NCBI GenBank assembly: GCA_030018935.1
Contig: JASEGZ010000017.1
Span: forward strand, 1 to 37,140
DNA length: 37,140 nucleotides
From: Syntrophales bacterium
Lineage (GTDB): Bacteria > Desulfobacterota > Syntrophia > Syntrophales > CG2-30-49-12
Direction: 5' to 3'
The notes beneath the pieces were generated by a model. That model was not told the DNA's origin. It saw only the letters and a program-made list of their open reading frames with translations, and did no database searches. A program made the translations under genes and the position numbers. Shown here piece by piece: positions 1 to 37,140 of the stretch (its first letter is position 1; the number at the start of each line of letters is the position of its first letter).

Positions 1-38
1 AAAGCGGACAATTCATTTGCTACAAAAGCGGACAATTC
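1..38. repeat. Tandem 14-bp direct repeats, possible IS end
   Basis: The 14-mer AAAGCGGACAATTC occurs at 1-14 and again at 25-38, 24 bp apart. Multiple short direct repeats near a terminus are typical of IS21-family insertion sequences, so the left edge may be the end of such an element whose transposase lies outside the window. No transposase is visible here, so this is an inference from repeat architecture only. Confidence 0.35.
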
Positions 39-63
39 TATTTACTCTTGACAGACAAAGTAG

Positions 64-82
64 GGTGGCAAGCGGGAAGGTC
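64..82. repeat. Dispersed repeat, copy 1
   Basis: The 19-mer GGTGGCAAGCGGGAAGGTC recurs exactly at 1656-1674. Similarity continues loosely for about 12 more bases (GTCTAAGATCT here, GTCTAAAATCT there). The two copies lie in direct orientation and bracket the gene-fragment mosaic and the metallo-hydrolase gene. Confidence 0.7.
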
Positions 83-229
83 TCCGTCTAAGATCTATTA
101 CTGCAATGTGAAAATGTCACCCCCCTGGATTCATAAACAGCCAAAAAGGTTGTTTTGATTTAAATATAGGAATATAAGAATAAATTATTGCATATCCACC
201 ATTCCCCTTGATGGGTAAGGGTAAACCAA

Positions 230-585
230 ATGGAATCAGATTCCACAAAACCCCATTATCTCGGCCATAGAAAACGCCTCCGTGAGAGATTTAGGAAAAC
301 CGGCCTTGCTTCCTTTGCGGTAACGATTGAAGATACTCGGCATGATGAACAACGCTTTGTAACTGTCGACGCAGATATTTTAGGCAGGGTGTTAGTGGTT
401 GTTTACGCTTATTCTGGTGAGGAAGAGATTAGATTGATTCCAGCCTGGTTTTCACTGCCGATCTTCTCCACCGGATTGCGTTCATTGAAAAGGCAGGGAC
501 AGGAATACGGCGTATAATAGAGGATGCAAGGAAGCATAAATGCCCTGAACCAAAATTCACAATTAGAAGTATTTCGAGAAGTTGA
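230..585 (+). pseudogene. Mosaic of RadC, BrnT and AlbA_2/RecG-like fragments
   Basis: An open frame at 230-517 joins remnants of unrelated genes. Residues 1-28 (KPHYLGHRKRLRERFRKTG) match the N-terminus of RadC-family proteins. Residues about 29-72 (EDTRHDEQRF, then LGRVLVVVYA) match the middle and C-terminal part of BrnT-type ribonuclease toxins, lacking the BrnT N-terminus. After about 445 the sequence changes again: in the +1 frame, 451-585 encodes 44 residues (ADLLHRIAFIEKAGTGIRR, then PEPKF) that match the C-terminal end of AlbA_2/RecG-like ATP-binding proteins, ending at a TGA. None of the three pieces is complete, so no functional product is expected. The assignments rest on motif recognition. 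Confidence 0.7.
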
Positions 586-638
586 AAGGCAAGAAGGGAT
601 AAAACCGGTTAAACATTACCTAATAAGGAGAAGGTCCG

Positions 639-1562
639 ATGACCAATAGAAACAAGGTAACCGAGAATATATACTTAATAGATGTCAGGGTATTTGGTAT
701 CCCCAATTTTACCTCAGCCTATTTGATAGCGGGTGAAGAATTGGCCTTGATAGAGACCGGTCCAACAAAATCAGTCCCTTTTATCATTGAAGGAGTTAGA
801 GAATTTGGATTTGATCCTGGGGACATATCGTATATTGTTGTTACCCACATCCACTTGGATCATGGGGGAGGAGCCGGTACATTAGCGAAGGAGATACCTA
901 AGGCAAAGGTAGTGGTTCACGAAAAAGGTGCGAGACATATGGTAGACCCTTCAAAGCTGGTAAGCAGTTCAAAGAGGGTTTTTGGAGACTTAATAGATGA
1001 ATGGTATGGAGAGGTCTTACCTGTAGAACAGGATAGGATAATGACTGTGAATGGCGGTGAGATAATCGATCTGGGTAGAGATCAGAGGCTTCGAATGATC
1101 GATTCCCCTGGACACTCTAATCACCATATCTGCATATACTCAGAGAAAGAGAAGGGACTTTTTACAGGAGATGCAGTGGGGGTATACCTTCCTGATTCAG
1201 AGGTACTGATACCCACGACCCCTCCCCCGGAATTCGATCCGGATATAAATGTGGAGACGATTAAAGGTTTTATGAACCTTGATTTGAGGCTCCTGCTGTT
1301 TTCCCATTTTGGGATTACAGAAAAAGTAAATCAGACCTTGAATATGGGCATTGACTGGCTTATGAAATGGAAAGAAAGTGTCTCAGAAATGATGAGTGAA
1401 GATATCTCTCTGGAAGGGATTACAGAGAAATTCAGGGCAGACACAAGGAAGGTACTGGGCTCAAATGAAGGGAAAGAACTCCTCTGTCAATGGGTAATGG
1501 ACCACCACATCCCCATGTGTGCCATGGGGTATCTCAACCACTTCAAGAAGAAGACTTTATAG
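639..1562 (+). CDS. Metallo-beta-lactamase-fold hydrolase
   Basis: This 307-residue protein has the metallo-beta-lactamase fold. The signature THIHLDH supplies H70, H72, D74 and H75. H159 (in DSPGHS), D178 (in TGDAVG) and H223 (in SHFG) complete a binuclear metal site like that of glyoxalase II and related hydrolases. All ligands are present, so the enzyme should be active. The substrate cannot be told from the sequence; thioester, lactone or phosphoester hydrolysis are all known in this superfamily. It is probably cytoplasmic, as no signal peptide is seen. The start is supported by AAGGAG at 625-630, 8 nt before the ATG. The gene stands alone between the fragment mosaic and tRNA-Thr, and its flanks carry the 19-bp direct repeat, so it may be acquired. 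Confidence 0.85.
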   Translation: MTNRNKVTENIYLIDVRVFGIPNFTSAYLIAGEELALIETGPTKSVPFIIEGVREFGFDPGDISYIVVTHIHLDHGGGAGTLAKEIPKAKVVVHEKGARHMVDPSKLVSSSKRVFGDLIDEWYGEVLPVEQDRIMTVNGGEIIDLGRDQRLRMIDSPGHSNHHICIYSEKEKGLFTGDAVGVYLPDSEVLIPTTPPPEFDPDINVETIKGFMNLDLRLLLFSHFGITEKVNQTLNMGIDWLMKWKESVSEMMSEDISLEGITEKFRADTRKVLGSNEGKELLCQWVMDHHIPMCAMGYLNHFKKKTL

Positions 1563-1655
1563 GTATTCCCCCATCTCCTTAAATCACCTTTACCATACCT
1601 GACAATGCCTGAAAGGGCCCTTGCAGCTTGAATCTCCTTGCGGCCAAAAACTTAA

Positions 1656-1674
1656 GGTGGCAAGCGGGAAGGTC
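1656..1674. repeat. Dispersed repeat, copy 2
   Basis: Exact second copy of the 19-mer found at 64-82, in the same orientation, between the metallo-hydrolase gene and tRNA-Thr. Confidence 0.7.
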
Positions 1675-1685
1675 GGTCTAAAATC

Positions 1686-1712
1686 TTGACAAGGGACAGT
1701 TGTTAAGATAAA
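1686..1712 (+). promoter_or_regulatory. Possible promoter for tRNA-Thr/hsp20/lon
   Basis: A perfect TTGACA (1686-1691) is followed 15 nt later by the weak -10-like GATAAA (1707-1712), about 30 nt before the tRNA. The -35 match is strong and the -10 assignment is uncertain. Confidence 0.4.
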
Positions 1713-1741
1713 TGATATAAGACTATGAAAATAATCAGAAA

Positions 1742-1817
<76 letters not shown>

Positions 1818-1851
1818 GTATTTAAGACCATGCCAGTTAGAGGAGCCCAAA

Positions 1852-2298
1852 ATGGACTATGTAGAGATTAGCTTTACGGCCGATCTGGGGACGATAGATA
1901 CCGATCTTCGCAGGACTGTTGATGAAATGTTTCTTCTGATTAACCCCTTATCTACGCATTTTCAGCAGGTGTGGAGACCTCAGATAGATGTCTGCGAAAC
2001 CCCTGACGAGATTTTGATCCTGGCCGATATTGCGGGGGTCAACAGAGAAGAACTCCATGTGGAGATTGGCCGCAGGACGGTAAAGATCTCCGGGCGACGG
2101 AGGGAAAGACCGCCCACGGAAAACATGAGATATTCCCTTGCCGAGATTCCCTACGGATATTTTGAGAGGAGTTTTGCCCTACCCGCTCCCATCGAAATGG
2201 AAGCCGTTTCCGCGACGTATACAGATGGGCTTCTTCAAATCCGCATACCAAAGGCGCCCTTGAATAAGGTTCACAAAGTTCCCATTCAAAAAGGTTGA
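1852..2298 (+). CDS. Hsp20/alpha-crystallin small heat-shock protein
   Basis: This 148-residue small heat-shock protein is an ATP-independent holdase that binds unfolding proteins in the cytoplasm. The alpha-crystallin domain covers roughly residues 42-135, from PQIDVCETPDEILILADIAG through FERSFALPAPI to DGLLQIRIPKA. The C-terminal tail has the usual short hydrophobic motif (VPI). The start is supported by AGAGGAG at 1839-1845, 6 nt before the ATG. The gene lies 60 bp upstream of lon with no terminator between them, so holdase and protease are probably one stress operon. No heat-shock promoter or CIRCE-like element is visible. Confidence 0.93.
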   Translation: MDYVEISFTADLGTIDTDLRRTVDEMFLLINPLSTHFQQVWRPQIDVCETPDEILILADIAGVNREELHVEIGRRTVKISGRRRERPPTENMRYSLAEIPYGYFERSFALPAPIEMEAVSATYTDGLLQIRIPKAPLNKVHKVPIQKG

Positions 2299-2358
2299 TC
2301 GTTTTTTAAATCATAAGACGTGTATGGACTCACATGAGGGTTACTTTTGGAGGTTCCC

Positions 2359-4707
2359 ATGGCAGAAGAGAAACAACCCGAGGAGTTGAAGGCTGGTAAC
2401 ATCCCGAAAATTTTACCCCTCCTGCCCATATTTAATATTGTCGTTTTCCCGAAGATGATGATTCCCCTGGAGGTTTCCGGCGATCAATCGTCCACCCTTA
2501 TTGATGAGGCTATGGCAAAGGATCGCCTGGTAGGCCTTGTGATGGCAAAGAAGCCTCCCCTCGAGACCAGGTATCAGCCCGGGGATTTTTATGACATTGG
2601 TACGGCTGTCATGATTCTGAAAATGGCAAAGGGGGCCGATAACAAGGCGCAACTCCTCGTACAGGGTATTGGCAGGTTCAAGATCGCCGACTTTGTGGAA
2701 GGCAAGCCATATCTTCAGACACAGGTAGAGGCCATCGAGGATCAGGAAACCAAGGACCTGGAGACTGAAGCGTTGATGACAAATCTTGTGGGACTTTTTG
2801 ACCGTGTTGTTCAGCTTTCTCCCTTTTTACCCCAGGAGTTCGGCCTGATGGCAAAGTCCATTACTGAACCGGGCACCCTGGCTGACATGGTGGCATCTAT
2901 TATAAATTCTTCCATGGAAGAGAAACAGAAGATTCTGGAGACCATGGATGTAAAACAGCGACTGAAGGAAGTGACGCGGCTGATTAATCACCAACTGGAG
3001 ATCCTCGAACTGAGCAATAAGATCCAATCCCAGGTCAAGGATGACATTGATAAAGGTCAGCGGGAATACTACCTCCGCCAGCAGCTTAAGGCAATCAGGC
3101 AGGAGTTGGGTGAAACGGATGAATCGAAGGTTGAGATCGAGGAATTCCGGGCCAAGATTGAGAAAAAAACCCTTCCCGAGGAGGCTAAGAAAGAAGCCGA
3201 GCGTGAGCTTGATCGTCTGTCCCGTATGCATCCCTCCTCAGCCGAATACACTGTGGCGGCAACCTACTTAGACTGGTTAACGGCGCTCCCCTGGAATGAA
3301 TACACGCAGGACAATCTCGACATCAAGGCGGCAAGGCAGGTTTTAGATGAAGACCACTTTGGCCTGGAAAAGCCCAAAAAGCGGATCATCGAGTATCTGG
3401 CCGTCCGCAAGTTAAAACCCGACACGAAGGGACCAATCTTGTGCTTTGTCGGCCCTCCGGGTACCGGTAAAACATCCCTCGGGCAATCCATCGCCCGTGC
3501 CCTGGGGCGTAAATTCATCCGTATCTCGCTGGGCGGCGTGCGGGATGAGGCCGAGATTCGCGGGCACCGCCGCACCTATGTGGGAGCGCTTCCCGGCAGG
3601 ATCATCCAGGGAATCAGGCGGGCAGAATCGAGTAACCCCCTATTTATGCTGGATGAGATTGACAAGGTGGGGAGTGATTTTCGTGGTGATCCATCATCGG
3701 CGCTCCTCGAGGTGCTCGATCCGGAGCAGAACTTCTCTTTTGAGGATCACTATCTGGATGTGCCATTTGACCTATCCCATGTCATGTTTATTACCACGGC
3801 GAATATCATGGATACGGTGCCTCCTGCTCTTCGGGACAGGCAGGAGGTAATCGAACTCCCCGGCTATACGCAGGACGAAAAGATTAAAATTGCCGAACGC
3901 TATCTAATCCCCAGACAGATAGCAGCCAACGGCCTTAACTCTGCTCAGATCACATTCACAAAAGGTGCGATAGATCACATCATCTCGGGGTATACCCGGG
4001 AGGCTGGTGTGAGGAATCTGGAACGTGAAATAGCCGCGATATGCCGGGGTGTGGCAAGTAAGGTCGCTGAAGGAAAGGTAAAATCCGCCTCCATCACCGT
4101 TAAAGATATACACAGGTACCTGGGACCAGTCCGCATAACATCCGAGGCGAGTGCCCGGACATCCAAGGCTGGCGTGGCGATGGGGCTGGCATGGACACCA
4201 ACAGGCGGAGATCTCCTCTTTATTGAGGCCACATCCATGAAGGGTAAGAAGGGCCTTACCCTGACCGGCCAATTGGGAGATGTCATGAAGGAATCGGCTA
4301 CGGCCGCTTTGAGCTTTATACGAGCCAATGCTGCTGATCTCGGCATCTCCAAGGATTTTTTCGAAGAAATTGATATCCACGTCCATGTGCCCGCGGGGGC
4401 AATTCAAAAAGACGGCCCCTCGGCGGGTGTGACAATGCTTACCGCCCTGGTATCTCTGCTGACTGACAAAAAGGTTAAAAAAGACCTCGCCATGACCGGT
4501 GAAATCACCCTCCGGGGGCTTGTGCTTCCCGTCGGCGGCATCAAGGAAAAGGTCCTTGCCGCTCACCGTGCAGGCGTCAAAAAGATCATCCTTCCCAGAT
4601 GGAACAGGAAGGACCTGGAAGACATCCCCCAGAAGGTGCAAAAAAATATCTGCTTTTACTTCGTAGACGAGATGATGGAAGTATTAAAGCTCGCCCTGGA
4701 AAAATGA
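2359..4707 (+). CDS. lon: ATP-dependent Lon protease
   Basis: A full-length Lon of 782 residues, which degrades misfolded and regulatory proteins in the cytoplasm as a hexamer. It has the N-terminal substrate-binding domain ([12 protein letters not shown] at about residues 21-32), a central coiled region, an AAA+ module with Walker A GPPGTGKT near residue 364 and Walker B LFMLDEID near 427, and a C-terminal Ser-Lys protease domain. The catalytic Ser688 lies in DGPSAG and Lys731 in GGIKEK. The 43-residue spacing is the same as S679/K722 of E. coli. The frame is open from a TTG at 2347, but that codon lies in the Shine-Dalgarno TTTGGAGG (2346-2353), so the ATG at 2359 is the start. Confidence 0.97.
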
Positions 4708-4710
4708 TAT

Positions 4711-4735
4711 AGGGACGGGTTTGAAACCCGTCCCT
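4711..4735. repeat. Perfect palindrome after lon (GGGAC-type)
   Basis: AGGGACGGGTTT and AAACCCGTCCCT flank a single G, starting 3 nt after the lon stop. There is no T-run on the lon strand, so it is not a standard intrinsic terminator, although it sits between two convergent genes. A sister palindrome with the same plan (GGGACRGRTTTGAAA core) lies at 32041-32065, which points to a dispersed palindromic repeat family. Confidence 0.75.
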
Positions 4736-4759
4736 GCGGGAGTCGGGAGTTGGAAACCG

Positions 4760-5980
4760 CTACAGGGCGACCTGTAGAGTCAACTGTACCCTTTTGTCAT
4801 TTAATTTGTTGCTTTGCTCATAGTTCACATGATCATAATCAAGGACAATCATGTTCTTATGCTGCTTATCCAGGTGGTAGGCAACGCCGGCGATGTATCG
4901 CGTATTTTCGTCATCGCCTGTATCGGTATCAGGGTCAAAACGATCATAGCGCCCGAAGATACTGAATTTTTTATGGGGTTTTAATTCGGCAAAGGCAGAA
5001 TACCCCTCTTTGTCTTTTTCATCGGTACCCTTTTGATCACCCTTACCCGTATAGTACTGACCCGTGAGAACAAGATATTCGTGCTCAAACTGCACAAAAC
5101 CGAGATTCACTCTCCAATCAGGAGGATCGGCCTCCTTGTTCCCTTTGCCATATACGCCAAAGTAGGAAAACTGGAGGCCGGGGATGATGTCCGGTAGGGG
5201 TCTCAGTGTCAGCCTTCCCTCGATGACCTTGTTATCGTTCTTTTCCGCTGCATGGTATCCACCGCCGTTATAAACCCCCAAGGCCATGCTTCCATAGCGG
5301 CCGGGATAGTAATTGCTTACCCTCTTCTGGTAGTCTTCATCCATCTTTCCCCCGAACAGGGAGACAAACGTTAAACCTAAATCCGCTGAATTGAAGATTT
5401 CGTTTCGCTCCAGAAACATCGTATCCTGACAGCGGTAGAAATTTACATGCTCTTCATAGTCGAGCCACGGCATATGAACAACTCCCACTTCCAGGAAAGG
5501 CTGGGTAAAAAATCCAAGGTTGGGGAGGTTGAACTGGCCGTAGAGGTATTTTACCCTCATGGCAATAGAGCCATCAAGATTGTTCGGTTTATCTCCAGGC
5601 TCCTCCAGGTCTTTTACCGTCGTGATATCGAGAGTCATCCTGCTGCTGAACCAGGGGAAAAACTCTTTTGCTACGGTCAGATAGCCGCGTTTCGCCACAA
5701 ACTGATGGAAACCGTCACCGCTGCCCTGGCCGTCTTCGCCGTTTTGATAGGAAAGGTACCACAGCAGTCCAAATTTAAAACCTTTCAGGTTCTTGATTAT
5801 CTTTGCAAGATCCTTTGATTCCTTATCCTCCTCTACCGACATTGCCTCCTCCCGGCTCAGAAGACCCTTTTCTACCAGCTTCTTGAGGAGCGGGTTTGCA
5901 ATATCTTCCGCAACCGCTGTTCCCGCCAGCCAAAGCAGGCTACAGATAAACAGAAATAAAACAGCCACCATTCTTTTCAT
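4760..5980 (-). CDS. Outer-membrane porin, OprP/OprO-like
   Basis: This 406-residue exported protein begins with a signal peptide (MKRMVAVLFLFICSLLWLAG, cleavage likely after AVA). A short helical segment follows (LLKKLVEKGLLSREEA), as in many phosphate-selective-porin-like proteins, where it precedes the barrel. The rest alternates polar and aromatic residues in strands (RYIAGVAYHLD, YSAFAELKPH), consistent with a beta-barrel. The substrate is unknown. The C-terminus ends in Leu and not the usual Phe. The start is supported by GGGAGG about 9 nt upstream of the ATG. The gene is convergent with lon, and three spaced GGTGTTA motifs lie upstream. Confidence 0.8.
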   Translation of the reverse strand: MKRMVAVLFLFICSLLWLAGTAVAEDIANPLLKKLVEKGLLSREEAMSVEEDKESKDLAKIIKNLKGFKFGLLWYLSYQNGEDGQGSGDGFHQFVAKRGYLTVAKEFFPWFSSRMTLDITTVKDLEEPGDKPNNLDGSIAMRVKYLYGQFNLPNLGFFTQPFLEVGVVHMPWLDYEEHVNFYRCQDTMFLERNEIFNSADLGLTFVSLFGGKMDEDYQKRVSNYYPGRYGSMALGVYNGGGYHAAEKNDNKVIEGRLTLRPLPDIIPGLQFSYFGVYGKGNKEADPPDWRVNLGFVQFEHEYLVLTGQYYTGKGDQKGTDEKDKEGYSAFAELKPHKKFSIFGRYDRFDPDTDTGDDENTRYIAGVAYHLDKQHKNMIVLDYDHVNYEQSNKLNDKRVQLTLQVAL

Positions 5981-6018
5981 AAATTTATTCCTCCCTTACT
6001 GTAATATTATGCGGGAGA

Positions 6019-6097
6019 GGTGTTATCAGGTTTTCATTGCGATTTGATTACAGTGGTGTTAAAATTTAGCCGAGAATTGTTAAATTTATGTAACACC
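6019..6097. promoter_or_regulatory. Three GGTGTTA motifs at 36-bp intervals
   Basis: GGTGTTA occurs at 6019-6025 and 6055-6061, and its reverse complement TAACACC at 6091-6097. The start-to-start distances are exactly 36 bp. The second and third form an inverted pair. They lie 39-117 bp upstream of the porin start, where a regulator could bind. No regulator is assigned. Confidence 0.4.
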
Positions 6098-6147
6098 ATG
6101 CCAAGGAACGTTCATCCGGACAACTGGCAGGGAATGATTTTTCTCCC

Positions 6148-6177
6148 TTGACAGGTATAAATGATGTTTGTTATACA
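6148..6177 (+). promoter_or_regulatory. Sigma70-like promoter upstream of the cimA leader
   Basis: TTGACA (6148-6153), an 18-bp spacer and TATACA (6172-6177). Transcription would begin near 6184 and run through the small lipoprotein-like ORF and the Ile-rich leader into cimA. The -35 is a perfect consensus match and the -10 matches at four of six positions. Confidence 0.55.
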
Positions 6178-6245
6178 GAAAATGACCAAGGTCTGAAAGT
6201 TACAGATAAAGGAAAAGGAATATCCTTTAAGGAAGGTTTGGGGTT

Positions 6246-6392
6246 ATGATGATATATAGGAGATACTGCGGGCTTTTTCTGGTCTTTATCATCTTAGTTA
6301 CGGCCTGCGCCAAGTATGAGAGAACTGCGACTTCAGATCAAAGAGGCAGATACCGGACGGCTATATCCGCTTATTATGAAGCTTTAACCTGA
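6246..6392 (+). CDS. Small predicted lipoprotein-like ORF
   Basis: This 48-codon ORF starts at ATG 6246, preceded by AAGGAAGG-like purines at a long spacing. The N-terminus looks like a lipoprotein signal: a basic n-region (MMIYRRYCG), a hydrophobic stretch (LFLVFIILV) and a lipobox TAC with Cys21. The remaining 27 residues are polar (KYERTATSDQRGRYRTAIS). It ends at TGA, 14 nt before the Ile-rich leader ORF and inside the presumed cimA transcript. No family is recognised. It could be a genuine tiny lipoprotein, an upstream ORF in the leader, or chance. A +1 shift at its end would open 38 further codons, but that frame overlaps the attenuator and is judged a shadow. Confidence 0.35.
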   Translation: MMIYRRYCGLFLVFIILVTACAKYERTATSDQRGRYRTAISAYYEALT

Positions 6393-6406
6393 AAGACTTT
6401 CTTATC

Positions 6407-6484
6407 ATGGCGGGAAATATGATTACCATTATCATACGGCCTATAATTATTATCGAGGGCATAATTTTAGTCTCGAAGACATAG
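6407..6484 (+). CDS. Isoleucine-rich leader peptide of cimA
   Basis: A 25-codon ORF running from ATG 6407 to TAG 6482-6484. Ten of its 25 residues are Ile, mostly clustered (ITIIIRPIIII, then GIILV), with all three Ile codons used. A second ATG at 6419, preceded by GGCGGG, is an alternative start that would keep all ten Ile codons. This is the pattern of attenuation leader peptides, where shortage of one charged tRNA stalls the ribosome on its codons. The stop lies 5 nt before pairing segment 2 of the attenuator, so a ribosome that finishes the peptide would cover that segment. The downstream gene cimA makes the isoleucine precursor citramalate. The peptide itself probably has no function beyond sensing. 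Confidence 0.7.
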   Translation: MAGNMITIIIRPIIIIEGIILVSKT

Positions 6485-6568
6485 GAGACCTGATAGTGGT
6501 GTAATGTTTTAAAAATTTGCAGGACAGCAAAATCCGTTATCAGGTTAAACTGGTAACGGATTTTTTTT
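6425..6568 (+). promoter_or_regulatory. Predicted isoleucine transcription attenuator of cimA
   Basis: Four segments give the classic alternative folds. Segment 1, 6425-6434 (ACCATTATCA, inside the Ile codons), pairs over 10 bp with segment 2, 6491-6500 (TGATAGTGGT), with one G-U. Segment 2 extended, 6488-6499 (ACCTGATAGTGG), pairs over 12 bp with segment 3, 6534-6545 (CCGTTATCAGGT), with two G-U pairs. Segment 3 pairs with segment 4 (6550-6564) to form the terminator. Stalling on Ile codons would hide segment 1, let 2:3 form and prevent termination. Completing the peptide, or no translation, would favour 3:4. All pairings were found by reading, without an energy calculation. Confidence 0.7.
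6529..6568 (+). terminator. Intrinsic terminator in the cimA leader
   Basis: AAAATCCGTTATCAG (6529-6543) pairs with CTGGTAACGGATTTT (6550-6564) across a 6-nt loop, with one T-G pair. A run of eight T (6561-6568) follows. It ends 19 nt before the cimA ATG, so it must be bypassed for cimA expression unless an unseen promoter lies within the last few bases. It is segment 3:4 of the attenuator. Confidence 0.88.
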
Positions 6569-6587
6569 GGAAAAGAGAGGTACGGTT

Positions 6588-8174
6588 ATGGAATCATGGG
6601 ATGTTTTAATTTATGACACCACCTTAAGAGATGGAACGCAGGGGGAGCAGATCAATTTTTCCGCTGAAGAAAAGCTGCGGATTGCGCAACGCCTGGATGA
6701 GATGGGCTTTCACTATGTTGAAGGTGGATGGCCGGGTTCCAATCCAAAAGACATGCGCTTTTTTGAACTGGCGAAAAAAATGACGTTCAGGCACACCCGT
6801 CTGACGGCGTTTGGAAGTACCAGAAAGCCAAACATCCGGCCTGAGAGCTGCCCGAATTTAAAGGCGATACTCGCTGCAGACACAGATACCGTGGCCATCT
6901 TTGGCAAGGCCTGGGACCTTCATGTCAATGAAATCCTTGGAATATCTCCCGACGAGAATCTCGCCATGATCCATGATTCTGTTGAGTATCTGAAATCAAA
7001 GGGAAAAGAGGTTATCTATGATGCGGAACATTTCTTCGACGGATATAAAAATAATCCCGGGTACGCATCCAACGTAATAAAAACCGCCTTCCAGGCCGGC
7101 GCCGATATGGTTGTCCTCTGTGACACCAACGGAGGTACACTGCCACACGAATTGACGTCAATCCTCGAAGAGGTCATATCTATTATCCCTCCACATAGGT
7201 TGGGTATTCATGCCCACAATGATTGCAGTCTTGCCGTAGCTAATTCCCTCGCGGCCGTTCGTGCGAACATCAAAATGGTACAGGGAACCATCAATGGTTA
7301 CGGAGAAAGATGCGGAAACGCCGATCTGATCTCTATTATCGGGAATCTCCAGCTTAAGATGAACAAGAGATGTCTGCCTGGATTATCTATCAGACAACTG
7401 ACCAATCTCTCCCATTATGTAAGCGATGTCGCAAATATCCCGCCCCTGAATGCAAGACCTTTTGTGGGCCGAAGCGCATTTGCCCACAAAGGGGGTGTTC
7501 ACGTCAGCGCCATAGCAAAGAATCCTGCGGCGTACGAACATATTAAACCTGAACTGGCCGGAAATAAACAAAGGGTACTGGTCTCAGACCTTGCGGGTAA
7601 AAGCAATATTGAATACAAGGCAAGAGAATTGGGTATTGACCTCGGTAAAGATGGTACCATCAGTAAAAAAATTGTCGAGGAGATAAAAAAAATGGAGGAT
7701 CAGGGATACCAGTTTGATGCCGCCGACGGTTCCCTCTCTCTCTTGATGAAGAAGATAACGGGTGAGTTTAGAGAACCGTTTACATTAGAGTACTTTCATG
7801 TTACTAACGCAAAAACAAAGAACAATCCACCTCTGTCTCAGGCCACGGTTAAAATATCGGTAGGTAGCGATGAGGAATTGACTGTTGCAGAGGGTAATGG
7901 CCCCGTTAATGCCCTTGATCATGCCCTTAGAAAGGCACTGACAAAATTCTATCCCCGTATTGGTGAGGTGCATTTAGTGGATTTTAAAGTCAGAACCATC
8001 GAAGGCGCTGAAGGGACAGCGGCAAAAGTAAGAGTCCTGATAGATTCAAGTGATGATAAGGAAATCTGGAGCACTATAGGGGTATCCACGAATATCATTG
8101 AGGCAAGCTGGCATGCCCTTGTGGATAGCATTCAGTATAAATTAAGTAAGGATGCATTGAACAAAAATGGGTAA
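6588..8174 (+). CDS. cimA: (R)-citramalate synthase
   Basis: This 528-residue enzyme condenses acetyl-CoA with pyruvate to (R)-citramalate, the first step of the threonine-independent route to isoleucine. The N-terminal catalytic TIM barrel has DTTLRDG at residues 10-16 and the metal-binding HAHND motif (in LGIHAHNDCSLA). The C-terminal part is the LeuA-type regulatory dimerisation domain (from about residue 390), where isoleucine feedback acts in characterised homologues. Length and the opening IYDTTLRDGTQGEQINFS fit CimA better than LeuA or homocitrate synthase. An open frame reaches back to TTG 6567, but AGAGAGG at 6574-6580 sits 7 nt before ATG 6588, and the TTG overlaps the terminator T-run. 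Expression is probably attenuated (see leader). Confidence 0.93.
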   Translation: MESWDVLIYDTTLRDGTQGEQINFSAEEKLRIAQRLDEMGFHYVEGGWPGSNPKDMRFFELAKKMTFRHTRLTAFGSTRKPNIRPESCPNLKAILAADTDTVAIFGKAWDLHVNEILGISPDENLAMIHDSVEYLKSKGKEVIYDAEHFFDGYKNNPGYASNVIKTAFQAGADMVVLCDTNGGTLPHELTSILEEVISIIPPHRLGIHAHNDCSLAVANSLAAVRANIKMVQGTINGYGERCGNADLISIIGNLQLKMNKRCLPGLSIRQLTNLSHYVSDVANIPPLNARPFVGRSAFAHKGGVHVSAIAKNPAAYEHIKPELAGNKQRVLVSDLAGKSNIEYKARELGIDLGKDGTISKKIVEEIKKMEDQGYQFDAADGSLSLLMKKITGEFREPFTLEYFHVTNAKTKNNPPLSQATVKISVGSDEELTVAEGNGPVNALDHALRKALTKFYPRIGEVHLVDFKVRTIEGAEGTAAKVRVLIDSSDDKEIWSTIGVSTNIIEASWHALVDSIQYKLSKDALNKNG

Positions 8175-8243
8175 CTATCCTCATTTCTGAAATAAGTTCA
8201 TTGATAATCTCTTTTATTGGGGGTATATTACTAACAATGCAAA

Positions 8244-8277
8244 GAGACCTTTGAAAAATCCAAATTTCAAAGGTCTC
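8244..8277. repeat. Hairpin between cimA and yciO-like gene
   Basis: GAGACCTTTGAAA (8244-8256) and TTTCAAAGGTCTC (8265-8277) form a perfect 13-bp stem with an 8-nt loop. No T-run follows on the plus strand. It may be a factor-assisted terminator for cimA or a structure in the leader of the next gene, whose ATG is 21 nt away. Confidence 0.65.
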
Positions 8278-8297
8278 ACAAATTACATATTTAATTC

Positions 8298-8930
8298 ATG
8301 GAATCAGATAAAAAAAGAAAAGCAGTAATACTGTCTATCAATAGCAAGAATCCCCAGAAGCGACTGATCAAGAAGGCTGTTGATATATTGCGGGATGGCG
8401 GTATCATTATATACCCGACTGATACAGTTTACGGGCTGGGATGTGACCTGTTCAATAAAAAGGGAATAGAAAAGATCTGCGAAATTAAAAAGAGAAGCAA
8501 AAAACAACCCTTAAGTTTCATCTGCGCAGACCTCAAGGACATAAGCCGCTACGCTCTCGTATCTGATTACGCCTATAAGATCATGAGACGTTTTCTGCCG
8601 GGACCCTATACTTTCATCCTTGAGGCATCAAGGCTTGTCCCAAAAATAATTCTCCCCAAAAGACAGACCACCGGCATCAGGGTGCCGGATAATCGCATCT
8701 GCCTTGCTCTCGTCAAAGAGCTGGGGCAGCCTATCATCAGTACCAGTGTAAAATCAGACGGTGATATCCTGGGCAATCCTTACGAGATCAAGGAAAAATT
8801 TTGGCATTGCGTGGATTTGATCATTGACGGGGACATAATGGTACCGGAACAATCCAGTGTTATCAGTCTTGTTGATGACAGGATCGAGATAATTAGAATT
8901 GGAAAAGGCGATGTATCCGCCCTTATATAA
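8298..8930 (+). CDS. YciO/TsaC (Sua5/YrdC) family protein
   Basis: This 210-residue protein is of the YrdC fold. The N-terminal part has GGIIIYPTDTVYGLGCD and KKRSKKQPLSF, the nucleotide and threonine-binding core seen in L-threonylcarbamoyladenylate synthases of the t6A tRNA-modification pathway. The conserved STSANxSG segment of TsaC is replaced by STSVKSDGD, and the PGPYTFIL segment is typical of the YciO subfamily, whose role is less certain than that of TsaC. It is therefore called by family, not as tsaC. No good Shine-Dalgarno precedes ATG 8298. It sits between cimA and the RNase G gene, with hairpins on both sides, so it may be transcribed alone. Confidence 0.85.
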   Translation: MESDKKRKAVILSINSKNPQKRLIKKAVDILRDGGIIIYPTDTVYGLGCDLFNKKGIEKICEIKKRSKKQPLSFICADLKDISRYALVSDYAYKIMRRFLPGPYTFILEASRLVPKIILPKRQTTGIRVPDNRICLALVKELGQPIISTSVKSDGDILGNPYEIKEKFWHCVDLIIDGDIMVPEQSSVISLVDDRIEIIRIGKGDVSALI

Positions 8931-8937
8931 AAATACC

Positions 8938-9119
8938 GTAACTACTCAGGTTAATAGGGGCAGAGGCACAGAGGCACAGAGGCACAAAGAAAAAAATGAG
9001 GCTAATTAAGTCGAGAGATAGAACGAATGCTTAGCAGTTTAATAGGGAAGTTAAACAGCAAATAGGTTTAGACAACTTTGTGCCTCTGTGCCTTTGTCTC
9101 TTTGTGCCTGAATAGTTAC
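8938..9119. repeat. MITE-like element, copy A (182 bp)
   Basis: The ends are imperfect inverted repeats: GTAACTACTCAGG at 8938-8950 and CCTGAATAGTTAC at 9107-9119 (12 of 13 match). Inside are three iterations of GAGGCACA next to the left end and the complementary TGTGCCTCTGTGCC near the right end, so the element can fold into a long hairpin. Its internal segment ATGCTTAGCAGTTTAAT is found reverse-complemented in the copy at 32004-32142. It has no ORF. No clear target-site duplication is seen. Confidence 0.75.
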
Positions 9120-9144
9120 AATTTGGGTTCATAAAAGGATTGTT

Positions 9145-10965
9145 ATGAAAAAGGAAATGCTGATCAACGCTGTTCACCACGAACAGAAGCGTATGGCCGT
9201 TGTGGATGACGGCAAGTTAGTAGAATTTAATATCCAGATGAGTTTCAAAGAGCCAATCACGGGGAATATTTACAAGAGCATCGTTTTAAAGGTCGAACGT
9301 GGTCTCCATGCAGCCTTTGTAAATTATGGCGGGAAAAAGGACGGTTTCCTGCCCCTGCACGATGTCAGTCCTGAGTACTTTACAGAACAAAATGGAAGAG
9401 AAGATAGTTATGGCAGATGCTCCCTCAAGAATGGACAGGAAGTTCTTGTCCAGGTATTGAGAGAGGTTGGTGAACATAAGGGAGCTCTGCTTACCGCCTA
9501 CATATCATTACCTGGGCGGTACCTTGTCCTGCTGCCAAATAGGCAGTGCGTAGGCATCTCTCGAAAGATAGAAGATGAAGGAGAACGCGAACGGCTAAAG
9601 GCACTTGTGGAACAGATTAAAATAGATGAAGGTGTTGGCTTTATCGTTCGTACCGCCGGTATGAATAGAACCAAACAGGAACTTTCCCGTGATTATCAAC
9701 ACCTCTCAAGGCTGTGGAAAGAGATCCAGAAGAGGGCGAATACCGCCTCCGCTCCTGCATTGATCTATCAGGAAAGCGATTTTGGCATCCGTTCCCTGCG
9801 TGATTATTTCACATCGGAAATCGAGGAAATTCTGGTAGACGATTTTGAAACATTCAGAAAAATGAGGGTTTACTGTAAAGCCGTTGCACCCAGAAATGTA
9901 AAAATGATCAAACTCTATAAAGATAAAGCCCCTATCTTCGACAGATACCAGCTTGAAAACCAGATTCGCGCCATTTACCAGGAACGGGTAGATCTGAAAT
10001 CTGGTGGATCTATCATTATCAATCCAACAGAGGCTATGACCACGATTGATGTAAACTCAGGAAGGGCTTCCAGTAAAAGAAATGTCGAGGAAACAGCCTT
10101 CAGGACAAACCTTAAAGCTGCCGAGGAGATTGCCAGACAGCTCCGTTTACGAGATCTGGGAGGTTTGATCGTCATTGACTTTATTGATATGAGGGATCGT
10201 AAACATGAAGCGGAGGTGGAAAAGACATTTAAAAAGGCTTTGAGTTTAGACAGGGCGAGGATACAGTTGTCGCGTATATCGAGGTTTGGCATCCTTGAAC
10301 TCTCGAGACAGAAGAAGCAATCAACAATCCAGGAGATCAGTTATACAACTTGCCCTTTCTGTAAGGGAAGGGGGGTAAGGCCGTCGTTGGAATATACAGC
10401 CCTTTCCGCTTTTAGAAAAATCGAATCAGAGGCGGTAAAGGGGGTTGCCTCTTCTCTTAAAGTCACCCTCTCCTATGAGGTAGCCGACTATCTGTTAAAT
10501 CAGAAGCGCAGCGAGATCTCTAAACTGGAAACTCTATACAATATGTCCCTTTATATATCGGGCAGCCCGGATATGGCATGGGACGGGATGGACATTAAAG
10601 AGACCAGCAGAGATGTTACCCAGGAAACGCCTGAAGAGGAAAAGTATCAATTATTAAAAATAACAGATAAACTGGAAGAAGGCGCCATTGAAGTGGTAAC
10701 GGAGACGTTAACTCACGTTGTTGAGGCGGATGAACAAGCACAAAAAGACGTCGCCTTGCCGGAAAAAGCTATTGAATCACCCAGGAAGAGGTCACACTGG
10801 AGACCCAGATACAGAAGAAAGAAATCGGGTCAAAAAGCAATAGAATCGAAAACAGAAATGCCTCCTGAGGAAACAGACAGAACAATTGCTCAAGAGGAAA
10901 AAGAAAGTGGGATACTCCCCTTGGTCGCCCCTGAGGGAACAAGAGAAGGCGAACTACCGGTATGA
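9145..10965 (+). CDS. rng: Ribonuclease G/E family endoribonuclease
   Basis: This 606-residue enzyme cleaves single-stranded A/U-rich RNA and processes rRNA and mRNA. An S1-like RNA-binding domain occupies roughly residues 35-125 (with HAAFVNYGGKKDGFLPLHDV). The DNase I-like catalytic part has D302 (TIDVNSGR) and D345 (IVIDFIDM), the Mg ligands equivalent to D303 and D346 of E. coli RNase E. C403 and C406 in CPFCKGRG form the zinc link used for dimerisation. Beyond about residue 500 there is only a charged, low-complexity tail (RKRSHWRPRYRRKKSGQ), far shorter than the RNase E degradosome scaffold. RNase G is therefore the better name. The start has AAAGGA upstream. The gene is convergent with nusB, 7 bp apart, with no terminator seen between them. 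Confidence 0.92.
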   Translation: MKKEMLINAVHHEQKRMAVVDDGKLVEFNIQMSFKEPITGNIYKSIVLKVERGLHAAFVNYGGKKDGFLPLHDVSPEYFTEQNGREDSYGRCSLKNGQEVLVQVLREVGEHKGALLTAYISLPGRYLVLLPNRQCVGISRKIEDEGERERLKALVEQIKIDEGVGFIVRTAGMNRTKQELSRDYQHLSRLWKEIQKRANTASAPALIYQESDFGIRSLRDYFTSEIEEILVDDFETFRKMRVYCKAVAPRNVKMIKLYKDKAPIFDRYQLENQIRAIYQERVDLKSGGSIIINPTEAMTTIDVNSGRASSKRNVEETAFRTNLKAAEEIARQLRLRDLGGLIVIDFIDMRDRKHEAEVEKTFKKALSLDRARIQLSRISRFGILELSRQKKQSTIQEISYTTCPFCKGRGVRPSLEYTALSAFRKIESEAVKGVASSLKVTLSYEVADYLLNQKRSEISKLETLYNMSLYISGSPDMAWDGMDIKETSRDVTQETPEEEKYQLLKITDKLEEGAIEVVTETLTHVVEADEQAQKDVALPEKAIESPRKRSHWRPRYRRKKSGQKAIESKTEMPPEETDRTIAQEEKESGILPLVAPEGTREGELPV

Positions 10966-10972
10966 AACGCAC

Positions 10973-11419
10973 TTATTTTCCAGTGGCTCTGGTGACATCT
11001 TGATCTGAATCTTTCTTGCACAATTTTGCATACAGGGCATCAAGGATACCATTGATAAAAGCGCCGGAATTCTCGGAACCATAGAGTTTGCCGAGGTCTA
11101 TCGCTTCGTTGAGCGTAACCTTTGGGGGAATATCGTTACAGTACAGAAGCTCGTAGACAGCCATACGGAGGATGCTTTTGTCAACCCTCGACATCCTGGC
11201 AAGCGACCAGTTTTCAGAACAACTGCTAATAAGACTATCTATCTGATCTCTGTTCTTCCAGGTACCTTCTATCAAAAGAGAGGAGAATTCTCCGGCCCTT
11301 TTGTGGGCCTCAAAGTTGTTCCAGAAAAGTTCAACCGCCTCTTTGACGTCTATATTTAAAATGTCAAGCTCATAAAGAACCTTTAAGGCGACTTCTCTTG
11401 CCTTCCTTCTCTGACGCAT
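10973..11419 (-). CDS. nusB: Transcription antitermination factor NusB
   Basis: The 148-residue all-helical NusB opens with RRKAREVALKVLYELDI and has the conserved ILRMAVYELLY and VTLNEAIDLGKLYG segments. NusB binds boxA RNA with S10 (NusE) and supports rRNA antitermination. Length and motifs fit the family throughout. It is the last gene of the minus-strand rib run, 117 bp after ribH. The ribH-nusB neighbourhood is common across proteobacteria. The spacer before it carries a heptamer repeat and a small hairpin and no obvious promoter. Confidence 0.95.
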   Translation of the reverse strand: MRQRRKAREVALKVLYELDILNIDVKEAVELFWNNFEAHKRAGEFSSLLIEGTWKNRDQIDSLISSCSENWSLARMSRVDKSILRMAVYELLYCNDIPPKVTLNEAIDLGKLYGSENSGAFINGILDALYAKLCKKDSDQDVTRATGK

Positions 11420-11438
11420 TTATTCCTTGGCCTATTAC

Positions 11439-11506
11439 AGTAGTCAGCAGTCAGTGCTCAATAACCAGGAATCAGACTGAAAGATGACCGACAGGCGGGA
11501 CGCCTG
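11439..11506. repeat. Heptamer-like repeat and hairpin between ribH and nusB
   Basis: AGTAGTCAGCAGTCAGTGC (from 11439) iterates a GTCAGNA-like 7-mer with decay. CAGGCG-GGA-CGCCTG (11492-11506) forms a 6-bp hairpin with a 3-nt loop. The first part resembles the array at 29697-29733. Confidence 0.5.
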
Positions 11507-11536
11507 CCCTCTTTGACTGACCACCCATTCTGGTCT

Positions 11537-12001
11537 TTATAATTTTCTAAAAAGATCAATCATTTCGATGGCTGATATCGCGGCGTTCCATCCCATGTTT
11601 CCCGCTTTTGTGCCCGCCCTTTCAATCGCCTGTTCAATGGTATCAGTGGTCAACACACCGAAGGCGATGGGCACCTCCGTCTCTAAACTCACATTAGCGA
11701 TCCCCTTTGAGACTTCGGCACTGATGTACTCAAAATGGGGCGTGGCCCCCCTGATGACCGCACCGAGACAGATCACGGCGTCAAACCGTCCGCTCTTGGC
11801 CAGTTTCTTGGCTGTGAGGGGTAACTCAAAGGCGCCGGGAACTTTATAGATACGGATGTTCTTTTCGTTAGCCCCCGCCCTTGTCAGGGCATCAACGGCA
11901 CCGTCAATCAGCCTTCCGCAGATAAAATCATTAAAACGACTGGCCACGATGCCAAACTTCATCCCTGTGGCTATAATTTTTCCTTCTATGATCTCCGGCA
12001 T
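11537..12001 (-). CDS. ribH: 6,7-dimethyl-8-ribityllumazine synthase
   Basis: This 154-residue enzyme joins the pyrimidinedione intermediate with 3,4-dihydroxy-2-butanone 4-phosphate to give lumazine, the penultimate step of riboflavin synthesis, and usually assembles as a 60-mer or smaller oligomer. Visible motifs are [37 protein letters not shown] (with the catalytic His) and [20 protein letters not shown], covering the full family length. The start is supported by GAGAGGAG a few bases upstream. It follows ribBA in the same direction, separated by 134 bp that contain an inverted-repeat element. Confidence 0.96.
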
Positions 12002-12031
12002 AATCTTCTCCTCTCAACGAAATATTGCAAG

Positions 12032-12129
12032 CGTTCACAGGGGCCAAGGGTCGGGGGTCGGGGCCTGGTTTTCTTCTCGATAGCTTTTTATCATCATTGG
12101 TTTTCCCTAATCCCTGACCCCTGTAAACG
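12032..12129. repeat. 98-bp inverted-repeat element between ribBA and ribH
   Basis: CGTTCACAGGGGCCAAGGG (12032-12050) is nearly the reverse complement of CCCTGACCCCTGTAAACG (12112-12129). The interior has iterated GGGTCGG-like units next to the left arm. No ORF. It looks like another small non-autonomous insertion in an intergenic space. Confidence 0.6.
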
Positions 12130-12135
12130 GTTATC

Positions 12136-13338
12136 CTATATTTTCAGCATATGCCCCATTTTCTTCTTTTTTGTTACCAGATAATGGAGATTGTTCTTGT
12201 TGGGTTCGATCTCGATAGGAACACGCCCGGTGACGGTCATGCCGTAACCCTCAAGGCCAACGATCTTTTTGGGGTTATTGGTCATCAGGCGCATCTTTCT
12301 GACACCCAGATCAACAAGGATCTGGGCGCCGATACCATAGTCTCTCAAATCCGCCTTAAAACCGAGAGCGATATTGGCCTCCACGGTATCTTTCCCGTGT
12401 TCCTGTAATTCATAAGCCCTGATCTTGTTGACCAGGCCGATTCCCCTTCCTTCCTGATGCATGTATACAATGACACCTTTGCCTGCTTCCTCTACCATCT
12501 TCATGGCCGTATGAAGCTGTTCGCCACAGTCGCACCTCTCGGATCCGAAGACATCACTGGTCAGACATTCCGAATGTACCCTTACCAGCACCTCGTCTTC
12601 CGGAGTGATCTCACCCTTAACCAGGGCCGCGTGTTTCATGTCATCCACATCATTTTCGTAAACGACGATTTTGAATTCACCACCGTATCGAGTGGGAATG
12701 GTAGCTGTCGCCACCCTCCTGATCAGGGATTCATTCTGCATCCTGAAATTGATGAGATCGGCAATGGTTACAATCTTTAGGCCATGTTCCTTTGAAAAAG
12801 CCTCCAGGTCCGGCATCCGCGCCATGGTCCCATCGTCCTTCATGATCTCGCAGATCACGGCGGCGGGTTTCAGACCGGCCAGGCGGGCCAGGTCCACAGA
12901 ACCCTCCGTCTGGCCGGTTCTTACCAGTACCCCCCCTTTTCTGGCACGAATGGGAAAGACATGTCCCGGACTGACCAGGTCATCCGGTTTGACGTCGTCG
13001 GCAACGGCCGTCCGGACTGTCCTGGCCCTGTCGGCAGCAGAAATCCCCGTGGTCACACCATGTTTCGCCTCGATAGAAACGGTAAATGCCGTCCCGAAAC
13101 GCGACCGATTGTCCCTTACCATGGGGAAAAGGTTCAGCTTATCAGCAAGCTCTCCATTCATGGGGAGGCAGATCAGTCCCCTTCCGTATCTGGCCATGAA
13201 ATTAATTGCTTCTGCCGTCACAGATTCCGCCGCCATGCAGAGGTCACCTTCGTTTTCTCTGTCCTCATCATCCACCAAGATAACCATTTTGCCGTTTTTA
13301 ATATCTTCAATGGCCTCCTGGATTGTACTCACACCCAT
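12136..13338 (-). CDS. ribBA: Bifunctional DHBP synthase / GTP cyclohydrolase II
   Basis: A 400-residue fusion supplying both precursors of riboflavin. The N-terminal RibB part (residues about 1-200) makes 3,4-dihydroxy-2-butanone 4-phosphate from ribulose 5-phosphate and shows [12 protein letters not shown], the [10 protein letters not shown] region and SPGHVFPI. The C-terminal RibA part (about 205-400) opens GTP and carries the zinc motif [15 protein letters not shown] and HQEGRGIGL. Both active sites look intact. It lies 37 bp after ribE in the same direction. No FMN riboswitch is seen ahead of ribE or ribBA. Confidence 0.97.
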
Positions 13339-13375
13339 ATATCTTCACCATCCCTGTATAATTGATTTCAATTCT

Positions 13376-14023
13376 TCACTTTAAAAACCCATGTTTCGCC
13401 AGAAAATCCGTATCAAACCCCCGGGAGAGATCTTTCTTATGGTTGAGGAGTTTCTCCACATACTTTCCCAGGATATCTGTTTCTATATTAACTATGTCTG
13501 ACACTTTCTTCAACCCCAAGGTAGTCACCCGGGCCGTATGGGGAATTATATTAACATAAAATCTATTTTTTTTACACCGATTTACCGTCAAACTTACTCC
13601 GTCAACCGCTAGCGAACCCTTTTCCACGATATAGCGCATTAACTTTTCATCAATCTCCACACCAAACTGGATAGAACCGGATTTCATGATCTTTTCCTGA
13701 ATTTTTCCTATTCCATCCACATGGCCGAGGACAATATGCCCACCCAGGGGATCAGCCAATCGTAAGGCCTTTTCCAGATTTACCTTGTCTCCCGTCTTCA
13801 GTGTTTTGAGGTTTGTTCTTGCCAATGTCTCTGATGATACGTCCGCTGTAAAACTCCTGCCGCTTTTTGTAGTCACCGTAAGACAGGCGCCATTAACGGC
13901 TACACTATCACCAACCTTGAGGTCATCAAGGTTCATAGGTGTATCAATCTCCAGCAGGACATCTTCTCCCCTTCTGGTCATTTTCCCGATGGAACCGATG
14001 GCTTCTATGATACCGGTAAACAT
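13376..14023 (-). CDS. ribE: Riboflavin synthase alpha chain
   Basis: This 215-residue enzyme dismutates two 6,7-dimethyl-8-ribityllumazine molecules into riboflavin and the pyrimidinedione. It shows the two tandem lumazine-binding repeats: [13 protein letters not shown] with VNGACLTV in the first, and [11 protein letters not shown] with VDGVSLTVN in the second. Length is normal. It lies 57 bp after nrdR. In relatives ribD (deaminase-reductase) normally sits between nrdR and ribE, but there is no room for it here. Confidence 0.96.
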
Positions 14024-14080
14024 ATTATCCTTACAATAGATAAACAGTCAACGGTAAGCAGCAGTATGAGTGATGAATCT

Positions 14081-14554
14081 TTACTGTTCGCTGCTTGCCT
14101 TATTGGTACTCAGGAAGGTTTTGAGTTCCTTCAAGAATTCACTAACATCACGGAATTCCCTGTATACCGAGGCGAACCTCACATAAGCAATCCCGTCAAG
14201 TTTCTGGAGCTCTCCCATGACCTTCTCTCCTATGACAGACGAAGGAATTTCTTTTCCATAAAACTTCTGGCAGCCTTGCTCGATATTCTCCACGATACTC
14301 TCAATAGCCTCGATACTGATGGGACGTTTTTCACATGCCTTTTTGATACCGACGAGTATTTTTGTCCTCTCAAAAGGTTCTCTACGGCCATCCTTTTTGA
14401 CCACTACGGGGAGGACCTCTTCGACGAATTCGTAAGTGGTAAAGCGACCTTCACAAGCGAGACACCCACGCCGCCTCCGAATGGCGCTGCCATCCTTGCG
14501 AACACGTGAATCAATTACCCTGTTCTCCGCACTTCCACAAAAGGGACATTTCAT
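14081..14554 (-). CDS. nrdR: Transcriptional repressor NrdR
   Basis: This 157-residue nucleotide-sensing repressor controls ribonucleotide reductase genes. The N-terminal zinc ribbon MKCPFCGS with [12 protein letters not shown] supplies four Cys. The ATP-cone follows from about residue 49 ([24 protein letters not shown], quoted in part: [13 protein letters not shown]). Its start overlaps the stop of the dCMP deaminase gene by 4 bp (ATGA), which suggests translational coupling. No ribonucleotide reductase gene is in the window, so the regulatory targets lie elsewhere. Confidence 0.96.
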
Positions 14555-15039
14555 AACTGAGATACCTTGATACCGGTTTCCTGGAACATTTCCTCAGCCA
14601 TCTTATCCATGTAACCTTCCCGGAAAACGACCCTGATGATGCCTCCATTGATGAGCATTTTTGTACAGATGATACAGGGATGATTGGTGCAGTAAAGGGT
14701 TGCTCCCTTCACGCTCACCCCGTGGAGGGCAGCCTGGATAAGGGCATTCTGTTCGGCATGGAGTCCCCGGCAGAGTTCATGACGTTCGCCGGAAGGAATT
14801 CCGAGTTGTTCCCGCAAACATCCAATATCCACGCAGTGACGCATTCCCGTTGGGGCGCCGTTATAGCCTGTGGTCAATATCCTCCGTTCTCTGACCAGAA
14901 GGGCGCCGACGGCACGCCTCCGACACGTAGAACGTCTTGCCACAAGTTCCACGATATCCATGAAGTATTCATCCCAGTCTGGCCGGAGAGTTTTCTGACC
15001 CGTCCCCCGGCCAGGGGAGGTAAATGTATTATCTGTCAT
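14551..15039 (-). CDS. dCMP deaminase (ComEB-like)
   Basis: This 162-residue zinc deaminase converts dCMP to dUMP for thymidylate synthesis. The active-site signature [11 protein letters not shown] supplies the zinc His and catalytic Glu, and [13 protein letters not shown] the two zinc Cys. The added Cys/His pair in the middle ([11 protein letters not shown]) is typical of dCMP deaminases and separates it from RibD deaminase domains and tRNA-adenosine deaminases. It lies between glyA and nrdR and overlaps nrdR by 4 bp. glyA, this enzyme and nrdR all concern one-carbon or nucleotide supply. Confidence 0.9.
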
Positions 15040-15056
15040 CTTTCATCTTTATATAT

Positions 15057-15115
15057 CATACGTCGTACGTCTTTTGACATACGACATACGACTTACGACT
15101 TACGACTTACGACTT
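15057..15115. repeat. Heptanucleotide repeat array running into glyA
   Basis: From about 15081 the 7-mer ACGACTT (with ACGACAT variants) repeats five times without a break to 15115. A related inverted part, ACGTCGTACGTC, lies just before it. The array crosses the glyA stop, so three heptamers (15093-15113) encode the last six residues and the stop of glyA. Related arrays lie at 24886-24949 and 33323-33418. Confidence 0.85.
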
Positions 15116-16361
15116 CTCTCAGCCTTTCACTGTACAGGGAAAATTTCTCACAGAGGGCTTTAACCTCCTCACCGATCTCCTGTAGACGCTTTTCGTTATC
15201 CATATGCATGAGGACTTCGGAAATAAGGCGAGCAATGATTTTCATTTCCCCTTCCTTCATGCCCCTCGTCGTAACTGCCGGCGTGCCGATTCTGATACCG
15301 CTGGTGATTTGCGGACTCCTGGTATCGAATGGTATGCTGTTTTTATTTACCGCAATTCCTGTCCGGTCAAGGACCTCCTGGGCATCTTTTCCCGTAATCC
15401 CTTTATCGGTCAGATCAGCCAGAACCATGTGATTATCGGTGCCTCCCGAGACAAGGCGAAATCCCCGAGAGATCAGCCCATCTGCCATGGTCCTGGCGTT
15501 TTTCACGACCTGGGACTGGTAGTCCTTGAATTCACCGGAAAGGGCCTCTTTAAAGGCCACAGCCTTGGCGGCAACGACATGCATCAGAGGGCCACCCTGC
15601 ATGCCGGGAAATACGCAACTGTCCAGCATTTTAGCGAACTCCTTCCGGCACATGACAAAACCGCCTCGTGGACCACGTAATGTCTTGTGTGTTGTTGACG
15701 TTACAAACTCGGAGCTCTTAACCGGTGAGGGATGGAAACCCGTGGCAACCAGACCCGCAATATGGGCGACGTCCGCCACAACCATCGCTCCTGCCTGATC
15801 GGCAACCATTCTAAATCTTTCAAAGTCTATGACCCTCGGATAGGCGCTGGCCCCAGCAACAATGAGCTTTGGCCTGTGCTTTTTGGCCAGAGCTTCCACT
15901 TCATTGAAATCAATAGTTTCCGTTTCTCTGTCAACACCATAGGAAACAACATTGTAAAATCTCCCAGAAAAGTTTGTTGGGCTCCCGTGTGAAAGATGCC
16001 CCCCATGGGATAGCTTCATCCCTAAAATCGTATCCCCCGGTTGCAGGACCGAAAAGTAAACTGCCATGTTAGCCTGGGTGCCTGAATGGGGCTGGACATT
16101 GACATGTTCGGCGCCAAAGAGCTGCTTGCATCGCTTGATGGCGAGGGTCTCCACGGTATCTACAAATTTGCATCCCCCGTAATATCTCTTTCCCGGATAG
16201 CCTTCGGCATATTTATTTGTCAGGATACTCCCCTGTGCCTCGAGGACGGCCTCACTCACGAAATTCTCCGACGTGATTAGATTCAGTTTTTCTGTCTGTC
16301 TCCGGGTTTCCTGGAGGAGAGCCCTGGCAACCTCCGGATCAGTTTTCATTAACATCGTCAT
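15093..16361 (-). CDS. glyA: Serine hydroxymethyltransferase
   Basis: This 422-residue PLP enzyme interconverts serine and glycine with transfer of a one-carbon unit to tetrahydrofolate. Visible are [27 protein letters not shown], the PLP-binding lysine in [12 protein letters not shown] and the tetrahydrofolate-binding region near DNHMVLADL. The frame is open to TTG 16388, but AGGAGG (complement of 16373-16378) lies 11 nt ahead of the ATG at 16361, which also fits the family start (MLMKTDPEV). The gene overlaps the end of rpiB by 23 bp. The C-terminal residues VVSRKS and the stop are encoded by three heptamer units of an intergenic repeat array, so the tail is probably longer or shorter than in relatives. 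Confidence 0.95.
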
Positions 16362-16851
16362 TGAGTATCTGTCCTCCTGTTTTAACAATTACCTGCCTGA
16401 ACAGTCTCTTTTCCAGTTCCCTGATTTTATCGAGACGTCTCTGATGACGCCCCCCCTCAAAGGCCGTTTTCAACCAGGTGGCGATAATCGCTTTCGCTGT
16501 TTCTGTATCCGTTTGCCTCCCTGCAAGGACAAGGACATTGGTATCGTTGTGGAGCCTGCTCATGCGTGCCGTATCTTCATCGAGGCATAAAACCGCCCTG
16601 ACAGAGGGGAATTTATTAGCGATGATGGCCATGCCGACACCAGAACCACAGAACAGTATACCCCGGGTAAATTCTCCCGAAGAAACCTTTTTGCCCACCA
16701 TGATACCAAAGTCAGGATAGTCGGCATCATCCCTCCCGTGGGTCCCCACATCAGTAATCTCCTGACCCATTTCGGTTAAGTATTCCTTGAGTGCCTCTTT
16801 AAGGGAATATCCGGCGTGGTCTGAGCCGATGACGATTTTTTCTGTAACCAT
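16339..16851 (-). CDS. rpiB: Ribose-5-phosphate isomerase B
   Basis: This 170-residue enzyme interconverts ribose 5-phosphate and ribulose 5-phosphate in the pentose phosphate pathway. The N-terminus [17 protein letters not shown] and the catalytic cysteine motif [11 protein letters not shown] are characteristic of the RpiB/LacAB family, followed by [20 protein letters not shown]. The protein is slightly longer than the usual 145-150 residues, with a C-terminal extension that overlaps glyA by 23 bp. It starts 2 bp after the fabF stop, so the two are surely co-transcribed. Confidence 0.94.
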
Positions 16852-16853
16852 TT

Positions 16854-18116
16854 TTAGTCATTAAATTTCTTAACTATCAGAGCCGCATTCACCCCGCCGA
16901 AACCAAAGGTGTTGGACATGGCGGCACTTAGCTCCTTTTTCCTTGACCGGTGGGGGACATAATCGAGATCGCAGGCGGGATCGGGGTGATCCAGATTGAT
17001 GGTTGGCGGGATAATGCCTTCATAAATAGACCTCACCACGACAATAGCCTCCACGCTACCGGCGGCACCTAAAAGATGGCCTGTCATGGATTTTGTCGAG
17101 CTCACGGCAATCGCTTTGCTATGTTCTCCAAAGACTGTCTTGATGGCCTCTGTCTCGTATATGTCATTGAGCGGTGTTGATGTACCATGGGCATTGATGT
17201 AGTCAATATCGTTGGGACTCATCCCCGCTTCATCCAGGGCAAGTTGCATGCATCTGGCGGCCCCTTCGTGGCCGGGAGGCGGCGCTGCTATATGAAAGGC
17301 GTCACTGGTTGAGCCGTAGCCTGCCAGCTCCGCATATATCCTGGCTCCTCTGTTTGTGGCAAACGATAATTCTTCCAAGATCAAGATGCCACACCCTTCG
17401 CTGATGACAAAACCATCCCGATCTCTGTCAAAAGGTCTGCTTGCTTTTTCCGGGTGATCATTATTTATGGAAATCGCTTTCATGGCGTTGAACCCTGCCA
17501 CACAGAGGGGACAAATGGCCGCATCGGCACCTCCCGCGATCATTACATCGGCATAGCCGTGAGAGATAATCCGGAAGGAATCTCCTATGGCATTGGTCCC
17601 TGCCGCGCATGCCGTTACGGGACAGTTTACAGGTCCCTTGGCCCCAAACCTGATTGATACATGACCGGAACCAAGATTTGCAAGAACTGCAGGGATGAAA
17701 AAGGGAGATGTTCTTGTGGGGCCGACATTGAGGATTGCTTCCTTTTCCCTTTCCAGGGTGGCAAGTCCCCCGATTGCTGACCCTATTATCACACCCACCC
17801 TTTCAGCAATTGCATTGACGATGGTCAATCCCGCATCCTCTAAAGCCATCTCGGCGGATGCTAAAGAGTAGACGATGAAATCATCTAAGCGGCGAAGTTC
17901 TTTTTTGCCCACAAAGTTCAGGGGGTCGAAATGCTTCAATTCACCGGCAATCTTTGTTTCATAACCAGTTGTGTCAAATTTTGTGATCTTTCCGATTCCC
18001 GATCTCCCCGCACAGATCCCCTCCCATGTATCTTTGACGGTATTACCGAGGGGGGTAACCGCACCAAGGCCCGTTATAACGACCCTCCTTTCCTGCGTCA
18101 AGGCAAGCCTTTTCAA
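16854..18116 (-). CDS. fabF: 3-oxoacyl-ACP synthase II
   Basis: This 420-residue KAS II elongates acyl-ACP with malonyl-ACP. The catalytic Cys170 lies in TACAAGTN, and two His lie in NAHGTSTPLND and TGHLLGAAGS, giving the Cys-His-His triad of elongating enzymes. The C-terminal SNTFGFGGVNAAL is complete. The start is a TTG at 18116-18114, preceded by AAGAGGG at a proper distance; no ATG is available near the family start. It lies 29 bp after acpP. It is the only ketoacyl synthase in the cluster, since fabH is missing from its usual place upstream. Confidence 0.96.
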   Translation of the reverse strand: MKRLALTQERRVVITGLGAVTPLGNTVKDTWEGICAGRSGIGKITKFDTTGYETKIAGELKHFDPLNFVGKKELRRLDDFIVYSLASAEMALEDAGLTIVNAIAERVGVIIGSAIGGLATLEREKEAILNVGPTRTSPFFIPAVLANLGSGHVSIRFGAKGPVNCPVTACAAGTNAIGDSFRIISHGYADVMIAGGADAAICPLCVAGFNAMKAISINNDHPEKASRPFDRDRDGFVISEGCGILILEELSFATNRGARIYAELAGYGSTSDAFHIAAPPPGHEGAARCMQLALDEAGMSPNDIDYINAHGTSTPLNDIYETEAIKTVFGEHSKAIAVSSTKSMTGHLLGAAGSVEAIVVVRSIYEGIIPPTINLDHPDPACDLDYVPHRSRKKELSAAMSNTFGFGGVNAALIVKKFND

Positions 18117-18145
18117 TTAAGCCCTCTTTTTGAACAAACTTTAAT

Positions 18146-18382
18146 TTAAGATATACCCTTACTCCTGAGAAAGTCAATTACATCCTGGATGGTTCTGATC
18201 TTTTCCAGTTCATCATCGGCAATCTCTAACCCGAAATTTTCTTCCATTTCCATGATCAGTTCGACGAGATCGAGGGAATCGGCCCCCAGATCATCTTGAA
18301 AGGATGCTGCCGGTACACATTCTTCCCTTGAGACATCCAGTTGTTCCATAATAACATCTATGACCTTTTCTTCAAGAGTCAT
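18146..18382 (-). CDS. acpP: Acyl carrier protein
   Basis: This 78-residue acidic carrier holds growing acyl chains on 4'-phosphopantetheine attached to the Ser of [10 protein letters not shown]. The rest is the usual four-helix ACP ([31 protein letters not shown]). A longer open frame continues upstream, but its extra residues are not ACP-like. GGGGGAAAGGA just before the ATG at 18382 and the family start MTLEEKV decide the start. It sits between fabG and fabF, as in most bacteria. Confidence 0.97.
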
Positions 18383-18428
18383 AAATCCTTTCCCCCTATT
18401 ATTTTGCTGGTTGCTGATCGCTTGCCGC

Positions 18429-19172
18429 TTACATATACAGGCCACCATTGACCCGTATGACCTGCCCGGTGATATAATTAGCTTCTTCTGAAACCAGAAA
18501 AGCGACTGCGCCGGTCACATCTTCCGGTGTCCCAAGTCTTGCCAGTGGTATCTGATTTTTGACCTTTTGTCGCTTCTCATCCGAGAGGAAAGCGGTCATG
18601 TCCGTTTCAATGAAGCCGGGAGACACAGCATTGACACAGATGTTTCTCCCACCAAGTTCCCTGGCCAATGATTTTGAAAGCCCGATAACACCGGCCTTGG
18701 AGGCAGAATAAGCTACCTGACCGGCATTTCCTGCCTCAGCCGCAACTGACGTGATATTGACAATCCGTCCCCACCGTTGCTTCATCATATATTTGGTGAC
18801 GGCCTGACAACAATTAAATACCCCTTTGAGGTTCGTGTTGCTCAAACGATCCCAGTCTTCCTCCTTCATCCGGGCCATCAGACCATCAAGGGAGATGCCT
18901 GCATTGTTAATCAGGATGTCTATCCTGCCTTTTTCCTTTACGATATTTCCGACAGTGTTACGTGTTGCCTCAAAATTTGATACATCAAAAGGACATGTCT
19001 TGCCTTCCCCGCCCCCTTCCTTTGCCATTCGCAGGGTCTCGATGGCGGCTGATTCGTTCCGGAGATAATTTATATATATGAAGGCGCCATCCTCCGCAAG
19101 TTTAATGGCGACGGCACGACCGATCCCCCTCGAACCGCCTGTGATAAGGGCTATTTTCCCTGAGAGTCTCAT
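18429..19172 (-). CDS. fabG: 3-oxoacyl-ACP reductase
   Basis: This 247-residue short-chain dehydrogenase reduces beta-ketoacyl-ACP with NADPH. It has the Rossmann motif [10 protein letters not shown] near residue 11, NNAGIS, the catalytic Ser ([10 protein letters not shown]), Tyr and Lys (YSASKAG), and the terminal GQVIRVNGG. Length and context with acpP and fabF favour FabG over other SDR roles. It begins only 18 bp after rpmF. In relatives plsX, fabH and fabD lie between these two genes, and here they are absent. Confidence 0.95.
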
Positions 19173-19190
19173 ATACCACTGATCAAACTT

Positions 19191-19376
19191 TTAGGAGATT
19201 TTTTCGAGCGGGATCACCTCCCGCCCCTTGTAAGTTCCACAGTGTGGACAGGCACGATGGGGTAACTTGGGTTCATAACACTGTGGACATGAAGAAGGCA
19301 AAGGAGGTGTAAGAAAATCATGAGATCTCCGCTTGTTTCTCCTTGTTTTTGAATGTCTTTTAACAGGATTGGGCAT
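19191..19376 (-). CDS. rpmF: 50S ribosomal protein L32
   Basis: This 61-residue basic protein of the large ribosomal subunit opens with MPNPVKRHSKTRRNKRRSH and carries a zinc ribbon, CPQC then CPHCG, so it is the zinc-binding (C+) form. The start has GGAAGGAAG upstream. It follows yceD by 30 bp; the pair is conserved in most bacteria. Confidence 0.97.
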   Translation of the reverse strand: MPNPVKRHSKTRRNKRRSHDFLTPPLPSSCPQCYEPKLPHRACPHCGTYKGREVIPLEKIS

Positions 19377-19406
19377 AGTTGTCTTCCTTCCTTTTCCAGT
19401 TTGGTT

Positions 19407-19931
19407 CTAAACTTTTACTTTTTTTAAAACGGCCAGCCTTTTGTCTATAAAGTCGGCATGGCAGTTACAGCTTGCCATATTTAGGCTGATCCCGCAATGG
19501 GGACAGAGCCCCTTACACGAATCCTTACAGAGCACCTTAATCGGGATTTGGAGGACGATCTGTTCAAATATGATCTGGTCAAGGTCAACGGTATCGTCCT
19601 GGTAATAACCAAATTCGAGATCTTCGGAACTCAACTCTAATTCTTCTTTCTCTTTGTCATCAGCCGGAACTAAGGTATACCTGATTTCATTTTTTAAGGG
19701 AAGAGAGGTGACCTCTAAGCAGCGGCAACACTCTACATCAACGATTGTTTCTATGTTTCCCACAATTGATAGGGTCTCCCGGAGTCTTTTTATAGAAAGT
19801 AATACATCGGCCCTCTGAAGGAAAAACGCTCCTTTTTCTTTTTCTGGCAAGAAACTACGAAACCAGTCTCCGTCTTTGGAAAACTGGAGATTCAATCCAT
19901 CTTCCGGTATATTCATTACACAGAGCTTCAA
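19407..19931 (-). CDS. YceD/DUF177 family protein
   Basis: This 174-residue protein belongs to the YceD (DUF177) family, almost always found upstream of rpmF and implicated in 23S rRNA accumulation in studied bacteria. It carries CCRCLE in the middle and a C-terminal metal-binding-like cluster (CKDSCKGLCPHCG, then CNCH). The start is a TTG at 19931, supported by GGGGG six bases upstream and by the family N-terminus (MKxxVxxIPxxGL). The next ATG, at 19916, would cut that motif. It is probably the first gene of the rpmF-fab-glyA-rib run. Confidence 0.88.
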   Translation of the reverse strand: MKLCVMNIPEDGLNLQFSKDGDWFRSFLPEKEKGAFFLQRADVLLSIKRLRETLSIVGNIETIVDVECCRCLEVTSLPLKNEIRYTLVPADDKEKEELELSSEDLEFGYYQDDTVDLDQIIFEQIVLQIPIKVLCKDSCKGLCPHCGISLNMASCNCHADFIDKRLAVLKKVKV

Positions 19932-20029
19932 GATACACCCCCATCGCAGAAGGCCGTCTTTTTTACTGATCGCTGATAGCTGAACGCTTACATATTTTTT
20001 AAGATAAGGTATGCTATATAAGGCGTTGA

Positions 20030-20058
20030 AGTAAATTATAAACCAGTACGATTGTCAA
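20030..20058 (-). promoter_or_regulatory. Possible promoter of the yceD-rpmF-fab run
   Basis: On the minus strand TTGACA (complement of 20053-20058) is followed 17 bp later by TTTACT (complement of 20030-20035). The -35 is perfect and the -10 matches at four of six positions. It lies about 100 bp upstream of yceD. Confidence 0.4.
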
Positions 20059-20065
20059 GAATAAT

Positions 20066-21418
20066 TTAAACTTTCATGCCAAGCATACGTTCAGCTTCCT
20101 CTTTCAGTCTGGATAATGCTGGAGAAATCTCAACAGGGTAGAGCGGTGTTGTCTCCAGGGCATAAAGATGTGGGGGAAGCAATTTCAATTGCTCGCGCAG
20201 ATAAGCGGCGATTTTTTTTAAATCCCGGGATTGTGAGATCCTCCGGCCTTTTGACATCACCTTTTCTAAGAGAGGATTGCCTTCCACTGCGTCCCCTTCA
20301 ATGGTCACGATGTCCCTTGTCATTTTCCCGTTTTCAAGCTGGCGGAAGACCTCCTTGCGTCCAGGGAGGGTGGCTTTCCCCCGTGACTTCTTGAATCTGG
20401 GTTTGCCTGCATATTCCATAAGCTTGTAAGCACAATCGAGATATGGGGCATCTGCCGAGGTGTCCAGTTTCGTTCCCACGCCGAAGCCGTCAATGGGCGC
20501 CCCCTGAGAGAGCAGATCGCGAATCGCGTATTCGTCGAGATTGCCGCTGACGAAGATCTGGATATCCTTAAAACCACTGCGATCCAGGATCTGACGGACA
20601 TCCTTTGACAGGGTAAGCAGGTCACCACTGTCAATACGTACCGCACGCACCCGGATCCCCTCTTCTGTTAGCTTTCCTGCTGCCTCGATCGCCTTTTCCG
20701 CACCCCTTCGGGTATCGTATGTATCAATTAGGAAGATTGCATTATCCGGATTGGCTTCGGCAAAGCTCAGAAAGGCATTTCCTTCGTCTTCGTGGGCCTC
20801 GACAAAGGAATGGGCCATCGTCCCGGAGATGGGAATTCCGAACAGGGGTTCTGCCAGAACGGTTGATGTAGAGACAAATCCGGCAAGATAGGTGGCACGG
20901 GCCGCCAGGAGCCCGGCCTCAGCCCCGTGTGCCCGCCGGAGACCAAAATCAACAAGGGTAGCTCTACCGGCGGCAGCGAGTGTGCAACGTGCCGCTTTAC
21001 TTGCAATAAGGGTCTCGAAATGGACGAGATTAATCAGGCGGGTCTCGATGAGCTGTGCCTCTGGCATCGGGGCAATGACACGGATTATGGGTTCGTTGGC
21101 AAAAAAGACCGTCCCTTCCGGCATAGCGTATACATCACCGCTAAAGCGGAATGTGGAGAGGTAATCAACAAGATCCCGGGAGAACCTACCGGTGTCGGCA
21201 AGGTATTGTAGTTCCGCTTCAGAAAAGTGCATGCCTTCTAAAAAGTCAAGAAATGTCTCCAGACCAGCAGCCACAAGGAAACTGCGGCCTTCCGGCAGGC
21301 TGCGGACGAAAAATTCGAAGACCGCCTCCTCATACATCCCTGCTTTCACGTATCCCTGCAACATGGTGAGCTGGTAGAGGTCTGTCAGAAGAGGACTGAC
21401 CAGTGGATTCATTTTCAT
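20066..21418 (-). CDS. pncB: Nicotinate phosphoribosyltransferase
   Basis: This 450-residue enzyme joins nicotinate and PRPP to give nicotinate mononucleotide, the committed step of the Preiss-Handler salvage route to NAD. The N-terminus SPLLTDLYQLTMLQGY, the segment VDFGLRRAHG, the TMAHSFVEAH region and the phosphate-binding RIDSGDL are all present, and the length is normal for the bacterial type. Its ATG overlaps the stop of the nicotinamidase gene by 4 bp (21415-21418, ATGA), so translation is probably coupled. Nicotinamidase makes nicotinate, the substrate of this enzyme. Confidence 0.95.
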   Translation of the reverse strand: MKMNPLVSPLLTDLYQLTMLQGYVKAGMYEEAVFEFFVRSLPEGRSFLVAAGLETFLDFLEGMHFSEAELQYLADTGRFSRDLVDYLSTFRFSGDVYAMPEGTVFFANEPIIRVIAPMPEAQLIETRLINLVHFETLIASKAARCTLAAAGRATLVDFGLRRAHGAEAGLLAARATYLAGFVSTSTVLAEPLFGIPISGTMAHSFVEAHEDEGNAFLSFAEANPDNAIFLIDTYDTRRGAEKAIEAAGKLTEEGIRVRAVRIDSGDLLTLSKDVRQILDRSGFKDIQIFVSGNLDEYAIRDLLSQGAPIDGFGVGTKLDTSADAPYLDCAYKLMEYAGKPRFKKSRGKATLPGRKEVFRQLENGKMTRDIVTIEGDAVEGNPLLEKVMSKGRRISQSRDLKKIAAYLREQLKLLPPHLYALETTPLYPVEISPALSRLKEEAERMLGMKV

Positions 21419-22032
21419 TGCCCGATCCCCTCAGTTGTTATGGTTTTTGCCCCTTTTCCCGCCATCTCTCTCAGGGACCTCTCCCCATCGCCCTTGTTCG
21501 CATCCACGGCACGGATAGCATCGGTTAAGACGTATACCTCATATCCCTCCTTCAGAACGTCTCTGACAGTATTCAAGACACAGTAATCGGTAGCCAGTCC
21601 ACCGACGAATATTCTCCTGATTCCGAACTTACGCAGGTGCTGATATAACGTATTTCCCATCGCATCCCGCCCATATAATGCCGAGTACTCCTCTTTCTCT
21701 GTCTCTGTACCCTTTGAGATGATGGTGGCCACCTTCGGCACCTTCAGATGGGGAGAAAATCTTGCCCCTTCTGTATCCTGGACACCATGGGAGGGCCAGG
21801 GACCGCCCTGTTCTCGAAACGAACAGTGATCGGGTGGATGCCAATCCCGGGAAAAGAAGATAGGGAGGTTTCTCTTCTCAAATATTTCAATGGCGTGGTT
21901 TAAAGGTGGAATAATCCTGTCTCCCTCAGAAACGGCAAGGGAACCTTCCGGAAGGAAGCAATTCTGAACATCAATTACCACCAGGACATCTCCGGCCTGG
22001 GGAGATATTGGTTTGCTGACTGGATTTGCCAC
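21415..22032 (-). CDS. pncA: Nicotinamidase
   Basis: This 205-residue cysteine hydrolase deamidates nicotinamide to nicotinate. The catalytic triad is visible: Asp in VVIDVQNCF, Lys in SKGTETEKEEYSA and Cys in GLATDYCVLNT. The metal-binding DWHPPDHCSF is also present. A longer frame begins at a TTG (22104), but AAGGAGG (complement of 22041-22047) lies 8 nt ahead of the GTG at 22032, and the extra 24 residues are not family-like, so GTG is taken as the start. It overlaps pncB by 4 bp and follows the ferredoxin gene by about 105 bp. Confidence 0.92.
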   Translation of the reverse strand: MANPVSKPISPQAGDVLVVIDVQNCFLPEGSLAVSEGDRIIPPLNHAIEIFEKRNLPIFFSRDWHPPDHCSFREQGGPWPSHGVQDTEGARFSPHLKVPKVATIISKGTETEKEEYSALYGRDAMGNTLYQHLRKFGIRRIFVGGLATDYCVLNTVRDVLKEGYEVYVLTDAIRAVDANKGDGERSLREMAGKGAKTITTEGIGQ

Positions 22033-22137
22033 CTCTTTGTCCTCCTTAAGGTTGGTGGTATCTAACGGAACAAACCTTATGCCTGTAATGAAAAGAGGTA
22101 TCAACGGGGAATGGGTAAGGAAGAAAGCGAGACCAAA

Positions 22138-22548
22138 TTAAAAGAGGTTGACCTCCATGGCTCTTACAGGGCAGGCTGTCACGCAGAATTCGCATCCGTT
22201 GCACTTTTCCGGATCAAAGAAGACTTTCATGGATGGCCTCTCAAAGGACAGGGCATCTGTTGGACAGAAGGCCGTACAGGCTCCACAGTGCACACATTTT
22301 TCTGGATTCTGGCTGACGCTTTTTGAAAGTGGCTCGACCCTGAGTCCCTTTTCTTTTAGAAAGCGGATCCCGTGATCAAAGTTTTCTTTCAAACCGCCCA
22401 GCTCAAGTACCATCATCCCCTCTCTGCGGGGGAAGACCCGCGCCTTGAGGATATTGAACACAAGGTCATACTTCTTTACCAGTTGGTATATGATGGGTTG
22501 TTCCACAATATCTGCCGGATAGCGTATTACCACCTTTTTTGAGTACAT
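22138..22548 (-). CDS. NIL-domain 4Fe-4S ferredoxin
   Basis: This 136-residue protein has an N-terminal NIL domain (about residues 1-75, VVIRYPADIVEQPIIYQLV) and a C-terminal pair of 4Fe-4S motifs, CVHCGACTAFCP and CNGCEFCVTACP. NIL domains also occur at the C-terminus of methionine ABC transporter ATPases, where they bind methionine. NIL-ferredoxins are frequent in anaerobes, and some are linked to sulfur assimilation into homocysteine. The frame reaches back to 22608, but that TTG belongs to the promoter -35 box, so the ATG at 22548 is the start. It may share a transcript with pncA-pncB. Confidence 0.88.
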   Translation of the reverse strand: MYSKKVVIRYPADIVEQPIIYQLVKKYDLVFNILKARVFPRREGMMVLELGGLKENFDHGIRFLKEKGLRVEPLSKSVSQNPEKCVHCGACTAFCPTDALSFERPSMKVFFDPEKCNGCEFCVTACPVRAMEVNLF

Positions 22549-22579
22549 GTTCTCTGCAGATCTCCAGAAATTTTTTCCG

Positions 22580-22608
22580 ATATTAAGGGTATGTTGGGTT
22601 CTTGTCAA
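22580..22608 (-). promoter_or_regulatory. Promoter of the NIL-ferredoxin gene
   Basis: On the minus strand TTGACA (complement of 22603-22608), a 17-bp spacer, then TAATAT (complement of 22580-22585). It lies about 30 bp upstream of the chosen ATG and rules out the longer reading of the gene. Confidence 0.6.
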
Positions 22609-22725
22609 GAATTAGTTTAGAGGTACTCATCTCGCATCACATCTTTCTCCTTCTGTCAATTGTCTCGCCCGACCCCCCGTTGCCTGGCCCATTCTGGGTG
22701 AGCAGATCACTTGCACTGATAATCC

Positions 22726-22755
22726 TTTACTTGGGGGTACAATCTGTGATAAAAT
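22726..22755 (+). promoter_or_regulatory. Possible promoter of the helicase gene
   Basis: TTTACT (22726-22731), 18-bp spacer, TAAAAT (22750-22755). Transcription would start near 22762, which favours the ATG at 22793 over the TTG at 22766 as the helicase start. Confidence 0.4.
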
Positions 22756-22792
22756 ATTAAGAAATTTGGATATTTGTAATTTAGAAGATAGA

Positions 22793-24862
22793 ATGAAAAA
22801 CAACTATCTGCGAAGAGCCAGAAAAAATTACGGAACGTATAAAATCAACAATCCGGTAAGAATGCAGCCGGAAGTGGAAGCAGTACTTAAAAATATCTTT
22901 GTAAAAATCGGGAAGCCCCCCTCGACGCAATTAGTCCCGGACCCATTTCAGATACAGGCACTGGAAGCGATCAAAAGGACGGATTGTCTTGTCATAGCCC
23001 CAACTGGATCTGGAAAAACGTGGATTGCCGAACAGGCGATTCTCTCCGTTTTCCGTAAAGGGGGGCGCTGCTGGTATGCCTCTCCTCTGAAAGCCCTGAC
23101 CAATGCCAAGTGGGTAGAATTTGGCGATCATTTTGAGAGCGAAAATGTGGGGATACTGACAGGGGATACCAGAGAAAACACCAATGCCCCGATCATCGTC
23201 GGTACAACGGAAATCCTGAGGAATCAGCTCTACGACGTCATGTACCAGGGTGGTGATTTAAATTGTGATCTCGTTATTTTAGACGAGGCCCATTTTCTGG
23301 GAGACAAAGACAGGGGTGTGGTCTGGGAAGAGGTCATGATCTACCTGCCGACAAGGATAAATCTCCTCCTTCTCTCTGCTACAATCGGAAATGGTCATGA
23401 GATTGCCGGATGGCTTACCTCTATACGGGGTAAGGAATGTGTGGTCGTAACAGAGAAAAAGAGACCTGTTCCCCTCTATCCATTGTTTCTCCACCCTTCC
23501 GGGAAGATCATGCCCTACCTGGAAAAGAGAAACCTTTACAGCAGGGTAAAGGAGTTTCTCGATGTGAGACGCAAAGACCATCCCCAGGGGAAAAACTCTT
23601 ACCGCTTCGGGGAAATTATCAAGGTACTGGAGAGGTTTCAACTTCTACCTGCCATCTTTTTCCTTAAATCACGAGCGGAATGTGATGCGGCGCTGAAAAA
23701 CTGCCCGGCCCGGCCTGTTCATACCGAAGACAGTATCTTCCAGCAAGACCTAAAAGAACTCCTTAACCGCTTTCCCTACCTGAAAAATCACAAACAATTG
23801 CGTTATCTAAGCATGTCACGGGTGGCAGCCCATCATGCCGGACAACTCCCCGCCTGGAAATTCCTGGTAGAAGCAATGATGAAAAAGAGTCACCTTCATG
23901 CCATCTTTGCCACGACTACTGTCGCGGCAGGCGTCAATTTCCCCGCCAGAACCATTGTTTTGTTTAACTCGGATACCTTCAACGGTCATGAATTCAGTCC
24001 CTTAAAGGGTACAGAATTCCACCAGATGACGGGCAGGGCGGGCAGGCGGGGGCAGGACGAGATCGGATTCATGCTGGCCGTTCCGGGAAGGTTCATGGAC
24101 ATCACCCACATTAAGCATCTCCTGTTCAGAGAGCCTGAAGACATCTTAAGCCAGATACGTAGCGACTTTTCCATGGTCTTGAATCTTCTTCTCTCCCAAA
24201 CACCGGAGGACATCAGAAATATCTTTGCAAAGTCCTTAGCCACCTATCAGCGTATCCACCGTCATGGGGGGAGGCATGCGCAAGAAGAAGGATTAAACCT
24301 GTGGGATGATTTCTGCAGGCATTTAGATTTCTTAAAGGTAGAAGGGTTTGTGGATGAAAACAATCGCCTTACAGAAAATGGCATCTGGGCCTCAAAATTG
24401 AGGCTGGACCAGCCCATTCTTATTGCCGAATGCTTGCGGCAACATGCCTTACCGGAAGAGGACGAGAAACTCTTGGCGGCGGCGGTTGCCCCGTTCGTCT
24501 ATGACGGAGACCATGATGTTAAGATATACGGAAAAAAGTCTTACCGAAGACTAACCCGTGCCTATAATAAAGTCATCGCCGTACTGGGGCCCCTGTCAGA
24601 GCGTATGAAAGCTGCGGGGTTTACCGTGAGCCCCCTGTTTTTTTGGACAGGTGCGTTAATATACGACTGGGCAAGAGGTGGCAACTGGGAGGAAATCATG
24701 CAGAAGATGGATATAGCCGAGGGAGATATGGCGATGCTTATCCTGAGAACTGCTGATAACCTGCGGCAGATTGCATCATTGAAAGAGACGCACCCTGAGA
24801 TGGCGGCGCTTGCCGTCAGGGCGAGAAAAGCGATTTTGAGAGAACCCGTGGTTTTTGAATAG
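22793..24862 (+). CDS. Ski2-like DExH-box helicase
   Basis: This 689-residue superfamily 2 helicase is of the Ski2/Hel308-like group. Motif I is APTGSGKTW (with a Q-motif-like PFQIQALEAI before it), motif II DEAHFLGD, motif III LSATIG, motif V TTTVAAGVNFPART and motif VI QMTGRAGRRG. The region after the two RecA domains (about residue 470 on) resembles the winged-helix and helical domains of such enzymes. The nucleic-acid substrate, RNA or DNA, cannot be told. It stands alone between two minus-strand operons. There is no strong Shine-Dalgarno; ATG 22793 is chosen because a plausible promoter ends only about 10 nt before the alternative TTG at 22766. Confidence 0.88.
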   Translation: MKNNYLRRARKNYGTYKINNPVRMQPEVEAVLKNIFVKIGKPPSTQLVPDPFQIQALEAIKRTDCLVIAPTGSGKTWIAEQAILSVFRKGGRCWYASPLKALTNAKWVEFGDHFESENVGILTGDTRENTNAPIIVGTTEILRNQLYDVMYQGGDLNCDLVILDEAHFLGDKDRGVVWEEVMIYLPTRINLLLLSATIGNGHEIAGWLTSIRGKECVVVTEKKRPVPLYPLFLHPSGKIMPYLEKRNLYSRVKEFLDVRRKDHPQGKNSYRFGEIIKVLERFQLLPAIFFLKSRAECDAALKNCPARPVHTEDSIFQQDLKELLNRFPYLKNHKQLRYLSMSRVAAHHAGQLPAWKFLVEAMMKKSHLHAIFATTTVAAGVNFPARTIVLFNSDTFNGHEFSPLKGTEFHQMTGRAGRRGQDEIGFMLAVPGRFMDITHIKHLLFREPEDILSQIRSDFSMVLNLLLSQTPEDIRNIFAKSLATYQRIHRHGGRHAQEEGLNLWDDFCRHLDFLKVEGFVDENNRLTENGIWASKLRLDQPILIAECLRQHALPEEDEKLLAAAVAPFVYDGDHDVKIYGKKSYRRLTRAYNKVIAVLGPLSERMKAAGFTVSPLFFWTGALIYDWARGGNWEEIMQKMDIAEGDMAMLILRTADNLRQIASLKETHPEMAALAVRARKAILREPVVFE

Positions 24863-24885
24863 TCCGGGGGGAGGAGATTCTTTTT

Positions 24886-24949
24886 ATGTCATAAGTCGTA
24901 CGTCGTAAGTCATAAGTCAAAAGACATACGACATAGGACTTACGACATC
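24886..24949. repeat. Heptanucleotide repeat hairpin after the helicase gene
   Basis: GTCATAA and GTCGTAA heptamers run rightwards from 24888, then AAAA, then the complementary units GACATACGACAT and GACTTACGACAT. The whole can fold into a long imperfect hairpin. Same family as 15057-15115 and 33323-33418. Confidence 0.75.
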
Positions 24950-25134
24950 GAGTGAAGGTTCGCCCCTTTTTCCTCCTCCCGGGTGGAGGCCTCCACGGGC
25001 ATTCTGTTACAATCGTGTCCCCTGATACTGCCTGCATGGCGGTTGTAGGAAACGCACTGGTTATAAACACTTAATCCACCACCTGAATGATCCTTCTCCT
25101 TTCACCTGAAGTGGATTAAGGGAACATTTGTTGC

Positions 25135-25164
25135 TTGACATTTCCATAGACAACAGGATATAAG
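25135..25164 (+). promoter_or_regulatory. Promoter of tRNA-Glu
   Basis: TTGACA (25135-25140), 18-bp spacer, TATAAG (25159-25164), about 70 bp upstream of the tRNA. Confidence 0.6.
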
Positions 25165-25235
25165 CACCAGCCTGCAGAATGTGACAGTCAGTGAGCCGTC
25201 GGATTCTAACAGAATATTTTCTTGGAATAACTCAG

Positions 25236-25308
25236 GTCCCCATCGTCTAGAGGCCCAGGACACCGGCCTTTCACGCCGGTAACCGGGGTTCGAATCCCCG
25301 TGGGGACG
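25236..25308 (+). tRNA. tRNA-Glu (anticodon TTC)
   Basis: Acceptor stem GTCCCCA pairs with TGGGGAC. The anticodon arm CCGGC-CTTTCAC-GCCGG gives anticodon TTC. The T arm is CGGGG-TTCGAAT-CCCCG. The 3' CCA is not encoded (TCT follows the discriminator G), unlike in the tRNA-Thr of this window. Confidence 0.94.
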
Positions 25309-25419
25309 TCTAATGAAGGGTTAAATACTTGCCCTAACCAGATTACCTATAATCTGACTCGTTCCCATCGTGGAGTAGCGGAGAGGAGTGAACAGCCACT
25401 AAATAGAAATCTGGTTTGT

Positions 25420-26448
25420 TTAGTAAACCTGGCCACTTAACTGGCCGCAGGCGGCGAGAATGTCGCTCCCTTTGCTGGCGCGAATGATTGCCGTGTAATG
25501 GTGTTTAATCATGATTTCCCGAAAGGTATTTACGTTTTCTTCGGACGGGGTTTTGAAGGGTGAGTGGGGGAATTCGTTAAGAGGAATAAGGTTTAACTTG
25601 CAGCGGATACCCCTGAGGAGGTGGGAGAGTCTTTCCGCATCATGAGTAGAGGCATTGATGCTTTTGATCAGGACATATTCAAAGGTAAGCATCCTTCGCC
25701 TGGGCATGGGATAGTCCCGACAGGCCTTAAGCAGTCCTTCCAGGGGGTATTTCCTGTTTATCGGCATAAGAAGACTTCTCGTTTCATTGTCCGGGGCGTT
25801 GAGGGAGACGGCGAGATTGACGCAGATATCCTTTCCCAACCTCCGGATCATCGGAGTAAGGCCACAGGTGGATATGGTAACCCTCCTCTGAGAAAATACC
25901 GGTCCCAGTTCGGAGGTGATTATCCCGAGCGCCTTCAAGGTATTTTCATAATTGTCCAGAGGCTCCCCCATCCCCATCATCACGATATTCTTGATGTCTT
26001 TTCCCTCCGGCATGTTGAACCGGAGCATGGTGATCTGTCCCGTTATTTCGGAAGGGAGGAGATTTCTCCGGAAACCATGCTTACCCGTCAGGCAGAAACT
26101 GCAGGCCATCCTGCATCCGGCCTGGGTGGAAACGCAGACCGTCCAGTGGTTCTTTCCGGGAATGAGGACGCTTTCGATAAAGAGACCATCCTCTAACTTA
26201 AAGAGGATCTTCTTGGTACCGTCCTGGGAGGTCTGGATCTTTACGATTTCCGGTTGGCCGATCCTGGCAATCTCGCTGAGTCTGGTTCTGAAATCCCCGG
26301 CAAGGCTGGTCATTTCCCCGAAGGTGGTGGCCCCATGTTGGTAGAGCCATTTCACGATCTGTTTTGCCCTGTATTTCTCCTTGCCGAGGGAGGCGATAAA
26401 TACCTCGATCTCTGCGAGAGACAGATCTTTCAGGTTCGGCTTATCCAT
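25420..26448 (-). CDS. rlmN: 23S rRNA (adenine-2503-C2)-methyltransferase RlmN
   Basis: This 342-residue radical SAM enzyme methylates C2 of A2503 in 23S rRNA and of A37 in some tRNAs. The cluster-binding motif is CRMACSFC. The two catalytic cysteines of the dual-Cys mechanism are visible in WTVCVSTQ and near the C-terminus in [19 protein letters not shown] is also typical. The C-terminal Cys points to RlmN; Cfr-like resistance enzymes share the architecture but have different flanking motifs. The start overlaps the end of the isocitrate dehydrogenase gene by 8 bp, so it is the last gene of an acn-icd-rlmN operon. Confidence 0.95.
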
Positions 26449-27664
26449 TCAGCTTCTTTTGCAGGCAGCCGGCAACGGCATCAATAAATGCTTCCGTATC
26501 CACTTTTTTATTGTTGGGGCTTTTGTCGGCCACGAGGATAAGGTCACCGGTCATGGCGCCCGTCTCCACGGTCTCCCTGGCCGCCTCTTCTAATTTGTCG
26601 GCAAAAGAAACAACTTCAGGCGTTCCATCCAGTTCACCACGCTTGCGAAGACACCCTGACCAGGCAAAGATAATCGCCATGGAGTTGGTAGAGGTTTCTT
26701 CTCCTTTCCTGTATCTGTAGTAGTGTTTCTGAACCGTGCCATGGGCGGCCTCGTACTCGAAATACCCGTGGGGAGAAACCAGAACAGAGGTCATCATGGC
26801 CAGGCTCCCGCAGGCTCCCGCAATCATATCGGACATCACGTCGCCGTCATAGTTTTTAAGTGCCCAGAGGATCCCCCCCTCTGACTTCATGATCCTGGCC
26901 ACGGCATCGTCAATGAGGGTGAAAAAGTAAGAGGTTCCCGCTTCCTGAAATTTTGCTCTCCAGTTTTTTTCGTACTCTGTGGCAAATATATCTCGGAAGC
27001 GGGCATCGTAGGTCTTGGAGATGGTATCCTTGGCGCTGAACCATAGGTCAATCTTCTGATCAAGGGCAAAGGTGAAGCAGGCCCTGGCAAAACTCTCTAT
27101 GGATTCATCTGTATTGTGGATGCCCTGAATAATTCCCGGCCCTGTGAATTCTTTGATCGTTTGCCTGATCGGTTTACCGCCGCCGGCGGGGGTGAAGATG
27201 ATCTCTGCTTTTCCTGCCCCTGTTATCCGCATCTCCGTATTGGCGTATACATCACCGTAGGCATGTCGTCCTATGGTGATCGGCCTCTTCCAGGTGGATA
27301 CGGAAGGCCGGATATTTTTTACGAGGATCGGTTTCCTGAACACCGTCCCGTCAAGCATCTCCCTGATCGTCGCATTGGGACTCTTCCATGGTTTCTTCAA
27401 ACCGTACTCTCTGACGCGATCTCCGTTGGGGGTGATCGTCGCACACTTGACGCCTACGCCATACCTCATGATTGCCTTTGCCGCATCGGCTGTGACCTGG
27501 TCGGAAGTCTCATCACGGTGCCTTATATGAAGGTCGTAATATGCGATCTTCATGTCCAGATGGTGAAGGAGCAGTTTCTCCTTCACCATTCCCCACATGA
27601 CCCTTGCCATCTCGTCACCGCCGATCTCGACGATGGTGGATTTTACCTTTATTTTTCCCGGCAT
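26441..27664 (-). CDS. icd: NADP-type isocitrate dehydrogenase (eukaryote-like subfamily)
   Basis: This 407-residue enzyme decarboxylates isocitrate to 2-oxoglutarate. It belongs to the homodimeric subfamily that also contains the animal and fungal NADP enzymes: [48 protein letters not shown] and [11 protein letters not shown] are nearly as in those proteins (quoted in short pieces). The phosphate-binding and substrate Ser/Arg positions are present. Coenzyme preference for NADP is inferred from the subfamily. It lies 56 bp after aconitase and overlaps rlmN by 8 bp. Together with aconitase it makes 2-oxoglutarate from citrate. Confidence 0.93.
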
Positions 27665-27720
27665 GAAACTGTTTTCTCCCGTAGCGCAGACCCGCCGTCA
27701 GCACCCGCCGAAGCCCGTTT

Positions 27721-29649
27721 CTAAAGGTTGAGGATACCGCCTGCCAGTAGTATTTTTTTCTGTCTGGCGGAGATGTCACAGATGACCTCGAAAGACGTTC
27801 CTTGCGACAGATTTTTAACAGTTATCTTTCCGTCTTCTTCAATCATCCTTTTAATGTCCGGTATCTCCTGGCTGTCTCCCTGCTCGAGACGATTGTAATC
27901 CCCTTCGCCCTTAAATGTGAGGGGAACAATGCCGAAATTGATCAGGTTTGCCGCATGAATCCTTTCAAATGATCTGGCAATGACAGCCTTTACGCCTAAG
28001 AACATGGGGCAGATGGCGGCATGTTCTCTTGATGAACCCTGTCCGTAGGAAAGCCCGGCCACGATGATATTGTGTTTCCCCTCATCTCTTGCTTTTTTCG
28101 CCCGTGCGGGGAAGTTTTTGTCCAGGAGATCAAAAACGAATTCGGCATATTTAGGTATATTGGAGCGGTACTTCATCCTGTCACCGGCGGGGATGATATG
28201 ATCGGTGGTAATGTTATCCCCTGCCTTGATGGCGACCACACCGGCAATCGTTTCGGGGAGAGGATGGCTTTTGGGTGGCGGGCCGATATTCGGCCCCCTG
28301 TATATCTCGACGGTCGTTGGTTCCTGCGTATCACCGGGCTTGATGATCATCCTGTCGTCAATATAGAAACGTTCCGGCATTCTGATCTCCGGGTAGGGGA
28401 TACCGAGGTCGCGCGGATCGGTGAACCTGCCTGTGAGTGCGGCGGCAGCAGCGGTTTCGGGACTCACAAGATAGACATCGGCGTCCCTTGTACCCGACCT
28501 GCCGGGAAAGTTTCTGTTCGATGTCCTCAGCGAAACGGCTTTCCCCTGGGGGCTCTGGCTATTGCCGATGCAGAAACCGCAGGCATTTTCCGCGAGTCTC
28601 GCCCCGGCGGCGATCATGTCGGCAAGGTAACCGTCTCGGAGAAGATTCTCCAGAACCTGTCTGGAACCAGGTGCAACGACGAGGCTGACTCCCGGGCGTG
28701 CCGCCTTCCCCCGCAGGATCATGGCTGCCGTCGCCAGATCCCTGTAGGAAGAGTTTGTACAGCTCCCGATACAGACCTGATTCACCTCAATTTCGCCCAC
28801 ATCCCTGACAGCGCTGATGTTATCGGGGCTATGCGGCCTTGCGGTGAGTGGCGCCAGTTCCGACAGATTGATATCCACAATCCGGTGGTATGCGGCATCC
28901 GGGTCGGCCTTAATCTCTACCCAATCCATTTCCCGTTGCTGTGCCTTCAGGAAAAGCGCTGTCATCTCATCGCTGGGGAAAATGGAGGTGGTCACACCGC
29001 ATTCCGCCCCCATGTTGGCGATCGTTGCCCTCTCCGGCACCGAAAGGGTGGCGGTCCCTTCACCTCCGTATTCAAAAACACAACCCACGTTTCCCTTTGT
29101 GGTGAATAACTCCAGGACCTTAAGGACGATATCCTTTGCCGAGACCCAGGGGGGGAGTTTACCAGTGAGGACGATCTTGACCACGTAAGGGCAGGTGAAA
29201 TAGAATGGCTCACCTGCCATGGCGAGGGCCACATCAAGCCCACCTGCACCGAGGGCAAGCATCCCGAGAGCCCCGCCTGTTGGGGTATGACTATCAGAAC
29301 CAATCAGGGTCTTTCCTGGTTTTCCAAACCTCTCAAGATGTACCTGATGGCAGATGCCGTTTCCCGGTCTTGAGAGGTAAATACCATACTTTTGCGCTAC
29401 ACTCTGAAGGTACCGGTGGTCGTCTGCATTCTCAAACCCGATCTGGACGGTGTTATGATCAATATAACTTACCGCTAATTCGGTTTTGACCCTTGGGATA
29501 TTCAGCGACTCGAACTGTAGGTAGGCCATTGTTCCTGTGGCATCCTGGGTTAAGGTCTGATCAATCCTGATACCTATCTCTTCTCCGGGGATAAATCTGC
29601 CGGAGAGGAGATGTGCCTCGATGATTTTTTCTGTGATTGTTTTGCCCAT
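27721..29649 (-). CDS. Aconitate hydratase (short Geobacter-like type)
   Basis: This enzyme of about 642 residues isomerises citrate and isocitrate through a 4Fe-4S cluster. The ligands are in IGSCTNSS and CGFCIG. RIDQTLTQDATGTMAYLQFE (20 residues), GSDSHTPTGGALG and the swivel-domain YGQGSSREHAA are present. It is shorter than AcnA or AcnB and fits the putative-aconitase family of deltaproteobacteria. The frame is open to GTG 29694, but family alignment favours the ATG at 29649 (MGKTITEKIIEAHL), with AGAGAG 9 nt upstream. The ATG at 29685 is an alternative. A palindrome AGAGCATGCTCT (29651-29662) covers that ribosome-binding region. Confidence 0.9.
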   Translation of the reverse strand: MGKTITEKIIEAHLLSGRFIPGEEIGIRIDQTLTQDATGTMAYLQFESLNIPRVKTELAVSYIDHNTVQIGFENADDHRYLQSVAQKYGIYLSRPGNGICHQVHLERFGKPGKTLIGSDSHTPTGGALGMLALGAGGLDVALAMAGEPFYFTCPYVVKIVLTGKLPPWVSAKDIVLKVLELFTTKGNVGCVFEYGGEGTATLSVPERATIANMGAECGVTTSIFPSDEMTALFLKAQQREMDWVEIKADPDAAYHRIVDINLSELAPLTARPHSPDNISAVRDVGEIEVNQVCIGSCTNSSYRDLATAAMILRGKAARPGVSLVVAPGSRQVLENLLRDGYLADMIAAGARLAENACGFCIGNSQSPQGKAVSLRTSNRNFPGRSGTRDADVYLVSPETAAAAALTGRFTDPRDLGIPYPEIRMPERFYIDDRMIIKPGDTQEPTTVEIYRGPNIGPPPKSHPLPETIAGVVAIKAGDNITTDHIIPAGDRMKYRSNIPKYAEFVFDLLDKNFPARAKKARDEGKHNIIVAGLSYGQGSSREHAAICPMFLGVKAVIARSFERIHAANLINFGIVPLTFKGEGDYNRLEQGDSQEIPDIKRMIEEDGKITVKNLSQGTSFEVICDISARQKKILLAGGILNL

Positions 29650-29696
29650 AAGAGCATGCTCTCTTGTTTGATCTCCTTTGGCCATCTGGGGCACAA

Positions 29697-29733
29697 CTCA
29701 GGAGTCAGGAGTCAGAAGTCAGGAGCCAGAATC
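29697..29733. repeat. Heptamer array (GTCAGGA type)
   Basis: Four to five iterations of a 7-mer (GTCAGGA, GTCAGGA, GTCAGAA, GTCAGGA, then GCCAGAA) lie just upstream of the aconitase gene. A decayed relative is at 11439. Confidence 0.75.
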
Positions 29734-29786
29734 AAGAGGAGGTAAGAAGAATATACAAGGCAGAAGAATAAATCAATAAAAATAGA

Positions 29787-29812
29787 AAAGGGGCGGCTGA
29801 AACCACCCCTTT
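29787..29812 (-). terminator. Intrinsic terminator of the LysM/NlpC-P60 gene
   Basis: On the minus strand AAAGGGGTGG pairs with CCGCCCCTTT (one T-G pair) across the loop TTTCAG. T-rich sequence (TTCTATTTTTATT) follows. It lies 31 bp beyond the stop codon of the peptidase gene. Confidence 0.75.
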
Positions 29813-29843
29813 GGAAACTCTCTTCTATGGTAAGAACAGTGAC

Positions 29844-30821
29844 CTAAACCTCACCCTCACCATCCAGTCCTTTTACCCGTACAGCCCTGATAAAACGCTT
29901 ATCAAAGTAAGGCGATTCCAGGCTATCTACTCTTACCTCTCTGTTCCGAAAAGACGCATGGATAAATTTATTGTTTCCAATATAGATCCCCACATGGCCA
30001 ACCGGCCGCCGGGTATTGAAGAAGACCAGATCACCTTCCTCCAGTTCATTTCTCGGCACGCGCTTACCCACGTAGGACTGTTCACGGGCCGTCCTGGGGA
30101 GGTTGATACCAAAAAACTGATATATCTTTCTTACGAATGCGGAACAATCAATGCCTCTAATCGAGGAACCACCAAAACGATAAGGTGCGCCGAGGAAACC
30201 TTTTACCACCCTCACAAATAATTCTCGTTCATTGAAGTCACTCCATTTACCGAGGAGTTCCGTGTTAGCCTCTTCGTCTTTTCCCACTTCTCTCCCGTCA
30301 TCTTCCCCGACATCCTCACCGTCATCTTCAATTTCACCTTCCGATGCTGCTATTTCTCTTGTATCATTGATAGCATTTTTTGTCGCCCCTTCCATTCTGA
30401 TTACGGGCTTTGATAGGACGAGCATCTGTCCGATCTTTAAGTGATGGGTACGGAGGTGGTTCGTTCTTTTGATCTCTTTCACTGAAAGACCGGTCTTTTT
30501 TGCAATGCTAAAAAGGGTATCCCCTTTTTCCACAAGATAAGATTCCGTTTTGATGGAAGGCAACGTCCTGCATTTTGCTATTTTCTTTCTCTTTGCTTGT
30601 TCAGGGATGGTGAGAATTTGATTGGGTCTGAGGGCATCGCTTTTGAGGTTATTGGCTTCTTTTAAAGCCTGCGTGTTTACACCCAATTTCTTTGAAATTT
30701 TGGAAAGGGTATCGCCACGCTTGACTCTATAGAGTTCCTTTGCAAGTCCCTCCTGGTAAATTCCAAACGACAAGAACAGGACAATCAGTCCCATCCATAG
30801 GAAAATCCGCCGTTTCATCAT
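29844..30821 (-). CDS. LysM-NlpC/P60 cell-wall hydrolase
   Basis: This 325-residue exported protein has a signal peptide (KRRIFLWMGLIVLFLSFG). Two LysM domains bind peptidoglycan (YRVKRGDTLSKISKKLGV and YLVEKGDTLFSIAKKTGL). An acidic linker follows (EIEDDGEDVGEDDGREVG). The C-terminal NlpC/P60 endopeptidase domain has the catalytic Cys in GIDCSAFVRK and His in RPVGHVGIYIG. It probably cuts murein peptides in the periplasm. The frame extends upstream, but AAGGAGG 7 nt ahead of the ATG at 30821 sets the start. It is divergent from mtgA and ends at an intrinsic terminator, so it is monocistronic. Confidence 0.92.
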   Translation of the reverse strand: MMKRRIFLWMGLIVLFLSFGIYQEGLAKELYRVKRGDTLSKISKKLGVNTQALKEANNLKSDALRPNQILTIPEQAKRKKIAKCRTLPSIKTESYLVEKGDTLFSIAKKTGLSVKEIKRTNHLRTHHLKIGQMLVLSKPVIRMEGATKNAINDTREIAASEGEIEDDGEDVGEDDGREVGKDEEANTELLGKWSDFNERELFVRVVKGFLGAPYRFGGSSIRGIDCSAFVRKIYQFFGINLPRTAREQSYVGKRVPRNELEEGDLVFFNTRRPVGHVGIYIGNNKFIHASFRNREVRVDSLESPYFDKRFIRAVRVKGLDGEGEV

Positions 30822-30923
30822 GAAGTACCTCCTTATTTTATTCGGGGGCTCCCCCACTTTTGCAACGGTGTACAGATTTTGACAATGGATGACAAACTGC
30901 ACACTATCACTACTTTTGTTGTC

Positions 30924-30952
30924 TACTTATAAAAAATATTCTCATAAGTCAA
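30924..30952 (-). promoter_or_regulatory. Possible promoter of the LysM/NlpC-P60 gene
   Basis: On the minus strand TTGACT (complement of 30947-30952) is followed after 17 bp by TAAGTA, or after 15 bp by TATAAG. It lies about 105 bp upstream of the start codon. Confidence 0.3.
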
Positions 30953-31075
30953 GCTTATTTTTTTGATATTTTTTAGTACTCAAGAAATGGAATCTCAAGG
31001 CTTTTAAAATTCCGCAAGATAGGATATATGATAGGCAAGCATTCAGGTGATTTTGGGGAGAAGTAGTATATCGCT

Positions 31076-31966
31076 GTGATTAAAAAATCGTTTGTCATTA
31101 CCGCGTTCCTTCTCATCCTGGTCCTCTTCGGGAATATCGGCCTGTATCTTGTTTATCCCGATGTGTCAAAATTGAAGAAATGGCGCCCGAAGAAGACCGC
31201 CTTCATGGAATATCAGGAAAAAGAGTGGCTGAAACAGGGGAAGAAGAAAAAGATAAAATATAAATGGGCGCCTCTGTCGAAGATATCTCCTTATCTAATC
31301 AAGGCGGTAATTATCGCGGAGGATGATAAGTTCTGGTCGCATGAGGGTTTTGACTTCGAGGCCATGCAAAAGGCCATAGAAAAAGATATTAAAAAGAAGA
31401 GGTTCAAGGCCGGGGGGAGTACCATAAGCCAGCAACTGGCAAAGAATCTTTACCTGTCTCCGGCAAAGAATCCTGTACGTAAATTGAAGGAAGCCATCCT
31501 CACATGGAGGATCGAGAGAACCCTTTCCAAGAAAAGGATCATCGAACTCTACCTGAACGTGGCGGAATGGGGAGATGGCCTGTTTGGTATCGAGACAGCC
31601 GCCCGTCATTATCTTGGGAAAGGCGCTGCATCACTTACCGCTCTCGAGGCCGCAGAGCTTGCCTCCGTGCTTCCCAATCCGAGACGGTATAAGCCCACCG
31701 GGCTGTCAGGATATGTAAGGAGCCGTTCGGCAAGGATCTATAAGATCATGGTAAAAAGAGGCATCGTGATCCCGGAGTATGAAGAAGTGATGGATGAACT
31801 CGATAAGGAAGCAGTAGAGGATCAAGAAGACCTCAATGAACAGCAAGAATCAGGCAGTCAGGAGGATGTTGGTGGTATATCTAATGCGGTTGACAGGGGG
31901 CGCATGGGTGGACAAGCAGATAATCCACAGACGGCCCCTGATGAAACGCACGTAACGATTCCATAA
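31076..31966 (+). CDS. mtgA: Monofunctional peptidoglycan glycosyltransferase
   Basis: This 296-residue GT51 enzyme polymerises lipid II into glycan strands and has no transpeptidase domain. A single N-terminal membrane anchor (KKSFVITAFLLILVLFGNIG) holds it in the inner membrane. The GT51 motifs are visible: the catalytic Glu in IIAEDDKFWSHEGFD, GGSTISQQLAKNL, RKLKEAILTWRIE and ELYLNVAEWGDG. The last 45 residues are an acidic and polar tail (EEVMDELDKEAVEDQEDL), which adds length over the usual 230-240. The start is GTG 31076. A GGGGAG lies about 15 nt upstream, farther than ideal, and no better start exists. Confidence 0.93.
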   Translation: MIKKSFVITAFLLILVLFGNIGLYLVYPDVSKLKKWRPKKTAFMEYQEKEWLKQGKKKKIKYKWAPLSKISPYLIKAVIIAEDDKFWSHEGFDFEAMQKAIEKDIKKKRFKAGGSTISQQLAKNLYLSPAKNPVRKLKEAILTWRIERTLSKKRIIELYLNVAEWGDGLFGIETAARHYLGKGAASLTALEAAELASVLPNPRRYKPTGLSGYVRSRSARIYKIMVKRGIVIPEYEEVMDELDKEAVEDQEDLNEQQESGSQEDVGGISNAVDRGRMGGQADNPQTAPDETHVTIP

Positions 31967-32003
31967 ACAGGTGATTATTCGTGGCTGAACCGGTACATTT
32001 ACT

Positions 32004-32142
32004 GTAACTACTCAAGTTAATAGGGGCAAAGGCACATATTGGGGACAGATTTGAAATCTGTCCCCACGTTTTGCCTATTTGCTGCTTAACTTCCTGATTA
32101 AACTGCTAAGCATTGTGCCTCTGTGCCTACCTGAATAGTTAC
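32004..32142. repeat. MITE-like element, copy B (139 bp, inverted relative to copy A)
   Basis: Ends GTAACTACTCAAG (32004-32016) and CCTGAATAGTTAC (32130-32142) match those of 8938-9119. The interior GCTGCTTAACTTCC and ATTAAACTGCTAAGCAT is the reverse complement of copy A's interior, so the two copies are oppositely oriented. Copy B has fewer GAGGCACA units and carries the GGGGAC palindrome at 32041-32065 within it. Confidence 0.75.
32041..32065. repeat. Palindrome GGGGACAGATTT...AAATCTGTCCCC
   Basis: Perfect inverted repeat of 12 bp around a central G, with the same plan as the palindrome after lon (4711-4735). It lies inside MITE-like copy B and is absent from copy A, which suggests insertion of one repeat into another. 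Confidence 0.75.
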
Positions 32143-32187
32143 CATCTATTTATTCCCATAACTTAATAAATATGGAGGTTAGTTCAG

Positions 32188-33318
32188 ATGGAAGACAGGA
32201 GGATGGGGCAAAGGGAACTTCAGCAGGGGGTTATAGATACGCATCTGTGCACAGGTTGCGGTGCCTGTGTCGGTCTTTGCCCCTACCAGACATTGTACAA
32301 TGACGGGATAATTCTTCTCCATCCGTGTGACATCAAGGTTGGTCGGTGCTATATGTTTTGCCCGCGGACTCCCACGGAGATCCCGACCATCCGGAAGAGT
32401 TTATACGAGGAAAGAGACTTGACGCCGGAGATAGGCGCCGTTAAGGGGTTCTACATTACGAGGGCAACGGATGAGCAGGTACGGAAAGGCGCTCAGCACG
32501 GGGGCACTGTTACCACACTCATGATGCTGGCCCTTCAGGAAGGCATTATTGACACTGCCGTCATCGCTGAAGGTGAGGAGAATTTCCTCCACCAGGGTAT
32601 TGCGGTTAATGACCCCTCGGAAGTGAAGAGGCGGGGAAAGAGTAAGTTCATTATATCCCCGACGGTTGCGGAATTCAACAGGGTGGCAAAAGGCAAAGCG
32701 GAGAAGATTGGGGTCGTGGCGACACCCTGCCAGGTCCTGGCCCTGGCCAAGATGCGCCTCAAACCTATTCCCACAGATGATAGTAACATTGGTAAGTTGA
32801 AGCTCGTTGTTGGTCTGTTTTGTGGCTGGGCACTTTCCTGGCGCGGATTCGTGGATCTGTTACGGAAAAAAACAGACCTGGATGCCATCATCGGCATGGA
32901 TATCCCGCCACGGAAACACACCTTAGAAGTATATACAAAGGGGGGGACAATCGAATTCTCCATCGAGGAGGTCAACTCCTGTATCAGAGGGGCGTGTCAC
33001 TATTGCTTTGACACAACAGCCGAATTCAGTGACATCTCTGTGGGCTCTGCCCGGCTGCCTGGAGGGTGGGAAGAGACGAGAACCTGGAATCAGGTCATCG
33101 TGAGGACGCAGCGCGGGGATGATCTTGTGCAACTGGCCCGCGCCAGGGGTTTGCTTGAATTCCGTGAGGCGCCCAGAGGAAGCTTAGATGAATTGAAAAG
33201 GGCCGCCATGGAAAAGAAGAGGACAGCTCTAAAAAACATAGTTGGCAAGAGCGGCAGTTCCCATGACCTCGTGTATCTGGATCGCTGTGACCCGGTGGTG
33301 CGTATGCTCCAGGGCTGA
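32188..33318 (+). CDS. FrhB/FdhB-like iron-sulfur flavoprotein
   Basis: This 376-residue protein is of the coenzyme F420 hydrogenase/dehydrogenase beta-subunit family. The N-terminus binds Fe-S clusters (CTGCGACVGLCP, later CYMFCP). The FrhB N-terminal domain follows (GAQHGGTVTTLMMLAL) and then the C-terminal domain with GVVATPCQVLALAKM and a further cluster-type motif CIRGACHYCFD. Family members carry FAD and pass electrons between Fe-S proteins and F420 or NAD(P)H. The electron partner here is not known. The start is supported by GGAGG 9 nt upstream. It lies upstream of iorA and iorB in the same direction, so it may be the redox partner of indolepyruvate oxidation. Confidence 0.88.
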   Translation: MEDRRMGQRELQQGVIDTHLCTGCGACVGLCPYQTLYNDGIILLHPCDIKVGRCYMFCPRTPTEIPTIRKSLYEERDLTPEIGAVKGFYITRATDEQVRKGAQHGGTVTTLMMLALQEGIIDTAVIAEGEENFLHQGIAVNDPSEVKRRGKSKFIISPTVAEFNRVAKGKAEKIGVVATPCQVLALAKMRLKPIPTDDSNIGKLKLVVGLFCGWALSWRGFVDLLRKKTDLDAIIGMDIPPRKHTLEVYTKGGTIEFSIEEVNSCIRGACHYCFDTTAEFSDISVGSARLPGGWEETRTWNQVIVRTQRGDDLVQLARARGLLEFREAPRGSLDELKRAAMEKKRTALKNIVGKSGSSHDLVYLDRCDPVVRMLQG

Positions 33319-33322
33319 AGAG

Positions 33323-33418
33323 AAGTCATAAGTCGTAAGTCATAAGTCGAAAATTCGAGGACATATGACGTACGACTTATGACGTATGACTGATGTGTTA
33401 GTCGTAAGTCATAAGTCA
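33323..33418. repeat. Heptanucleotide repeat array between frhB-like gene and iorA
   Basis: GTCATAA and GTCGTAA units (33325-33349) are followed by inverted units (GACATATGACGTACGACTT) and a further direct block (GTCGTAAGTCATAAGTCA). It separates the frhB-like gene from iorA by 133 bp and falls within a false 5' extension of the iorA frame. Confidence 0.75.
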
Positions 33419-33451
33419 GTTTTCCTTAATTTACATAAAGAAGTGGGGGTT

Positions 33452-35401
33452 ATGATGTCGAAATTGATAGAGCAAAAGGAGGGTGTTCAGTATCTGCTCA
33501 TGGGTAACGAGGCAATTGCCCGCGGAGCGTTAGAGGCGGGAGTGAGCGTTGCCTGTGGCTACCCAGGCACCCCTTCCTCGGAAATTATTGAAACTCTCTC
33601 TAAGGTGGCAAAGGAGGGAAATCTCTATGTGGAGTGGTCAGCCAACGAAAAAGTGGCCATGGAGGTCGCTGCGGCGGCGTCCTTTGCCGGACTGAGGTCC
33701 CTCTGTACCATGAAACAAAATGGTGTGCATGTAACGTCCGATTTCCTCCTCCATCTTGCCGCTTCCGGAACCAGGGGGGGGATGATTCTCGTCTCCTGTG
33801 AGGACCCGGGGGCATTATCCAGTGTCAACGAGGTGGAATCCCGCTATTTTGCCCCCATGATCGAGATCCCCCTCCTCGAACCGGCGGATTTCCAGGAAGC
33901 TAAAGATATGACCAGATGGGCTTTTGAACTCTCAGAAGAGATCAGGAATATCGTCATGGTGCGAAGTGTCACCCGCCTTTCCCATGGCAGCGGGAATGTC
34001 AGCTTTGGTAAACTTCCCGACACGAAAAGGCAGGCCGAATTTAAGAGTGATGGTCCTATCCTCGATCCGGATGAGGGCCTGGTGTTCAGTGCACCGGTCG
34101 TCTATAAACATCAGCTCCAGCAGGAAAAAATAAAAAGGGCAAGGGAGATATTTGAATTGAGTCCCTTTAATACCTATCAGGGACCGGAGAAACCAGAGCT
34201 TTTGCTCATCACTTGTAGCATCTGTTATCTCTACTGCCGGGAGGCTATCAGTCTACTGGGGGTTAAAGAGAGGGTAGGCGTATTGAAGTTCGGTACCACC
34301 TGGCCACTGCCACCAGAACTCCTCAAGAGACATCTATCCCTGACGGACAATATCCTGATTGTGGAGGAGGTCCGACCATTTCTCGAAGAGCATGTAAAGA
34401 TCCTTGCCGCTGAGATGGCCCCGGAGATCGGGATCAAGACCTTTTACGGTAAGGAAACCGGCCATTTTCCCTCGGTGGGAGAGCTGAACCCCGATCTTGT
34501 AGTATCGGCTCTGAGCAAGATCCTGGGAGTCAGTAGTTATATCGGAATGCCTCCCGACTATGAAAAAAAGGCAGAGATGCTGACCTCAACCCGGACCCCC
34601 AGGAGAGACCTGATCTTCTGCCCTGGCTGCCCTCACAGGGCATCCCTCTGGTCAATTCATAACGCCCTGCAAATGGATGGCCGCAGAGGTTTCGTCTGTG
34701 GTGATATTGGCTGTTATTCCATGGCCATCCTCTCTCCGTCCTGTGGTTTTGGCACCATGAAGACATTACATTCCATGGGCTCCGGGACAGGTATTGCCAG
34801 CGGCTTTGGAAAATTCGGGCAGTTTGGCATGGAGCAACCGGTGTTGACTGTTTGTGGGGATTCCACGTTTTACCATGCCGTCATCCCGGCCCTGATCAAC
34901 GCCGTCCATCATGCGGCGAATATGACGTTGATCGTCCTGGATAACGGCGGAACGGCGATGACGGGATTCCAGTCCCACCCCGGTCTGACGGTCAATGCCA
35001 TGGGAGAGGAGGTGCCGGCCGTTGACATTGCGAAGATATGCGAGTCCCTCGGTGTCAGGGTGGAAATTCGTGACCCCTTTGATCTGGAGGAAACCCGGAA
35101 AGTGATAAACCGGTTTCTGGAAGAGGAAGATGGTGTCAGGGTGTTGATCCTCCGACAGATATGTGGATTGAGTCCTGAGAAGAAGGCCGGGAAGAGATAC
35201 GAGATGCGGGTTGATGAGGAACTCTGCCTCGGTGAGAACTGCGGATGCAATCGCCTGTGCACCCGGATATTCCGCTGTCCCGGCATTAACTGGGACAAGG
35301 AAAAGAAGAAGGCCAGGATTGATGAGGTGATCTGTGCCGGCTGCGGCGTTTGTTCATTTATCTGTCCTGCGGAGGCGATAAAGAGGGAGGAGGCGGCATA
35401 A
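33452..35401 (+). CDS. iorA: Indolepyruvate:ferredoxin oxidoreductase, alpha subunit
   Basis: This subunit of about 649 residues, with IorB, oxidatively decarboxylates aryl pyruvates (from Trp, Phe, Tyr) to aryl acetyl-CoA and reduces ferredoxin. The N-terminal pyruvate-oxidoreductase domain has GNEAIARGALEAGVSVACGY and GYPGTPSSEI. The TPP-binding domain has CGDSTFYHAVIPAL and DNGGTAMTGFQ. The C-terminal ferredoxin part has an unusual first motif (CLGENCGCNRLCTRIFRCP) and a standard second one (CAGCGVCSFICP). The frame runs back to 33386 through the heptamer repeat. The start is taken at ATG 33452 (MMSKLIEQKEG); the next ATG, 33455, fits GGGGG spacing slightly better. iorB follows after 3 bp. 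Confidence 0.94.
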   Translation: MMSKLIEQKEGVQYLLMGNEAIARGALEAGVSVACGYPGTPSSEIIETLSKVAKEGNLYVEWSANEKVAMEVAAAASFAGLRSLCTMKQNGVHVTSDFLLHLAASGTRGGMILVSCEDPGALSSVNEVESRYFAPMIEIPLLEPADFQEAKDMTRWAFELSEEIRNIVMVRSVTRLSHGSGNVSFGKLPDTKRQAEFKSDGPILDPDEGLVFSAPVVYKHQLQQEKIKRAREIFELSPFNTYQGPEKPELLLITCSICYLYCREAISLLGVKERVGVLKFGTTWPLPPELLKRHLSLTDNILIVEEVRPFLEEHVKILAAEMAPEIGIKTFYGKETGHFPSVGELNPDLVVSALSKILGVSSYIGMPPDYEKKAEMLTSTRTPRRDLIFCPGCPHRASLWSIHNALQMDGRRGFVCGDIGCYSMAILSPSCGFGTMKTLHSMGSGTGIASGFGKFGQFGMEQPVLTVCGDSTFYHAVIPALINAVHHAANMTLIVLDNGGTAMTGFQSHPGLTVNAMGEEVPAVDIAKICESLGVRVEIRDPFDLEETRKVINRFLEEEDGVRVLILRQICGLSPEKKAGKRYEMRVDEELCLGENCGCNRLCTRIFRCPGINWDKEKKKARIDEVICAGCGVCSFICPAEAIKREEAA

Positions 35402-35404
35402 GAG

Positions 35405-36025
35405 ATGAAGAAGAAGCAGTTGTCGAAGGATCCTTATAATATTGTGATTACCGGCGTTGGCGGTCAGGGAAATGTCATGGCCTCGAGATTGCTGGCCAAT
35501 ATGCTGGTGCGGAAGGGCTGCCAGGTCACCATAGGAGAAACCTTCGGGGCATCTCAGCGGGGTGGTTCGGTGATGAGTCATCTCAGGGTTTCGGCAGAAT
35601 CTGTATGGAGTCCCCAGATCCCAAAGGGAAGGGCAGATATCGTTGCTGCCCTTGAACCTGTGGAGGCGCTCCGGGTCCTGATGCGCTATGGCAATCCGGG
35701 AGTTAAGGTGCTAACCAATACCCGGCCCATCTATCCCGTGGGTGTCATTGCCGGGGAGCTGGATTACCCCTCCCCGGAAGAGATCAGGGCAACGGTCAAG
35801 GAACTATCAGCTTATGCCTGGTTCATCGCCGCCACAGATGAGGCGATTAAACTGGGTAATCCCATCTTAGGGAATATCGTGATGATAGGTGCCATTGCCG
35901 GGATGGGTGAACTTCCCATTGCCCGGGAAGACTTCAGAGAAGTGATCGTAAGTTCCATGCCGGCGGAGAAGCTGGATGTCAATCTTAAAGCCTTTGATAT
36001 TGGGGTTGAGAAGGTAAAGCAGTAA
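35405..36025 (+). CDS. iorB: Indolepyruvate:ferredoxin oxidoreductase, beta subunit
   Basis: This 206-residue subunit corresponds to the gamma-type domain of 2-oxoacid:ferredoxin oxidoreductases. It has ITGVGGQGNVMASRLLA, the TFGASQRGGSVMSHLR segment and the conserved ADIVAALEPVEALR. It begins 3 bp after the iorA stop and must be co-translated with it. Its 3' end overlaps the convergent glycosyltransferase gene by 41 bp. A phenylacetate-CoA ligase gene, often next to iorAB, is not present here. Confidence 0.94.
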   Translation: MKKKQLSKDPYNIVITGVGGQGNVMASRLLANMLVRKGCQVTIGETFGASQRGGSVMSHLRVSAESVWSPQIPKGRADIVAALEPVEALRVLMRYGNPGVKVLTNTRPIYPVGVIAGELDYPSPEEIRATVKELSAYAWFIAATDEAIKLGNPILGNIVMIGAIAGMGELPIAREDFREVIVSSMPAEKLDVNLKAFDIGVEKVKQ

Positions 36026-36959
36026 CATCTCCACGGGCTGGAAAAACCTGCCCCAGCGCCTCCCTGATGACCTCCTGTACTTTACCGATTCCTAAGGTCT
36101 CAAGACATCGGCTCTGTTCCGTGCCATTGCAACCTTTCTGACGGCAGGGGACACATTCCATGGGGGGAACGACACAGCGGTGATGTTCTCCAATGGGCGC
36201 CCATTCCCGCCAATCTGACGGGCCATAGATGGTGATCGTTGGCGTTCCCACAGCCGCCGCGATATGCGGGGCAGCGCTGTCCACACCGAGGTGCAGACGG
36301 CTTAACTGGAGGAGGCCGGCCAGTTCAATCAGGGTAGTCTTACCGACAAGGTTATAAACGGTACCCCGGCAGGCCTTTACCAGTTCAGCCGCCCTTGCCC
36401 TTTCGGCTTCCACTCCCACGACAACGGTGGCAACATGGAATTCGTCCCAAAGATAGGCGATGATTTGCACCCATTTGTTGTAACCCCATTCTTTGTATCG
36501 CCATCGGGAGAAAGGATTGAGCGTAATCCATGGTGCGGCGCCGATTTTTTCGGCATCAAGAAGCCGCCGCACCTGTTTGCCGGTCTGTTCCGTTATCCAG
36601 AGCCTGGGGACGGTTGTCTCCGCATCAATACCGACTCCCCGGACAATACGGAGGGACTGTTCCGCAGCTCTACGATTTTTCTCCTTCACCGGTAGAGGAA
36701 GGACGAGGTGGGTAAACAGCCTGTTGCGCCAGAAGGGAAGACCGCAGTAGTACTGGGCGACCCTGACAGACGCCCCGCTCAGATATGCCATGATCGCTCC
36801 CCGGTCATCGGCGCGGAGATCAAAGACAAGCCTGACAAGGGCATCAATTAAAACATAGGCCTCCTCGTCTTCACATTTGACGTGACAGCACCGGCATTGT
36901 CGCTGACAGTTTTCACAGTAGTAAAGCCCGTTTAAAGAGATTATTTTGACTCCGTGCAT
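35985..36959 (-). CDS. GT9-family heptosyltransferase with aberrant N-terminus
   Basis: This 324-residue frame matches ADP-heptose:LPS heptosyltransferases (GT9) from about residue 44: VFDLRADDRGAIMAYLSG, NPFSRWRYKEWGYNKW, the donor-site GVDSAAPHIAAAVGTPT and the RfaF-like Cys group CVPCRQKGCNGTEQSRC. The usual first 80 or so residues, with the membrane-facing GDVLLTTP loop, are missing. In their place are about 43 residues rich in Cys (CENCQRQCRCCHVKC) that I do not recognise. The gene could be a 5'-truncated remnant or a protein with a novel zinc-type leader. The start lacks a strong ribosome-binding site. It is convergent with iorB and overlaps it by 41 bp. Confidence 0.75.
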   Translation of the reverse strand: MHGVKIISLNGLYYCENCQRQCRCCHVKCEDEEAYVLIDALVRLVFDLRADDRGAIMAYLSGASVRVAQYYCGLPFWRNRLFTHLVLPLPVKEKNRRAAEQSLRIVRGVGIDAETTVPRLWITEQTGKQVRRLLDAEKIGAAPWITLNPFSRWRYKEWGYNKWVQIIAYLWDEFHVATVVVGVEAERARAAELVKACRGTVYNLVGKTTLIELAGLLQLSRLHLGVDSAAPHIAAAVGTPTITIYGPSDWREWAPIGEHHRCVVPPMECVPCRQKGCNGTEQSRCLETLGIGKVQEVIREALGQVFPARGDVTALPSQPQYQRL

Positions 36960-37117
36960 ACTTTCATACTTTTCCGATACCCTTTCGGGGCTATTTTTTC
37001 AGGTTTATCGTGACCGACGCGGCATTTTCTGACCGGAGGAACCTGGGTTTGTTTTGGGCTTTTTATCGTGGGAGGAACATTATTGAGTTTCCCTGCCCCA
37101 TAGCCCCTGTTGTTCAT
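36941..37117 (-). CDS. Hypothetical small basic protein
   Basis: A 58-codon ORF from ATG 37117, preceded by CAGAGAG at a suitable distance, to TAA 36941. It is rich in Lys, Pro and Arg (KLNNVPPTIKSPKQTQVPP, then RKCRVGHDKPEKIAPKGY). It overlaps the start of the glycosyltransferase frame by 19 bp in another frame. No family is recognised. It could be a real small protein translated ahead of the glycosyltransferase, or chance. Confidence 0.3.
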   Translation of the reverse strand: MNNRGYGAGKLNNVPPTIKSPKQTQVPPVRKCRVGHDKPEKIAPKGYRKSMKVCTESK

Positions 37118-37140
37118 TCACTCTCTGCCAGAAAAACCGG

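Follow-up and report, generated by a model that had tools for sequence, protein, structure and literature searches.

What does an FrhB-type flavoprotein do next to a 2-oxoacid oxidoreductase, given that proteins of its type are commonly taken for F420 enzymes or components of hydrogenases? The question arises from a three-gene cassette, frhB, iorA and iorB, in a 37,140-nucleotide stretch of Syntrophales DNA, the whole of which is termed the window; the host genome is 2.07 Mb long, Syntrophaceae-like and 96 percent complete. All three open reading frames were found at the positions and on the strand of the original prediction, with the FrhB-type gene directly upstream of iorA-iorB in the same orientation.

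32040..32066, + strand: weak terminator-like hairpin 5' of frhB (scan; terminator-like sites are not commoner here than in shuffles)
32188..33318, + strand: frhB, FrhB/FdhB-type Fe-S flavoprotein, 376 aa (Pfam, AlphaFold2 model, PDB match, conserved Cys)
32248..32364, + strand: ferredoxin-like N-terminal stretch of FrhB, residues 21-59 (Cys 21, 24, 27, 31, 47, 54 and 58 in 64/64 sequences; matches the CODH zeta ferredoxin domain)
32827..32829, + strand: Trp214 of FrhB, two residues past Cys212 (63/64 FrhBs; in none of five solved FrhB-family chains)
32899..32916, + strand: loop DIPPRK, FrhB residues 238-243, where F420 hydrogenase FrhB has loop IGKGK
33319..33451, + strand: frhB-iorA spacer, consisting in part of a dispersed heptamer-type repeat; strong RNA hairpins predicted
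33452..35401, + strand: iorA-like alpha subunit, 649 aa, with POR_N, TPP domain and C-terminal Fe-S motifs (Pfam, curated models)
35225..35278, + strand: five-cysteine motif of IorA, C592-x4-C597-x-C599-x3-C603-x5-C609 (comparison of linked and ordinary IorA)
35333..35365, + strand: second cluster motif of IorA, Cys 628, 631, 634 and 638 (sequence)
35405..36025, + strand: iorB-like beta subunit, 206 aa, with a POR domain (ORF, Pfam, curated models)

The longest iorA ORF begins at 33386; the nearest named relative among the matches listed (L065) aligns from residue 1 of the 33452 start, and this start is preferred, thus giving the 649-residue product and the 133-bp spacer originally described. 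The gap between iorA and iorB is 3 bp. The spacer RNA is predicted to form a strong hairpin (-44.6 kcal/mol, z -5.9), which might affect or even hinder read-through from frhB into iorA. Scans for promoter-like sites (4 versus a mean of 3.8 in shuffles) and terminator-like sites (4 versus 4.2) had no power here. Plus-strand promoter-like sites numbered zero across 31900-36100, in the spacer and the region before frhB alike, and the total did not exceed that of shuffles, so the scan is silent on a promoter in the spacer.

The three genes form a unit conserved in many anaerobic bacteria, a 2-oxoacid oxidoreductase with a flavin electron-transfer partner. Among 395 genomes of the phylum, in each of which the best few candidates were scored at fixed E-value limits, 74 hold both FrhB and this type of IorA, 3 FrhB only, 4 IorA only and 314 neither. 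Co-occurrence exceeds chance, although the Fisher p of 3.5e-71 is too small because related genomes were counted as independent. As the original prediction required of true partners, the genes stay neighbours in relatives: IorA of this type lies within 3 kb of 84 of 95 FrhB places in the phylum, with FrhB first in 82. Conversely, for 25 of 108 IorA places any FrhB is more than 3 kb away; for about 12 of these separated IorA neither a contig end nor truncation provides an explanation and the fetched flanks contain no FrhB, and a fixed 1:1 complex is therefore not found everywhere. In the order itself FrhB was detected at E 1e-20 or better in 25 of 60 genomes, and every FrhB locus (27/27) has an IorA match, that at L027 covering the C-terminal part only.

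Named genomes were represented by the best 80 of at least 125 relatives (at least 593 stretches), corresponding to 79 loci, a set biased towards IorA-adjacent FrhBs because the query was built from FrhBs beside iorA. At 75 of these 79 best-listed loci, from at least five phyla, IorA is in the locus on the same strand, with FrhB first in 60 and the order iorA-iorB-frhB in 15; the exceptions are L124, L127, L128 and L142. Rough clustering of the same loci recovered FrhB in 74, IorA in 70 and IorB in 60, the next family reaching 12, and no general conserved fourth gene was seen in these loci, where ORF calls are rough and many flanks short. Distances among FrhBs track those among IorA more loosely (Mantel r 0.61) than do distances among IorBs (0.93), which suggests that FrhBs have been exchanged while the pairing with IorA was retained. 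The FrhB "type" is a putative group and not a proven clade. A literature search, most subscription papers being beyond its reach, found no description of the FrhB-IorAB pairing and no paper containing both "indolepyruvate ferredoxin oxidoreductase" and "FrhB".

The partner enzyme has the domain layout of a two-subunit indolepyruvate:ferredoxin oxidoreductase (POR_N and TPP_enzyme_C in IorA, POR in IorB). In contrast with IorAB proper, both subunits score below the curated cut-offs (IorA, 582.4 versus 650.9 bits for TIGR03336; IorB, 176.2 versus 205.8 bits for TIGR03334), a FrhB partner is present and IorA carries the five-cysteine motif. Four of four further linked IorA also fell below the TIGR03336 cut-off, while five of five ordinary IorA exceeded it. 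After merging of identical sequences (118 to 110), the motif was found in 84/84 unique IorA with a FrhB match in the same locus and in 0/26 ordinary IorA, all of the latter from the host's own order. It is kept in 18 of the 25 separated IorA and thus marks an IorA lineage rather than adjacency as such; five IorA of a related lineage have neither the motif nor an adjacent FrhB. In a quick tree with 36 of 106 forks open, comprising 69 linked and 26 ordinary IorA, 9 of the 18 separated motif-bearing sequences and the five of the third lineage, a branch of support 100 has the ordinary IorA to one side of it. The IorA model (pLDDT 74.7 from 10 sequences) is too weak to judge the geometry of the motif. 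The sub-cut-off scores and the motif make an ordinary IOR less likely, and "aryl-pyruvate" as substrate, part of the original prediction, is uncertain since both subunits lie below the IOR cut-offs. The host genome has a single IorA match; many genomes of the order also have ordinary IorA copies.

Could FrhB nevertheless be a flavoprotein with a separate role, sharing only its neighbourhood with ior? Four of the 79 best-listed FrhB loci without IorA and the dozen or so IorA standing apart from FrhB would fit such an arrangement, but genome-level co-occurrence, the two gene orders, the five-cysteine motif of linked IorA and a probable exchange of FrhB with the pairing retained make it extremely improbable. 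The neighbourhood kept across order, phylum and named loci supports the functional link.

FrhB is a member of the FrhB/FdhB superfamily, as both Pfam domains exceed their cut-offs (FrhB_FdhB_C, PF04432, 114.6 versus 23.3 bits; FrhB_FdhB_N, PF04422, 52.3 versus 22 bits) and the four core cluster cysteines are present; Fer4 was also above cut-off (26.6 bits). In an alignment of 64 sequences (63 of the 78 extracted plus the window protein, and including L124, L127 and L142, whose loci have no IorA), eleven cysteines are invariant, among them core residues 181, 212, 270 and 273. The best PDB match of the AlphaFold2 model (pLDDT 93.6), along its full length, was the F420-reductase subunit of a CO dehydrogenase, CODH zeta (8riu_B; Z 46.5, with 350 residues superposed at rmsd 2.1); FwdI (8rja_E) matched at Z 40.5. 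Both are from Candidatus Ethanoperedens and both combine a ferredoxin-like N-terminus with an Fe-S/FAD FrhB domain. By fold and ligands the window protein joins the same two modules in one chain, with predicted cofactors: the core probably carries one [4Fe-4S] cluster and FAD, and the N-terminus may by analogy hold two clusters, which its seven conserved cysteines do not fully cover. The eleven cysteines and the confident fold bear out the proposed wiring from Fe-S centres to FAD. According to PMC11493965, zeta and FwdI sit on a CO2-releasing enzyme, and the CODH subunit reduces a two-electron carrier in a reaction coupled to the oxidation of CO. Window FrhB differs from them in sequence (25 to 27 percent identity), in a loop replaced relative to zeta, in having a 2-oxoacid oxidoreductase as its gene partner, and in its hosts, bacteria of which most of those examined lack CofD. 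FpoF likewise combines an N-terminal ferredoxin domain with a FrhB domain, although window FrhB reaches only 98.6 and 97.6 bits against two FpoF models with cut-offs of 444 and 475.

The same fold is found in 7-hydroxymethyl chlorophyll a reductase (HCAR, 5dqr; Z 33.2), and the FAD of FrhB could similarly reduce, or oxidise, an organic substrate with electrons from IorAB. Trp214 and the Pro-rich loop mark an altered pocket, as compared by sequence only; against this, no conserved fourth gene for making or using such a substrate was seen, and the reading is unlikely.

The original prediction named F420, beside a nicotinamide, as a possible second carrier, and membership of the FrhB family (Pfam), nearest solved relatives named as F420 enzymes and the presence of CofD in 3 of 20 cassette carriers from other groups would agree with FrhB handing IorAB electrons to F420. 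However, CofD was below cut-off in the other 17, had no match in the 96 percent complete host genome, where the F420 genes looked for were CofD and CofH, and was above cut-off in 0/60 genomes of the order, the host included, with weak partial matches in 10/60. The CofH model gave three sub-cut-off matches in the host: two were rejected as MqnC and MqnE, each above the cut-off of its own model, and the third scored 19 bits. In F420 hydrogenase FrhB, loop IGKGK is described in PMC3591093 as the F420-phosphate loop. Window FrhB has in common with that protein the core fold and four cluster cysteines, but has an extra N-terminal domain, lacks the GKGK loop and scores 144 bits against the 331.5 of its equivalog model, TIGR03289. 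The motif G[KE]GK is absent from all 64 FrhBs, those of the three CofD-bearing genomes included. A lysine occurs at positions 241-246 in 24/64. The loop of F420 enzymes can vary, since FwdI also lacks GKGK. With CofD absent and the loop replaced, F420 was set aside as a general carrier; it is unlikely as the usual one, and an F420-linked complex is very improbable. The functional link and the Fe-S/FAD wiring of the original prediction are thus supported, and F420 as carrier is not.

F420 being unlikely in most carriers checked, NAD(P) becomes the first choice and perhaps is the acceptor; Pfam detected no NAD(P)-binding domain in FrhB. Phenylglyoxylate:NAD+ oxidoreductase, PadEFGHI, which oxidises a 2-oxoacid, passes the electrons to NAD and has an additional flavoprotein subunit, offers a precedent for such an acceptor. 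Its flavin subunit belongs to another family than FrhB, and the cassette remains far below the PadG and PadE models (20.5 bits against 700 and 38.6 against 300).

At 12 of the 79 best-listed loci an FprA-like gene is found no more than 605 bp from the cassette, in ten of them just 3' of iorB on the same strand, and GlcD/GlcF-like or LutAB-like genes stand beside FrhB or the cassette in eight (L070, L092, L117, L119, L121, L122, L135 and L142, the last without IorA). Pfam was run on nine of these neighbour proteins; the names GlcD, GlcF and Lut reflect Pfam domains for a few members and similarity for others. GlcD-like genes also accompany FrhB without IorA (L194, L195) and IorA without adjacent FrhB (L181, L183). 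None was seen at 26 ordinary ior loci, a contrast that is not even-handed because these have shorter flanks. By analogy with lactate dehydrogenase/Etf, such genes favour a confurcating role in which FrhB would merge low-potential 2-oxoacid electrons with higher-potential ones from a 2-hydroxyacid dehydrogenase and reduce a carrier. Yet 71 of the 79 loci have no such neighbours, none was seen beside the window's cassette, the host genome gave one weak FAD-oxidase_C match, and no FrhB homologue is known to bifurcate by itself; the idea is therefore unlikely. Its fuller, F420-independent form, with FrhB-IorAB as the core of a machine whose FAD sends both kinds of electrons to NAD(P) while a hydroxyacid is converted stepwise to acyl-CoA, is quite unlikely.

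IOR-type enzymes are reversible, and FrhB might instead supply IorAB with electrons for the reductive carboxylation of acyl-CoA to a 2-oxoacid, ordinary IorA copies in many genomes of the order being free to run the other way. The oxidase genes at some cassette loci suggest oxidation, however, NAD(P)H alone is by potentials a weak donor for this reaction, and the host has a single IorA match; the biosynthetic direction is rather unlikely.

Our preferred reading, at a probability of roughly 0.55, is that the three genes form one functional unit of an IorAB-kind 2-oxoacid oxidoreductase and a dedicated electron-transfer subunit, with NAD(P) as acceptor by first choice. The data show the linkage of the genes, the IorA motif that goes with it, the fold and conserved ligands of FrhB and the lack of CofD; from these we infer a physical complex and its cofactors, the path of the electrons, and their acceptor, the substrate and the direction. 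On thiamine diphosphate, IorAB would turn a 2-oxoacid and CoA into acyl-CoA and CO2; electrons would exit via the C-terminal Fe-S region of IorA, which is altered, to the ferredoxin-like N-terminal stretch of FrhB and pass through the core [4Fe-4S] cluster of FrhB to FAD, which would deliver an electron pair to the soluble acceptor. FrhB is best read as an Fe-S/FAD module with the architecture of the F420-reductase subunits in ethanotroph CODH and Fwd, for a carrier other than F420. Both Oscillibacter valericigenes An860 (L085) and Desulfatibacillum alkenivorans DSM 16219 (L135) hold all three genes, and the cassette is therefore testable in named strains.

One metagenome study (PMC10116835) counted frhB as a hydrogenase gene of organic-matter-degrading MAGs and inferred hydrogen production. 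As one type of FrhB, spread over at least five bacterial phyla, pairs with one 2-oxoacid oxidoreductase lineage, the hydrogenase label may lead astray reconstructions of metabolism in syntrophs, in sulfate reducers, in Chloroflexota and in Oscillibacter of the gut. If NAD(P) is the acceptor, the computed energy balance of 2-oxoacid oxidation in these anaerobes would change, and the modular use of FrhB would reach beyond F420.

The frhB-iorA-iorB cassette lies in the window, contig C17 of a genome of 2.07 Mb in 90 contigs (96 percent complete). The ORFs, with the start of iorA placed as in the nearest named relative, bear out the coordinates, shared orientation and 133-bp spacer of the original prediction. 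This relative, as judged by the cassette locus among the matches listed, is Syntrophaceae bacterium CG2_30_49_12, whose FrhB is 84 percent identical. The cassette comprises:

32188-33318, forward strand: frhB, 376 aa, with FrhB_FdhB_N, FrhB_FdhB_C and Fer4 domains
33319-33451, forward strand: spacer between frhB and iorA, 133 bp
33452-35401, forward strand: iorA, with 33452 the most likely start by comparison with CG2_30_49_12
35405-36025, forward strand: iorB, 3 bp beyond the end of iorA

FrhB of the window is the sole PF04432 match in its genome. The spacer (33319-33451) contains a dispersed heptamer-type repeat (AGTCATAAGTCGTAAGTC...), a 25-mer of which, with up to 3 mismatches, gave 193 forward and 162 reverse matches in the genome, overlapping matches within arrays each being counted and hence counted repeatedly, and none for a reversed-order control. 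Upstream, a palindrome at 32040-32066 (TGGGGACAGATTTGAAATCTGTCCCCA) is followed by a T-rich stretch and is perhaps a dispersed repeat with a terminator role. A convergent ORF at 35985-36959, glycosyltransferase-like in appearance, shares 41 bp with the 3' end of iorB.

Within the order, FrhB is present in 25 of 60 genomes, the window's own included, and all 27 FrhB loci contain an IorA match; ordinary IorA is common in the order and displays ~33 to 40 percent identity to the window IorA. Two separate searches of 395 genomes of the phylum, using the window's own FrhB and IorA as queries, located FrhB in 77 genomes and this IorA type in 78; the two coincide in 74, FrhB is alone in 3 and IorA in 4, and 314 have neither (Fisher p 3.5e-71, which overstates the case because the genomes are related). 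FrhB was within 3 kb of this IorA type at 84 of 95 places, preceding it at 82, with a median gap of 100 bp. In two of the FrhB-only genomes (G151, G364) the start of iorA is present and cut by the contig end, while the absence of IorA from the third (G402) finds no explanation in the fetched sequence. Among the IorA-only genomes, two have IorA at a contig edge (G243, G198), one has a partial FrhB adjoining it (G417) and one, 67 percent complete (G100), has no FrhB in the fetched flanks. The three genes, predicted to be neighbours in relatives, do stay together across genomes, and the observation of FrhB next to iorA-iorB is confirmed.

IorA encoded beside FrhB differs from ordinary IorA in its C-terminal Fe-S part, where C-x4-C-x-C-x3-C-x5-C replaces the usual first cluster motif. 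This five-cysteine motif occurs in 84/84 unique linked IorA sequences versus 0/26 ordinary IorA of the order, and in a quick tree a branch with support of 100 parts ordinary IorA from the linked and separated copies. Against curated IOR models, the window proteins score below the cut-off (IorA 582.4 vs 650.9; IorB 176.2 vs 205.8), as do 4/4 further linked IorA scored, whereas 5/5 ordinary IorA score above it. Of 25 IorA places with no FrhB within 3 kb, 18 bear the motif, 5 another motif and 2 are truncated; since 18 of the 25 retain it, the motif marks an IorA lineage more than strict adjacency. Most of these 18 have FrhB elsewhere in the genome, and some are assembly breaks. The five with another motif (L183-L187), C-x4-C-x2-C-x5-C, form a third IorA lineage, nested among linked IorA in the quick tree and without adjacent FrhB. 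A role of the five-cysteine motif in electron transfer to FrhB fits this correlation. Two loci are unusually arranged. One (L016) has a single FrhB between two IorA genes of ~50 percent identity to the window, in the order iorA-iorB-frhB-iorA. In the other (L027 1492-3177, genome G036), one 562-aa reading frame joins a second FrhB to the C-terminal third of IorA, retaining the five-cysteine motif with an apparently changed TPP region; it may be a naturally occurring fusion of FrhB and ferredoxin, or else a copy in decay.

A scan of named genomes returned at least 79 FrhB loci, and all 79 listed were examined; the query was built from FrhBs beside iorA, such that this set leans towards linkage, while the 395-genome comparison is independent of it. 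Same-strand IorA was present, at least in part, at 75 of the 79 (nearly full length in 69) and missing from the locus in four (L124, L127, L128, L142). FrhB comes first in 60, and 15 display the order iorA-iorB-frhB. Carriers belong to Desulfobacterota and relatives, Bacillota (including Oscillibacter valericigenes), Chloroflexota, Spirochaetota and Nitrospirota. Rough clustering of the listed loci recovered FrhB in 74, IorA in 70 and IorB in 60, the next family reaching 12. Over 61 loci, the Mantel r was 0.93 for IorA-IorB versus 0.61 for FrhB-IorA. In 84 pairs of loci IorA is close and FrhB distant, and L072 has the reverse, a close FrhB and a distant IorA. This suggests that FrhBs have been exchanged while pairing with IorA was retained, and faster change of FrhB could be a partial cause of the lower FrhB-IorA value.

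An AlphaFold2 model of FrhB, built from 64 sequences (pLDDT 93.6, pTM 0.93), comes closest among solved structures to the zeta subunit of an F420-reducing CODH from Candidatus Ethanoperedens (8riu_B; Z 46.5, rmsd 2.1 over 350 residues), followed by FwdI (8rja_E), Fsr, FrhB and HCAR. A ferredoxin domain anchors the zeta subunit in that CODH, which reduces F420 as CO is oxidised (PMC11493965). All 64 FrhBs share seven cysteines in the N-terminal part and four in the core. In the cryo-EM structure of FrhB, the loop 163IGKGK adjoins F420 and its lysines are suggested to bind the F420 phosphate (PMC3591093). The aligned loop reads IGEGK, VKKEG, IGKGK, IGKGK and IKKGK in five solved chains, and mostly DIPPxx in the 64 FrhBs, with Pro240 in 58, some lysine at 241-246 in 24, the window FrhB included, and G[KE]GK in none; Trp214 is present in 63 of the 64 and in 0/5 solved chains. 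The lysines of those 24 FrhBs weigh on the other side, and FwdI, an F420 enzyme, also lacks GKGK, so the loop can vary in F420 enzymes, and its change in FrhB is alone no proof against F420.

F420 synthesis was judged by CofD, plus a CofH model in the window's own genome. CofD had no match in that genome and exceeded the cut-off in 0/60 genomes of the order, with weak partial matches in 10. MqnC and MqnE, which serve menaquinone synthesis, account for two of the three CofH-model matches of the window's own genome. MqnE shares one 635-aa ORF (L030 99-2003) with a second part, possibly MqnA, and this ORF adjoins a gene labelled UbiA-like by appearance. Among 20 cassette genomes from other groups, CofD passed the cut-off in 3 (L092, L095, L113) and not in 17, so the search is able to detect bacterial CofD; FrhB loops of these three are Pro-type, like the remainder. 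F420, one of two kinds of carrier that the original prediction had offered, is unlikely in most of the carriers checked, as judged by these biosynthesis genes and the loop; the three-gene link stands, on co-occurrence and signature, and that prediction is thus partly supported.

Genes flanking the cassette motivate a different reading, in which FrhB would join electrons of 2-oxoacid and 2-hydroxyacid oxidation onto one carrier. GlcD/GlcF-like or LutAB-like genes, which we take by family to be 2-hydroxyacid oxidases, lie beside 8 of the 79 listed loci, four with an IclR-type gene nearby, and an FprA-like gene closely follows iorB at 10. Neither kind was seen beside the cassette in the window, whose genome has one weak FAD-oxidase_C match, and such confurcation is improbable. 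At two further loci (L194 2868-5355, L195 2620-5028), GlcD-like oxidase genes adjoin an FrhB that has no IorA in its vicinity, their genomes (G434, G363) carrying motif-bearing IorA elsewhere.

In the preferred scheme, IorAB would oxidise a 2-oxoacid, and electrons would travel by way of the altered IorA domain and then the FrhB clusters as far as FAD, from which a pair would leave to a soluble acceptor, perhaps NAD(P). NAD(P) is favoured on two grounds: F420 would be lacking in most carriers checked, and an NAD-linked 2-oxoacid oxidoreductase has a precedent in phenylglyoxylate:NAD+ oxidoreductase. The domain search of FrhB, on the other hand, showed no NAD(P)-binding domain. An IorA3B3 pair of Desulfococcus multivorans is formed specifically on phenylpyruvate (PMC5109826). 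The literature searched for this pairing contained no description of an FrhB-IorAB unit. The cassette thus brings known modules together in a new pairing, marked by a clear sequence signature and carried by at least five phyla.
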